Assembly: GCA_904394215.1 (NCBI GenBank)
Contig: CAJFNF010000002.1
Coordinates: forward strand, 25,146-89,145
Origin: an uncultured Faecalibacterium sp.
GTDB taxonomy: Bacteria > Bacillota > Clostridia > Oscillospirales > Ruminococcaceae
DNA: 64,000 nt
Direction of reading: 5' to 3'
In this document: positions 1 through 64,000 of the stretch, in pieces
Position numbering within the stretch: position 1 is the first letter of the stretch
How the letters are laid out: each line of letters starts with the position of its first letter
The notes under the pieces: generated by a model
What the model saw: the letters and a program-made list of their open reading frames with translations, nothing else
Told to the model about the DNA's origin: nothing
Databases searched by the model: none
Position numbers and translations under genes: made by a program

Positions 1-1
1 G

Positions 2-579
2 GAAAAGCGGTTCCGCCAGTACCCCCACCAGTTCTCGGGCGGCATGCGCCAGCGGGTGATGATCGCCATCGCCTTTGCCTGTGACCCCAAGCTGCTGATC
101 TGCGACGAGCCCACCACCGCCCTGGATGTGACCATCCAGAGCCAGATCCTGGACCTGATCAAGGAGCTGCAGAAGACCCACAACACCTCGGTGATCATGA
201 TCACCCACGACCTGGGTGTGGTGGCCAACATGGCCCAGGAGATCGCGGTGATGTATTCGGGCGTCATCGTGGAAAAGGGCTCCAGCCGGGATATCTTCTA
301 CCGGCCGCGGCACCCCTACACCTGGGCGCTGATCGACTCGGTGCCCCGGCTGGACCTGGAGAACAAACAGCAGCTGGCATCCATCCCCGGCACCCCGCCG
401 GACCTGCTGAATCCGCCGGTGGGCTGTCCCTTCTCCACCCGGTGCAAGTACTGCATGAAGATCTGCAAAGAGCAGATGCCGCCCCGGACCGATTTTGGTG
501 ACGGGCACTATGCACTGTGCTGGCTGCACCACCCGATGGCGCCCAAAGTGGAGATGCCCAATCTGAAAGGAGAGGCCAA

Positions 580-583
<4 letters not shown>
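2..583 (+). CDS. oligopeptide/dipeptide ABC transporter ATP-binding protein (OppD/DppD family), 5' truncated by window edge
   Basis: Frame open to the left edge ([24 protein letters not shown]); Walker [17 protein letters not shown]; OppD-type C-terminal Cys cluster [11 protein letters not shown]. Confidence 0.93.
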
Positions 584-1557
<974 letters not shown>

Positions 1558-1586
1558 TCTGCCCCGGGCAGAAAAGGAGAAACGCC

Positions 1587-1961
1587 ATGCCTGACAAGAA
1601 ACAGCCCTCTTTCTGGGCGGCCCTGGGAAAGGATGCAGCCAAAGCGCTGGCCATCGGCCTGGCGACGGCGGCAGGGACAGCGCTGGTTCTGTTTGGACTG
1701 GGTGCGCTGGTCAGCAGCCGGCGTCTGGCCAGCGGGCTGGAAGCCGCCAAGGACGGCCTGTTTCTGGTGGTGGCGCTGGAACTGTTTGTGCTAGCGGGGA
1801 TGCTGATGCTGAAAGGCAAAAAGCCGGAGCCCTCCCTGAAGGGGAAAGGCTGGGAGCGGCATTTCCAGGTCCTCTCCATCAAGGTGGTGCTGGCGCTGCT
1901 GGCCGCCGCCTGGATTGCGGTGGCGTCCCTCCTGGATTATCTTTCCCTGCAGCTGTTTTGA
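1587..1961 (+). CDS. small membrane protein of unknown function
   Basis: 124 aa ORF with RBS-like AAAAGGAG, three hydrophobic segments, co-directional with opp genes. Confidence 0.7.
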   Translation: MPDKKQPSFWAALGKDAAKALAIGLATAAGTALVLFGLGALVSSRRLASGLEAAKDGLFLVVALELFVLAGMLMLKGKKPEPSLKGKGWERHFQVLSIKVVLALLAAAWIAVASLLDYLSLQLF

Positions 1962-1989
1962 AACACAAGCGGGCCCCCGGGCCTGAACC

Positions 1990-2033
1990 AAAAAAGAGAC
2001 AGGTACCCCGGGCGGGTGCCTGTCTCTTTTTTT
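1990..2033. terminator. bidirectional intrinsic terminator
   Basis: aaaaaagagacaggtacc..ggtgcctgtctcttttttt, between convergent genes. Confidence 0.85.
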
Positions 2034-2050
2034 GCAATCTTGCAGGGGGC

Positions 2051-3718
2051 TTATTTCTGGAGCACAAAGGCCTCGAAGGGCCGCACCGTCACGGCGCCGG
2101 CGGGGGCCTGCCCGGGGAAATCGGGGTAATTGCCGATCAGGCGCCGCGCCCCGGCAAAGTCGGCGGGGATGGTAAAAGCTGCCTCTTTGCCCGAGAAGTT
2201 GCAGGCGATCAGGTAGTCCTCGCCGGTCTCGGCCAGGGTGCGCCGGTAGGCAAAAATCTGGGGGTCATCCTCCGCCAGCGGCTGGAAGGAGCCGTACACC
2301 AGCCCCAGATGGCTCTTGCGCAGGGCGATCATCTGTTTGTAGTAGTTGAGCACCGAGCCGGGGTCTTTGGCCTCGGCGGCGGCGTTGATGGCGGTATAGT
2401 TGGGGCTCACCGCAATCCAGGGGGTGCCGGTGGTAAAGCCGGCGTTGGGGGAGTCGTCCCACTGGACCGGGGTGCGGGCGTTGTCCCGGCTGCGGAGGGC
2501 CAGGCACTCCATCATCTCCTGCTCCGAAATCAGCCCGGCGCCGGTGAGCTCGTGGAAGGCGTTGAGGCTCTCGATGTCCCGGTACTGGCTGAGGTCTTTG
2601 AAGTAGGCGTTGGTCATCCCCAGCTCGTCCCCCTCGTAGATGTAGGGGGTGCCCTGGAGGCTCAGCAGGCAGGTGGCCAGCATCTTGGCGGAACGGGGCG
2701 AGTCGTCGCCCCAGCGGGAGACGGTGCGGGGCTGGTCGTGGTTGGCCCAGTAGAGGCTGTTCCAGGCCTTGCCGTCCAGGCCGGTCTGCCAGCGGCTGAG
2801 GATCTTTTTCAGCTCCATAAAGTCGTAGCGGGCGGTGGTCCACTTGCCCAGGGGCCCGTCCCCGATGGACACATGGTCAAAGGAAAACACCATGTTCAGT
2901 TCTTTGCCCTCCAGCCCGGCGTACCGGGGGGCATTTTCCACCGTGGCGCCGGGGGTTTCGCCCACCGTCATGATGTCGTATTTCGAGAGGACCCGGCGGT
3001 TCATCTCCTGCAGGAATTCGTGGACCCGGGGCCCGTTCAGGAAATAGGGGCCGCCGTCCCCGTAGAGGCCGTGCTTTTCCCCGTCGGGGAACCGCTGGTC
3101 CTTGGAAATTTCGCTGATGACGTCCATCCGGAACCCGTCGATCCCCTTGTCAAACCACCAGGTCATCATGTTGAACACTTCATCCCGGACTTTGGGGTTC
3201 TCCCAGTTCAGGTCGGGCTGTTTGGGGGAGAACAGATGCAGGTAATACTGATCGGTCTGGGGGTCGTATTTCCAGGCCGGGCCGCCGAAGGCGGCGCCCC
3301 AGTTGTTGGGCTCGTGGCCGTCTTTCCCCGGCTTCCAGATGTAGTAGTCTCGGTAGGGGTTGTCCACCGATTTGCGGCTTTCGATGAACCAGGGGTGCTC
3401 GTCCGAGGTGTGGTTCACCACCAAATCCATCACGATCCGGATGCCCCGCTGATGGGCCTCGGCCAGCAGGGCGTCGAAGTCCTCCATGGTGCCAAACCGG
3501 GGGTTGATGGCCCGGTAATTGGAGATGTCGTAGCCATTGTCATCCATGGGGGAGTCCATGATGGGGCACAGCCACAGCACATTGACCCCCAGATCCTTCA
3601 GGTAATCCAGCCGGGAACGGATGCCGTTCAGGTCCCCGATGCCGTCCCCGTCCGAGTCCTGGAAGCTGCTGGGGTAGATTTGGTATACGATGCTTTCTTT
3701 CCACCATTTGCGGTCCAT
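2051..3718 (-). CDS. alpha-glucosidase, GH13 (oligo-1,6-glucosidase-like)
   Basis: WWKESIVYQIYPSSFQDSDGDGIGDLNGI, DLVVNHTSDEHPWF, GFRMDVI, NHDQPR motifs. Confidence 0.93.
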   Translation of the reverse strand: MDRKWWKESIVYQIYPSSFQDSDGDGIGDLNGIRSRLDYLKDLGVNVLWLCPIMDSPMDDNGYDISNYRAINPRFGTMEDFDALLAEAHQRGIRIVMDLVVNHTSDEHPWFIESRKSVDNPYRDYYIWKPGKDGHEPNNWGAAFGGPAWKYDPQTDQYYLHLFSPKQPDLNWENPKVRDEVFNMMTWWFDKGIDGFRMDVISEISKDQRFPDGEKHGLYGDGGPYFLNGPRVHEFLQEMNRRVLSKYDIMTVGETPGATVENAPRYAGLEGKELNMVFSFDHVSIGDGPLGKWTTARYDFMELKKILSRWQTGLDGKAWNSLYWANHDQPRTVSRWGDDSPRSAKMLATCLLSLQGTPYIYEGDELGMTNAYFKDLSQYRDIESLNAFHELTGAGLISEQEMMECLALRSRDNARTPVQWDDSPNAGFTTGTPWIAVSPNYTAINAAAEAKDPGSVLNYYKQMIALRKSHLGLVYGSFQPLAEDDPQIFAYRRTLAETGEDYLIACNFSGKEAAFTIPADFAGARRLIGNYPDFPGQAPAGAVTVRPFEAFVLQK

Positions 3719-3733
3719 GGCAAAACCCTCCTT

Positions 3734-5692
3734 TTATTCTGCGGGGATGGTGACCCCGTCGTCGTCGTAGCGGTCATAGCTGGCCCCGGGCCAGCCGATC
3801 ATCTGAATGGTGGCGGGGTCGATTTCGGCCACCGTCTGGGCGGCATCCGCCACCGGGATGCAGGCGCCCTTGCGGATGAAGAGGGGCACCTCGTTGAGGG
3901 CCACCTTCACGAAGTGGGTGCCGGCGGGCAGGATTTCCCGGGAAATGCTCCCCTCGGGGCCGAACTTGACAAACAGCATCTCCTCGGGCAGGTAGACCAT
4001 CCGTCCGATGGCGTTCTGGGTGTAAACCGGGGCGATCATCACCTGGTCGCCCAGCATCAGCTGGTCCTCGGTCTGGGCGGCGATTTCGTCCTCGGGGTAG
4101 ACAAAGGCCAGGGGTTTGAACATCATGTCGTTGCGGAGGGCCGCCTTCATGTATTCGCTGTAGAGATAGGGGATCAGCCGGTAGCGGGCCTCGATGACGC
4201 TGCGGAAGTCCCCGGGGCCCTCAAACTGGTAGAACTCCTGCCGGCGGGTGTCGCAGCTGGAATGGTTCCGCATCAGGGGGGTGAACACCCCCAGCGCCAG
4301 CCACCGCAGCAGCAGGTCCCGGCTGGTGTCGGCGTTAAAGCCGCCCAGGTCGGCCCCCACATACAAAAAGCCGCACATGTTCAGGGAGGGCAGCATCTTG
4401 AGGTTCAGCAGCAGATGGCTCCACCAGGAGTGGTTATCGCCGGTCCAGATGCCGCCGTACCGGTGCATCCCGATGCAGGAAGACCGGGAGAACAGCAAAA
4501 ACCGCTTGCCCGGGGCAATTTTGGCCAGCCCTTCCGAGGCGGCCCGGGTCATGTTGTAGCCGAACAGGTTGTGGACCTGGTCGTGGCGGACCATTTTGCC
4601 ATTCACCTTATGGTAAAAGCGCTTGTAATCCTCGGGGTGGTTGCTCAGGTGCAGCCAGCCCAGGGTCTGGCGGCCGTTGTCCACCAGGCCCTCCCCGTCG
4701 GGCACCGGGGCGTCGGCCAGGCGTTCGGCCAGCCCCTCCCGGGAATAGAAGATGGCGGGCTCGTTCATGTCGTTCCAAAAGCCCTCGATGCCGCAGTCGG
4801 TGAGGGCCTTGTACTGGCTGCCGAACCAGGCCCGGGCCTCGGGGTTCAGCACATCGGGGAAGTGGCTCCAGCCCGGCCACACCACCGCCTCAAAGTCGGT
4901 GCCGTCGGCCCGCTTGCAGAAGTATCCCTTGGCCTTGCCCTCGTCGCAGACGGGATAGCCCTTTTCCTCCTTGACCCCGGCGTCGATGATGGGCACCAGC
5001 CGGACGCCCTGCTCTTTCATCCTGGATACAAAGCCGGGGAAGTCGGGGAATTCCTCGGGGTTGACGGTGAAGTCCTTGAAGTGGTCCATGTAGTCGATGT
5101 CCATGTACACCATGTCCAAGGGGATATGGGCTTCCCGGTGTTTGGTGACCACTTCCTCAAAGTCGGCCCGGGTCTTGTAGCCGTAGCGGCTCTGGCCGAA
5201 GCCGAAGGCGAACTTGGGCGGGATGTAGCTGCGGCCGATGATGGCCCGGAACTGCCGGATCACATCCAGGGGCCCGTCCCCGGTGATGACATAGAGGGCC
5301 AGGTCGGCCCGCTCGCAGGTGACCTCCAGCCAGTCCCGGCGGGTGAAGCCGATGTCAAACCGGATCCGGGCGGGGTAGTCAAAGAACAGCCCCAGATTTT
5401 TCTCCCCTGCGATCAGAAGAAAATTGTGGGCGCCGTAGAGGCTCTGTTTGTTTTCGGTGTGGAGGCCGTCATCCACGTTGTCGCTGACGTAGGCAAAGCC
5501 CCGCTTGTTGATGCCCCGGTTGGCCTCCCCCAGGCCGTAGACCCGGTCCTCCTGTGCCAGCCTGCAGACAAAGCAGAAGCCGGCCTCGTTGATTTCCACC
5601 GTCCCCACCGGGGGCACTCCCTGGCTTGGGGGAATGTGTGCGGCCACCGATTCGGTGTCAAAGGGGTCGCCATAGAGATACTTTTGAATCAT
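3734..5692 (-). CDS. alpha-glucosidase, GH31
   Basis: GFWNDMNEPAIF catalytic motif, PPKFAFGFGQSRYGY, WTGDNHSWWSHL; start set at MIQKYLYGDP (M48 of the listed ORF). Confidence 0.92.
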   Translation of the reverse strand: MIQKYLYGDPFDTESVAAHIPPSQGVPPVGTVEINEAGFCFVCRLAQEDRVYGLGEANRGINKRGFAYVSDNVDDGLHTENKQSLYGAHNFLLIAGEKNLGLFFDYPARIRFDIGFTRRDWLEVTCERADLALYVITGDGPLDVIRQFRAIIGRSYIPPKFAFGFGQSRYGYKTRADFEEVVTKHREAHIPLDMVYMDIDYMDHFKDFTVNPEEFPDFPGFVSRMKEQGVRLVPIIDAGVKEEKGYPVCDEGKAKGYFCKRADGTDFEAVVWPGWSHFPDVLNPEARAWFGSQYKALTDCGIEGFWNDMNEPAIFYSREGLAERLADAPVPDGEGLVDNGRQTLGWLHLSNHPEDYKRFYHKVNGKMVRHDQVHNLFGYNMTRAASEGLAKIAPGKRFLLFSRSSCIGMHRYGGIWTGDNHSWWSHLLLNLKMLPSLNMCGFLYVGADLGGFNADTSRDLLLRWLALGVFTPLMRNHSSCDTRRQEFYQFEGPGDFRSVIEARYRLIPYLYSEYMKAALRNDMMFKPLAFVYPEDEIAAQTEDQLMLGDQVMIAPVYTQNAIGRMVYLPEEMLFVKFGPEGSISREILPAGTHFVKVALNEVPLFIRKGACIPVADAAQTVAEIDPATIQMIGWPGASYDRYDDDGVTIPAE

Positions 5693-6009
5693 ACTGCTCT
5701 CCCAAATAACATAGGTAAAAATGGATGCGCCGCCAGGCGGCAAAACCCTGCCAATACATCCGTTTCCTGCCCGGTTTGCTGCGGCGCCAATGGTTTGCGA
5801 GGTAATCATAGCATATTTGCACAGCGGTTGCAACCCAATTTTACCGGAGGATCCCCCCGCTGGCAGGGGCGGCGCCTCACCATCCGCCCCCGCATGCGCG
5901 GCGGGGGAAACACAAGCCGGAATTTCTTAAGAATTCCTAAGAAAAAATCACTGGAAATCACAGGATTGTGCTGTGATACTGAATCTCGCAGGAAAGGAGG
6001 AATGGCCCT

Positions 6010-6738
6010 TTGGAAGAACAAACCATTCTGATTGTAGAGGACGACCCCGATATCCGGGACGGGGTGCGCATTCTGCTGGCAGGAGAGGGATACCGCGTCC
6101 TGGAAGCCGAAAACGGCGTCAAGGCGCTGCAAACCTTTACCCCGGATGTGGACTTGGTGATCCTGGATGTGATGATGCCGGGGATGAGCGGCCTGCGGGT
6201 CTGCGAGGAGCTGCGCAAAACTTCCACCGTCCCCATCCTGTTTCTGACGGCCAAATCCCAGGAGTCGGACAAGCTGGTGGGGCTGACCGCCGGCGGGGAT
6301 GACTATCTGGCAAAGCCCTTTTCCTTTGTGGAGCTGAGCGCCCGGGTGCGGGCTTTGCTGCGGCGGTATACCGTCTACCAGGGCAAGGGGGCCGCCGCTG
6401 CCAGGCCGGAGGGCCGGATGCTCTGCTCCCACGGGGTCAAGCTGGCGCTGGACTGCAACCGGGTCTGGGTGGATGGCCAGGAGGTCAACCTCACCGAAAA
6501 GGAATACGGCATCCTGCGGCTGCTGATGCGGGACCCGGAGCGGATCTTCCCGGCCCAGATCCTGTATGAGACGGTGTGGCACGAGCCCTACTACTACACC
6601 GCCAACGGCACCGTCATGGTACATATCCGGAACCTGCGTCTGAAAATCGAGGCCGACCCCCAGAACCCCCGGCGGGTGCTTACCGTCTGGGGCAAAGGAT
6701 ATCACTTTGTGCACGACGGGGGCAGCGCCGATGGCTGA
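6010..6738 (+). CDS. OmpR-family response regulator
   Basis: ILIVEDDPDIRDG receiver, DVMMPGMSG, winged-helix C-terminus; TTG start after aaggagg. Confidence 0.9.
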   Translation: MEEQTILIVEDDPDIRDGVRILLAGEGYRVLEAENGVKALQTFTPDVDLVILDVMMPGMSGLRVCEELRKTSTVPILFLTAKSQESDKLVGLTAGGDDYLAKPFSFVELSARVRALLRRYTVYQGKGAAAARPEGRMLCSHGVKLALDCNRVWVDGQEVNLTEKEYGILRLLMRDPERIFPAQILYETVWHEPYYYTANGTVMVHIRNLRLKIEADPQNPRRVLTVWGKGYHFVHDGGSADG

Positions 6739-8050
6739 GGGAAAGAACAGACAGGGCCTCACCGTCCAGTTCACCCGGCTGCTGGTGGGGGCTGCGGCGG
6801 GATGCATCCTGCTGTTCCTGGTGCTGCGGGGGGTGCTGGTGTGCTGCATCGGCTATTACGACCGGAACAGCGATTTCCGCCAGCGGGAGACAGCCCGCCG
6901 CATCCAGGGCTTCCAGGACTATGTCACCCAGGAACACCTGTCCACCACCGACACCGATCAGATCAGCGCCTGGGCCCGCCAGCAGGACTATACCCTGCTG
7001 GAGCTGTACCGGAACCAGGTGCTGGTCTACAGCTCCTTTGCCCCCAACCGGGACGACATCGGCCACGAGGGAAGGATCACTCCCTTCTACGACTGGATGC
7101 CCCGGGCCACCATCACCTTTGCGGACGGCGCGCTGCAGGTGCTGCTCTACTATGACCCGGTGCAGGCCTGGGCCCGGTGGGGGACCCTGGTGATCCTGGC
7201 AGCCTGCATCGGGCTGTTTATGGCGGTGTTCCTGCTGGGGTGCCGGCGGATTGTGCGGTACATCTGCCTGCTGAGCCAGGAGGTGCAGGGGATGGAAAAC
7301 GGCGACTTGAGCCGTCCTGTCACGGTGCAGGGCAGCGACGAGCTGACCGCCCTGGCCTCCTGCCTGGATTCCATGCGGCTGACCCTGGACCAGCAGCGCC
7401 AGCAGGAGGCCGAGACCTCGGCCCGGGTCAAGAGCCTGATCACCCAGATGTCCCACGACCTGCGCACCCCGCTGACCACCCTGCTGCTGTACACCGAGAT
7501 TGTGGCATCGGGCAAATACCAGACCCAGGCCCAGCTGTCGGCCTACCTGGCCAAAATCGACGCCAAGGCCCGGCAGATCAAACAGATGTCCGATCATCTG
7601 TTTGAGTACGCCCTGGTGACCCGGGATACGGTGGTCACTCTGGACGAGCCTGCCCCTTTCTCCCAAATCTTTGAGGAGCCCCTGGCGGAATGGGCCGAAC
7701 AGCTGGAACAGCACGGCTTTATCTGCCGGCTGGAGCTGGGGGAGGAGGATGTCTCCCTGCGGGTCCACCGGGCCTATATCCGGCGCATTTTTGACAACAT
7801 CACCTCCAATATCCTGAAATATGCCGACCCGGCCTGCCCGGTCACCGTCTGTGACCTGCGGCGGGAGGGCCAGGCGGGGCTGGCATTCACCAATGTCCCG
7901 CTGCAGCCGGACGCCGGCGGGGCAGAGAGCACCAAGGTGGGCCTGGTCAGCATCCAGACCATGATGGAAAAGATGCAGGGAACCGTATCGGTTGACCGGA
8001 GCAGCAGCAGTTACTGCATTGCGCTGCTGTTCCCCCTGGCAGATCCATAA
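6731..8050 (+). CDS. sensor histidine kinase
   Basis: two TM segments, HAMP-like region, MSHDLRTPLTTLLLYTEI H-box; overlaps the response regulator. Confidence 0.9.
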   Translation: MAEGKNRQGLTVQFTRLLVGAAAGCILLFLVLRGVLVCCIGYYDRNSDFRQRETARRIQGFQDYVTQEHLSTTDTDQISAWARQQDYTLLELYRNQVLVYSSFAPNRDDIGHEGRITPFYDWMPRATITFADGALQVLLYYDPVQAWARWGTLVILAACIGLFMAVFLLGCRRIVRYICLLSQEVQGMENGDLSRPVTVQGSDELTALASCLDSMRLTLDQQRQQEAETSARVKSLITQMSHDLRTPLTTLLLYTEIVASGKYQTQAQLSAYLAKIDAKARQIKQMSDHLFEYALVTRDTVVTLDEPAPFSQIFEEPLAEWAEQLEQHGFICRLELGEEDVSLRVHRAYIRRIFDNITSNILKYADPACPVTVCDLRREGQAGLAFTNVPLQPDAGGAESTKVGLVSIQTMMEKMQGTVSVDRSSSSYCIALLFPLADP

Positions 8051-8064
8051 CAGACCGCACAAGG

Positions 8065-8104
8065 CGCGGCAGATGGGAAATATTTCCCGTCTGCCGCGTT
8101 TTTT
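8065..8104 (+). terminator. intrinsic terminator
   Basis: gcgcggcagatgggaaatatttcccgtctgccgcgtttttt. Confidence 0.88.
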
Positions 8105-8237
8105 GTCTTTCATAAAAAGTTCACCCCGCCTGAAGAAATCTTAAGGGGTTTCGCGGGCAAAAACTAAGAATTGCCCGCTATACTGACTGTGTCAGGAGGG
8201 AGCAGTCCCCCTGAACCCAAAACAAGGAGGGGCGTCT

Positions 8238-9920
8238 ATGTTTGAACGAAAGCCAAAGGAAGAGAGGGACAGTCCGCCGGACGGAAAAAAGAATTTCCTC
8301 CGGCGGCGCTGGCCGGTCCTGGTGCTGGTGTGCGTCGCGGCCGTGGGCGCCGGCGCCTGGGCCCTGCGGGCCCGCCAGACCCAGGCGCAGCCGTCCGCCG
8401 AGTACATCGAGGCAACCCCTGCCCGCCGCAGCATCACCAATGTCTATAGCGAATCCGGCACCATCGAGGCTGCCGAATCCTACCAGGTCAAGAGCCTGGT
8501 GCGGGGCGACGTCCTGACGGCCGACTTTGAAGAGGGGGACAGCGTCCAGGAAGGGGATGTGCTGTACACCATTGACAGCGCCGACGCAGTCAACAGCGTG
8601 GAGCGGGCCCAGCTCACCCTGTCCCAGGCCCAGCGGGATTACGAGGATGCGGCGGCGGCCGGCTGCGTTGCCACCGACATCAGCGGCACGGTGGTGTCCA
8701 TCTCGGTGGCCCCCGGGGATGTGGTGGCCGCCGGGCAGGAAGTGGCCACCATCCGGGATGACAGCACCATGCTTCTGACCCTGGACTTCCCCGCAGCGGA
8801 TGCAGCCGGCTTTGCCGCCGGGCAGGAGGCCCAGGTTACCCTGAACGGCACCTATGAGACGGTGTCGGGCACGGTGCAGAGGGTGTCGGGCACCGACACC
8901 CTCAGCAGCGGCAATATGCTGGTCCGCTCGGTCACCATCGCGGTGCCCAACGCCGGGGGGCTGACTTCCTCCCAGGCGGCCACCGCCAGCGTGGGCGGGG
9001 TCAGCGCCCTGGGCTCGGCCAAACTCACCAGCCAGAACACCCAGACCCTGACCGCTGAAACCGGCGGTACGGTGGCCGCCCTTTGCGTCCAGCCCGGGAC
9101 CTGGGTGGCCTCAGGCACCAACATCCTGCAGCTGGAGAGCGACAGCCTGACCCGCCAGGTGGAGACGGCTTCCGACAACCTCCGCAGCGCGGAGCTCTCG
9201 ATGGAGGACGCCGAAAACTCCCTGGACGACTACACCATCACCGCCCCCATCAGCGGCACCGTCATTATGAAAGGGGTCCAGGCCGGCGAGACGGTGGGCA
9301 CCGACACCTCCACCAGCGAGGTGCTGTGCATCATCCAGGACCTGAGCTACCTGGAAATCCAGGTGGCGGTGGATGAGCTGGACATCCTCTCCATCCAGGA
9401 GGGCCAGCAGGCCGCCATCGTGGCCGACGCCCTGGAAGATGAGACCTTCACCGGCGTGGTGACCAATGTGTCCTCCAACGGCACCACCACCGGCGGCACC
9501 ACCACCTACCCCGTCACCGTCCGGATCGACGATTACGGGGAGCTGATGCCGGGGATGAACGCCACCGTCTCGATTGTGGTGGAAAGCGCAGAGGACGCCC
9601 TTGCCATCCCCAACGGCGCCGTGGTGCGGGGCGGCTATGTCCTGGTCACCCGGGACAGCCCCAGTGCCTCCAACGCCGCTGACCTGGAAGCCCCTGAGGG
9701 CTATGTCTATGTGGCGGTGGAAACCGGCGTCAGCGATGACGATTACATCCAGGTGGTCAGCGGCCTGACCGAAGAGGACACCATCGCCTACGATGCCGAC
9801 GCCGCAGCCCTGAGCCAGTCCAGCGACAGCGGCATGGCCATGATGCCGGGCGCCATGCCGGGCGGCGGGATGGCCGGCGGAGGCGGCGCCCCTGCCGGAG
9901 GAGGTGCCGGCCCGCGATGA
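8238..9920 (+). CDS. MacA/HlyD-like efflux adaptor (membrane fusion protein)
   Basis: N-terminal TM, paired biotinyl-lipoyl-like segments (GDVLTADFEEGDSVQEGDVLYTID), Gly/Met-rich C-terminus, abuts ABC gene. Confidence 0.88.
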   Translation: MFERKPKEERDSPPDGKKNFLRRRWPVLVLVCVAAVGAGAWALRARQTQAQPSAEYIEATPARRSITNVYSESGTIEAAESYQVKSLVRGDVLTADFEEGDSVQEGDVLYTIDSADAVNSVERAQLTLSQAQRDYEDAAAAGCVATDISGTVVSISVAPGDVVAAGQEVATIRDDSTMLLTLDFPAADAAGFAAGQEAQVTLNGTYETVSGTVQRVSGTDTLSSGNMLVRSVTIAVPNAGGLTSSQAATASVGGVSALGSAKLTSQNTQTLTAETGGTVAALCVQPGTWVASGTNILQLESDSLTRQVETASDNLRSAELSMEDAENSLDDYTITAPISGTVIMKGVQAGETVGTDTSTSEVLCIIQDLSYLEIQVAVDELDILSIQEGQQAAIVADALEDETFTGVVTNVSSNGTTTGGTTTYPVTVRIDDYGELMPGMNATVSIVVESAEDALAIPNGAVVRGGYVLVTRDSPSASNAADLEAPEGYVYVAVETGVSDDDYIQVVSGLTEEDTIAYDADAAALSQSSDSGMAMMPGAMPGGGMAGGGGAPAGGGAGPR

Positions 9921-10679
9921 GCGCACTGATCGAATTTGACTCTGTCTGCAAGTACTACCAGATGGGGGACACCACCGTCAAGGCGGCCAATCACATCTCG
10001 ATGCAGATCCAGAAAGGGGAGTTCGTGGCCATTGTGGGCCAGTCGGGCTCGGGCAAATCCACCTGCATGAACATCATCGGCTGCCTGGATGTGCCCACCG
10101 CCGGCACCTACCGGCTCAACGGCCGGGATGTGGGCCGGATGAACAAGGACGAACTGGCCGGGATCCGAAACGAGATGCTGGGCTTCATTCACCGAGCTGT
10201 TTCATTCCGACAGCGGCTTTATGGTCACCAGCATGAGCGAAATGCTGGATACCATGACCTCGATGGTCAACATGGTCATCCTGGTGCTGACGGTGATCGC
10301 AGGCATCTCGCTGCTGGTGGGCGGCATCGGCATCATGAACATCATGATGGTGTCGGTCACCGAGCGCACCCGGGAGATCGGCATCCGCAAGGCCCTGGGC
10401 GCCCGGGAGCGGGCCATCCTCACCCTGTTTGTGGTGGAGGCCGCCGTCACGTCGGCTCTGGGCGGCGCCATCGGCATCGCCCTGGGCTATCTGATCGCAG
10501 CTGCGGCCAACCAGGTGCTGCCCCTGGTGCTGACCGATATGGACCTGACCATCAGCCCGTCGGCTGCTTCGGTGGCCATCGCTTTCGGCATTTCGGCGGG
10601 CATCGGTGTTCTGTTCGGCTGCCTGCCGGCCAAGCGGGCGGCGCGGCTCAACCCCATCGATGCGCTGCACTATGACTGA
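9917..10679 (+). pseudogene. MacB-like ABC transporter remnant: N-terminal part of the ATPase joined out of frame to the permease C-terminus
   Basis: Frame 2 encodes GQSGSGKSTCMNIIGCLDVPTAGTYRLNGRDVGRMNKDELAGIRNEMLGFI. From about 10185, frame 3 encodes FTELFHSDSGFMVTSMSEMLDTMTSMVNMVILVLTVIAGISLLVGGIGIMNIMMVSVTERTREIGIRKALGARE. Confidence 0.88.
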
Positions 10680-10697
10680 ACGGAGGAAAAATCAACC

Positions 10698-11717
10698 ATG
10701 AAAAAACGATTCTGTGCGCTGCTGCTGGCCTTTTGCATGGCCTGCGCCCTGCTGGCCATGCCGGCCTCAGCAGCGGGCGGCTCCAATACGGCGGTGCAGG
10801 CAGCCGTGATGCTGGGGGGCCTGGACAGCGGCCAGGACGCTTCCGCCGCCCTCACCCGGGGCCGGCTGGCCCAGCTGCTCACCGCCTTTTCCGCCTGGCG
10901 CGAGAGCACCGGGGGCAGCGCAGGCACCCTGTTTACCGATGTGGACGGGACCGACCCCCTGGCCTCCGGCATCCGCACCGCCGTACAGCAGGGATGGATG
11001 AGCGGCTATTCGGACGGCTCCTTCCGGCCCGACCAGGCCGTCACCCTGGAAGAAGCCTGCGCTGCCGCCCTCAGCCTGCTGGGCTATGACGTCACCACCC
11101 TCAGCGGCACCTTCCCCGATGCACAGCTGAACAAAGCCCGGGAACTGGGCCTGCGGGAGGGGTTGAGCGCCGGCCAGGGCGACACCCTGACCATCGCCCA
11201 GGGCGCCCAGCTGCTCTACAACGCCTTGACTGCCGTCACTGCAGAGGGTGAGACCTACGGCACCACCCTGGGCCTTGCGGTGACGGACGCCAGCGTGGTC
11301 ATCGGCCACGGCACCAGCGGCTGCGACACCGAAGCCCGGGCCGAAATTGTGGCCCGGATGGAGAAGGGCGGCACCACCACCTACACCATCTGCTCTTCCT
11401 GCGGCAACGTGAATGGAGAGAGCTGCCTGAGCGGCATTGACAACGCCTTCGCCAACTTCGGCGGCCTGGAGGCCTACACCGGCGTGCTGGACAACGGCCA
11501 GCGGGTGATGGCCCTGGGCTGCATCGAGGGCGGCGCCGCCATCGAGAATGTGGAGGCCAACGTGGAAATGCCCGCCAGCTACGTGGAGGGCTACACCCTG
11601 TACCAGGTGGGGGAGAACGGTGAGACCAAGGTGGATGTGTCGGTCCGCCAGGGCATCGCTTACTTCACCGTCAACATGCAGGACGGCGCAGCCCTGCTGG
11701 AGATGGTGAAAGAGTAA
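10698..11717 (+). CDS. secreted protein with SLH (S-layer homology)-like repeats
   Basis: Signal peptide MKKRFCALLLAFCMACALLAMPASAA; GWMSGYSDGSFRPDQAVTLEEACAAALSLLGY. Confidence 0.8.
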   Translation: MKKRFCALLLAFCMACALLAMPASAAGGSNTAVQAAVMLGGLDSGQDASAALTRGRLAQLLTAFSAWRESTGGSAGTLFTDVDGTDPLASGIRTAVQQGWMSGYSDGSFRPDQAVTLEEACAAALSLLGYDVTTLSGTFPDAQLNKARELGLREGLSAGQGDTLTIAQGAQLLYNALTAVTAEGETYGTTLGLAVTDASVVIGHGTSGCDTEARAEIVARMEKGGTTTYTICSSCGNVNGESCLSGIDNAFANFGGLEAYTGVLDNGQRVMALGCIEGGAAIENVEANVEMPASYVEGYTLYQVGENGETKVDVSVRQGIAYFTVNMQDGAALLEMVKE

Positions 11718-11764
11718 CCAGCCCTCCCGCTGAGAGGCGGTAAAACTTCAGGAAAACAGAACCA

Positions 11765-11799
11765 TGCCCGGCCCTTATCAGGGGGCCGGACATTTTTTG
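11765..11799 (+). terminator. intrinsic terminator
   Basis: gcccggcccttatcagggggccggacatttttt. Confidence 0.75.
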
Positions 11800-12073
11800 A
11801 CGGTGCACCGCCGGGTGAAGCCAGCGGCGGTTCCGTCCCCCGGCGGCTGCAGCCGGATCAAAGCAGACAAGCGGCTCCCGGCAGAGCAGGCCAAAAAGAT
11901 TGATGGCCGCCGGCGCCCTGCTTGAGCTGCTCGGCGTTGAACTTGGACGGATCTTTCAGCTTGAACCGCAGCCGGGTCATGCAGCGATAATGGAAGGGGC
12001 GAACCCGCAGCTGGAACAACAACAAAGCCCCGGTCCACTGCCGGCCCGGAGGCCGCTGCAGGAAGGGGCTTGG

Positions 12074-12964
12074 TTACAGATTTTGATTCAGCTGGTCCAG
12101 GAGGATATGGTACAGCAGGTCCAGACAAGGGTCCGGGGGAGCCTCCCGGGTGAGGAAGGAAGCGTACAGGCTGGGCATCCCCTCCAGCTTTACTTCCCGG
12201 ACGTTGTCGGTGTCGGTGATGTGGGACTGCTCCAACCGGGTGAAGCCCACGGCGCCGTATTCCTGCATTGCATAGATGGCCTGATAAAAGCTGACGGCCA
12301 GCTGCAGGGTGATGGATACCCCGTCTGCCGCAAACAGATCCTGCATGGGGCGGGTGATCCATTCGTCCAGGCCGGGGGTCAGCATTTGAGCACCCTCCAG
12401 TTCCCGGGGGCATAGGGAAGCCCGGTTCCAGTAAGGGGAGTTGTGCCCCACCATCAGGGCAAAGGCGTGGACGGTCAGCGGGCGGCGAAGGGTGTGGCTG
12501 GGGGCCCGGCCCAGGTCCATCACCAGGACGGCATCCCGCCGGCCGGCCAGCAGCTGATGGACGGTCTGGTCGTTGGGTTCGATGATGGTTTCCAGGGGGA
12601 TGCCAGGGTAGGCTTGCCGGAACTGGTCCAGGTAATCCCCCAGGGAGGGCAGGTAATCCGGCACCAGGGCCTGGCTGATGCCCAGCCGGATCACCGGATG
12701 GGTCACCAGATGCCGGCGGGCCTTCTGGCACATCTGGTCAAACTGTTCCACCACTGGGGCAGCCAGATCCCGGAGCTGCTGCCCCTTTTGGGTGAGGGAA
12801 AGGTGGTTGTGGTCGTTGGCAAACAGGGGACTGCACAGTTCCTGCTCCAGGGCTTGGATGCTCTGGCGCAGGGCCTGGCGAGACAGATACAGCCGGGCGG
12901 CCGCGTGGGAATAATTGAGCTCCTGGCACAAGGTCAGAAAATAGTGGAGCTGCTGGATGGTCAT
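12074..12964 (-). CDS. LysR-family transcriptional regulator
   Basis: MTIQQLHYFLTLCQELNYSHAAARLYLSRQALRQSIQALEQELCSPLF; divergent from the 13112 gene. Confidence 0.9.
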   Translation of the reverse strand: MTIQQLHYFLTLCQELNYSHAAARLYLSRQALRQSIQALEQELCSPLFANDHNHLSLTQKGQQLRDLAAPVVEQFDQMCQKARRHLVTHPVIRLGISQALVPDYLPSLGDYLDQFRQAYPGIPLETIIEPNDQTVHQLLAGRRDAVLVMDLGRAPSHTLRRPLTVHAFALMVGHNSPYWNRASLCPRELEGAQMLTPGLDEWITRPMQDLFAADGVSITLQLAVSFYQAIYAMQEYGAVGFTRLEQSHITDTDNVREVKLEGMPSLYASFLTREAPPDPCLDLLYHILLDQLNQNL

Positions 12965-13111
12965 GGGTCCCCTTCCTTTGAAAAAGCAGGTTTTTATTGC
13001 GTTTACAGGTAGATTATATCTTCTTTTTTTATGGATGTAAAGATGCTACATTGATAAAAGGTAAACGAGCCGGGGACGCCCCGGCAGGGAAGAAAAAAAG
13101 GAGGAACAAAC

Positions 13112-15091
13112 ATGAAAATTTCGCGTAAAGGTTTTCTGAAGCTGGTTTCTGCGGCCGCCATGGGCGGCGTAACGGCCGGCGCCCTGGCAGCCTGCAAGGC
13201 AGCTTCCACCGGCGCATCCAGCGCCGCATCGGGGGCAGGGATCTACACCCCCGGCACCTATACGGCCACAGCCAAGGGGATGAGCGAGATCTCGGTGTCG
13301 GTGACTTTTGACGCCAACGCCATCACCGGGGTAGAGCTGGATCTGTCCGGGGAGACGGACAGCATCGGCCAGGCCGCAAAAGATACCCTGATCGAGCAGA
13401 TCATGACCGCCCAGACCAGCCAGATCGACGGCGTCACCGGCGCAACGGTGACCAGCAAGGCTGTACAGAATGCGGTGGCGGACTGCATCCGCCAGGCCTC
13501 CGGCGGCGCCATCAACCCTGCCGAGCAGCCGGTGGAGGAAGAAGCCGGCGCCGACTGGCTGGGAACGGAGCCCCAGGTGGACGAGGCCGACATCACCGAG
13601 ACCGTCGACTGCGAAGTGCTGGTGGTGGGCGCAGGATCTTCCGGTTGTTTTGCCGCCGCTGCCGCCGCCGAGGCCGGCGCCGACACCCTGCTGATCGACC
13701 GGTTTGCCCACGATATGGCCAGCGGCATCCGGGATACCCTGGCAGCCTGCGGCTCCAGTGAGCAGCAGGCCGACGGCGCCGATGTGGACAAAAAAGAGGC
13801 GGCCCAGTATCTCTGCGACTGGAGCCACGGCTATACCCGCTACAGCCTGGCCAAGCTCTGGGCTGACAGGAGCGGCGAGACCATCGACTGGTACACCGAT
13901 GTGCTGGCCCAGAGCGGCCTTGCCTTCCGCCATGAAATTGATGAGCACCAGCCCGGCAACTACAAGTATCTGGACGTGGGACACAGCGTCCAGTACGGCG
14001 ATGAATACAGCGAGACCTTGACCATGGATGCTGTTCTGACCTATGCCGAGGGCAAGGGACTGAAGGTGCGCTATGAGACCACCATGGTCAAGCTGGAAAA
14101 GGCAGACGGGCGGGTCACTGGCCTGATCGCCAAAAACGCCGACGACAGCTATGTGCGGATCAACGCCAGCAAGGGCGTGATTATGGCCTGCGGCGGCTAC
14201 AGCGGCAACGAACAGATGATGAAGGCCCTGCAGCCCCAGAGCGTCGAGCAGACCTGCGTTAACTATTCCAAACCCGGTGCAAAGGGCGATGGCATCAAGG
14301 CCTGCCTGTGGGCAGGCGCCATCATGGATACCACCCACACTGCCATGATCTTTGACCGCGGCGCCGTCAAGCCGGACTATGTGGGAGAGCCGGGCAAAGC
14401 CAGCGACGGCATGATGTTCTGGATGGGCAGCCAGCCCTTCCTGAAGGTGAACCTGAAAGGCGAGCGGTTCATGAATGAGTACCAGCCCTATGACATGGTG
14501 CTGCATTCTGCTTCCGCCCAGCCCGGCCACACCTACTGCACCGTCTGGGATTCCAAGTATACCGAGGACTGCCAGCGGTTTGCCACCCATGGGTGCAGCC
14601 GTCTCTACCCCCATACCAACGACACCGCGCCGGTGTTCTCGATGGAGATGGTGGAGGGAATGAACGCAGACCTGGAGGACCAGGGTTACATCGTCAAGGC
14701 CGACACCATCGAGGAGCTGGCCCAGAAGCTGGGCCTGCCCGAAGACACCTTTGCCGCTACGGTCCAGCACTACAATGAGATGGCCGAAAAAGGCGAGGAT
14801 GAGGACTACGGCAAGGAGGGCTATCGGATGTCCACCCTGTCCCAGGCTCCCTTCTATGGCGTCCGCCAGTGCGGCGGCTACCTGATCTGCACCATGGACG
14901 GCATCCAGATCGACGACAATATGCACGCCCTGGACACCGAGAGCAAGCCCATTCCCGGCCTGTACGTCATCGGCGACATGAGCGGCAACTATTTCTCCCA
15001 TAGCTATCCCAGCCTGCTGTCGGGAGCTGCCGCAGGCCGCAGCGCCACCTTCGGCCGTCTGGCAGGCCAGAACGCTGCCGCAGGCATCTGA
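13112..15091 (+). CDS. secreted FMN-binding/FAD-dependent reductase (fumarate reductase-like flavoprotein)
   Basis: RKGFLKLV..AACK export/lipoprotein-type N-terminus; FMN-binding motif DGVTGATVTS; FAD motif VLVVGAGSSGCFAAAAAAEAGADTLLID; C-terminal GLYVIGDMSGNYFSHSYPSLLSGAAAGRSATFGRLAG. Confidence 0.9.
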   Translation: MKISRKGFLKLVSAAAMGGVTAGALAACKAASTGASSAASGAGIYTPGTYTATAKGMSEISVSVTFDANAITGVELDLSGETDSIGQAAKDTLIEQIMTAQTSQIDGVTGATVTSKAVQNAVADCIRQASGGAINPAEQPVEEEAGADWLGTEPQVDEADITETVDCEVLVVGAGSSGCFAAAAAAEAGADTLLIDRFAHDMASGIRDTLAACGSSEQQADGADVDKKEAAQYLCDWSHGYTRYSLAKLWADRSGETIDWYTDVLAQSGLAFRHEIDEHQPGNYKYLDVGHSVQYGDEYSETLTMDAVLTYAEGKGLKVRYETTMVKLEKADGRVTGLIAKNADDSYVRINASKGVIMACGGYSGNEQMMKALQPQSVEQTCVNYSKPGAKGDGIKACLWAGAIMDTTHTAMIFDRGAVKPDYVGEPGKASDGMMFWMGSQPFLKVNLKGERFMNEYQPYDMVLHSASAQPGHTYCTVWDSKYTEDCQRFATHGCSRLYPHTNDTAPVFSMEMVEGMNADLEDQGYIVKADTIEELAQKLGLPEDTFAATVQHYNEMAEKGEDEDYGKEGYRMSTLSQAPFYGVRQCGGYLICTMDGIQIDDNMHALDTESKPIPGLYVIGDMSGNYFSHSYPSLLSGAAAGRSATFGRLAGQNAAAGI

Positions 15092-15117
15092 GCCGGCAGG
15101 CAGAACCAAACCACCCC

Positions 15118-15158
15118 AAAAAAGGAGCAGCACAGAGCCATCTGTGCTGCTCCTTTTT
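15118..15158 (+). terminator. intrinsic terminator
   Basis: aaaaaaggagcagcacaga-gcca-tctgtgctgctccttttt. Confidence 0.88.
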
Positions 15159-15309
15159 CTGCTTCTCCTGCACAACCAAAAATCCCAGCCCTTCTCCCGC
15201 AGAAAAGGCTCAAACGGGACCGGCCCGAAGATCCCGCGAGTGCAAACGGCAAGGAAGAGCCCTGATGAATGGAAGCAGCTGATCAGCGCAAAAAGATCAA
15301 TGACAAAGG

Positions 15310-15351
15310 AAACAGCGGCAGGCATCCGGTTGGAAGTTCCTGCCGCTGTTT
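15310..15351. repeat. dispersed hairpin element, copy A
   Basis: aaacagcggcagg-catccggttggaagtt-cctgccgctgttt, 13-bp perfect stem; related copy at 25708. Confidence 0.75.
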
Positions 15352-15385
15352 GTATGGGATTCAGAAATGCCCGAGCAAAACCGGA

Positions 15386-16855
<1,470 letters not shown>

Positions 16856-18240
16856 TCAGGCCTGTTTGCTCTCTTTGGGGACGCCAAACAGGAAGGTCAA
16901 AACCGCAGCGATGGCGAAGGACATGGCAGCGCCCAGGATGATAAAGACAAAGCTGTCGGCCTGATAGGTGATGATGGTGAACAGGCCCGGAGGCGCATAG
17001 GCCATGGCCCCTGCGTGGAAGAAGGACAGGAAGGCGGCAGAGATGGCCGAGGACACCATGGCGAAAGCAAAGGGCTTGCGGTATTTCAGGTTGACGCCGT
17101 ACATGGCGGGCTCGGTGATGCCCAGGATGGCGGACAGGGCCGCGCTGCTGGCCACCGATTTCATCTGCTTGTCCTTCACGGCCAGGAAGGCGCCGAAAGC
17201 CGAGCCGCCCTGGGCAAAGTTGGCGGTGAGGGCGCTGACCAGCAGGGTGGAAATGCCGGTCTCTGCGATCTGCTGAATCTGGAGGGGTCCCAGGGCGTAG
17301 TGCATCCCCATCATGGTCAGCAGGGAGCGGGTGCCGCCCAGCAGGGCCGCCGCCACAAAGCCGCCCACGTTGTAGAACCAGTCCATGAACTGGGCGATGT
17401 AGGTGCCCAGATAGGAGCCGATGGGACCCAGCACAATCAGTTCCAGCGGCACCATAATGAACAGGACGATCATCGAGGTGAGCAGGATCTTCAAAAGTCG
17501 GGCACCAGATTGTCAATCCGCTTGTAGATGAGGCTCAGCACCCACACCGACAGCATAATGGGGATGACGGTGGAGTTATAGCCCACATAGAGGATGGGCA
17601 GGCCCAGGAAAGACAGGGTGGTGACGCCGGTCTCGGCGGCCGCCGCGGCGCCGTTCATGATGGTGGGATACATATAAGCAGCCGCCAGGGCCAGGGCCAT
17701 GTATTCGCTGACCTTAAACCGGTGGGCGGCGCTGACCGCCAGGAAGAAGGGAAAGAAATAGAAAATCAGGTCGCCCAGCATGGTCAGCACCTGGATGAAG
17801 CCGCTGTCGGCCGGCAGCACCGTCACACCTGCAAGGCTTTGCAGGTTGCTGATCAGGGAGACAATGGCCTTGAACATGCCGCAGCCGATCAGCACCGGCA
17901 GGGTGGGGGCAAAGATGCCCGAGATGGTCTCGATCACCGCGCTGACCTTGTTCTTGGGCTTTTCGGCGGGCTTGTCCTCTGCGCCGCCGTCGGTGATGTG
18001 GACCTGTTTTGAAACTTCTTCAAAGATGGCGTTGACCTTGGCGCCGATCACCACCTGCATCTGTCCGCTCTTGATCTGGGCCGTAATGACTCCGTCCAGG
18101 CCTTTCAGCACGTCCAGGTTTGCTTTGCTGTTGTCTTTTAGGTTGAAGCGCAGCCGGGTGGCGCAGTGGGTCAGGGTGGAAATGTTTTCCTCTCCGCCCA
18201 CATTGGCGATGATCCGGGAGGCCAGCTCTTGGTTGGTCAT
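16856..18240 (-). pseudogene. beta-glucoside PTS transporter IIBC, split by a frameshift near 17491-17497
   Basis: 5' part MTNQELASRIIANVGGEENISTLTHCATRLRF..RIDNLVPDF* and 3' part (L)KILLTSMIVLFIMVPLELIVLGPIGSY.. are consecutive parts of one IIC domain in different frames. Confidence 0.88.
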
Positions 18241-18268
18241 ACTATGAAATTCCCCTTTCCTTGGATGC

Positions 18269-20203
18269 TCAGAGAGCCATGGCAGCCTTGTAGCCTTCTG
18301 CAATGGCGGTCAGTGCGTTGCCCGCCTTGACGGCGCCGCCGATGACCTGGACGTTTTCACAAACCGACCGGGCAGCAGCCTCCAGCGGGTTATAGGCGCG
18401 GTAGCCAAAGGCGGAGATGACGGCAGCGGCAGGCAGGGAAACGCTCTGGCCTGCCTGGTCCAGATAGGTGACCTTGTCATCCTCAATTTTCTGGACCTTG
18501 GCGTGGGTCAAAACACGCACGCGGGCATCTTTCAGGTAGCTCAGCAGGCAGCGGCGGGTAAAGACCATCATGTCGTTGAGAATGTCGGGCTGCATTTCCA
18601 GAATGGTGACATCGGGGTGGGACTCTGCTACGAACTGGGCCACTTCACCGCCGACTTCGCCGCCGCCGCATACCACAACCGGGCCGGCAGGAACGGTGAC
18701 ATTGCCCAGCAGAACATCTTCTGCGGTCACCACATGGGAGCCGTCAATGCCGGGAATGGGGGGCATCAAAGGATGGGCACCGGTAGCGACGATGATGGCA
18801 TCAGGCTTTTCAGTCTCCAGCAGTTCGGGGGTGACTTCGGTATTCAGATGGATGGGGACCTGCATGTCGGACAGGTTCTGCCGTGCCGAGGAAATGAAGG
18901 TGGCCAGTTCGCCCTTGCCGATGGGATAGGCAGCGCTCTTAAACTGGCCGCCCAGATCAGCTTTCTTCTCGTAGACCGTCACCCGATGGCCGCGGCGTGC
19001 TGCGGTTTCGGCTGCCATCAGGCCGCCGGGGCCGCCGCCGATCACCAGGACCTTTTTGGGGGTTTCCACAGGGGTCAGTTCGCTTTCATATTCCAGGCCG
19101 ATGCGGGGATTGACCAGGCAGGTAATGCTTGTGTCTTCAAACAGCTTCTGTTCGCAGCCCTGGAGGCAGCCGATGCAGTAACGGATGTTGGAGAGATGCC
19201 CCTGCCGGGCCTTCACCGGCAGGAAGGGGTCGGCCAGAGAGCCGCGGGCCATGCCAATGAAGTCGGCTTTGTTCATCATCAGGAGGGTGTCGGCCATCCG
19301 GGGATCGTTGATTCGGTTGGTCAGGATAACCGGGATATGTACCAGCTCCTTGATCTGCTGGGCGCCCTGCATATTGAAAGCGTGCTCCGAGAACATGGGC
19401 GCAATGATCTGGCGGGTGGCAGGGCTGGCGTACATGCCATTGGAGACATGGATGGCGTCGAACCCAAGCTCCTCACAGTGCCGGGCCAGCACAAAGCTCT
19501 CGGCCTCCGTGCGTCCGCCCAAAAGGTATTCATTGACAGAAATACGGACCGTGACGGGGAAGTCTGCGCCGACTTCTTTGCGGACAGCAGCATAAATCTC
19601 ATCCAGGAAGCGGGCGCGATTGTCAAAGCAGCCGCCGTACTGGTCCACCCGCTTGTTGGTGTAGGGGGAGAGGAACTCGGAAATCAGATAGCCGTGGGCG
19701 GCGTGGATCTCGATGCCGTCGAAGCCGGCCTCTTTGCACCGCCTGGCGCAGGACGCAAAGTCTGCCACAATGCCATGGATTTCCTCCACGGTCATTTCCC
19801 GCGGCATCTCCTGAAGCAGGGGGTCCATGGTGGCGGAAGGTGCGATGGGCTGGACTCCGCCATTGACAAAATGGGTGGATTGACGGCCAGGGTGATAAAT
19901 CTGGCAGAAAATCTTGGAATCGTAGCGGTGAATCGTCTCGGTCAGCTTCCGGTTGCCCTCCAGTTGAGCGTCGTTGTACAGCCCGGGGATAAAGCGGTAG
20001 CCTTTGGCATTGGGGTTGACGGCGTAGTCCTCGGTGATGATGAGGCCCCACCCGCCCTTGGCTTTTTCTTCAAGGTAGCGAACAAAGCGGTCGGTGACCA
20101 ATCCATCTTCGGTGCAGAAGTTGGTCACCATAGCCGGGACCGCAAGGCGGTTGGGGATCGTGCAGGAGCCAATTTTCATAGGGGAAAACAACTTGGCGAA
20201 CAT
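18269..20203 (-). CDS. NADH:flavin oxidoreductase / old yellow enzyme-type ene-reductase with FAD/NAD(P) domain (2,4-dienoyl-CoA or enoate reductase family)
   Basis: LFSPMKIGSCTIPNRLAVPAMVTNF, CIGCLQGCEQKLF Fe-S cysteines, VLVIGGGPGGLMAAETAARRGHRVTVYEK. Confidence 0.92.
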   Translation of the reverse strand: MFAKLFSPMKIGSCTIPNRLAVPAMVTNFCTEDGLVTDRFVRYLEEKAKGGWGLIITEDYAVNPNAKGYRFIPGLYNDAQLEGNRKLTETIHRYDSKIFCQIYHPGRQSTHFVNGGVQPIAPSATMDPLLQEMPREMTVEEIHGIVADFASCARRCKEAGFDGIEIHAAHGYLISEFLSPYTNKRVDQYGGCFDNRARFLDEIYAAVRKEVGADFPVTVRISVNEYLLGGRTEAESFVLARHCEELGFDAIHVSNGMYASPATRQIIAPMFSEHAFNMQGAQQIKELVHIPVILTNRINDPRMADTLLMMNKADFIGMARGSLADPFLPVKARQGHLSNIRYCIGCLQGCEQKLFEDTSITCLVNPRIGLEYESELTPVETPKKVLVIGGGPGGLMAAETAARRGHRVTVYEKKADLGGQFKSAAYPIGKGELATFISSARQNLSDMQVPIHLNTEVTPELLETEKPDAIIVATGAHPLMPPIPGIDGSHVVTAEDVLLGNVTVPAGPVVVCGGGEVGGEVAQFVAESHPDVTILEMQPDILNDMMVFTRRCLLSYLKDARVRVLTHAKVQKIEDDKVTYLDQAGQSVSLPAAAVISAFGYRAYNPLEAAARSVCENVQVIGGAVKAGNALTAIAEGYKAAMAL

Positions 20204-20406
20204 AAGCAGTACCTCCAGTAAGTGCTTTTGATTGGGTGGATCTTTTCTGAAGGCAGTGTACAGTATGGAAGCGTTGCAGGGTCAATAACAAAAAGAAGCC
20301 TGCCTTTTTTTGCAAAAAGGCAAACTTCCCGAAGAAATCATGCTGCAGTGTTTCCCATTTGGGCTCTGGCCCCTGGCAGTGCAGGGGCGGTAGGCCTGCA
20401 ACCGTT

Positions 20407-21210
20407 TCAAGGTTTCAGGCGCAGCGGAATATACAGTTCAACCGGGCGGACGAACTGCCCTTGTTCAAAGCCCCGCCCCAGCAGGATAGCGGTCATGGTG
20501 CCGCCTTGCTCATAGCCCTTTTGGTGCAGATAGGCCAGAGCGGGCTGGGCATAGTTGGAATCAAACTTCCCAATGGGCCCCAGGTCCAGGATGCTGCACA
20601 GGCAGGTTTGCTGAGGCCGCAGGCGCATCCCCTCGATCTCAGGAAGATGAAGGGCCTGGAAAAACTGCTGGGGAAGACAGATGCCCCACAGTTGATGGTT
20701 CCCCACCTCTTCAAAACAGAAATTCCAGAAAGGGGCTACCCGGTCTGTAAAGAGGATCCGGCTGGCTTCCTGGGGGATCTCAATGGCGCCGTAGTGGTCG
20801 GCATCGCCCTGCACCAGGGGGACAAAGCAATAGGCCGGCAGCGTTTTAACCCAGTGATTTCCAAAATTCAGGTGGGCGGTTTGGGAGCGGTCGGTAATCG
20901 TGTCGATTCGCTCCAGCAGAAGCTGTTTGTACAGGACTTCCTCTTTCAGCTGCTCCCGATAGAGGTAGAGCTGCTGACGGCTTTTCTGGAGAAAATCTTC
21001 CTGCCGCAAATCCTGCATGCCTTTGATCTGGATGCTTCAGCTTCTATATTGCAGGGTGTCCAGCAGCATGAAAATGTCAAAGATACTATAGCTGCGGTAA
21101 TTGTTTTCATCATTGCGCCGGGGCGAGATCACACCATGTTTTTCATAGTAGCGAATCATTTCCCGGGACAAATTTAAAATTTCAGAGACATCTCGAATGC
21201 TGTAGTCCAT
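20407..21210 (-). pseudogene. MerR-family regulator with effector-binding domain, interrupted by an in-frame TGA
   Basis: MDYSIRDVSEILNLSREMIRYYEKHGVISPRR..DTLQYRS*SIQIKGMQDLRQEDF..; both ORFs share one frame, separated by stop plus six codons. Confidence 0.82.
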
Positions 21211-21383
21211 AATGGCTCCTTCATTGCAGGGTGAGCAGGGAATCAAGGTTGCTGTGACTCCAGTATAACAGATTGAGTGCGAAAAAATAAAGAGCGTTTG
21301 TTTGCGCTGGTACCGTCAACCGCCACCTGGAAGCAGCGGAGCGGCCAGAGCGGCAGGGCATCCAGACCAACATAAATTATGAA

Positions 21384-21430
21384 CAAAAAAATGGGGCTGT
21401 TGCTCAACTTTCGTTTTGCAACAGCCCTTT
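21384..21430 (-). terminator. intrinsic terminator of the PTS/GH1 operon
   Basis: aagggctgttgc..gcaacagccccatttttttg on the minus strand. Confidence 0.85.
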
Positions 21431-21468
21431 CAAAGGGAATGACGTTTGCCCGAACGAGTCGGAACGAA

Positions 21469-22869
21469 TCAGGATGAAGCTTTGGTATTCTGCTCAGGGT
21501 TGAGGATAAAGGTGACAGCAGCGGCCACCGCGATGGCCACCACCACAGCAGCGGCAGCTGCCAGGATGGTCTGCTGGAAGATGGGCAGAGCCAGAATGGT
21601 GGAATAACCCATGACATAGACTCTTGCGCCCAGCAGGCCGGCCACCACGCCGCCGGCAGCACCGCCTGCCATGACGCCAATCATAGGGCTCTTGCGGGGA
21701 AGGTTGATACCGTAAATGGCGGGCTCAGTGACGCCGGCTACGATACAGCCGAAGGCGATGCCCAGGGCTTCCGAGCGGAGTTCAGCGGTTTTGGCCCGCA
21801 GTGCCACGCCGATGCAGGCGCCGCCTTCAGCCATGTTGTGAAGGATGAAAGCAGGACGGAAAACGGCATCATAGCCGGGGTTGGTGAGGGCCTGGGTCAT
21901 GAAGGGGACCAAGGCCATATGCATACCACACATGACCAGCCAGGGCAGGCAGGCGGCCAGAACAGCGATGGCGATGGGGCCGACGGTGTCTCCCAGGAAT
22001 CCGAAGACGACTGCCAGGTAATTGCCCAGATAGCCGCCCGCAGGTGCCAGCACCACAAAGCCTGCGATCATGGTGACGGTGATGGTGCACAGGCCCACCA
22101 GCAGCGATTTGAAGATGCCGGGGATGATTTTATTGAACAGGCGCTCCATGTAATAGGCGAAGAGAGTCAGCAGCAGCGCCGGCAGCAGGGAGCTGGAATA
22201 GCTCATCAAGCGGACGGGCAAACCCAGCAGGGTGACGGGTTCCCCGGCAGCCACCAGAGAGGTGTAGTTTCCGTGCAGCAGGGAAGCGGCGCAGATCATG
22301 GCATAGATAGGGGTGGAGCCCAGCTTTTTGGCGGCGCCATAGGCGACAAAGATGGGCATAAAGTAAAAGCAGGCATCGGCAACGCCGCTGAGCAGGAGAT
22401 ATGTGGCGGAGGAGGAGAAGTCTGCGCGTACCAGAGTAATCAGGAGCAGCACCACTTTCAGCATGCCGCCCGCAACCAGACCGGTAATCATGGGAGAAAC
22501 GGAAGAGGAAACATAACCCAGAACGGCCAGCGCTGCAGATTTCACAGTCAGGGGTTTCTTTTCTGCCACCAGATCGGCGTCCAGGTTTTCGCTGGTGTTC
22601 TGCCCTTCGGACAGATTGAACTGCTTTTGGACCGCCTCAAAGACGGGAGGCAGATTCTTGCCCAGGATAATCATGTACTGGCCGCCGGCGGAAACCACGC
22701 CCAGCACGCCTTTCATCGCCTTCAGGGAGGCGGTGTCAGCCTTGCTCTCGGCCTTCAATACAAACCGCAGGCGGGTCATGCAGTGGGAGACAGACTGAAT
22801 GTTTTCGACGCCGCCCACCAGACGGACGATGTCCTTGGACATCTGCTGATAGTTCAAACTTTCTGCCAT
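21469..22869 (-). CDS. beta-glucoside-type PTS transporter IIBC
   Basis: IVRLVGGVENIQSVSHCMTRLRFVLK (IIB Cys), IIC FGCIVAGVTEPAIYGINL; no IIA domain at C-terminus. Confidence 0.92.
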   Translation of the reverse strand: MAESLNYQQMSKDIVRLVGGVENIQSVSHCMTRLRFVLKAESKADTASLKAMKGVLGVVSAGGQYMIILGKNLPPVFEAVQKQFNLSEGQNTSENLDADLVAEKKPLTVKSAALAVLGYVSSSVSPMITGLVAGGMLKVVLLLITLVRADFSSSATYLLLSGVADACFYFMPIFVAYGAAKKLGSTPIYAMICAASLLHGNYTSLVAAGEPVTLLGLPVRLMSYSSSLLPALLLTLFAYYMERLFNKIIPGIFKSLLVGLCTITVTMIAGFVVLAPAGGYLGNYLAVVFGFLGDTVGPIAIAVLAACLPWLVMCGMHMALVPFMTQALTNPGYDAVFRPAFILHNMAEGGACIGVALRAKTAELRSEALGIAFGCIVAGVTEPAIYGINLPRKSPMIGVMAGGAAGGVVAGLLGARVYVMGYSTILALPIFQQTILAAAAAVVVAIAVAAAVTFILNPEQNTKASS

Positions 22870-22913
22870 AAAGAAAATCCTCCTTTTATTTTATATCGCT
22901 TTACCGTTCTGGA

Positions 22914-24488
<1,575 letters not shown>

Positions 24489-24500
24489 TTAGAAACTGAA

Positions 24501-24535
24501 AACAAAAACTCCCCCGAGATTGATCTCGGAGGAGC
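24501..24535 (-). terminator. intrinsic terminator downstream of rpiR-like gene
   Basis: ctcctccgagatcaatctcgggggagtttttgtttt (minus strand). Confidence 0.82.
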
Positions 24536-24599
24536 GAAGAATAAGGAGAGGGAGAGGGGATTATTTCGATTTTAGGAAACAGGCGCCAAATGGCACAGG

Positions 24600-25429
24600 T
24601 CAGTCCTTGACTGCCGGAAAGATTTTGCCGTTGGTTTCGACATAGGTGCGGTATTTATAGGCGATCAGGTCGGTGAGCATCTGGTAGACGATTCGATGGG
24701 TGTGAAGGGTGCCGGTGCGACGGTACAGAATACTGTAGGCGATCCGCGGGTCCTGAGCAGCCCTGGGATTGGAAGTGATCAGAACCACTTTGGCTTTGGT
24801 GTCGTCAAAGTCGTTTTGCGGATGAAGTCCTGAATATTGCTGTAGCGGTTGATATAATCGCCGCTGTCACTGAAGATGATCACCAGGGTGTTTTCATCGG
24901 CATGGCGGAGAAAATGCATCTGTTTGCGGTCGTTCAGGTTGGTGATGATAAATTTGCCGCTGTAGCCCAGCTTGATTTGAAAGTCCAGGGCCGCCGACTC
25001 TGAAAACATCATTCCAAAAGCGCCCACTCGCTCATGGGAGGCCAAATCCACCACTAGCCGGTCCACCATGGTCCAGTCCAGGGAGGCGTAGCTTTCCTGC
25101 ATATCCCGCAGCAGAGTAAGAAGGTAGGAGTCTCCGGGGTTGTTTTTGAGAAAGCCCAGGACATCGTGGACGAAGTTGAAGGGGTTGTCATATTTATTGT
25201 CACGGAAAACCGCAGCATTCCGGAAATCAGCAAAATCCTCATAGCCCAGCACCCGGATGAACTTGGAAATGGTGGACTTGGAAACATTGCACAGACGGGC
25301 CAATTCCTGAATGGAAAGGGAAGACAAGCTTGTCATACGCTGGAGCATCACCAGCGCAATGTGATAATCTGTGGAGTCCGGGTCACTGTCATTCAGGGTG
25401 ATCAGGAGCCGGTTATAGAGAATCCCCAT
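24600..25429 (-). pseudogene. RpiR-family regulator split by a frameshift near 24814
   Basis: N-part SLSIQELARLCNVSKSTISKFIRVLGYEDFADFR and SIS domain; C-part VLITSNPRAAQDPRIAYSILYRRTGTLHTHRIVYQMLTDLIAYKYR in another frame; adding one A restores RKNDFDDTKAKVVLITSN. Confidence 0.88.
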
Positions 25430-25707
25430 GGTGTTACCCTCCTTTGCTGTACTTATTATAGCAAAGTGGGCAGATCTGCCGCAAGTAAAAATAGTTCATC
25501 TCCCTGGCGTCCAGCCCAAATCATGGGGGTGCAGATGTTTTGGGCGGTTACCCTTGCACGCCCCGGGCAGAGACAGAGAACGATGCCGGTGATTTTGCTG
25601 CCGGGAATCCATGCAGAAAATTTACGAGATTGGATGCGCAGCCTTTTGGTTCCCTTGTTTTGCTTCATATTTTGCCTTCCTGGGAAAGCGGATTTTGATC
25701 ATAAAGG

Positions 25708-25770
25708 AAACAGCGGCAGGAGTCCGGTTGGACGATCCTGCCGCGTTCGTTCATGATTGATAAAAGATCG
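25708..25770. repeat. dispersed hairpin element, copy B
   Basis: aaacagcggcagg-agtccggttggacgat-cctgccgcgttcg; shares arms and loop core TCCGGTTGGA with copy A at 15310. Confidence 0.72.
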
Positions 25771-25842
25771 TAAAGATTCAGACCGAAATCCTTGTAGCAG
25801 AAAGTTTTATGCGCACGTCAGGGCAGAGCGCCAGAGGCTTTG

Positions 25843-26019
25843 TCATGGATCCTGTTGTTTCTGCTTTGCAGCTTCCCGTCTCTCTTTCTCATCGAAGTAA
25901 TAGTTGATCCCATACTCCATGCCATACCGGATGAGATATTTCACAATCCGGATGATCACGACAATGATTGCCACCCAAAAGGCAATCGCAAGCAGAATGC
26001 CAAACAAAGCTGTAGACAT
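25843..26019 (-). CDS. small membrane protein of unknown function
   Basis: MSTALFGILLAIAFWVAIIVVIIRIVKYLIRYGMEYG.. one TM plus charged tail; RBS aggaggc upstream. Confidence 0.6.
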   Translation of the reverse strand: MSTALFGILLAIAFWVAIIVVIIRIVKYLIRYGMEYGINYYFDEKERREAAKQKQQDP

Positions 26020-26299
26020 ATTACCATCCAGCCTCCTTTTTGACTCAACCATCTTCCGGGAATCGCACCATTTTTATAATTTTAGTATAACATATCCCAA
26101 CCAGATGTAAAGAGATGAAAGGGCTGGAAGCAGACCGGAGAAAACAGGGACTGGAAATGGCGCAGCGTCCGTGCTATCATAAATGCGGCAAATAAGAAGA
26201 AACAGATTTTTTGTCGATTCTTGGATGCAGGAAGTTTGCTGTGCAGCAAGACCAGGCTGTGCAGAAATGAAACGGATGCAGATGAAAAAGGAGACATCT

Positions 26300-27760
26300 A
26301 TGCCTTGTACAACGATTCTGGTGGGCAGGAAAGCCAGCCATGACGGTTCCACCATCATCGCCCGCAATGATGACGGCGGATTTGAAGCCAAGCGCCTTTT
26401 GGCGCACCCGGCCAGGGAGAAGGCTGCTACATATAAAACGGTTATTTCTCACCTGACGGTCTCGCTCCCCGAGAAGGCCATGCGCTATACCGACTGCCCC
26501 AACGTGAAAAAAACCAATGGCGTGTGGCCCGCCTGCGGCATCAATGAGGCCAATGTGGCCATGACCGCCACCGAGACCATCACCAGCAATGCCAGGGTGA
26601 TTGGTGCAGACCCCTATGTCCGGTATCAGGAAAAGAAAGGGCGCAATACCAAAGCAGTTCCCGGCGGAATTGGGGAAGAGGACCTGGTGACCCTGGTGCT
26701 TCCCTACATTCATTCTGCCCGGGAAGGCGTGCTGCGCACCGGCGCACTGCTGGAGCAGTACGGCACCTATGAGCCCAATGGCATGGCCTTTGCAGATGCC
26801 GATGAAGTCTGGTGGCTGGAAACCATCGGCGGCCACCACTGGATTGCCCGGCGCGTGCCGGATGACCGGGTGGTGGTCATGCCCAACCAGTTTGGTCTGG
26901 ATCACTTTGACTTTTCGGACGCATACGGGGAGCAGAAGGAAAACATTTGCTCCCGGGACCTGCAGGCGTTCGTGGAGAAGTACCGCCTGGCGCTGGATAC
27001 AGGGGCGGGTTTCAATCCGAGACTGGCCTTCGGTTCCCATTCGGATGCGGACCATATTTACAATACGCCCCGGGCCTGGTTCATGGGCCGGTATTTCATG
27101 CCCCGGACCTGCAAGTGGGAAGGGGAGAATGCCGACTTCACCCCGGAAAGCAACGACATTCCCTGGTCCTTTGTGCCTGAGCGCAAGGTGACGGTGGAGG
27201 ATGTGCGGTATTTGCTGGGCTCCTATTATCAGGGGACGCCTTACAATCCCTACGATCAGACCGCCGCCTGCAAGGGCAGGTATCGCACCATCGGCGTGCC
27301 CAACAGCGATGTGTGCGGGATCATGCAGATCCGCGGCGGCCTGCCGGCGGCCATCCAGGGCGTGGAGTGGCTGTCGATGGGCGGCAGCGGTTTTACGGCC
27401 TGCTTCCCGGTCTACGCGAATGTGACGGAGTTTCCCAAGTATCTCAGCGGTACCACCGAAACGGTTTCCACAAACAGCATGTACTGGCACAGCCGGCTCA
27501 TTGCGGCGCTGACAGATGCCCACTTCGGGAATGCCCTGCTGCTGGATGAGCGGTATGTGAATGCCGTGATGAACCGCGGGCAGCAGTTCCTGTACGAGTA
27601 CGATGAGAAGATCCGGCAGGGGGCGCCTGTTGAAATCCTGGAGGAGGCAAACCAAAAGATTGCGGATATGGTCCGGGAAGAGTCGGACAAGGCCCTTGGG
27701 GAGATTCTCAAAAATGCCTCCGAGCACATGAAGATCCGGTATCACAGAGGAGACAACTGA
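26300..27760 (+). CDS. C69-family dipeptidase (PepD-like)
   Basis: MPCTTILVGRKASHDGSTIIARNDD with N-terminal nucleophile Cys; AAAAGGAG RBS 5' of ATG 26300. Confidence 0.9.
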   Translation: MPCTTILVGRKASHDGSTIIARNDDGGFEAKRLLAHPAREKAATYKTVISHLTVSLPEKAMRYTDCPNVKKTNGVWPACGINEANVAMTATETITSNARVIGADPYVRYQEKKGRNTKAVPGGIGEEDLVTLVLPYIHSAREGVLRTGALLEQYGTYEPNGMAFADADEVWWLETIGGHHWIARRVPDDRVVVMPNQFGLDHFDFSDAYGEQKENICSRDLQAFVEKYRLALDTGAGFNPRLAFGSHSDADHIYNTPRAWFMGRYFMPRTCKWEGENADFTPESNDIPWSFVPERKVTVEDVRYLLGSYYQGTPYNPYDQTAACKGRYRTIGVPNSDVCGIMQIRGGLPAAIQGVEWLSMGGSGFTACFPVYANVTEFPKYLSGTTETVSTNSMYWHSRLIAALTDAHFGNALLLDERYVNAVMNRGQQFLYEYDEKIRQGAPVEILEEANQKIADMVREESDKALGEILKNASEHMKIRYHRGDN

Positions 27761-27840
27761 GCGGACCATCGGGGGTGCTGCTTTTTGGCGCCTGCGCCTC
27801 GTGGTTGATCCGTCCCCGGAGAATCCCGGAAACGACAAAA

Positions 27841-27877
27841 GCCCTGCGGTGTCTGACACACACCGCGGGGCTTTTTT
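27841..27877. terminator. intrinsic terminator
   Basis: gccctgcggtgt-ctgacac-acaccgcggggcttttttat. Confidence 0.85.
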
Positions 27878-28275
27878 ATGAGACCGGACACGATAAACGG
27901 CAATACCACAAAACTAAGATATGCCGAGATTCCCTGGTACGGCTTCATACGGATGCATCCTCCCTTCATCCAGCCCATGCCCTTTCCGTGATGGTACATT
28001 GTCCCCATGGATCCGGGGTTTGAATGGATCGGAATGACCGGCCTTGAATGGACTCCTCCCGCTGGTTGTCGGAGGGATAGCAGGCATAGAAAATCCTCCG
28101 CCATCATGGAATGAATCCTCCTGTTAATCCATTTGGATGCGGCTTTCAAAAACGGTCCGTAAACCTGTGTTGATGACAGAAAATCTGTGGTTTGCTGCAT
28201 TTTCATGGAAAAAACCGCGCAGGTTCTGCTACAATAAAAGATCAGGAGGATGATTTTTCTGCGTTGTTGGGAGTG

Positions 28276-29001
28276 ATGTACATGAATCTTTTGGTTTGCG
28301 ACGATGACCGGCAGGATCTGGACCGGATTACCGCTCTGCTGGCGGGCCCCTGCCAGGGGATGGGGGCAAAGCTGGTGGCAACCAGCCGGCCGGAAGAACT
28401 GGAAGATCTGTCCCGTTTTGACCTGGCTTTTCTGGATATCGACATGAAGGGAATGAATGGGCTGACGCTGGCCCGGCGGCTCCGGGCCGCCCGGCCGGAT
28501 GCGGTGATTGTGTTTATCACCAACTTTGTCCAGTATGCCCCGGAAGGCTATGAGGTGCAGGCGTTCCGCTACCTGCTGAAACCGGCGCTGGAAGAAAAGC
28601 TGCCCGTCTGCTTTGCCCTCGCGGTGGAAGAACTGCGCCGCCGGCGCCGGTCCATCATGGTCCGCTCGGAAGGGGAAGCGGTGGAATTGCAGCTGCGAGA
28701 TATCCTCTATTTTGAATCGGACCAGCGGATGGTCACCGCCCATCTGCTCCACAATCAACGCCCAACCTGCCGCTTCTATTTCAGTTTAACCGAGCTGGCC
28801 CGGCAGCTGGAAGGGGCGGGATTTCTGCGGGTGCAGCGCAGCTATCTGGTTCACATGGTCTATATCCAGCGGTTTCAATACGGGGCTGTGGAGTTGCGGG
28901 GCGGCGTCCGGCTGCCGGTCAGCACAAAATACTATGCCGAGCTGAAACAGAACTATCTGAAGTGGAAAGGACAAACTTCATGGAAACTCTCCTGGCCCTG
29001 A
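28276..29001 (+). CDS. LytTR-family (AgrA-like) response regulator
   Basis: MNLLVCDDDRQDLDRI receiver; C-terminal LytTR-like DILYFESDQRMVTAHLLHNQ..FLRVQRSYLVHMVYIQRF. Confidence 0.88.
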   Translation: MYMNLLVCDDDRQDLDRITALLAGPCQGMGAKLVATSRPEELEDLSRFDLAFLDIDMKGMNGLTLARRLRAARPDAVIVFITNFVQYAPEGYEVQAFRYLLKPALEEKLPVCFALAVEELRRRRRSIMVRSEGEAVELQLRDILYFESDQRMVTAHLLHNQRPTCRFYFSLTELARQLEGAGFLRVQRSYLVHMVYIQRFQYGAVELRGGVRLPVSTKYYAELKQNYLKWKGQTSWKLSWP

Positions 29002-30320
29002 TGGAAGGTTTAAAGGGGGCTGCTTTATCCGCAGTCGTGCCTGTTTTTGACTGGATTACCTTTCTTGTCTTTCTGGGTTCCTTCGGCAGCCGCCGCTTTC
29101 CGCAGCCTGTGGACAAGGGCATCGCCTGCCTGTGCGGGCTGCTGGTTTGGGGGTGGTACAGCGCATCCGGCGCCCTTTTTGCACAACAGGCCGCGCCTTT
29201 TGGAATGCTGGCAGCCTTTGTGCTGTTCTATATCCTGTCGTGGATCCTTTTTACCGGGCTGACCTTCCTGTACCGGTTCTTTCTGGTGCTGCTGTGGTAC
29301 CTGGGCTGCTGCCTTTATGCCGCCGTCCTGCTGCTGGCCTTTTCGGCCCTGTACGACCTGCCCTATCCGCTGCCCCGTGTCTGGAGAGAGGCCTCCGGCC
29401 AGGGATGGTTTCTTTTCATCTATGGGGGATTTGAACTGGTGGCGGCTCTGGCCCTCCGCCAGCTGCTGCGGCGGCAGGACCGGCTGCATCTGAACCCCCG
29501 GCAGCTGGTGTTGTATGTTGCTTTTCCGGCGGCTTCTTTTGTGTCGCTGGTGGCTTTTCTGCCCATGCTCAGCGGTAGGCCGGTCAACCAATGGCTGATC
29601 GGCGGATGCTGTGTCGCGCTGCTGCTGGCCAATCTGGCGGTTTTGTTTCTGCTGCGGAGGATGGAGCAGGCCGCCCGGGATCGGGAAAGACTGGCGGCGC
29701 TGGATGAGCAATTTCAGATGCAATCCAGGAACATGGAGGCAACCCGGGAGCTTTATGAGACACAGCGCAAAGCCACCCATGATTTTGGAAGCCAGCTGGA
29801 GGTCTTGGGGCAGCTTTTGCAGCATCAGGAATATGACGCTGCCCGGGACTATCTCAAGTCGGTGTCAGACCGCAGGCTGGAATATCAGGCTCTGGTGGAC
29901 TGCCGCCATCCGGCCCTGAATGCTCTGTTCAACACCAAGGCCAAAACAGCACAGGCCAAGGGGATTGAGATTCGCTTTGAGGTGAATGATCTGTCGGGGC
30001 TGCCCTTTCAACAGGCGGATCTCACCGTTTTGATGGCCAATCTGCTGGACAACGCCATCCAGGCCAGCGAAAAAAGCCCCCAGCCCCGGGCCATCGAGGT
30101 GCGGGCACTGAGGGAGGAAGGATTCTTCTTTTCGGTCCGGAACACGTCCCTGCCAGTCGCCATAGAGGGCGGCTGCATCTGTACCACCAAGAACGACGCC
30201 AAACTCCATGGATTTGGTCTGCTGAACGTGAAGTCCATCGTGGAGAAATACAAAGGCATCTGGCTAATGCAGTATCAAGAGGGCTGGTTTCAGTTTACGG
30301 GGGAAATCCCGCTTTTGTGA
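28980..30320 (+). CDS. AgrC-like GHKL sensor histidine kinase
   Basis: Six-TM-like N-terminus; ADLTVLMANLLDNAIQASEKSPQPR N-box; overlaps the response regulator. Confidence 0.88.
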   Translation: METLLALMEGLKGAALSAVVPVFDWITFLVFLGSFGSRRFPQPVDKGIACLCGLLVWGWYSASGALFAQQAAPFGMLAAFVLFYILSWILFTGLTFLYRFFLVLLWYLGCCLYAAVLLLAFSALYDLPYPLPRVWREASGQGWFLFIYGGFELVAALALRQLLRRQDRLHLNPRQLVLYVAFPAASFVSLVAFLPMLSGRPVNQWLIGGCCVALLLANLAVLFLLRRMEQAARDRERLAALDEQFQMQSRNMEATRELYETQRKATHDFGSQLEVLGQLLQHQEYDAARDYLKSVSDRRLEYQALVDCRHPALNALFNTKAKTAQAKGIEIRFEVNDLSGLPFQQADLTVLMANLLDNAIQASEKSPQPRAIEVRALREEGFFFSVRNTSLPVAIEGGCICTTKNDAKLHGFGLLNVKSIVEKYKGIWLMQYQEGWFQFTGEIPLL

Positions 30321-30383
30321 GAGGGGCCTGTTGAGTTCAGGGAGAGGACACACCGCCTGGCAGGTTCCGCCCGCACAGACGGA

Positions 30384-31082
30384 TCAAATGAAATGCAGCG
30401 CTTTGGCCAGTCCAATTTCATTGTAGAGGAAAAAACGCCCGGCAAAGAGAGCGGTCACCAGGACCATGGGCTGCTTTCCCTGGAAAGCGCTGCCGTCCAG
30501 GGCAGCGGCTTTGCGCACAAAATCGCTGCGCTCCATCACGCGCTTCAAAAGCACCACACCCAGCACAGTGCCAAGGGTGTTCAAGACAAGATCGTCAATG
30601 TCTGTTACTCTGATATTGAAAAGCTGACTCAGTTCAATCAGGAGCGAGAAAGAAAACCCATTCCACGCAGTGGCTTTTTCATTGTGTACGCCCCATAACA
30701 CATAAAGCAGGACGCCATACGGAATAAAAAGAACCAGATTCAGAAGGGATTCGATGGCGGCATTGACCAACAGAAGAACCCAGTCCAGCACCGTTTTGGG
30801 TGCCACAAGGGGATGAATCAGGTCCGAAACAAAGGGGATCCAGTTCATCTGATGATTGGAAAGGGTAAAAGGATAGGTAAGGCCATCCCAGATGGTTCCG
30901 GCCCCTGTGGTATGTAAAACCAAAACAATATATACAACAAAGACAGAAAGATACAAAGTAAATGTTCCGGAGGGCTTCCCGCTCAGGATACCCTTTCGAT
31001 GGATTGCAAAATAGATCAAACAACCGATCAGCGAGCAGATGGCTTCATACGAAAGAAAAATCAAATCCGACATGGTTTGCAT
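30384..31082 (-). CDS. VanZ-family membrane protein
   Basis: NLVLFIPYGVLLYVLW..FSLLIELSQLFNIRVTDIDDLVLNTLGTVLG. Confidence 0.87.
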   Translation of the reverse strand: MQTMSDLIFLSYEAICSLIGCLIYFAIHRKGILSGKPSGTFTLYLSVFVVYIVLVLHTTGAGTIWDGLTYPFTLSNHQMNWIPFVSDLIHPLVAPKTVLDWVLLLVNAAIESLLNLVLFIPYGVLLYVLWGVHNEKATAWNGFSFSLLIELSQLFNIRVTDIDDLVLNTLGTVLGVVLLKRVMERSDFVRKAAALDGSAFQGKQPMVLVTALFAGRFFLYNEIGLAKALHFI

Positions 31083-31123
31083 CCTCCATCCAATCCTTAC
31101 AGTGGGCTGTGCCAGCCTTATAT

Positions 31124-31594
31124 TTAAGAAATGACCGCATCAGAAATCTTTTCAAACAGTTCCTGTTTGGTTGTCGAAGAAAACCATAAATCAACAGCGC
31201 TTTCGTTGATGAAAACCACTCCGTCGGACCAGAGTTCCATACAAAGCTGGACGTCTCCATCCGTATCATATCGGATCGCAAGGCAAACGAGTTTGTTTTG
31301 ATTTGCGGCGTCGTGAGACTTGGAAGTTTGATTTATCTGCCTGCGATAGGCCGTGGATGATAACAGATTGGATAGCTCACGATAGCCGGCATCATCCGAT
31401 GTAAAATGGTAAGAGGAAATTTCGGCGGCCTGCCCATGGATATACGTCGTAATCAGAACAGACATGGAATTGCTTTGCTGGATGCAGGGTTGAATAGGAA
31501 TCCAGCTGTAACAGAAAAAGGCAGCGATCAAGGCTGCAAGAAGAACACCCATCCACAGGATTTTGGTGATGTATTTCGGAAGTGTTTGGTTCAT
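31124..31594 (-). CDS. hypothetical protein with N-terminal TM segment
   Basis: 156 aa ORF, KILWMGVLLAALIAAFFCY TM, co-directional with VanZ gene. Confidence 0.6.
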   Translation of the reverse strand: MNQTLPKYITKILWMGVLLAALIAAFFCYSWIPIQPCIQQSNSMSVLITTYIHGQAAEISSYHFTSDDAGYRELSNLLSSTAYRRQINQTSKSHDAANQNKLVCLAIRYDTDGDVQLCMELWSDGVVFINESAVDLWFSSTTKQELFEKISDAVIS

Positions 31595-32112
31595 AAGTGC
31601 CTCCTGTAGCGGGCCGCGCTGTTCATTCCATTGGGCTCAAAATCAATTCTGAATCCAGTATAGCGTCGGGAAAGGAAAAGTCATTGAAATTGTAGTAAAC
31701 GTTGGATTTTTAGGAATGAACCGAGGTATGGCATCCAGGGAAGGGAAGCTCGCTGGCGAAAGTCACAGGGCGATGACAGCTTCATCAGCGTCCGGGTTGG
31801 ATACAGTGCCATGACCCCGCCCCAATGCGGGCGGGCCTGACAGCGCCCCCAGGCAGGAGACATGGTGCATTTCCTGCCTTGAACGATGGGAGAATGTTTT
31901 AAAATGGAACGTTTCAATTGATGGAGTGGATTTTGGGAGACCATGCTGCAGGACGGTATTGCGCAAGTGTTTCGCTTGCTTTGACTGCAGATGCTGGTGC
32001 CATGGGATGTGCGCGATTTGTATCCCTCATGATAAACAAACGGATGTATGCGGAAATGCCTGTTAAGACAAGACTGCAGCGGCAAACCTGTCACGTCTTG
32101 GGCTGCTTCTGT

Positions 32113-32141
32113 TTGTACTTCTTGAACCCTTTTGCTATAAT
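32113..32141 (+). promoter_or_regulatory. sigma-A type promoter for the bceR-like gene
   Basis: TTGTAC-17 nt-TATAAT, 38 nt upstream of ATG 32179. Confidence 0.7.
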
Positions 32142-32178
32142 GAATCCAAAAACATCCACCCCAAAGAAGGTTTTTTCT

Positions 32179-32847
32179 ATGCAGTACAAAATTCTCATGG
32201 TGGAGGACGACCCGGTGATCCGGGAGCAGCTCCAGCTTCTGCTGGCCGGCAGCGGCTACCAGGTGGAGACAGCCGGGGACGCTGCGGCGGCCCTGGCCCG
32301 GATGCAGACCTTTGGGCCCCACCTGGTGGTGCTGGACATCGGCCTGCCGGGGGCCAGCGGGTTCGAGCTGTGCTCCCAAATCCGGGCCTTCTCCCAGGCG
32401 CCCATTGTCTTTGTCACCAGCAGCAATACCGATCAGGACGAGCTGACCAGCATCCTGCTGGGAGGTGACGCCTTCATCACCAAGCCCTATCGCCCGGCCA
32501 TCCTGCTGGCCAAAATTGCTGCCCTGCTGCGCCGGGCTTATCCCGATGCGGGAGAGGAGTCCCTTTGCTGGAAGGGTGTGGTGCTCCACCCTGAAAGCGG
32601 CAGACTGGACTTCCAGGGCCAGACCGTGGAGCTGACCCGCAACGAACAGAAAATCCTCTGGTACCTGTTCCGGCACGCCGGGACCATCTGTGCCCGGGCG
32701 GATTTGGTTGACTTTCTGTGGGATAACCAGCTCTACATCGACGACAACGCCCTCAGCGTTCACATCAGCCGCATCCGGGAAAAGCTGGCCTCCATCGGGC
32801 TGACCGGTTTCATCCAGACCAAACACCGGCAGGGGTATCTGATATGA
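32179..32847 (+). CDS. OmpR/BceR-like response regulator
   Basis: MQYKILMVEDDPVIREQLQLLL; winged helix C-terminus; in bce-like gene order. Confidence 0.9.
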   Translation: MQYKILMVEDDPVIREQLQLLLAGSGYQVETAGDAAAALARMQTFGPHLVVLDIGLPGASGFELCSQIRAFSQAPIVFVTSSNTDQDELTSILLGGDAFITKPYRPAILLAKIAALLRRAYPDAGEESLCWKGVVLHPESGRLDFQGQTVELTRNEQKILWYLFRHAGTICARADLVDFLWDNQLYIDDNALSVHISRIREKLASIGLTGFIQTKHRQGYLI

Positions 32848-33851
32848 TATACTGGAAAGATCACCTTCCTGCGGTACTGCTGAACCTCTTGGGCCTGACG
32901 GCGCTGGCGCTGTTTCTGCTGGCAGGGGGCAGCAGCCCCGGAACCGTTTTGCTGATCGCTGCCGTCTGGCTGGGCGTGCTGGCGGCGTGGCTGGCGGTCG
33001 GCTGCCTGCTGGAACGGCGGCGGTTAAGCGCTTTGCTGACCCAGGCGCAGCAGCTGGAAGAGCGTTATCTGCTGCCCGAGGTGCTGCCTCCGCCCGCGAC
33101 AGCGGAAGAGGCAGTATACCGCCGTTTGATGCAGATGGCGGAAAAATCCATGCTGGAAGAGATTGCTGCCGCCCGGCGGGAACACAAAGCATATCAGGAA
33201 TACATCGAACAGTGGATTCATGAAATCAAGACCCCCATCACCGCCGCAAAACTGTTCTGCGAGAACCATCCCGGCGCCCCATCCCGTGAGATACTGGCCC
33301 AGCTGGAGCGCATCACCCACTACACCCAGCAGGCCCTCTACTATGCCCGCAGCGAGCACACCGAGAAGGATTCCCTGATCCGGGAAACCCATCTGGTACA
33401 GGTGGTTCACCAGGCCATTGCAGAGAATAAATATCTGCTGCGCCAAAATCAGGTGGAGGTCCTTGTGGAGCAGATGCCCAGCGTTGTTTACACCGACGAT
33501 AAATCCCTCTGTTTTATCTTAAGCCAGTTGATCGGCAACGCGGTCAAATACCGGACCGCCGCGCCCCGGCTGCGCTTTGCCGCAGAGTCAGGGCCGGGAC
33601 AAATCTGCCTTTTGGTGGAGGACAACGGTCTCGGCATCCCGGCGGCGGATCTGCCCCGGGTGTTTGAAAAGGGCTTTACCGGACAAAACGGCCGCACCGT
33701 CCACAGCTCCACCGGGATTGGGCTTTACCTTTGCAAACGGCTGTGCGACAAGCTGGACATCGGGCTGGAAATCACCTCCCGGGAAGGAGCCGGCACCACC
33801 GTCCGGCTCGCGTTCACGGTCAACGATGCCATTGCCAGCGTGCGCAGATAG
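32844..33851 (+). CDS. BceS-like intramembrane-sensing histidine kinase
   Basis: Two TMs with a very short loop, EYIEQWIHEIKTPITAAKLF H-box, GIGLYLCKRLCDKL. Confidence 0.9.
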   Translation: MIYWKDHLPAVLLNLLGLTALALFLLAGGSSPGTVLLIAAVWLGVLAAWLAVGCLLERRRLSALLTQAQQLEERYLLPEVLPPPATAEEAVYRRLMQMAEKSMLEEIAAARREHKAYQEYIEQWIHEIKTPITAAKLFCENHPGAPSREILAQLERITHYTQQALYYARSEHTEKDSLIRETHLVQVVHQAIAENKYLLRQNQVEVLVEQMPSVVYTDDKSLCFILSQLIGNAVKYRTAAPRLRFAAESGPGQICLLVEDNGLGIPAADLPRVFEKGFTGQNGRTVHSSTGIGLYLCKRLCDKLDIGLEITSREGAGTTVRLAFTVNDAIASVRR

Positions 33852-33870
33852 AATCTAAACCCTCCGGGTT

Positions 33871-34312
33871 GCGGTGCCCTGTTTTTGCTGCGGGCCGCAG
33901 GAGCGCCCTTGCAAAAAACAGACCGCGTTCCTCTTGCGCTTAGCCAATTTTCCCGGCGGGCGGCGGAGCGCCCTTGTGAAAATTGGAGCGCTGCTCCGGG
34001 TTGCCGTTGACCAAATATGCAGCGCGGGTCGCCGCCCGCTTGCATATTTGGACGGCTGCCCCTGCTCCGCTTCGCCTGTTTCTGCCGCAGGCAGCGGCTC
34101 AGCTACGCAGCCAACAACAGCTCCCTGTTTCGTCCACCGGACGCGGTCGCCGCCGCTGCCCCTGCTCCGCCTCGCTGCATCTGCCGCAGGCAGCGCTCGG
34201 CTGCGCAGCCCACCGCCCTTTTAGCGGAGTCTCCAGTCCGTGGCTGCGCTCCCTCGGCCGGGGCTGGCATGGCTATACGAAACAGTCGCGGGCTCAGCAG
34301 GCAAATGCCAGC
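33871..34312. repeat. GC-rich tandem hairpin array plus about 57-bp direct repeats between bceS-like and bceA-like genes
   Basis: Arm pairs 33879-33888/33911-33921, 33944-33952/33978-33986, 34011-34021/34041-34051, 34263-34270/34305-34312; direct repeat 34055-34112 and 34155-34210. Confidence 0.85.
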
Positions 34313-34437
34313 AGGAACGTAAATCCGCGAGATAGTCCAGGCTCTGCCTGGTCTTTCATTTTTGTAAGAATTGCGCAAGAAAACCCGATACACTCCGGCC
34401 CGGAAATCCCGTACAATGGAGCCAGAGGTGAAATCAC

Positions 34438-35205
34438 ATGAAGGAAATACTCAGGCTGGAACATATCCAAAAGATGTATGGCACCGGCGGCAGCATCACC
34501 AAAGCCATCCGGGACATCAGTTTCACGGTGGAGGAAGGGGAGTTTGTGGGGATCATGGGGGCGTCGGGCTCGGGCAAGACTACTCTGCTGAACTGTATCT
34601 CCACCATTGACAGGGTGAGCGCCGGCCACATTTACCTGGACGGCCAGGATATCACCGAGATACGCCCCAAAGACCTGGCCCGGTTCCGCCGGGAAAAGCT
34701 GGGCTTTGTGTTCCAGGACTTTAACCTCCTGGATACCCTGACCATTGGGGAAAACATCGCCCTGGTGCTGGCCATTAACAAGACCCCGCCCCGGCAGGTG
34801 GAACCCATGGTCCGGGCCATGGCCCAAAAGCTGAACATTCAGGGGATTCTGGAAAAATATCCCTACCATGTGTCGGGTGGCCAGCGGCAGCGGTGCGCCT
34901 GCGCACGGGCCCTGATTCATGGGCCCCGGCTGTTGCTGGCCGACGAGCCCACCGGCGCCCTAGACAGCCACTCGGCCCAGATGCTTTTGAATACCTTCGA
35001 GGGCATCCATGAGGATCTGGGGGCCACCATTTTGATGGTAACCCACGATGCCTTTACCGCCAGCTACGCCGGGCGGATTCTATTTTTGCGGGACGGCGAA
35101 ATCTTCACCGAGCTGCGGCGGGGCGGCGAGACCCGGGCCGCCTTCTTTGAGAAGATTCTCCAGGTGCTGGCCATGCTGGGAGGAGGCGGGCAGGATGTAC
35201 GCTAA
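34438..35205 (+). CDS. BceA-like ABC transporter ATP-binding protein
   Basis: GASGSGKTTLLNCIS, VSGGQRQRCACARAL, LLLADEPTGALDS. Confidence 0.92.
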   Translation: MKEILRLEHIQKMYGTGGSITKAIRDISFTVEEGEFVGIMGASGSGKTTLLNCISTIDRVSAGHIYLDGQDITEIRPKDLARFRREKLGFVFQDFNLLDTLTIGENIALVLAINKTPPRQVEPMVRAMAQKLNIQGILEKYPYHVSGGQRQRCACARALIHGPRLLLADEPTGALDSHSAQMLLNTFEGIHEDLGATILMVTHDAFTASYAGRILFLRDGEIFTELRRGGETRAAFFEKILQVLAMLGGGGQDVR

Positions 35206-37408
35206 ACTGATCCTCCGCAGCGCCCGGCGCTCGGCCCGGGATTATCTGGTCTACATTCTTACCATGACCATCTGTGCGGCCCTGTTTTATGGGTTCTTGT
35301 CCATTTCCAGCCGGTTTTATCAGCCGGACATTGGGGCTGAGTATAATTACTCGATGCTCAGCGACGGCATGAAAATGGCCATCTGCGGCGTAACCCTCCT
35401 GCTGCTTTTTTTGATCCGCTTTGCAAACCGCTATATGCTTCGCAGCCGCCAGAAGGAATTTGCACTGGAGGCTGTGATGGGAATGGAGCAGCGAACCATC
35501 GCCCGGCTGTTTTTCGCCGAGACCCTTCTGATGGGCGGCATCGCGGTTTTGCTGGGGATCGGCCTGGGGGCGGTGTGCTCCCAGTTTGTCACGGCCCTGC
35601 TGCTGACCAGTTACGACCAGGCCTATCGCCCGGTGTGGACCCTCTTCCCGGATACCGTCCTCTGGACGGCGGGCTTTTTCCTGATGAGCTTTCTGGCGGT
35701 GGGGCTGTTCAATACCCGCACCATCCGCCGGACCCCCATTCTGTCGATGCTCTCAGCCCAACGGGAAAACGAAACGCCCCTTCAAAAAAGCCGCTGGATG
35801 CAGGGAGTGGCCGCCTTGTACCTGGTGCTTGCAGCGGCGCGTGCAGTCCAGGGAGTGCGGCTACTGGCCCAGTATGGGGACAGTCGCCTGGCCCTGCCGG
35901 TGCAGATAATGTTCTGGGCCAACATTCTGGCCCCGGCGGGGCTGCTGGTCTGGGCCGCGGTTTGGGCGGCCCGCCGCCGGAAATGGCGCTTCCCGGTTCT
36001 GGTGCCGGGGCTGACCATAGGGGCGCTGCCCTGTATCCTGTCGGCGGTCAGCTTGCCGGTGCTCCAGCGGCGGTATATGCTGGGCCTCGGGGCAGAATGG
36101 GTCAACCAATGGCTGGTGTTTCTGCTGGCAGACCTGCTGTTTTTGCTCTGCGGGGTGATCTGGCTGGCCAGCGCCCTGCTGGCCTGGCGCAAAGACCACA
36201 GCCCTGATTGCCGTTACCAAGGTACCAACCTGTTTTACTTCGGACAAATGGTGTCCAAGCTCCGCACCACCAGCAAGACCATGGCCCTGGTGAGCATCAC
36301 GCTGGTGCTGTCGGTATTTTTGTTTGCGGCGGCGCCGGTGCTGGCGGGCTGGGCCAACGGCTATCTGGAAGCCCGGGCTGTCTACGACATCCAAATCTAT
36401 TCCAGGTACAACGATGTGCGGGAAATATCCGCCCTGCCCCAGGGGGATTATGACGCAGTTACCCGATTCCTCGATGAAAACGGGGTCGACACCACCGCCG
36501 ACTGTACCTTCTCCCTCTATCTGCCCCGGCAGGAGGACTTTTACAGCCGGGTGAAATACGACTTTCCCACGGCAGCCATCTCCCTCAGTGATTACAACGC
36601 CCTGCGGGCCATGCTGGGCCTTGCGCCGGTGACCCTGGCAGAAGGGGAGTTCACCACCCAGTGGAAGGCCATTGCCACGGAGGAGGAGCGGGAGGCCTTT
36701 CTGGCAGCCCGCCCCGCAGTGGATACCGATGCCGGCACCCTGGCCCTGGCGGCGCAGCCCTGCTACACTGACCCGATGGGAGAAACCTTTTACAACAGCT
36801 ATACCGATGTGGTGTATGTGTTCCCGGATGCAGTCTGTGAACAGCTCCTGCCGGTGATGCGGTGCCGGTACATCAGGACTGGCGAGCCTTTGGACTACGA
36901 GACTGCCCGGGCCCTGGAACAGCTCTTTGCAGATTCTTACCCCGAGCGGGCCCCCGGCGGGACCGAGTATGCCATCCGCCTGCGGACGCTGCAGGTCAAC
37001 AGCACCCGGGCCAGTACCTTTGTACTCCAGGCGTCTCTGCTCTACGGGGCGGTGGTGCTGATGGTCATCTGCCTGACCGTTCTGTCTTTGCAGCAACTTC
37101 TGGACGCCGGGCAATACCGGTACCGCTTTTCGGTGCTGCGGAAACTGGGGGTGGAGGAAACCGAAATCTGCCGCCTGGTGGTGCGTCAACTGGGCTTCTG
37201 GTTCGGCCTGCCGGTAGGGACCGCCGTTGTGACAGGCGCAGCCGCTGTGGGCTGCCTGTTGGCGGCGGTGCAGGCAGAGATCCAGGCTTATATCGGATTC
37301 GGCGCACTTGCAGTTCAGCTGGGCATGACCGCATGCATCCTGTTGGTTCTTCTGGGGTGCTATTTTGTCAGCACCTGGGCACTGTTCCAACGGGCCATTG
37401 AGTCATAA
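35195..37408 (+). CDS. BceB-like FtsX-family ABC permease
   Basis: ATG at 35195 overlapping the ATPase; multi-TM permease with large extracytoplasmic domain, RQKEFALEAVMGMEQRTIARLFFAETL. Confidence 0.9.
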   Translation: MYAKLILRSARRSARDYLVYILTMTICAALFYGFLSISSRFYQPDIGAEYNYSMLSDGMKMAICGVTLLLLFLIRFANRYMLRSRQKEFALEAVMGMEQRTIARLFFAETLLMGGIAVLLGIGLGAVCSQFVTALLLTSYDQAYRPVWTLFPDTVLWTAGFFLMSFLAVGLFNTRTIRRTPILSMLSAQRENETPLQKSRWMQGVAALYLVLAAARAVQGVRLLAQYGDSRLALPVQIMFWANILAPAGLLVWAAVWAARRRKWRFPVLVPGLTIGALPCILSAVSLPVLQRRYMLGLGAEWVNQWLVFLLADLLFLLCGVIWLASALLAWRKDHSPDCRYQGTNLFYFGQMVSKLRTTSKTMALVSITLVLSVFLFAAAPVLAGWANGYLEARAVYDIQIYSRYNDVREISALPQGDYDAVTRFLDENGVDTTADCTFSLYLPRQEDFYSRVKYDFPTAAISLSDYNALRAMLGLAPVTLAEGEFTTQWKAIATEEEREAFLAARPAVDTDAGTLALAAQPCYTDPMGETFYNSYTDVVYVFPDAVCEQLLPVMRCRYIRTGEPLDYETARALEQLFADSYPERAPGGTEYAIRLRTLQVNSTRASTFVLQASLLYGAVVLMVICLTVLSLQQLLDAGQYRYRFSVLRKLGVEETEICRLVVRQLGFWFGLPVGTAVVTGAAAVGCLLAAVQAEIQAYIGFGALAVQLGMTACILLVLLGCYFVSTWALFQRAIES

Positions 37409-37414
37409 ATCAGG

Positions 37415-37451
37415 ATCCGGCGGCTTCTCTACACGAGAAGCCGCCGGATTT
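37415..37451 (+). terminator. intrinsic terminator
   Basis: atccggcggcttct-ctacacg-agaagccgccggattt. Confidence 0.75.
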
Positions 37452-37767
37452 CTGTGTTATTCAAGGCCGCGAGTCACGTGAGGCCCTTTTTGTTGTTTCG
37501 CTTGAAGTTGTTTGGATCAGCTGCCGGCAGTGCTCATAAAAAACAGCGCGTTATGGCGGCCCTGATGCTGTGCGAAGGACAATAGGATGTGCCTACAGCT
37601 TTACATTCTGTGTAGTAATCAGGCACCTCCTCACAAAGCGTGCGGCATCAATGCGATTTCCATTTTCATATGGCGCATCCAATTCTGGTTTTCTCGATTG
37701 TATGTTCTTTTTTACAACAAAGAAAAGGGAAATGCAGCCGATGATTCATGCCAGGAGCAGAATGCCT

Positions 37768-39228
37768 TTATTGCCGATAGGAGCGATTGTTCCGAAAGAA
37801 ATAGTCGTTCAAAAGGTTGATGTCCTGCTGATTCAGGATAGGAGAAATATGGAGGGTATCAATCCCGGGAGAATAAACCAGGGACGTGGTGGCGAGAATC
37901 AGCTCGACGGGCTGATAAGAGGAAGTTTTCAGCAGCTTCTCCAGCTGGTAAGCGGGACACGTGCCCAGAAAATCGATTTTCCGGGAAAAATAGTGCTGCA
38001 GCTTGAACCGAAGCAGGTCGGCATAACTGGCGCTGTCGACAATGACCAGAGTCCGTTTGCGCTGGGGAATTTCGTCCATGGCAACCACCAGGCGGACCGC
38101 CAGACGGGAAACCTCATTTTCCAGCAGGTGATAGCCCAAAACCTCCTCTGCAATGGGAATGATCCGGCAGGCAACCTCATAGGCAAAGGGGTAATTCTGC
38201 CGGATTTCCGACACCAGCATGGAGCGCTTGCGAAATGTAAGGTGATGGTATGTCAGCATGGCGAAAATATGATCCCGGAGCGAAGAGCTGTGGGAAAAAT
38301 CAAAACCGTATGTTTTCTGAAGATCGAGAAAAAAGCGGTTGGCAATTTCGTTCATCTGCTGATTCTGGAACTCCTGCATGATGGAGGAATGGAGAAACCG
38401 CTTGTAACGGAGCTGCTGAAACATACAAATCCGGTCTTTCTCGGATAGCGGAAGTCCGAACAGTTCCTCCATCTCGTCAAAGGGAAGATCAAGGGTCTTG
38501 TATTCCAGATCCAGATTGAACGTCAGCTCATGATGGCTTTGCTTCCGCTGGAAGAAGAGAAAATACTCCATGGTCAGCAGCTGCATACTGGGCCCTGTGA
38601 TGACCAGATTTTGGGCCAGCAGTGCGTTTACCAGGATGTAATAGAGCTTGTCCAGCATGCCATGCTGAAGATAAAAATGGTTGATGGTTTTGTGCAGGTA
38701 TTCCATAAACTGCATCTGGTAATACAGTAGAATGCCGGAGATCAGCTTGCGTATATAGGGCTCTTCACCCTGCAGGCGGATCCCCTTTTTTGGCGAAATT
38801 TTCAGGGAGACGCCGTCGATGGCGCCAACCAGATCCGGCATGGAATGAACATCCTTGCTGATGGTGGTTTTGGAGGTGTAGAGTTCATTGGCAAGGGTAT
38901 CCATGGTGATGTAATCGTCACAGGTGAGAAGGCGGAAATAGATATAAATTTCCCGTTCTTCCGCAAGGGCCGGCAGCCCATCCGGCGCGCTGCTTTCCAG
39001 GCCCATTTGAGTTAGCCGGGCCCGGTCTGATTCGGTGATCCAGTAGCCGGAACGGGGGGAAGTATGGATGACGATCTGGCACTGCTTCAGGGAATCGTCG
39101 ATGGCACGGATCTCGGTGTGGAGGGTTCTGGTGGAGATGCCCAGGGATGCGGCAATTTCTTTGCCAAAGACCGGCTTGTTATGGCTGATCAGGTAGAGAA
39201 GAATAGATTTTTGACGATTTGTCAACAT
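37768..39228 (-). CDS. PRD-containing transcriptional regulator (BglG/MtlR/LicR-type)
   Basis: N-terminal HTH MLTNRQKSILLYLISHNKPVFGKEIAASLGISTRTLHTEIRAID, PRD-like middle, EIIB-like C-terminus; divergent from a GH1 gene. Confidence 0.87.
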   Translation of the reverse strand: MLTNRQKSILLYLISHNKPVFGKEIAASLGISTRTLHTEIRAIDDSLKQCQIVIHTSPRSGYWITESDRARLTQMGLESSAPDGLPALAEEREIYIYFRLLTCDDYITMDTLANELYTSKTTISKDVHSMPDLVGAIDGVSLKISPKKGIRLQGEEPYIRKLISGILLYYQMQFMEYLHKTINHFYLQHGMLDKLYYILVNALLAQNLVITGPSMQLLTMEYFLFFQRKQSHHELTFNLDLEYKTLDLPFDEMEELFGLPLSEKDRICMFQQLRYKRFLHSSIMQEFQNQQMNEIANRFFLDLQKTYGFDFSHSSSLRDHIFAMLTYHHLTFRKRSMLVSEIRQNYPFAYEVACRIIPIAEEVLGYHLLENEVSRLAVRLVVAMDEIPQRKRTLVIVDSASYADLLRFKLQHYFSRKIDFLGTCPAYQLEKLLKTSSYQPVELILATTSLVYSPGIDTLHISPILNQQDINLLNDYFFRNNRSYRQ

Positions 39229-39378
39229 AAACGATTTACCTCCATCTTAATCCATGCTAACAAAGACAAACCCAAAAGTCAATATTTTTTCCGCACAAAG
39301 CGGAAAAAGGAAGAATGGCTTTTTGAGAGGGGACCTCGTATACTGAATGCAGACACAGAACACCAGCTGGCAAAGTGA

Positions 39379-40856
<1,478 letters not shown>

Positions 40857-40857
<1 letters not shown>

Positions 40858-41762
40858 TGCATCTGATATGCCGAAAGCCCTATCTGACTGCAGGCCTTCG
40901 AAAGGCATTCCCGGAGGATGCGATTTCGGAAACCTGGGACCCGCAGGCGGAAATCGTGGTGGCGGAACCCAAAGAACTGGTGCCCGCCCTGCTGGATCAG
41001 CTGCCGGATCTGAAACTGGCGCTCTGCGCCAGGGCAGGCTATGATACCGCAGATATCGCGTATCTCAAAGCCAGAGGGATCATGCTTTGCAACGCCCGGG
41101 GGCTGTATTCCATCCCGATTGCGGAGGACATTGTCTGCAAACTCCTGATCTGGAGCACCAATACCTGGCTGTACAATCAGCAAAAGGCGCACTGCATCTA
41201 TCAGTCCACCCCGGAACGAAGCTGCCTGACCAGTATGACCATCGGCTTCCTGGGCACTGGTTCCATTGCCCAGGCGGCTGCCATCCGGCTGAAAGCCTTT
41301 GGGTGCCGGATTTTAGGGTATAAGCGAACCCCCTGTGATCCAATCAAAAACTTTGACAGCCTCTTTTTTGGGCCGTCCGGACTAAAAAGTATTTCAAGTC
41401 AAAGTGATGCGGTGGTTCTGGCTGTGAACTTGAATCCTGAGACCCGCCATATGGTGAATGCCGAAACCATCCGCTGGATGAAAGATGGTGCAGCAATCAT
41501 CAATATTGCCCGAGGAAGCGTTGTGGATGAAGATGCTTTGATCCAGGCGCTGCGCAGCGGCAAACTCAGTTATGCCGGGCTGGATGTTTTTGAGACAGAA
41601 CCGCTCCCGCCGGATTCACCTCTATGGACTTTTCCTCAGGTGACCCTGACCCCGCATGCCTCCGGACTGTGTAGGGAAAACCACAGCAGGCTGGAACAGA
41701 TGGTCATCGAAAACTTGCGGAGATATCGGGAGGGCGAAGCGCTCATCAACAGGGTTTTATAA
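40857..41762 (+). CDS. D-isomer-specific 2-hydroxyacid dehydrogenase
   Basis: ATGA overlap with GH1; MTIGFLGTGSIAQAAAIRLKAFGCRILGYKRTP and INIARGSVVDEDALIQALRSGKLSYAGLDVFETEPLPPDSPLW. Confidence 0.9.
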
Positions 41763-41964
41763 AGGAGGATGTCATCCGTTCGTCCCGTATAACATGGCTT
41801 TTAGTGAAGCTAAAACGGGCATGATATTTCCGCTGTATTCAACCGGCCCGGGGCTACTTCCGCAAGCATTTTTACGGGGTAATTTATCTCAAAACCCAAT
41901 GTTGAACGTGGGGATTGCAGAACGCTCCTAAGGACCATCATACCAGCAGCGCCTCAAGGCACAT

Positions 41965-42000
41965 AAAAAGTGACGCCAACCGCACTTGGCGTCACTTTTT
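41965..42000. terminator. bidirectional intrinsic terminator
   Basis: aaaaagtgacgccaa-ccgcac-ttggcgtcacttttt. Confidence 0.88.
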
Positions 42001-42011
42001 ACTTTGCCGCT

Positions 42012-42227
42012 CTATCCGCAGGCACTATAAAATGCGTATGGCCATCGGTTGCGGCAAAGTGAAGAGGCGTTACATGGAATTTCTGCTTTCGTTACACCAA
42101 TTGCTTCTGACAACGCCTGCTCTTGAGCTTCAGTTGTGAATAGATGATACATAGGACCAAGGAGAAGTGTGATATCATAGGTGTTGTCTTGAGCAGATAA
42201 CCTTCGCAAAGGATTGGCTCTGTTCAT
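42012..42227 (-). pseudogene. fragment of SAM-dependent methyltransferase
   Basis: DNTYDITLLLGPMYHLFTTEAQEQALSEAIGVTK resembles class I methyltransferase core; no N-terminal SAM-binding part. Confidence 0.5.
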
Positions 42228-42333
42228 CCAGGAAAAGCTGCGCTTTCCCTGCGCCGCTTGACACCGGCTGCCCTTTGGCGTCAGAAAATCCCTGGTTCAG
42301 CGCAATTTTATGGAAAATGATCCCCCTATTTGT

Positions 42334-42339
42334 TATAAT
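42334..42339 (+). promoter_or_regulatory. -10 element (TATAAT) for the sugar ABC operon
   Basis: tttgTTATAATaagac 62 nt upstream of ATG 42401; -35 not clear. Confidence 0.45.
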
Positions 42340-42400
42340 AAGACAAAGCTGTAAGGCAGCTTAAATTGGATGCAAAGGAAGAACAAGCGTTGGGGGAAAA

Positions 42401-43867
42401 ATGAAAGACATCATGAAAAAAGCAGCTGCCCTTTGCGCAGCTGTTCTAATGGCTGTTGGCTGTGCCGCCTGTTCGGGCGGGGGAGAGCAGACGCAAAGTG
42501 AAGCGTCAGGAGAGCCGGCAGCATCGGAAGCGTCCGAACCGGTCACGCTGCAGGTTTACCTGGCGGCACAGTATGCCGATCCAACGGTTCATTACCCGAT
42601 CTATGAGGCTCTGATGGATTACCAGGAAGCGCATCCCAATCTCACGCTGGAATTTATTTCACCCAAAGGGGTGAATTACATGGAAGAACGGGAGGCCATG
42701 ATCAGCCAGCTCAACGCCGAGATCCTTTCAGGCGGCGGGCCGGATCTTTTTATCATGGAGGGTTACCGCACCACAGAAATCAATCTCTTCCCGGATATTG
42801 AGAAAGCCATGGTAAACGGGACCTTTCTGGATCTGACCGAAGCCATGGAGAAACAGGGCCTCTCCCGGGAGGAGGATTTTTATGCTGCCGTGCTGGATGC
42901 AGGCCAGTGGGAGGGAAAGCAATATATTCTGCCTCTTGGTTTCTCTGTTCCGCTGATGGTTAGTGCAGCAGATGTGCTGAATGCCAGCAGCTTCAACTTG
43001 CAGCGGGCATCCCGCAGTTTTGATGGAATGCTGTCCGAGCTGCTGCGCATTCATCAAGAACAGCCCATCCTGGTCAATACTGCTTTTCGGATGACGGATA
43101 TCCTTGCACAGCCCATCGTGGATTACCAGGAACATACCGTGAATATTGGATCGAATGCTTACCACAGAGCGCTGGAACTGGATAAGATATTCCGCACCGG
43201 GAGCATCTCATGGGAGGCTCAGGGGGTTCCGTTTGACAATCGTCAGGATCAGGTTTTACAGCAGTTTGAAGCAGGTACGCCCTTTGCAGTTCTGTATGAA
43301 ACCGACATAAGCATGAATCTGCTGCGCCGGTGCGAAGCGCTTGGGATCGAGATTACCGTACTGCCGGTTCCCAATGAAGAAGGCACGGTAACAGCCCACA
43401 TCGGCAGCTATGCCATGGGAAACCGGAACACACAGCACCCGGATGAGGTGGAAGATTTGCTGCTCTATCTGGTCAGCGAAGAATGTCAGTCTGCCGCAGC
43501 TTATGCAGACCACGACCAGATACCGATACGCCGGGGATGCCTTCAGGCTTGCCTGGAAGCACAGTATCAATTCAGCGTATACGATGCTTCCCGGGAAAAA
43601 CTCACCGATGAAGATATCCAGGAACGGGAGCGGGGATACGGTGTCCAGCTTGGACAGGCCCGCGTGGATCAGCTGGCCTTTATCTGCGATCAGGTGACGG
43701 CAGCGCATTACCAAACAGTTTGGTACAACGGCATGGATTTGGGGAAGACCCAGGAGGGAAAAAACGTTCTGGGAGATTTGCTGGTGTGCTATTGGAACGA
43801 TGAACTCACCCTGGATGAATTGATTGAGATTTTGACCCCCAAGCTGCGTCTGTACCTGGATGAATGA
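42401..43867 (+). CDS. extracellular solute-binding lipoprotein (family 1 sugar type)
   Basis: Lipobox AVGCAACSGGG; YPIYEALMDYQEAHPNLTLEFISP; followed by two permease genes. Confidence 0.87.
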   Translation: MKDIMKKAAALCAAVLMAVGCAACSGGGEQTQSEASGEPAASEASEPVTLQVYLAAQYADPTVHYPIYEALMDYQEAHPNLTLEFISPKGVNYMEEREAMISQLNAEILSGGGPDLFIMEGYRTTEINLFPDIEKAMVNGTFLDLTEAMEKQGLSREEDFYAAVLDAGQWEGKQYILPLGFSVPLMVSAADVLNASSFNLQRASRSFDGMLSELLRIHQEQPILVNTAFRMTDILAQPIVDYQEHTVNIGSNAYHRALELDKIFRTGSISWEAQGVPFDNRQDQVLQQFEAGTPFAVLYETDISMNLLRRCEALGIEITVLPVPNEEGTVTAHIGSYAMGNRNTQHPDEVEDLLLYLVSEECQSAAAYADHDQIPIRRGCLQACLEAQYQFSVYDASREKLTDEDIQERERGYGVQLGQARVDQLAFICDQVTAAHYQTVWYNGMDLGKTQEGKNVLGDLLVCYWNDELTLDELIEILTPKLRLYLDE

Positions 43868-44706
43868 GGAAAGCCGCCATGAAGAAACAAAAACATCTGG
43901 AATGGCTGCTGGCCTTGCCTGCCTTATTGGCCCTGGGGGCAGGTTACCTGGTGCCGCTGGCGCTGGCTTTTTATAAGAGCCTGTTTGCAGGGATGAGCAC
44001 AAACTTTGTGGGGCTGGACAACTATACCGACCTGTTCACCAACTATGCTTTTGACCTTGCGGTCAAAAATTTGCTGCGGCTGTGGTGCATTGCCATACCC
44101 CTGAACTGGGTGCTGGGAGTCCTGCTGGCAGTTTTTTGCGTGGAAGCAGCCGGGCCGCGGTTGCGGCTGGCCTTCTTTTTTCCGGGTATCCTGCCGGCGG
44201 CCTGTGTGGTGATGCTGGCCACCGAAGGAGCCAGCCTGCTGGGCTGGGAAGATACCTGGACTTTTCATGAAGAGTCGGCTTTGGTTTGGCTGGGGATTGT
44301 CTTATGGAAAACGTTGGGCTATACGGTTCTGATCTGCGCGGCCTTCCTGGAATCCATTCCGGGAGAAATCCTGGATGCCGCCAAACTGGACGGAGCCGGG
44401 TTCTGGCAGTGCCTGTTTCGGGTGCGGCTGCCACTCATCCGGCAGGGGATGGTTCTCTCCACGGTGCTGGTGATTTTCAATGGATACCGCTGCTTCCGGG
44501 AAGCCTATCTGATCGGCGGGGAACACCCCCACGAGCAGCTGTACAGCCTGCAGCATTTTCTGCAGAACAATTTCTCCAACATGAACTATGCCCGTCTGGA
44601 AGCCGCATCCATTGTGGTGGTGCTGGCCGTGTTTGGGGCAGGGATCCTGCTGCTGGCCCTGCGGCGCACAGCGCAAAGGAGGAGCCGTCATGAAAACAAA
44701 GTATAA
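43864..44706 (+). CDS. sugar ABC transporter permease (MalF/UgpA-like)
   Basis: EAA motif EILDAAKLDGAGFWQCLFRVRLPLIRQ; six-TM profile. Confidence 0.87.
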   Translation: MRKAAMKKQKHLEWLLALPALLALGAGYLVPLALAFYKSLFAGMSTNFVGLDNYTDLFTNYAFDLAVKNLLRLWCIAIPLNWVLGVLLAVFCVEAAGPRLRLAFFFPGILPAACVVMLATEGASLLGWEDTWTFHEESALVWLGIVLWKTLGYTVLICAAFLESIPGEILDAAKLDGAGFWQCLFRVRLPLIRQGMVLSTVLVIFNGYRCFREAYLIGGEHPHEQLYSLQHFLQNNFSNMNYARLEAASIVVVLAVFGAGILLLALRRTAQRRSRHENKV

Positions 44707-45439
44707 ACCGGGATACTGGGTTCGGATGCTTCTGGCGGCAGGCTTCCTGATGCCCTGCCTGCTGCTGATCCTGCCCCTGGCAGGGGAGCCGCTGGATTCC
44801 CTCTGGGGTGCGGTGCTGTCTTGCGACTATTTGCGGGGATATGGAAATACGCTGGTTCTGGCTCTCGCCGGCGCAGTGATTCAGATTGCTGTGGCGCTGC
44901 CTGCCGGCTATGCTTTGGAGCGGTACGCTTCCAAAGGCACCCGGAAGATCTGCCTTGTCCTCTGCGGTTTGCTGATGCTTCTGCCGCAGCAGGCTTTGAT
45001 GCTGCCCCAATATCTCATTCTGCAGAAGATGGGATTGCTGGACACCCTGGCCGGTCTGCTGGTGGTGACTGCCTTTCAGCCCTGGATGGTGCTGCTGTTC
45101 TGGTTCGGCACCAGCCGTGTGGACCAGGAAATCTTTGATGCAGCCGCCTGCGACGGCGCGGCCGGGATGACCTTTTCGCGCCGGATTTATCTGCCCCTGA
45201 TGGCCCCCTATCTGGCGGCGGCGGCCCTGCTGTCCGGGGCGGAAAGCTGGAATTTGCTGGAGCAGCCCATGATCTTTTTGCAGCAAAAAGACCATTACCC
45301 GCTGTCCATCCTGCTTTCCCGACTGCCGGAAGCCGATCAGGCCCAGAAGCTCTTTGGGGGCGTGTTGTTCCTGCTGCCGCTGGTGATTGCCTTTGGGGCG
45401 GTCTGCGGCCGGATTCGTAAAAATGCAGGCGACATTTAA
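44690..45439 (+). CDS. sugar ABC transporter permease (MalG/UgpE-like)
   Basis: EIFDAAACDGAAGMTFSRRIYLPLMAPYLAA EAA motif; overlaps upstream permease. Confidence 0.87.
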   Translation: MKTKYKPGYWVRMLLAAGFLMPCLLLILPLAGEPLDSLWGAVLSCDYLRGYGNTLVLALAGAVIQIAVALPAGYALERYASKGTRKICLVLCGLLMLLPQQALMLPQYLILQKMGLLDTLAGLLVVTAFQPWMVLLFWFGTSRVDQEIFDAAACDGAAGMTFSRRIYLPLMAPYLAAAALLSGAESWNLLEQPMIFLQQKDHYPLSILLSRLPEADQAQKLFGGVLFLLPLVIAFGAVCGRIRKNAGDI

Positions 45440-45614
45440 AGTGTGCCAGCTTCCTTGCAGACTTGCCGCCAGAGAACACCTTGCGGTGCGAGCTGTTCTT
45501 GGTCAGCAAGTTTAATAAAAGTTATCTATTCCAAAATGGAGCCGGTTATAGTATAATAATATCAAGAGAAAATTCTATTTTTTACAAAGATTGTTCTAAC
45601 AAAGGAGCCGGGTT

Positions 45615-45941
45615 ATGAGCGCATTTGAAATACTACTTACTCTTATTATTTCTTTGGGAGCAGTAATATGGGGCGTGAACATTTATAACCAAAAAGGTAC
45701 ATGGTTTCTTGCTGGCTGGAATACCATGAGAAAAGAAGAAAAGAAAACCTACAATGAAGAAGCAATGTGCCATTTGTTTGGAAGATGTGTTGTTTTTTGC
45801 GGAATAGGTGCGTTCCTATTGTTGTACGGCAGCTTTAATCATAATGATGTTATTTTATGTATCGGACTCGGAATAGTAGCGGTAATGGTTATATTATCAA
45901 TCATAATGCCGAAGATGAATCCTAAAAAATATCGGAAATAA
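45615..45941 (+). CDS. DUF3784-like small membrane protein
   Basis: WGVNIYNQKGTWFLAGWNTMRKEEKKTYNEEAMCHLFGRC; AAAGGAG RBS; AT-rich. Confidence 0.78.
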   Translation: MSAFEILLTLIISLGAVIWGVNIYNQKGTWFLAGWNTMRKEEKKTYNEEAMCHLFGRCVVFCGIGAFLLLYGSFNHNDVILCIGLGIVAVMVILSIIMPKMNPKKYRK

Positions 45942-46221
45942 CCTTTAATAAAAACTATTCTTAGACCATCTTTTGATCAGCATAATCTAAACTTTCAAAA
46001 CTGAATACCTACCGCCCACCAGCGGAACCACCAGGCAAGAAATCAGAGATGGTTTCTTGCTTTTCTTTTTGGCTAAATCACGGAGGGAGGCGAGTGTTTT
46101 GCCCAATCTGCATTTTGACATCGCCATCACCCAGCGCAGCAAGGGACAGTCGGCCTTGTGTGCCTGGGGCGCGCCTTTTTCAGGCCGGGCCCCTTTGCGT
46201 TCCCGGTTCATGGCTGCCCGT

Positions 46222-46527
46222 TCAGGATTTTGACGGCCGCATCAGGGGGGACAGAATCAGATCCCGGATATTCTTCTCGTCCAGCAGCACCTGAAGCATC
46301 CGGTCGACTCCCATGCCCCAGCCTGAGATGGGCGGCATCCCGTATTCCATCGCCCGAATGTAGTCATCATCCATGACCATGGCTTCGTCGTCGCCTGCGG
46401 CTTTCGGCCTTGCCTGCTCCATCAGCCGGTTCCTCTGATCCACCGGATCTACAAGCTCGGAATAGGTGTTGATGGCTTCGGCGCCGTGTTGATCACCAGC
46501 TGGAACCGGTCCACAATTTCAGAAGGT
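46222..46527 (-). pseudogene. 3' fragment of lysyl-tRNA synthetase (class II)
   Basis: EIVDRFQLVIN..INTYSELVDPVDQRNRLMEQARPKAAGDDEAMVMDDDYIRAMEYGMPPISGWGMGVDRMLQVLLDEKNIRDLILSPLMRP matches the LysRS C-terminus; frameshift after VIN and no upstream catalytic body. Confidence 0.85.
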
Positions 46528-47520
46528 AATCAGCACTTTGCCGCTGGTGGGACCCTTTTGCACCAGCTCCAGAGCCTGGCCAGCGGTATCCAGGGTAAAG
46601 GTGCGAGGATCGGTGGCGGGGACAATGTGGTTTTGCTCCACGATGCGGGTAATCTTTCGCAGCTGGGCCCCGCCGGCATGGACAAAGATAAACCGGTATT
46701 CCTTGCCCTGTCTGCGGGCGGCCCGGTCGTATTTGGCCCCCGCCGCTGTGAACAGCAGCCGCTTGGCGGCGCCGAAATGGTTCTTCAACGCAAAGGTTTT
46801 GTTGGGGCCGGTGCGCAGGCTCAGCACCCGCCCGCCCGGCTTGAGCACCGACAGTTCCCGCTGGAACTCCCCGGGCCCCAGAGCGTCGATGACGTAGTCC
46901 ACCCCCGAGAGAACCTCCCAGTAGTTTTCCTTTTGGTAGTCCAGATACCGCTCGGCCCCGGCAGCCAGGATGGACTCCCGGGCCCGGCTGTTGCCGGTGA
47001 CGATTACCCGCAGTCCCAAAGCTTTGGCGATGGGCACCGCCATCTGTCCAAAACTGCCCGACCCGCCGGGAATCAGCAGGGTGCTGCCGGGTTTGGCCTC
47101 CAGCTCCTCGGTGATGCCCTGCCAGGCGGTGAGGCCGGTGAGGGGGATGGCCGCAGCGGTGGTGAAGTCGTATCCTTGGGGCATGGGGGCCAGGGCGTTC
47201 TGGTCCACCGCCACATATTCGGCGAAGGCGCCGATTTTGGCCAAAGGCAGCCGGGTATAGACCTTGTCGCCCTTTTTAAAGCCGATGACCCGGCTGCCCA
47301 CCTGCTCCACCACCCCTGCGCACTCGTTGCCCAGGGTGAGAGGCATGGGGTAATCCTGGATCAGCTTCACGCTGCCGGTTAAAATCAGCAGCTCCAGCGG
47401 GTTGACCGCCGCAGCTTTTACCTTTACCAGCACCTCGGTGGAGCCGATGTCCGGCGTCGGAATCTCCCGCACCACCGGGCGAATCTCTTTTGCATATCGG
47501 TCGATCTGAACTGCCTTCAT
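46519..47520 (-). CDS. zinc-independent alcohol dehydrogenase/quinone oxidoreductase-like MDR protein
   Basis: MKAVQIDRYAKEI..LGNECAGVVEQVGSRV..LLIPGGSGSFGQMAVPIAKALGLRVIVTG. Confidence 0.87.
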   Translation of the reverse strand: MKAVQIDRYAKEIRPVVREIPTPDIGSTEVLVKVKAAAVNPLELLILTGSVKLIQDYPMPLTLGNECAGVVEQVGSRVIGFKKGDKVYTRLPLAKIGAFAEYVAVDQNALAPMPQGYDFTTAAAIPLTGLTAWQGITEELEAKPGSTLLIPGGSGSFGQMAVPIAKALGLRVIVTGNSRARESILAAGAERYLDYQKENYWEVLSGVDYVIDALGPGEFQRELSVLKPGGRVLSLRTGPNKTFALKNHFGAAKRLLFTAAGAKYDRAARRQGKEYRFIFVHAGGAQLRKITRIVEQNHIVPATDPRTFTLDTAGQALELVQKGPTSGKVLITF

Positions 47521-47667
47521 GGCAAGTCCTCCTTTTTGCACAGATGTAAAATTAAATGTTACAACATCGGGCAGTATACCACAGCGGATGTGTAATGTCA
47601 ATATTTACATCTGGCGTCCCAACAGCAGAAAGCCCGGCAGGCTCCACAAGGAACCGCCGGGCTGTTT

Positions 47668-48588
47668 TTATGGATGGGGGAGGGTTTCTTTGGCGCCGGC
47701 CTGGCGGCTGCGGAAGGCACTGGGGGAGCATCCCACCCGCTTTTTGAACAGCCGGGAAAAGGCAAAGGCATCTTCAAACCCCAGAGAGCTTGCCACCACC
47801 GCCACCGCATAGTCGGTGGAGGCCAGCATGGCCTCGGCCTTTTTCAGTTTCAGGTCGGTGAGGTATCCCTTGGGTCCCACGCCGTAGGATTCCCGGAATA
47901 CCCGGGTCAGGTAGTTGGGATGGACCCCGAACTGCCGGGCCACCTGCCGGATCTGAAGGGGTTCATAGTAGTTGACGTCCAGGTAGAGCTTGACTTCCTC
48001 GGCGATGGAGCCCCGGCGGGCGGTGTCCTGGTCCCGGCCGGTGTCGTAGAACAGCTGGGACAGGATGTACAAAGTCATGCTGTTGGCCAGCAGGTAATCG
48101 CTCACCGAGGCAGTGTTCAGGGGGAGCACCTCCTGGATGGTGGCGTAGTATTTCTCCACCGGCAGCCCTCGCAGGACATAGGTTTCCTCGGCCTGCTCCA
48201 TCAGCTCCAGCAGGTACTGCCGGGAGGTGATCCCCAAAAAGTTGATCCAGGTGTAGTGCCAGGGGTCCTCCTGGTCCGCCTCGTAATAGGTCACCGTCTC
48301 GGCGGGCACCAGAAAGGCGTCCCCGGCTCCCAAATGGAAGGTTTGGCCCGCCACTTCCAGCCGGCCTTTGCCGCTGAGGACAAAATGGATCATCTGGTAG
48401 GTCCGGAACTTGGGGCCGTAGTGCTGCCCCGGGGCGCACCACTCCTGCCCGGCGCTGTAAAAGGCCAGGTCGGAATGGGCTTTGAAGACGATGCTGTGCT
48501 TCGTCTCTTTGTACTCACGCATCTTTTCCATGGAACCAGTATACCAGAAAAAGTTTGTTTTTTCCATATCTTCTTTTGTTATTGCCAT
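47668..48588 (-). CDS. AraC-family regulator with cupin-type sensor domain
   Basis: FHLGAGDAFLVPAETVTYYEAD cupin; IRQVARQFGVHPNYLTRVFRESYGVGPKGYLTDLKLKKAEAML..SSLGFEDAFAFSRLFKKRVG. Confidence 0.9.
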   Translation of the reverse strand: MAITKEDMEKTNFFWYTGSMEKMREYKETKHSIVFKAHSDLAFYSAGQEWCAPGQHYGPKFRTYQMIHFVLSGKGRLEVAGQTFHLGAGDAFLVPAETVTYYEADQEDPWHYTWINFLGITSRQYLLELMEQAEETYVLRGLPVEKYYATIQEVLPLNTASVSDYLLANSMTLYILSQLFYDTGRDQDTARRGSIAEEVKLYLDVNYYEPLQIRQVARQFGVHPNYLTRVFRESYGVGPKGYLTDLKLKKAEAMLASTDYAVAVVASSLGFEDAFAFSRLFKKRVGCSPSAFRSRQAGAKETLPHP

Positions 48589-48663
48589 GTAAAAAGGGCC
48601 GGTTTCCGTGTTAAATAATAAGCGCAGACAACAAAAACAACCCGAGAGGAGGAATGAGGGTCC

Positions 48664-50001
48664 ATGGCAAAAACACGCCGTCAGGGATTCCATCTGGAGC
48701 CCCCCGCCGGCCTTCTCAATGACCCCAACGGCCTGGTGTGGTACCGCGGCAGCTACTATGTTTACTTTCAGTGGAACAAGTTTGAAAAGAACCACTCCTA
48801 TAAAGAGTGGGGGAGCTTTTCCTCAGAAGATCTGGTTCACTGGCAGTTCCAGGGCAGTGCCCTGGTGCCCGACCAGACCTACGACCAAAACGGGGTATAT
48901 TCGGGCAGCGGGATGGAAATCGGCGGCAAACTCTGCCTCTACTACACCGGCAACCACAAGGAAAATGGCTGCCGCACCAGCCGCCAGTGCCTGGCCGTCA
49001 CCGAGGACGGCCGCCACTACCTGAAGCTGGGCCCGGTGCTGGAAACACCGGAGGGCTACACCCCCCATTTCCGGGACCCGGATGTATTCCAGGCGGAAAA
49101 CGGCCTCTATTACATGGTGATCGGCGCCCAGCGGTCGAATGGCCGGGGGGCTTTGGCCCTGGCCCGCAGCCGGGACGGACAAACCTGGGACTATCTCCAC
49201 CCTCTGGCTTACAGCCAGCAGTATGAGATGGTCGAATGTCCGGATTTGTTTTTGCTGGATGGGCAGTACGTGCTGCTCTACTGCCCCCAGGCCCGGAACA
49301 ACGAGACAGACGCCTGCCTGTCCAGCTATTCGGCCTACAAGCCGGTGGACTTTGACCCTGAAACCGGCCTTCTCTCCCCGGAGGACGCCGACCTGGACCA
49401 GGGCCTCACCGTCACCGACGGAGGCTTCGACTTTTACTCCCCCCAGACCTTCACCGACGGCAAAGGGCGGCGGATTCTTTTCGCCTGGATGTCCCGGATG
49501 GAGGAAGCGGAAGAGGCCGCCTTTTCGGCGGGGGAGCCCTCGGTCCACTGCCTGACCATGCCGAGGGTGCTTCACTGGCGGGAGGGCCGCCTCTGGCAGG
49601 CGCCCCCCGAAGAGCTCTACAGCCTGCTGGGCGATCCCATCCAGCCCGAAGCATTGGCCAGCCGGACCTTCTGGCTGGGTATCGAGGGGCTGCCGGGGGA
49701 TAGGCCCTTCTCCCTGGCCCTCCATGGCGGGGAGGCGGCGGTGGCTTTTGATCCGGCGGCAAAGACCCTCACTTTGACCCGGACCGCCTGGCTCACCGGC
49801 CGGCCGGAAACCAAAACCTGCCCTCTGGACCAGCTGAACCGGCTGGAACTCTGGAGCGACCGCTCCAGTCTGGAAGTGTTCATCAACGGGGGAAGCCTGG
49901 TGCTCTCCGCCCGGATTGACCCCGCCAGCGAGACGCTGGGCCTGGACGTCCGGGGCGCGGACGGCTGCGGCATCACCCTGCGCCCCATCCACTGCATCTG
50001 A
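48664..50001 (+). CDS. GH32 sucrose-6-phosphate hydrolase
   Basis: FHLEPPAGLLNDPNGLVWY, FRDPDVF; divergent from AraC regulator and upstream of PTS. Confidence 0.92.
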   Translation: MAKTRRQGFHLEPPAGLLNDPNGLVWYRGSYYVYFQWNKFEKNHSYKEWGSFSSEDLVHWQFQGSALVPDQTYDQNGVYSGSGMEIGGKLCLYYTGNHKENGCRTSRQCLAVTEDGRHYLKLGPVLETPEGYTPHFRDPDVFQAENGLYYMVIGAQRSNGRGALALARSRDGQTWDYLHPLAYSQQYEMVECPDLFLLDGQYVLLYCPQARNNETDACLSSYSAYKPVDFDPETGLLSPEDADLDQGLTVTDGGFDFYSPQTFTDGKGRRILFAWMSRMEEAEEAAFSAGEPSVHCLTMPRVLHWREGRLWQAPPEELYSLLGDPIQPEALASRTFWLGIEGLPGDRPFSLALHGGEAAVAFDPAAKTLTLTRTAWLTGRPETKTCPLDQLNRLELWSDRSSLEVFINGGSLVLSARIDPASETLGLDVRGADGCGITLRPIHCI

Positions 50002-50022
50002 TTTTACAAAGGAGGAACCATC

Positions 50023-51426
50023 ATGTCCGACAAAGAACTGGCCGCCGCCATCATCGACAAGGTGGGCGGCAAAGGCAACATCGTCTCAGTCCGCCACTGC
50101 GCCACCCGCCTGCGGCTCATCGTCACCGACAAGGAAAAGATCGACACCAAGGCGGTGGAAGCCCTGGACAACGTGAAAGGCTCGTTTTTCAACGCAGGCC
50201 AGTACCAGATTATCCTGGGCACCGGCCTGGTGAACCGCATCTATGATGAAGCGGTCAAGCTGGTGGGCCACGCCGATGCAGCAGAACCCGCCGCCGACCA
50301 GCCCCAGCAGAAGCCGGTCTACGGCAACGCCTTCCAGCGGGCGGTGCGGATGTTCTCGGACGTGTTCGTTCCCATCATCCCGGTGCTGGTGGCCACCGGC
50401 CTGTTCATGGGCCTGCGGGGCCTGCTGACCCAGGAGGCAGTCCTGAATGTCTTCGGGCTCACTGCCTCCGACGTCCCCGCCGAACTGCTGACCTTCACCC
50501 AGATCCTCACCGACACTGCCTTTTCCTTCCTGCCCGCTCTGGTCTGCTGGTCCACCTTCCGCAACTTCGGCGGCAGCCCGGTGATCGGCATCGTCCTGGG
50601 CCTGATGTTGGTGAACCCCAGCCTTCCCAGCGCCTACGATGTGGGCTCCGGCGCTGCCGAACCCCTGACTTTCTTCGGTTTCCTGTCGGTGTCGGGCTAT
50701 CAGGGCTCGGTGCTGCCCGCCTTCGCCACCGGCATCCTGGCCTCCAAGTTTGAACAGTGGCTCCGCAAGCACGTCCCCGATGCCGTTGACCTGATCGTCA
50801 CTCCCTTCCTGACCATGCTGTTCGGCATCGTCATCGCCCTGTTTGCCATCGGACCCATCCTCCACGCAGTGGAGCAGGTGATCCTGGTGGTGGTGGAGAA
50901 TGTCATCTTCCTGCCCTTTGGCATCGGCGGCTTCCTGTACGGCTGCTTCGGCCAGCTGCTGGGCATCTTCGGCATCCACCATATCCTCAACTTCCTGGAG
51001 ATCAGCATGCTGGCCCAGGACGGCTGGAACTATCTGAACCCCATCGGCACCTGCGGCAACGTGGCCCAGGCCGGCGCTGTCCTGGCTGTGGCCATCAAGG
51101 CCGCTTCCAACAAGACCAAGCAGGTGGCTTATCCCTCCTGCCTCAGCGCCCTGCTGGGCATCACCGAGCCCGCCGTCTTCGGCGTCAACCTGAAGTTCGT
51201 CAAGCCCTACATCATGGCCCTGATCGCCGGCGGCGTGGGTGGTTTCCTGGCCTCCATCATTGGCCTGCGGGCCACCGGCATGTCCATCACCGGCATCCCC
51301 GGCACCCTGCTCTATCTGAATGAGCAGCTGCCCTGGTACATCATCGTCAACCTGATTTCCTTTGGTGTGGCTTTTGGCCTCACCTGGCTGTTCGGCTTCA
51401 ACACCAAGATGGAACAGCAGCAGTAA
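50023..51426 (+). CDS. sucrose-type PTS transporter IIBC
   Basis: IIDKVGGKGNIVSVRHCATRLRLIVTDKEKI, ALLGITEPAVFGVNLKFVKPYI; no IIA domain. Confidence 0.92.
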   Translation: MSDKELAAAIIDKVGGKGNIVSVRHCATRLRLIVTDKEKIDTKAVEALDNVKGSFFNAGQYQIILGTGLVNRIYDEAVKLVGHADAAEPAADQPQQKPVYGNAFQRAVRMFSDVFVPIIPVLVATGLFMGLRGLLTQEAVLNVFGLTASDVPAELLTFTQILTDTAFSFLPALVCWSTFRNFGGSPVIGIVLGLMLVNPSLPSAYDVGSGAAEPLTFFGFLSVSGYQGSVLPAFATGILASKFEQWLRKHVPDAVDLIVTPFLTMLFGIVIALFAIGPILHAVEQVILVVVENVIFLPFGIGGFLYGCFGQLLGIFGIHHILNFLEISMLAQDGWNYLNPIGTCGNVAQAGAVLAVAIKAASNKTKQVAYPSCLSALLGITEPAVFGVNLKFVKPYIMALIAGGVGGFLASIIGLRATGMSITGIPGTLLYLNEQLPWYIIVNLISFGVAFGLTWLFGFNTKMEQQQ

Positions 51427-51530
51427 CACGCGTTTTCCTTCATTCATTTTTCCAGGCAGAGGCGGCAGCGCCGGGCCGGTGCAATGTCCCGGCGGCGCGG
51501 GCCGCCTTTGCCTGTTCAGGAGGTTGTATC

Positions 51531-53726
51531 ATGCAGACCCCGCAGATTTTCTTTGACGACGCCCTTCATGCTGCCCATCTCACCAACGGCATCATCAGTT
51601 ATATCATCCAGGTGGTGGATGGCCGGTACCTGATCCACCGGTATTTTGGCCCCGCCCTCCGCAGCTGGCATGGCGGCGGCCAGCCGGTCTATTACAAGCG
51701 CGGCTACAACACCTGCCACGATGACTGCACCGTCCCCAATGTTTCCTTTGACGACTTTCCCTTTGAGTATCCTGCCCGCAGCCGGGGGGATTTCCGGATT
51801 CCCGCCATCGAAGTGGAGGCCGGCGGCGTTTGCCACACCCAGCTGGACTTTGTGTCCTGGCGGGCGCTGGATCGGAAACCCGCCCTGGAAGGCCTGCCCG
51901 CCACCTTTGGCGCCCCCGGTGAAACTGCCACCCTGGAAGTCACCCTGGCCGACTCCGCCGCCGGCCTGACGGTGCGGCTCTATTACACCCTGTTTGCCGG
52001 GCTGGGGATTGTGGCCCGGCACCAAGTGGCCGAGAATACCGGCCACCGCCCCCTGATCCTCCGCAATTTCCAAAGTGCCTCCCTGGAACTGCCCGCCCAG
52101 CCCTGGCAGATGCTGATCCTCTACGGCACCCACGCCAAAGAGGCCAACCTGCAGCGGTTTCCGCTCCATCACGGCGTCCAGCGGATTGAGAGTGTCCGGG
52201 GTTCCAGCAGCCCCCAGCACCAGCCCTTCTTTGCCCTGGCTGCCCCCGCCGCCGCCGCTGACCGGGGCCTTGTCATCGGCTTTCACCTGGTCTACAGCGG
52301 GAACTTCCTGGCCCAGGCGGAGCTGGACCAGTTCAGGATGGTCCGGGCCCAGATCGGGATTCACCCCGATGGCTTTGCCTGGCAGCTGGAGCCGGGGGAG
52401 AAGTTCACCACCCCCGAGGCCATCCTCAACTGCACCGCCGGCGGCCTCAACGGCCTGCGGCAGAGCTTCCACACCCTCTACCTCCACCACCTGATGCCGC
52501 CCCGGTTCGCCGGGGTGGAGCGGCCGGTGCTGCTGAACTCCTGGGAGTCCATGTACTACGATGTTACCCTCTCCAAAATCGAGCGCCAGGCCGAGCTGGC
52601 CCGGCAGCTGGGGGTGGAGCTCTTTGTGCTGGATGACGGCTGGTTCCGCAAGGGCAATTCCAGCCGTGATTCCATGGGAGACTGGCGGTGCAACCTCCGC
52701 AAACTGCCCGGCGGCATCCCGGCGGCGGCCCGGATCATCCACAGCAAGGGGATGAAGTTTGGCCTGTGGTTCGAGCCGGAGGCGGTGACCCCCGACAGCG
52801 AACTGTTCCAGACCCATCCCGACTGGGTCCTGCAGACCCCGGGCTATCCCATGACCCAGGGCCGCCACGAATACCTGCTGGATCTGTCCCGGCCCGAGGT
52901 GGTAGACTACCTCTTCGGTGTGCTGGACAGCTACCTTCAGAAATGCGGCATCGACTACATCAAGTGGGATATGAACCGGCCCCTCACCGATTTCTGTTCC
53001 ATGGCCCCCGGGGCCCGGCAAGGGGAGACCGCCCACCGCTATGTGCTGGGGCTGTACCGGCTGCTGGACCGGATCACCACCGTCTATCCGCGGCTGCTGA
53101 TTGAGGGGTGTTCCAGCGGCGGGGCCCGGTTTGACCCGGGGATGCTCTATTATGTGGGCCAGAACTGGACCAGCGACAACACCGACGGCCACGACCGGCT
53201 GGCCATCCAGGCGGGGTACAGCCTGCTGTATCCGCCGGTGGCCATGGGGGCCCATATCAGCATCACCCCCAATCACCAGACCGGCCGCACCACCCCGCTG
53301 GATACCCGCTGGCAGGCGGCCCGGCTGTTCAATCTCGGCTATGAGCTGGATTTGACCCTCCTCACCCAACCGGAGCGCCAGGAAATCGCCCGGCAAATTG
53401 CCCAGCGGAAAGCCGAGCGCCGCTGGGTGCAGTCCAGCCGGTTTTTCACCCTGGAGCTGCCGGGGCCCTATGCCGGATGGGCCGCCCTGGCCGAAGACGG
53501 CAGCCGGTGCCTGGTGCAGGTGTTCCAGACCCGGTATGACCCGCTCTATTGTCACACCTCGGTGAAGCTGTCTTTCCTGGAACAAGGCGCACTCTACCGG
53601 GACGCTGCCTCGGGGCAGCTCTATGGCGGGGACGAGCTGGCCCATCTGGGCCTGATGGCGCCTCTCGCCAAACAGGATGATGCTGCTTTTGTCTGGGAGC
53701 TGGTGCGGGAAGCCAGCGAATCATAA
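51531..53726 (+). CDS. GH36 alpha-galactosidase
   Basis: LFVLDDGWF, IDYIKWDMNRPLTDFCS, LIEGCSSGGARFDPGMLYY, WTSDNTDGHDRL. Confidence 0.94.
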   Translation: MQTPQIFFDDALHAAHLTNGIISYIIQVVDGRYLIHRYFGPALRSWHGGGQPVYYKRGYNTCHDDCTVPNVSFDDFPFEYPARSRGDFRIPAIEVEAGGVCHTQLDFVSWRALDRKPALEGLPATFGAPGETATLEVTLADSAAGLTVRLYYTLFAGLGIVARHQVAENTGHRPLILRNFQSASLELPAQPWQMLILYGTHAKEANLQRFPLHHGVQRIESVRGSSSPQHQPFFALAAPAAAADRGLVIGFHLVYSGNFLAQAELDQFRMVRAQIGIHPDGFAWQLEPGEKFTTPEAILNCTAGGLNGLRQSFHTLYLHHLMPPRFAGVERPVLLNSWESMYYDVTLSKIERQAELARQLGVELFVLDDGWFRKGNSSRDSMGDWRCNLRKLPGGIPAAARIIHSKGMKFGLWFEPEAVTPDSELFQTHPDWVLQTPGYPMTQGRHEYLLDLSRPEVVDYLFGVLDSYLQKCGIDYIKWDMNRPLTDFCSMAPGARQGETAHRYVLGLYRLLDRITTVYPRLLIEGCSSGGARFDPGMLYYVGQNWTSDNTDGHDRLAIQAGYSLLYPPVAMGAHISITPNHQTGRTTPLDTRWQAARLFNLGYELDLTLLTQPERQEIARQIAQRKAERRWVQSSRFFTLELPGPYAGWAALAEDGSRCLVQVFQTRYDPLYCHTSVKLSFLEQGALYRDAASGQLYGGDELAHLGLMAPLAKQDDAAFVWELVREASES

Positions 53727-53730
53727 ACAG

Positions 53731-53773
53731 AGCCGCCGTACCGGGGTGATTTCCCAGGTGCGGCGGCTTTTTA
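53731..53773 (+). terminator. intrinsic terminator
   Basis: agccgccgtacc..ggtgcggcggctttttat. Confidence 0.85.
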
Positions 53774-54028
53774 TGGCAGGACCAAAGCCGCACAGCCGGG
53801 CAAGTGGCTGGAAAGAAAACCACTGAGCGCCCGTTCAAGTTTTGCATTCATCACATGACATTTGAAGCGCAAACCATCTGATACCCATGATGTGATGGAC
53901 GCTGATACTCTTTCACCCATGAATCTCTGACCCTCACTTTTTTATTTGCGCAGGCCCCGGGTGCACCGGCAAATCAACCCTGCTGCAGTTGGCAGTGAAA
54001 AAACTGCTCCAAAGCATGGTTTGAATGG

Positions 54029-54058
54029 ATTGCGCTGCAGAGCGCAATTTGTTATAAT
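54029..54058 (+). promoter_or_regulatory. promoter with overlapping palindromic operator upstream of the sigma-factor operon
   Basis: attgcgct-gcag-agcgcaat inverted repeat directly followed by ttgTTATAAT. Confidence 0.55.
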
Positions 54059-54217
54059 TGCACAAAAAGATGGATTTATTGTGAAAAATAATGGATTCAA
54101 AAATTCTTACAACCTGCCGGCACACCTGGTCGTTCTATAGATAGGAGGAATGGTCCGAATGAAATCATCAGAACGGCCAACGAGGTTTTCAGTCCGTAAA
54201 AGGAGGCAACAGGAAAA

Positions 54218-56155
54218 ATGGATCAATCCGATTACAATATCCCGGAGCTGGTTTTAAAGGCAAAGAGCGGCGATCAACAAGCCATGGAACAGCTGTACGA
54301 AATGACCTACAGCAGGGTCTATTGCACGATTCGGGTTATGGTCAAGGATGAGCAGGAGACTCTGGATCTGCTGCAGGACAGCTACATCAAAGCATTCAAG
54401 CATCTGAACCAGTTTGAAGGCACGGAAAAATTTCTACCCTGGATACAGCAGATCGCCCGAAATACAGCGAAAGACTGGCTGAAAAAGAAACATCCGGCTT
54501 TCTTTGCGGATCTGAGGAGCGAAAAGAAAACCGAATGGGAAAGCCCGGCGGAAGAACAGATCATGGATGTCAATGATGGAAACTGGCCGGAGAAGGTTTT
54601 GGACCGGGAGGAAACCGCCCGCCTGATCCGGAAAATTCTGGACGGCCTGCCGGAAGACCAAAGAGTTGTCATCGAGATGTTTTATTATGAGAAGTTGTCT
54701 GTCAAACAGATTGCTCTGGCGCTGGGTCTCTCAGAGAGCGCCGTCAAAAGCCGGCTTTTTTACGGCCGGCGAAAGATCGAGACAAAGGTTTTGGCATTGG
54801 AGAAGAAGGGTACCAGGCTCTATGGTCTTGCTCCGATTCCCTTCCTGCTCTGGCTGCTGCGCTGCCAGGAGGACGGGAATGTTCTTCCCAACAGGGATTT
54901 GCTCCGCCAGATCCTGGCAAAAACCACTGCCGGGGCAGATGCTGCGGCGGCCCGCACCGCAGCATCCGGCACCACCGGGGCCAAAACAGCCGGAAGTGGT
55001 GCGGCAGTCAAAGCCGGTTTGGGAGCAGTCAAACTGGGGGTAATTGCACTGGCTGCCGCCGCTGGCGTTGGCCTGGGGGCGTATGGGTTCAGCCATTTGG
55101 CCCGGGGGGAAGTGCCGCAGCCTGCTTCGATGGCTGGGGTATCTTCCATCGTTCAGGATACTGCGGCAGGTTCAGCCCCTTTGGTTACCGAGGCAGCAAA
55201 AGACCCGGTGGAGCAGGCACTGGAAGCGTACAAAACGATTCTCTCTCAGGCGGATAGCTACACCTATACCCAGGATTCTGTAACCCCCACCGGGCGCTAT
55301 CAGTATGCCCTGGTGCAGCTGGAGCCGGAAGACCCGGTGCCCACCTTGCTGCTCTCCCAGGAAACCGAAGAATATCTGTGGTTCATCCGGGTCTTCCAGT
55401 ATGACCCGGAAAGCGGAACGGTCCTGGAACCGCCCGAGAGCCTGACCGAAGGGGTGGCAGAGATCGGCGGTTATCGGGGCGGCTTGGGTCAGATGGCAGA
55501 TGGACGGGGGCTGCGCACCATCTCGGTCAGCGGCGGCACCGGGGCCACCGTCATTGACCGGATTACCCTGGAAGGGGAGCACCTGGTCACTATTACTGCC
55601 TGGGGTGGGAGCTTTGCCAATACGATCCCCGAGGAATTTTCCTTTGTGGAAATCCAGTGGCACGATGGAAGCGACACCGCCCCACTGGACCGCTGGCCCG
55701 ATTCTGACGAAACTTCCGGCGGAGAAAACGGAACAGAAACCAGTTCCTCCCAGGCAGCTGCTTCGCAGCCCGGCGCTGCGGCGCCGTCGCTTCCGGAGGA
55801 CGGGGACCGGATTGTTTTTACAGGGACGGTGGACAGCTACAGCTATCAGGAGGTAGTCGCCCTCCAGGGCTGCCCGGACCCCAACGCACCCTGGACCGAC
55901 ACCACCCAGACATTCCGGCTCATTGTGCTGGATACGCCGCAGGTCATGGAGTTGGAGACGGGAGATCCGTCCCCTGCCTCCCGGGCACGAAGCGGGGAAG
56001 TCCGTCTGATCGATGTTTCTCTTGCTGAAGGGCTGGAATCCTTCGACGGCCAGCATTTGACCTTCAGCATCGACCCGGAGGAAACCTATTGGCCCAGCGA
56101 TGCCTCCATGCCGGTGGGCCAGCCGTCCACCCGGGACGTTCATATCCTGAACTGA
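54218..56155 (+). CDS. ECF-type sigma factor fused to TM segment and extracytoplasmic domain
   Basis: Sigma region 2 EQLYEMTYSRVYCTIRVMVKDEQETLDLLQDSYIKAFKHLNQFEG; region 4 LPEDQRVVIEMFYYEKLSVKQIALALGLSESAVKSRLFYGRRKI; TM VKLGVIALAAAAGVGLGAYGF; about 350 aa C-terminal extension. Confidence 0.9.
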   Translation: MDQSDYNIPELVLKAKSGDQQAMEQLYEMTYSRVYCTIRVMVKDEQETLDLLQDSYIKAFKHLNQFEGTEKFLPWIQQIARNTAKDWLKKKHPAFFADLRSEKKTEWESPAEEQIMDVNDGNWPEKVLDREETARLIRKILDGLPEDQRVVIEMFYYEKLSVKQIALALGLSESAVKSRLFYGRRKIETKVLALEKKGTRLYGLAPIPFLLWLLRCQEDGNVLPNRDLLRQILAKTTAGADAAAARTAASGTTGAKTAGSGAAVKAGLGAVKLGVIALAAAAGVGLGAYGFSHLARGEVPQPASMAGVSSIVQDTAAGSAPLVTEAAKDPVEQALEAYKTILSQADSYTYTQDSVTPTGRYQYALVQLEPEDPVPTLLLSQETEEYLWFIRVFQYDPESGTVLEPPESLTEGVAEIGGYRGGLGQMADGRGLRTISVSGGTGATVIDRITLEGEHLVTITAWGGSFANTIPEEFSFVEIQWHDGSDTAPLDRWPDSDETSGGENGTETSSSQAAASQPGAAAPSLPEDGDRIVFTGTVDSYSYQEVVALQGCPDPNAPWTDTTQTFRLIVLDTPQVMELETGDPSPASRARSGEVRLIDVSLAEGLESFDGQHLTFSIDPEETYWPSDASMPVGQPSTRDVHILN

Positions 56156-56173
56156 AACGGAAGGAGAGAGACC

Positions 56174-56842
56174 ATGAAACAAACTTTGTCTGTGCTGTTC
56201 TGCCTGCTGCTGACGGTTTCCCTGATGGCCGGCTGCGGCTCCAAAGAAAAGGTTGAAGCGGCCCCGGATTCCCGGAGTGAGTCAGCCAGCGCTGCGGAAG
56301 AGAAACCCATGGAACCGGCTGCACCCATCAACGGCAAGGAAAAATATGACATCGACGCCACCTGCTATCAAGAAGGGTTTTACCGGATCGGGCAGGATAT
56401 GCCGGAAGGGGAGTACATGGTCCTGGCCCTGGGAATGATGGGCACCATGCGGCTGGCCGACGATGAGAAAATGGAGGATGACAGCATCCTGATGAGCGAG
56501 GTTTTCACCCATAACACGGTGGTCACTGCCTGTACCGGGGAATTTTTACGGCTGGAATCGGCCATCGCGATCCCCATGGGAGAATGGCCGGCAGAGCTGG
56601 TCATCAGCGTCCCGGAAGACGGCGATGCAGTACTGATGGCAGGCTATGATATCCCGGAAGGAACGTACATCCTATCTCCCAGCAGTCTGGAGCGTTCGGG
56701 CGTCTATGGAGAATATACGATTTTCTATTCCAGCCGGTATGACAAGACTCATAACGTCACCTATGTAAAGGAAGCAACCCCCATCACGCTGGAAAAAGGC
56801 GAGTATCTCTGGATCAACCACTGCCGGCTTGAGGCAGCCTAG
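56174..56842 (+). CDS. lipoprotein with two PEGEY-type repeats
   Basis: Lipobox SLMAGCGS; YRIGQDMPEGEYMVLA and AGYDIPEGTYILSP. Confidence 0.8.
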   Translation: MKQTLSVLFCLLLTVSLMAGCGSKEKVEAAPDSRSESASAAEEKPMEPAAPINGKEKYDIDATCYQEGFYRIGQDMPEGEYMVLALGMMGTMRLADDEKMEDDSILMSEVFTHNTVVTACTGEFLRLESAIAIPMGEWPAELVISVPEDGDAVLMAGYDIPEGTYILSPSSLERSGVYGEYTIFYSSRYDKTHNVTYVKEATPITLEKGEYLWINHCRLEAA

Positions 56843-56987
56843 TCTTTCGGCCCATGGAAGCAAAGTGCTTCTATGCAAAACGATGAACTTTTTTGTGAAG
56901 TCTGCCCGGGCAGCCGTGGTTGTTCAGCAGGCGTATTTGTGTTAGTATAGAAAAAACTCCAAACCGGGTAAAAAGGAGGAATTCAAA

Positions 56988-58502
56988 ATGAAAAAGATCC
57001 TTGCATGGTGTCTGGCCGCCGCCCTTGTTTTGCCGCTGGCTGCCTGCGGCAAAGGTGAGCCGGCGCAATCGGCGGCCGGCAGACCGGCGGCCCCGGCTTC
57101 TTCGGCCGTTTCGGAAGCCGAAAGCCAGCCCGAAAGCGAACCTGAAAGCCATCCTGCCTCCAGCGCGGCTTCTTCGGAGGAAGAGAATGCGGCCTCTTCC
57201 GAAGCAGAGGAGGAAAACGCTTCGGCAGCTTCTGAGAATACTCCGGCCCTGCCGGCGGATACAGTGGCCCTGCAGGGCGGCCCGGCCCAGGTGGAAGCCA
57301 TGACCTTTCCGCTGGGCAAGAAAGTCCAGGTGGAGGTGAACGGTTCCCGGCGGTGGTTTGCCTTCACCACCGGCAGCGGCACCGACTACGAAGTCTGGCT
57401 GGCTCCGGGCGGGCAATACTACAGAACCATTGGCTTTGCCATTTACAACCGGCTGGGCGAACTGGTGTGGGAGTCGGGCACCAACGATGACGGCTCGATT
57501 ACGGTCCGGCAGGTGCAGCTCTCTGCCCAGACCCCCTATTTTGTGTCGGTCGCCCAGGACCCTGGGCACAAGGGCACTGTGACCTTCCGTATGTCGCCGT
57601 TGTCTGAGACAGGCAGCGCATCCTCCGGCATTTCCACGGAAGGGCAGGCCGGGTCCGCCGCCCAATCCCAGAGCACAGGAATTCTGGATCTGGAGGGCGG
57701 GTCTGCCCAGGGCGGGGCTGTGGCGTTCCAGCTGGAACAGATGGTACGGGCAAAAATCAACGGTTCCCGCAAGTGGTTTGCCTTTACCACCGGCAGCGCC
57801 ACCGACTATGAAATCCTGCTGGCCCCGGCGGGGCAGTATTACCGCACCATCGACTTCAGCTTGTACAATGAGATGGGCGATCAGGTGTGGGAGTCGGGTA
57901 CCAACGATGACGGCTCGGTCACGGTCCGGCAGGTGCAGCTCTCTCCGCAGACCACTTATTATGGGGCCATCGAGCAGTTGGCGGGCAACAAGGGCAGTCT
58001 GATTTTCCGGGTCTCCTCCCATATCACCCAGCCGGACACTGCCGCCGAAATCCAGCGGGAGACCGAAACGGTGGAGGAGCTGGTGTTTGATGAACCCTTC
58101 TCCCTGGACGAAACCCAGATCATGTTTGTGTCCAACAAGGCAATCTTCGTGGATGAGGAGGCCGCCAAGGCAGCGCTGGCGCCGGTGGCCGAAGTGATCC
58201 TGGCCCATCCCGACCACCCCATCCTGCTGGCGGGAACCACCGCCACCGACGGTGAACAGGAGTCCTGTGTCCGGCTGTCCAGCCAGCGGGCGGAGGCGGT
58301 CAAGAATCTGCTGGTCAGCGCCTATGACGTGCCGGCAGATCAGCTGTTGACGGTTGGTCTGGGCTATGCGGCGGACCCGTTCCCCCGGGGGCAGGACCGG
58401 GACAGCAAGGGAAACTTTGTGGAGTCGGAGGCAGTGAAAAACCGCAGAGTGGTTGTGCTGGATGCCAATGATCCCACGGCACAGGCAATCCTGAATGCAT
58501 GA
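56988..58502 (+). CDS. lipoprotein with internally duplicated domain and C-terminal OmpA-like domain
   Basis: Lipobox PLAACGKG; Ser/Glu/Ala-rich linker; two repeats (NGSRRWFAFTTGSGTDYEVWLAPGGQYYRTI / NGSRKWFAFTTGSATDYEILLAPAGQYYRTI); OmpA-like SSQRAEAVKNLLVSAYDVPADQLLTVGLGYAADPF..KNRRVVV. Confidence 0.87.
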   Translation: MKKILAWCLAAALVLPLAACGKGEPAQSAAGRPAAPASSAVSEAESQPESEPESHPASSAASSEEENAASSEAEEENASAASENTPALPADTVALQGGPAQVEAMTFPLGKKVQVEVNGSRRWFAFTTGSGTDYEVWLAPGGQYYRTIGFAIYNRLGELVWESGTNDDGSITVRQVQLSAQTPYFVSVAQDPGHKGTVTFRMSPLSETGSASSGISTEGQAGSAAQSQSTGILDLEGGSAQGGAVAFQLEQMVRAKINGSRKWFAFTTGSATDYEILLAPAGQYYRTIDFSLYNEMGDQVWESGTNDDGSVTVRQVQLSPQTTYYGAIEQLAGNKGSLIFRVSSHITQPDTAAEIQRETETVEELVFDEPFSLDETQIMFVSNKAIFVDEEAAKAALAPVAEVILAHPDHPILLAGTTATDGEQESCVRLSSQRAEAVKNLLVSAYDVPADQLLTVGLGYAADPFPRGQDRDSKGNFVESEAVKNRRVVVLDANDPTAQAILNA

Positions 58503-58591
58503 TGGTTCCCGGGCGGTGACTGCAAATCGGAATCCGACGGGAGATCCCATCATGCCGGAAGAATCCAAAGGAACCGCACTGGGGGTTCGCG

Positions 58592-58621
58592 ACACGAGAC
58601 TTTGGATCCAAAGTCTCGTGT
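58592..58621. repeat. 30-bp perfect loopless palindrome
   Basis: acacgagactttggatccaaagtctcgtgt. Confidence 0.9.
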
Positions 58622-58718
58622 GTTATACCTTTGTGCAGCAGACGGCAGCTGCGTGGGGCAGTTCCGCTCTGCTTTCCTGACAACAAGGTTGCCCCTGCAG
58701 GGCAGCAGAAACGACAAA

Positions 58719-58764
58719 GAAAGGCTGACAGTTTGTGCCTAAAAGCACAGGCTGCCAGCCTTTT
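58719..58764. terminator. intrinsic terminator
   Basis: aaaggctgacagtttgtgc..gcacaggctgccagcctttt. Confidence 0.65.
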
Positions 58765-58892
58765 GCTGATAACGATTAAAATAAAATCACCCTGTTATAA
58801 TTGCACCTACAAAGCTTGGATCTTTAAATGCTGGATGGTGAAAGTGAGATGAGCGCCCGGCTCAGCCGGCAGGGCAGGAACCTGCCCTTGAT

Positions 58893-61800
58893 TTAGTTGC
58901 AAAGGGTATCTTTGGCGAGGACATCCCGGCGGCTCGGGTCCACCACAAAGCTGACGCCCGCCATCTTGTCCAGCAGGGCGTCTGCATCGTGGGCCAGCTT
59001 GTACTCCATTTCGTCCCGGTAGAGGGGGATTACCTGGTAGAAGTTGACCTCTTCGCCGCCGGGCAAAACGCAGATCTCGCCGCCTTCCAAGACCACATCC
59101 TGTGGGCCGACGAGGATGGCGGCACAGAGTTCTGTGCCCTCTGCAAAGGGGGACTGCTTGTCCATGGTGTGGCCAAAGCCCAGCCAGGTATCCTCCGCAA
59201 TGGGCAGACGGGCCAGCACTTTCAAAAGGCCGATGGGCCAGTACCACCGCTCATCCTTCAAAGAGTCCTGATCCAGTTTCCAGTCCGGCGGCAGGGCGAT
59301 GGCCAGCTCGGCCCGCTCCAGTTTGTATTCCGCCAGCTCCGCCGGCACATTCATCCGGTGAGCGCCCATACCCATGGTCACCAGGGTGTAATAGTCCCGC
59401 TTCTCAGAGGGCGGCACCATGCAGATGTCCACATGGATGTCAGGGGAGACCAGCTCGTGAAAGACCATCTCCACCGGGCCAAAGGCCTTGCCGATGTGCT
59501 GCTCGATCGCAGACATCTCATCCTCTGAATAAACCTCCGGCGCACTGCTTTTCCTTGAGGACCAGATGGCGTCCGACTTTGTGCCGTCCGGGTTCAGGAA
59601 AAGCTCAAAATAGGCGTTGTCTCCCGGCTGCTGGTAGACAAGGCTGATTCGGTGGTTCTGCTCCACAAACACTGCAGCCAGAGTTCCTTCCGGCTCCCCT
59701 TCGGGTGTGTGGGTCAGCCATTCCCCGCTGTCCAGCTGCTCTTTCAACTGCCCCAGCCAGTCGGTTCCCATCTTGGAGAGCCCGGCTTCGTTCATCCGGA
59801 AAGAGATTTGCACCGGGTGCCCCTGCACCGGGTAGTGAAGGTCGCAGCAGGGGGCGTTTTTCTGGTAATCATGTTGTTCCGGGTGGAACAGCTGGTAAAA
59901 GGCGTCGAGCCCCGCTTCGTCCACCCGAATGCAGGCAATAGAACGCTGTTTGTCATCCGCATCCTTGTCCAGCCCCTGCTGGAGGGTCTGGTCAGCATCG
60001 GGGTTAATCCAATGATATTCCATCTGTTCCAGGGTGGCTCCGGCTTGGATCTCCTGCCGCAAGGTCAGGAACTCGTAATCTTCCGGCTCCAGCTCCAATC
60101 CCTGCCTGACGGCGTCCAGCGCACCTGCTTTATCTCCAAAATGTGCCCGCAACTTGCCTGCCTGCAGCCAGATCCAGGGATAGTCCGGCTCCTCCCGGGC
60201 GCCTTTTTCTGCATAGTCCCGGGCTTCTTCCAGCCGGCCGCAGTACATCAGGGCCACCGAATAGCGGTAGTACCAGGTGGCGCAGCCTGCGGCGTTCTGC
60301 TCCGAATCCTTCATCCACTCTGCCGCTTGATAGTAGTGGATATAGTCGTCAATGTTGTTGCAGGCGAAGGCATACCAAAGGGCGATCTGCAAATCCTGAC
60401 GGGCCTGCTTTTCGCTGAACTTTCTTTCTTCCACGCCGTTTTTGACGAAATCTTCCAGCCAGTGGAGCATTTTCCAGAAGTAGCCGGAAACTCCATCGTC
60501 AAAGGATGCCAGGGTTTGGATATCCTTCGCCGAGAGGAGAGACCCGGTGTCCTCATGGATCTCCGGCTCCGGTTCTTCCTCGTCCAGCAGAGGCACGCCC
60601 CCCACATCCCGCCGGAAGGTGTGGAAATGGGCATAGGGCAGGCCGCTTTCTGCAAAGAATGCCTGTGCCGCTGTCAGCACAGCGGGCAGATCCCAGGCGA
60701 TGAAATCCAGATAGCCGTGGTACAGGCCGTCAGCCCCGCCCAGGAAGGTGACCGCTTCCTCTCCTGCCTCCCGCAGGATAGAATCCCGCAGGTTATCCCG
60801 GAAATCCAGTATGGCCTTGTCCCGGTCCTCGCCGGCAAAACCGGACAGGGGATAGCAGAGGAACCCTGCCGCGATGCCGTCCCGGTGGTATTCGTCCATC
60901 ACATCACTGCGGGCGCTCAGATAGTCGTTGATGAGCACCGGCAGCCGGCAGGTGCCGGTGTAGACATCCAGCCGCCAGTCGGCATCGGGGTCCTGCACCG
61001 GTTCCAGCTCATAGGCGAGATAACTGTTTTCCAGATAGTCGCTGCCCTCCCGCCAGAGGGTGTAGCCCATACTTTTCAGCAGCTGGGGCAGTTCGGAAAG
61101 GAGCCTGGCCGGTTCGTCCTTGGGCTCTGGATCAACATTCAGACCGGCAATCAAGGCGATGGCGGCCACTTCTCCGATGGTTTGATCCACCAGCATCGAG
61201 AGGGCCCACCACACCCGGTCGGCGTCCTCCTGCAGAAGGCCCTTCAGCTTCTCGCAGGAAAGAACCAGGTTTATCTGCTGATGGCCGGTGGGTTCCACCC
61301 ACATCTGGACATCCTCGGCCCGGATTTCGAGGTCCCCGGCCCGCAGCATAAAGCTCTCACAGGGCTGGCGGCCCACCCGGATGTCCCAGTGTTCCAGCAC
61401 CGATGCCGGTGCCTGCTGCTGGAAATACACCAGCGGGAACAGGTGGTGGAGAAGCCCCTCCGGACTGAGCACCAGCTCATATTTTTCCCCCTCGAAGCCC
61501 AGCTCCAGGGAAACATCCGGCAGGGCGGTTTTCAGGGCTTCGCCGCATTTTTCCAGCAGTTCCTCGCCCCGCTGGTGGTCCGGGTCGTTGTCCATGATGT
61601 GCCGCAACTCGGCCTCAATCTGAGCAAATGCAACCCAGGCTTCCTGGGTCCGCTGCCGGAAGTTTTTATCAAACCGGGGCAGGGCCAGATAGTGGCGGCA
61701 GGCGTCGATGTACTGCTGGGTGTCCTGATCGCCGGGGCGGGCTTTCAGGGCCCGTTCGAAGTAACGCAGGGCAGGGCCCTCCTGATCCAGGTAATAGTAG

Positions 61801-62051
61801 GCGGAAGCCATTCGGTAATTCCAGCAGTGATCTTCCCCCAGTTCCTCCTGGTGGGGCTGGAGCAGATCCAGAGCTTTTTGGTAGAGGGGCCGTCCTGCCG
61901 CTCCGATTTCGGCAATGGATATGTAGGCCTTGGCCAGTTCGCTGTCCAGTTCCGGGGTGCGCTCCTCGGCAGGGAGGGCTTCCAGGGTGTCGATTACTTT
62001 CTGAACTTCATTCTGTTCGAACCACAGCTGGCATTGTTTCAGCAGTTCCAT
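58893..62051 (-). CDS. large protein with TPR-like region and C-terminal SUFU (suppressor of fused) domain
   Basis: TPR-like ALRYFERALKARPGDQDTQQYI and LEEARDYAEKGAREEPDYPWIWLQAGKLRAHFGDKAGALDAVRQGLELEP; SUFU-like YYTLVTMGMGAHRMNVPAELAEYKLERAELAIALPPDWKLDQ..WYWPIGLLKVLARLPIAEDTWLGFGHTM. Confidence 0.82.
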   Translation of the reverse strand: MELLKQCQLWFEQNEVQKVIDTLEALPAEERTPELDSELAKAYISIAEIGAAGRPLYQKALDLLQPHQEELGEDHCWNYRMASAYYYLDQEGPALRYFERALKARPGDQDTQQYIDACRHYLALPRFDKNFRQRTQEAWVAFAQIEAELRHIMDNDPDHQRGEELLEKCGEALKTALPDVSLELGFEGEKYELVLSPEGLLHHLFPLVYFQQQAPASVLEHWDIRVGRQPCESFMLRAGDLEIRAEDVQMWVEPTGHQQINLVLSCEKLKGLLQEDADRVWWALSMLVDQTIGEVAAIALIAGLNVDPEPKDEPARLLSELPQLLKSMGYTLWREGSDYLENSYLAYELEPVQDPDADWRLDVYTGTCRLPVLINDYLSARSDVMDEYHRDGIAAGFLCYPLSGFAGEDRDKAILDFRDNLRDSILREAGEEAVTFLGGADGLYHGYLDFIAWDLPAVLTAAQAFFAESGLPYAHFHTFRRDVGGVPLLDEEEPEPEIHEDTGSLLSAKDIQTLASFDDGVSGYFWKMLHWLEDFVKNGVEERKFSEKQARQDLQIALWYAFACNNIDDYIHYYQAAEWMKDSEQNAAGCATWYYRYSVALMYCGRLEEARDYAEKGAREEPDYPWIWLQAGKLRAHFGDKAGALDAVRQGLELEPEDYEFLTLRQEIQAGATLEQMEYHWINPDADQTLQQGLDKDADDKQRSIACIRVDEAGLDAFYQLFHPEQHDYQKNAPCCDLHYPVQGHPVQISFRMNEAGLSKMGTDWLGQLKEQLDSGEWLTHTPEGEPEGTLAAVFVEQNHRISLVYQQPGDNAYFELFLNPDGTKSDAIWSSRKSSAPEVYSEDEMSAIEQHIGKAFGPVEMVFHELVSPDIHVDICMVPPSEKRDYYTLVTMGMGAHRMNVPAELAEYKLERAELAIALPPDWKLDQDSLKDERWYWPIGLLKVLARLPIAEDTWLGFGHTMDKQSPFAEGTELCAAILVGPQDVVLEGGEICVLPGGEEVNFYQVIPLYRDEMEYKLAHDADALLDKMAGVSFVVDPSRRDVLAKDTLCN

Positions 62052-62094
62052 ACGAAATACTCCTTTTCAGCATCTCCTATTTCCTGGCGGCTTC

Positions 62095-62580
62095 TTACTT
62101 TTTGGCAAACTGATTGTTAAAGAATGCAGTGAAGGCATCCAGTTCTTCCTTCTGTTCCAGATAGATATAGAGGCTTTCATCGTCCAGCCATTCATAGGCG
62201 TTGATGGCAATATAGCTGCTGCGGTCGGGATAAATGATGAAGGCATCATTGGGGTATTTGCTGCGATATGCCTTGTGAATTTCATCCCGGCGGTAACAGG
62301 CGGGGCTCCCGCAGCCGGAAAGATCCGGCACGGTGGGGAGAACCACAATGGTCCGGGCATCCTGGTTCCATCCCACAATGAGGTTGCCGATTTTGGTTTT
62401 GCTGCCGTGGACAAAGCCGTAGTTGAAGCGGCTGACATCTTCGGTGTAGCCCACAATCAGCCGGTAAGCATCTCCGTTTTCTACGGCCTGGCAGAACAGC
62501 TGGCGGATCTTCTGCCGGTTTGCATTGCTTTTTTCCATGTCAGGCTGGGGGCCCTGAAACAGTTTGCTGAAAAATCCCAT
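62095..62580 (-). CDS. hypothetical protein
   Basis: MGFFSKLFQGPQPDMEKSNANRQKIRQLFCQAVENGDAYRLIVGY; co-directional with SUFU gene. Confidence 0.72.
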   Translation of the reverse strand: MGFFSKLFQGPQPDMEKSNANRQKIRQLFCQAVENGDAYRLIVGYTEDVSRFNYGFVHGSKTKIGNLIVGWNQDARTIVVLPTVPDLSGCGSPACYRRDEIHKAYRSKYPNDAFIIYPDRSSYIAINAYEWLDDESLYIYLEQKEELDAFTAFFNNQFAKK

Positions 62581-62597
62581 GGTTGTATCCTCCTGGT

Positions 62598-63590
62598 TCA
62601 TTGAAATTTTATTTCTCGATCCACCCGGATCACCGGGCGGAAAAAGTCATAGTCATTGTGGATCTCGTTGTCCTCCCGAACCTCCGGCCTACAGTGAGGA
62701 GAACAGGGCAAATATCCAAGCAGCGGCCCCATACCGCCGCAGATATTGCCGCCGCCGTCGCCGCCGCAGGTGGTCAATGTTTTCCCGTCCACCAGCTCCC
62801 GCTTGTAGGGATCGTAAGCGATGGACAGGCCGAAGAAGTTGGGCTGCTCCATGTCGTATAGCTTGCCCTGCTCTTCCTCGCTTTCAAAGTGGTGCAGATG
62901 CATGGCGTAGTCCAGTCCATCCCCCCAGGGAAACAGGGTGCGGCATCCGCCCCCGGCCAGATAGGCCCACTCGTCCGGTGTGGGGAGGGTGGCTGCCAGC
63001 TCCCATACCAGGGACAGCAGAAATTTCGGGTAGGTCATCCGGTGGCACAGCCACGCCTGCCAGTTATCACCGTTGCGTTCAAAGCGGACCGTTTCGTGGA
63101 TCTCAAAGCTCTGGCCGTCCCGGCCCGCCAACTTCTGCAAAGCATCCAGCCAGTCCGGGTGGGCGGTGATGCGAGGGTCGTTCATGGGTACGCGTTCCCA
63201 GCCGATTTTCTCCAACTTACGGCCCACCAGCATGGGGCCGATGGTCACCTGTCGTACCGGGGTCATACCCTGCCGGAGAAAATTCTCCGCAGTGCCTTCA
63301 TATTCGATTTCCGCAAAAAGATCCGCCAGTTCCTCTAGGTTAGCCTTGTCCATCCCCTGGATAAAGCCCTCCCAGCCAAGGGTTATGGTACCCCCTGGGA
63401 CAAAGACAAACTCCCGGCCCGCTTTTTCAAAGACGCCGGTGGTACAGCTCTGCCCCCAGCGGGAAAAGGCATATAGGTCTTTGAACGTCAAATGATAACG
63501 GGCCGCCAGCGTCTGCATCAGCAGGAGCTTATCGGACAGTTTCAGCCGGTCGAATTGGGGACGAAATAGTTTTTCGTTCATAGCTTTCAC
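62598..63590 (-). CDS. uncharacterised protein with weak SUMF1/FGE-like motifs
   Basis: EFVFVPGGTITLGW and LPTPDEWAYLAGGGCRTLFPWGDG. Confidence 0.7.
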   Translation of the reverse strand: MKAMNEKLFRPQFDRLKLSDKLLLMQTLAARYHLTFKDLYAFSRWGQSCTTGVFEKAGREFVFVPGGTITLGWEGFIQGMDKANLEELADLFAEIEYEGTAENFLRQGMTPVRQVTIGPMLVGRKLEKIGWERVPMNDPRITAHPDWLDALQKLAGRDGQSFEIHETVRFERNGDNWQAWLCHRMTYPKFLLSLVWELAATLPTPDEWAYLAGGGCRTLFPWGDGLDYAMHLHHFESEEEQGKLYDMEQPNFFGLSIAYDPYKRELVDGKTLTTCGGDGGGNICGGMGPLLGYLPCSPHCRPEVREDNEIHNDYDFFRPVIRVDREIKFQ

Positions 63591-63608
63591 CTCACAGCTC
63601 CTGTCATC

Positions 63609-64000
63609 CTATTGAAAAATCCCCAAATATCGTTCCTTTAGTTCCTCCGGCGCTGATTCCACCACTTTCTGACCGCCCTTGGCGCTGGCTTTGCCCCAGA
63701 TCACATAGCAGACCGTTTCCCATGCATATTGCAGCACTTCCTCCGGGCTGGCTTCTGCTCCCTCGGCGGGTTCCTCGTCCTCGTCATCATCGTCATCCTC
63801 GTCGGAGGAAAAACCGCTTGGAACGATCTCGGCCAGGTGGATTTTTGCCTCCAGCAGAGCGTCCAGGCTTTCTGCGTTTGCCATCCACGCGGCATAGTCC
63901 CTGGAATACTTCATGTTCTGCATGGACAGCACCCCACGGACAAATACAGGGACGGTATCGGCGGTAAATCCAAACTGTTTCACATACTCCCGGAGGAATT
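63609..64000 (-). CDS. hypothetical protein with acidic tract, probably extends beyond window
   Basis: Frame open to the window edge (FLREYVKQFGFTADTVPVFVRGV); acidic SSDEDDDDDEDEEP. Confidence 0.65.
   Translation of the reverse strand, partial: FLREYVKQFGFTADTVPVFVRGVLSMQNMKYSRDYAAWMANAESLDALLEAKIHLAEIVPSGFSSDEDDDDDEDEEPAEGAEASPEEVLQYAWETVCYVIWGKASAKGGQKVVESAPEELKERYLGIFQ

Follow-up and report, generated by a model that had tools for sequence, protein, structure and literature searches.

A self-nesting two-hairpin repeat in Faecalibacterium and its relatives as a candidate mobile DNA element

Described repeats closest to the element

REP sequences of Escherichia coli carry an unpaired motif at the foot of the hairpin together with a conserved bulge in the stem (PMC8266576), and they are defined by an unpaired GTAG or CGTC tag at that foot (PMC3733652). 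The repeat described here comes from a 64,000-nt stretch of an uncultured Faecalibacterium genome (contig CAJFNF010000002.1, positions 25,146 to 89,145; hereafter the window). It resembles the REP/BIME/REPIN sequences with their RAYT (TnpA-REP) enzymes in being a dispersed intergenic palindrome, in the mosaics formed by its stem classes, in combining a bulge with a foot motif, and in its absence from genes. It differs in that the richest hosts lack a Y1 transposase, each element has two different hairpins, the order of hairpins is nested rather than alternating, and there is a niche at tRNA genes. Its foot motifs are CTCTT or CNNGTT, and the GTAG or CGTC tag was not found there. IS200/IS605 insertion sequences and their small derivatives share with this element two unlike subterminal hairpins with a short leader motif at each foot. 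They insert without target duplication, and none was seen here in pairs of empty and filled sites; unlike in IS200/IS605, no transposase gene lies between the hairpins in any copy seen, and no fixed target tetranucleotide was found in these pairs.

BOX elements of Streptococcus pneumoniae consist of modules in series (boxA-boxB(n)-boxC). They too are modular, structured, non-autonomous intergenic repeats of variable module number, but the modules here, a first (H1) and a second (H2) hairpin, are nested as H1x H1y H2y H2x instead of following one another. RtT repeats, found in the tyrT tRNA operon of E. coli, are tandem units that each hold a copy of a tRNA gene end, and tandem units with a tRNA gene end also occur here. 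Unlike RtT, to which Rfam gave no sequence or structural match, tRNA ends of either kind, 5′ (nt 1-22) as well as 3′, are involved here, in many tRNAs and genera, and always with the same antisense two-hairpin element. For two-hairpin elements, for self-nesting and for the fixed tRNA junction, we found no precedent in the open literature searched.

Architecture and nesting

The earlier note had reported three consecutive hairpins in the window. An architecture scan recovers exactly these three in the version with a 3-nt bulge, each with a 5-bp outer stem, the bulge on the 5′ side and an inner stem (Table 1), while 10 shuffled windows gave 0 to 2 matches with any bulge size. The hairpin observation is confirmed, and the interpretation given to it partly supported. 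Where the bulge of unit a was counted as 4 nt, it is GCC, and the extra nucleotide is a single A in the 3′ arm. An apical stem lies inside what was described as a GC-rich loop, so that the shared loop core GGAGCGCCCTTG is mostly stem. The arms, said to differ completely, do vary while staying paired, but those of b and c have CCAA in common. Hairpin c has a strong folding energy, hairpins a and b only a modest one (z about −2.2); the real evidence for the hairpins is compensatory change between copies, not folding energy.

On the right of the last hairpin, a linker of pattern [TG]GC[GC]CC joins H1 to H2, and the 150 nt on that side carry three matching second hairpins in reverse order, which were overlooked earlier. 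The full unit of about 115 nt is leader, H1, linker and H2, and each hairpin reported before is an H1, the left half. The three hairpins are left halves of elements nested in one another, rather than like units in tandem, and the right halves follow them in the window, in the order H1a-H1b-H1c-H2c-H2b-H2a, with c within b within a.

Table 1. Parts of the nested array in the window
Feature	Position	Strand	Sequence or remark
Leader of element a	33863..33870	+	TCCGGGTT, class CNNGTT; missing at empty sites (AAACCC^GCCC), present at filled sites
H1 of element a (outermost)	33871..33926	+	GCGGT-GCC-CTGTTTTTGC...GCAAAAAACAG-ACCGC
Junction a/b and leader of element b	33927..33935	+	GTTCCTCTT; identical linker in other a-b and c-a arrays
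H1 of element b	33936..33991	+	GCGCT-TAG-CCAATTTTC...GAAAATTGG-AGCGC; 85.2 bits with model R1
Junction b/c and leader of element c	33992..34002	+	TGCTCCGGGTT
H1 of element c (innermost)	34003..34056	+	GCCGT-TGA-CCAAATATGC...GCATATTTGG-ACGGC; z −6.0
Linker of element c	34057..34062	+	TGCCCC; covaries with leader class
H2 of element c	34063..34112	+	Core CTGTTTC-TGCC-GCA-GGCA-GC at 34076-34095
H2 of element b	34113..34157	+	Core 34125-34144; outer arms AACAACAGC/GCCGCCGCT mismatched
H2 of element a	34158..34210	+	Core 34175-34194
Right half of older dispersed repeat	34211..34232	+	ACCGCCCTTTTAGCGGAGTC; left half AATCTAAACCC at 33852-33862; intact copies elsewhere

H1 has an asymmetric internal loop at its base (TT opposite NGC) and that loop again, inverted, below its tip, as read from an alignment of congeneric copies (A7, see below). 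H2, rather than being H1 inverted, consists of variable outer arms around CTGTTTC, 4 bp, a three-base loop, 4 bp and GC. Elements fall into two classes, a with leader CNNGTT and linker xGCCCC, and b with leader CTCTT and linker xGCGCC; unit c of the window is also in leader class a. Leader base −3 covaries with linker base +4 (CTT with xGCGCC in 96 cases, GTT with xGCCCC in 37, with 2 clear exceptions), and this single pair, leader C or G with linker G or C, closes H1 externally, being paired in 36 of 36 elements of the alignment from other genera (A8). In the window, H2 of element b has a 5′ arm of one H2 subtype (AACAACAGC) and a 3′ arm of another (GCCGCCGCT), with loss of pairing, and looks either recombined between copies or decayed. 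Element a appears to have been inserted into an older dispersed repeat whose halves flank it (AATCTAAACCC/ACCGCCCTTTTAGCGGAGTC).

The array does not resemble CRISPR, with its identical direct repeats and unique spacers: the repeat scan returned diverged families only. No Rfam family matched the element above its gathering score. A separate dispersed repeat (CATGGCTATACGAAACAGTCGCGGGCTCAGCAGG...CGCGAGATAG) lies outside the hairpin element at 34265-34352, with copies at loci L027, L028, L032 and L041. The surrounding genes (32179-37408) all run in one direction and encode a response regulator, a histidine kinase, an ABC transporter ATPase and an FtsX permease, with the array between kinase and transporter; the set looks like a peptide-sensing resistance module.

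A home-made parser that recognises H1 and H2 of classes a and b found 64 single copies of the form H1b-H2b and 14 of the form H1a-H2a in the host and congeneric genomes. All 15 unambiguous multi-copy arrays in these genomes were nested (H1x-H1y-H2y-H2x) and none had the serial order H1x-H1y-H2x-H2y, although some composites may be mutual copies or have spread as units, so that independent nesting events would number fewer than 15. The nested set comprises twelve plain doubles, two within longer runs, and the window triple; two further arrays, ambiguous under the class rule, stand outside the 15. The nesting point is the H1/H2 linker. In every parsed array the gap between H1 and H2 is either the 6-nt linker or a nested copy, with tnpA absent there, and a search among unpaired hairpins for an autonomous, gene-bearing copy turned up none. 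Nor do the parsed arrays resemble integron attC sites, as the hairpins abut or nest with no cassettes between them. At locus L261 (1695-2016, Faecalibacterium prausnitzii APC923/51-1), three near-identical tandem H1 units recur with a period of 128, with H2 truncated in the first two.

Covariation and distribution

Two-sided changes occur at 25 of the 37 pairs (160 cells overall) in A7, whose 28 full elements come from at least ten congeners, and the covariation score is 0.418 compared with 0.132 for shuffles and at most 0.073 for slid structures. A8, with 36 elements from other genera, was fitted to the model and is hence biased towards it; there the changes reach 32 of 37 pairs, with a score of 0.585 compared with 0.143 shuffled and at most 0.11 slid. 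This covariation in congeners and other genera, together with covariance-model searches of the kind proposed earlier, which found further loci of the same architecture in the host genome and relatives, strongly supports two earlier suggestions, that these are a family of small palindromic elements and that structure rather than sequence is conserved. None of the contrary outcomes named beforehand (no further loci, no covariation, randomly diverging arms) occurred.

For the Faecalibacterium copies, the suggestion of an RNA-structure array finds no support. H1 mismatches on the read strand comprise 38 A.C and 27 G.T, so there is no preference for that strand as RNA and G.U is not favoured; distant copies, with 30 A.C and 15 G.T, show a weak preference for the opposite strand. 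None of 87 blocks falls inside a gene predicted by a simple home-made caller based on codon usage. Orientation in gaps between tandem genes is even (24 sense, 22 antisense, 1 mixed), and 31 blocks lie in convergent and 9 in divergent gaps. Orientation, mismatches and gene avoidance favour a role at the DNA level for the intergenic copies.

In the host genome (G000; 2.42 Mb in 88 contigs), the 206-nt array as query gave 51 matches, as singles, pairs and longer arrays, and R1, a covariance model of class b hairpins covering H1 only, gave 76 H1 matches; the palindromes are dispersed between genes and form mosaics, as in REP/BIME. R1 matched 17 of 25 genomes of the genus and none of 16 other families. 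The genus-limited family that this H1-only model suggested was overturned by a full-element model (R2), with matches in 58 of 197 genomes and 32 of 110 genera of the order, at 1 to 9 copies in each of the 57 genomes other than the host. A pattern scan of named genomes added, among the matches listed, Faecalibacterium, Gemmiger, Oscillospiraceae, Ruminococcus, Eubacterium and other Clostridia records. The genomes are mostly drafts or metagenome assemblies, the gene caller, parser and tRNA matching are home-made scripts, and copy counts are not event counts.

Insertion sites and tRNA genes

Four genomes (G010, G019, G001 and G013) have no array in the orthologous intergenic region, where G024 carries a reversed class b element (L091). 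Empty copies of the host repeats were identified for 27 element sites, the cleanest being AAACCC^GCCCACC (filled in L126, empty in L125) and AAACCC^GCCCGCC (L121). The ends of an insertion can be placed only to within one or two bases. No target duplication was seen at these pairs of filled and paralogous empty sites; the right flank often starts with (G)CC and the left flank is variable. Several insertion sites fall between two adjacent palindromes, as does the H1/H2 linker itself.

Among the matches listed, 58 of 135 fetched pattern elements have a tRNA within 600 nt, and outside Faecalibacterium the element is antisense to the tRNA in 57 of these 58 tRNA-proximal copies. Two arrangements occur. 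In the 5′ type, nt 1-22 or 1-23 of a tRNA (Leu, Pro, Ser) are found as their reverse complement at the element end, which in the tRNA sense gives promoter, tRNA(1-22), element in reverse, short spacer and complete tRNA; in single units the fragment lies 151-206 nt upstream of the complete gene, and in 14 of 16 tRNA-Leu copies the match ends exactly after nt 22. The 3′ type begins with a complete tRNA and its terminator and continues through an antisense tRNA piece and the element to a second tRNA 3′ end. Tandem units were found at tRNA-Ser (L193), tRNA-Pro (L199), tRNA-Asn (L198) and tRNA-Leu (L228). Direct repeats of the tRNA end flank the distant copies and are absent at the Faecalibacterium intergenic copies. 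A reading of the tRNA loci as long target duplications was rejected, leader similarity being mostly only 2-13 nt, tandem units excepted.

Within Faecalibacterium, low-copy species have a tRNA near 4 of 15 copies, all antisense, and G000 near only 4 of 64 H1 units, in mixed orientation; copy-rich species have lost the tRNA link, and their copies lie between other palindromes. Descent from a tRNA-linked ancestor, with escape in some Faecalibacterium species, gives the simplest history. At locus L200 (1080-1470 and 3590-3860), stacked palindromes that repeat the tRNA 3′ end in both inverted and direct form (GGGATTTGAA / CAAATCCCATTCCTCGCAC) follow tRNA-Leu genes, which suggests other hairpin elements at tRNA ends.

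Candidate enzymes and competing explanations

The dispersed Faecalibacterium copies and the tRNA adjacency across the order point to a mobile element. We judge it rather probable that the element, about 115 nt long with two covarying hairpins, is mobile but non-autonomous DNA, inserting at hairpin junctions through an enzyme whose presence we infer. A trans-acting recombinase would recognise the folded single strand, whose left end is H1 and whose right end is H2, and would insert it at junctions of DNA hairpins, including the tRNA D- and T-arms and the H1/H2 linker of older copies. Badly folding copies would stop moving, so that pairing is kept only in the moving lineage while arms drift through compensatory change; in some Faecalibacterium species the element would have left the tRNA niche and multiplied between genes. 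Simple insertion does not account for the duplicated tRNA ends, which could reflect site-specific recombination or another mechanism and count against this reading. More tentatively, and with somewhat less than even confidence, these two-hairpin DNAs of about 115 nt, common throughout a single order of gut Clostridia, may form a mobile-element class not described before, which inserts at hairpin junctions, tRNA arms included (there exactly after nt 22), leaves the tRNA working by duplicating its end, nests in the H1/H2 linker of its own copies, and is moved by a structure-reading enzyme in trans.

Against the mobile-element reading stands the negative enzyme search, which covered Y1 transposases and one type of integrase. 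PF01797 (Y1/RAYT) had no match in G000, in a search that does match in an E. coli control; it was also absent in seven hairpin-rich congeners (G014, G016, G023, G003, G024, G021 and G012), and in G013 it is a fragment with a stop. Within the genus it occurs mostly in hairpin-poor species and it is present in 10 of 20 distant hosts, so Y1 transposases do not track the element. The element has no room for a gene, hence no integrase of its own. No transposase was evident in open reading frames read by eye at L195 and L200, each with two copies several kb apart. A prophage-like contig (IMGVR_UViG_3300024303_000169; L327 4575-6060, L328 9700-9830) has two sites where copies of the element lie inside tRNA-Pro 3′ ends, and a tyrosine integrase gene (PF00589) adjoins one of these sites, as if the element-bearing tRNA site were the attachment site. 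The integrase as an obligatory neighbour was ruled out, its relatives lying near only three of the fetched loci (two besides L327).

That the hairpins act in a precursor transcript of tRNA operons, in processing, attenuation or stability, with the Faecalibacterium expansion derived and possibly useless, is an unlikely alternative. It would account for the single orientation in 57 of 58 tRNA-proximal copies among the matches listed, and for the sole clear promoter, seen by eye at L258 and L256, which precedes the tRNA(1-22) fragment so that the element would be co-transcribed with the tRNA; mismatches of distant copies also read as G.U on the tRNA-sense strand in 30 cases versus 15 on the reverse. 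G.U pairs are nevertheless very few overall, the intergenic Faecalibacterium copies have no orientation bias, presence is patchy (58 of 197 genomes), and Rfam holds no relative. We give slightly less credence still to a minimal integrative satellite, in which tyrosine integrases of tRNA-targeting prophages or integrative elements would mobilise in trans an attP-like cassette, about 165-205 bp long, made up of the element and a tRNA end. Direct repeats of the tRNA end flank the element like attL/attR, units have accreted in tandem at one tRNA (L193, L198, L199, L228), and the prophage-like contig, with its two tRNA-Pro copies and an integrase gene 253 nt from one, fits as well; but integrases are near few loci, the intergenic Faecalibacterium copies lack the tRNA end, and the duplicated end matches the local tRNA, as that of a travelling cassette would not.

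Ordinary REP/BIME sequences moved by RAYT (a Y1 HUH transposase) would explain small intergenic palindromes in mosaics with an unpaired foot motif and a conserved stem bulge, yet this is very improbable given the lack of PF01797 in G000 and nearly all hairpin-rich congeners, the missing GTAG or CGTC tag, and an H2 that is not an inverted H1. Chance or assembly artefact has a negligible probability: many copies do lie near contig ends of draft genomes, but the same architecture occurs within long contigs and in a single-contig genome (G138), covariation is strong, and independent genomes already refute it.

If the mobile-element reading is true, a structure-recognising recombinase that has gone undescribed is active in one of the major groups of bacteria in the human and animal gut. 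Free arms with a fixed fold, self-nesting and a precise tRNA position make the mechanism testable with sequence data and in vitro. The element accounts for many intergenic repeats of Faecalibacterium and probably for contig breaks too.

Fast intergenic turnover is visible at L027 (1250-2322 and 5184-6624) and the syntenic loci L163-L180, where the same intergenic gap measures 87 bp in G001 versus about 1.4 kb of mixed repeats in G000; repeat families in the G000 gap include GGTACCAG..AAAAGTCTTTTGCCTACTTTTC and ATCTAAACCC..GCCCTTTTAGCGG.
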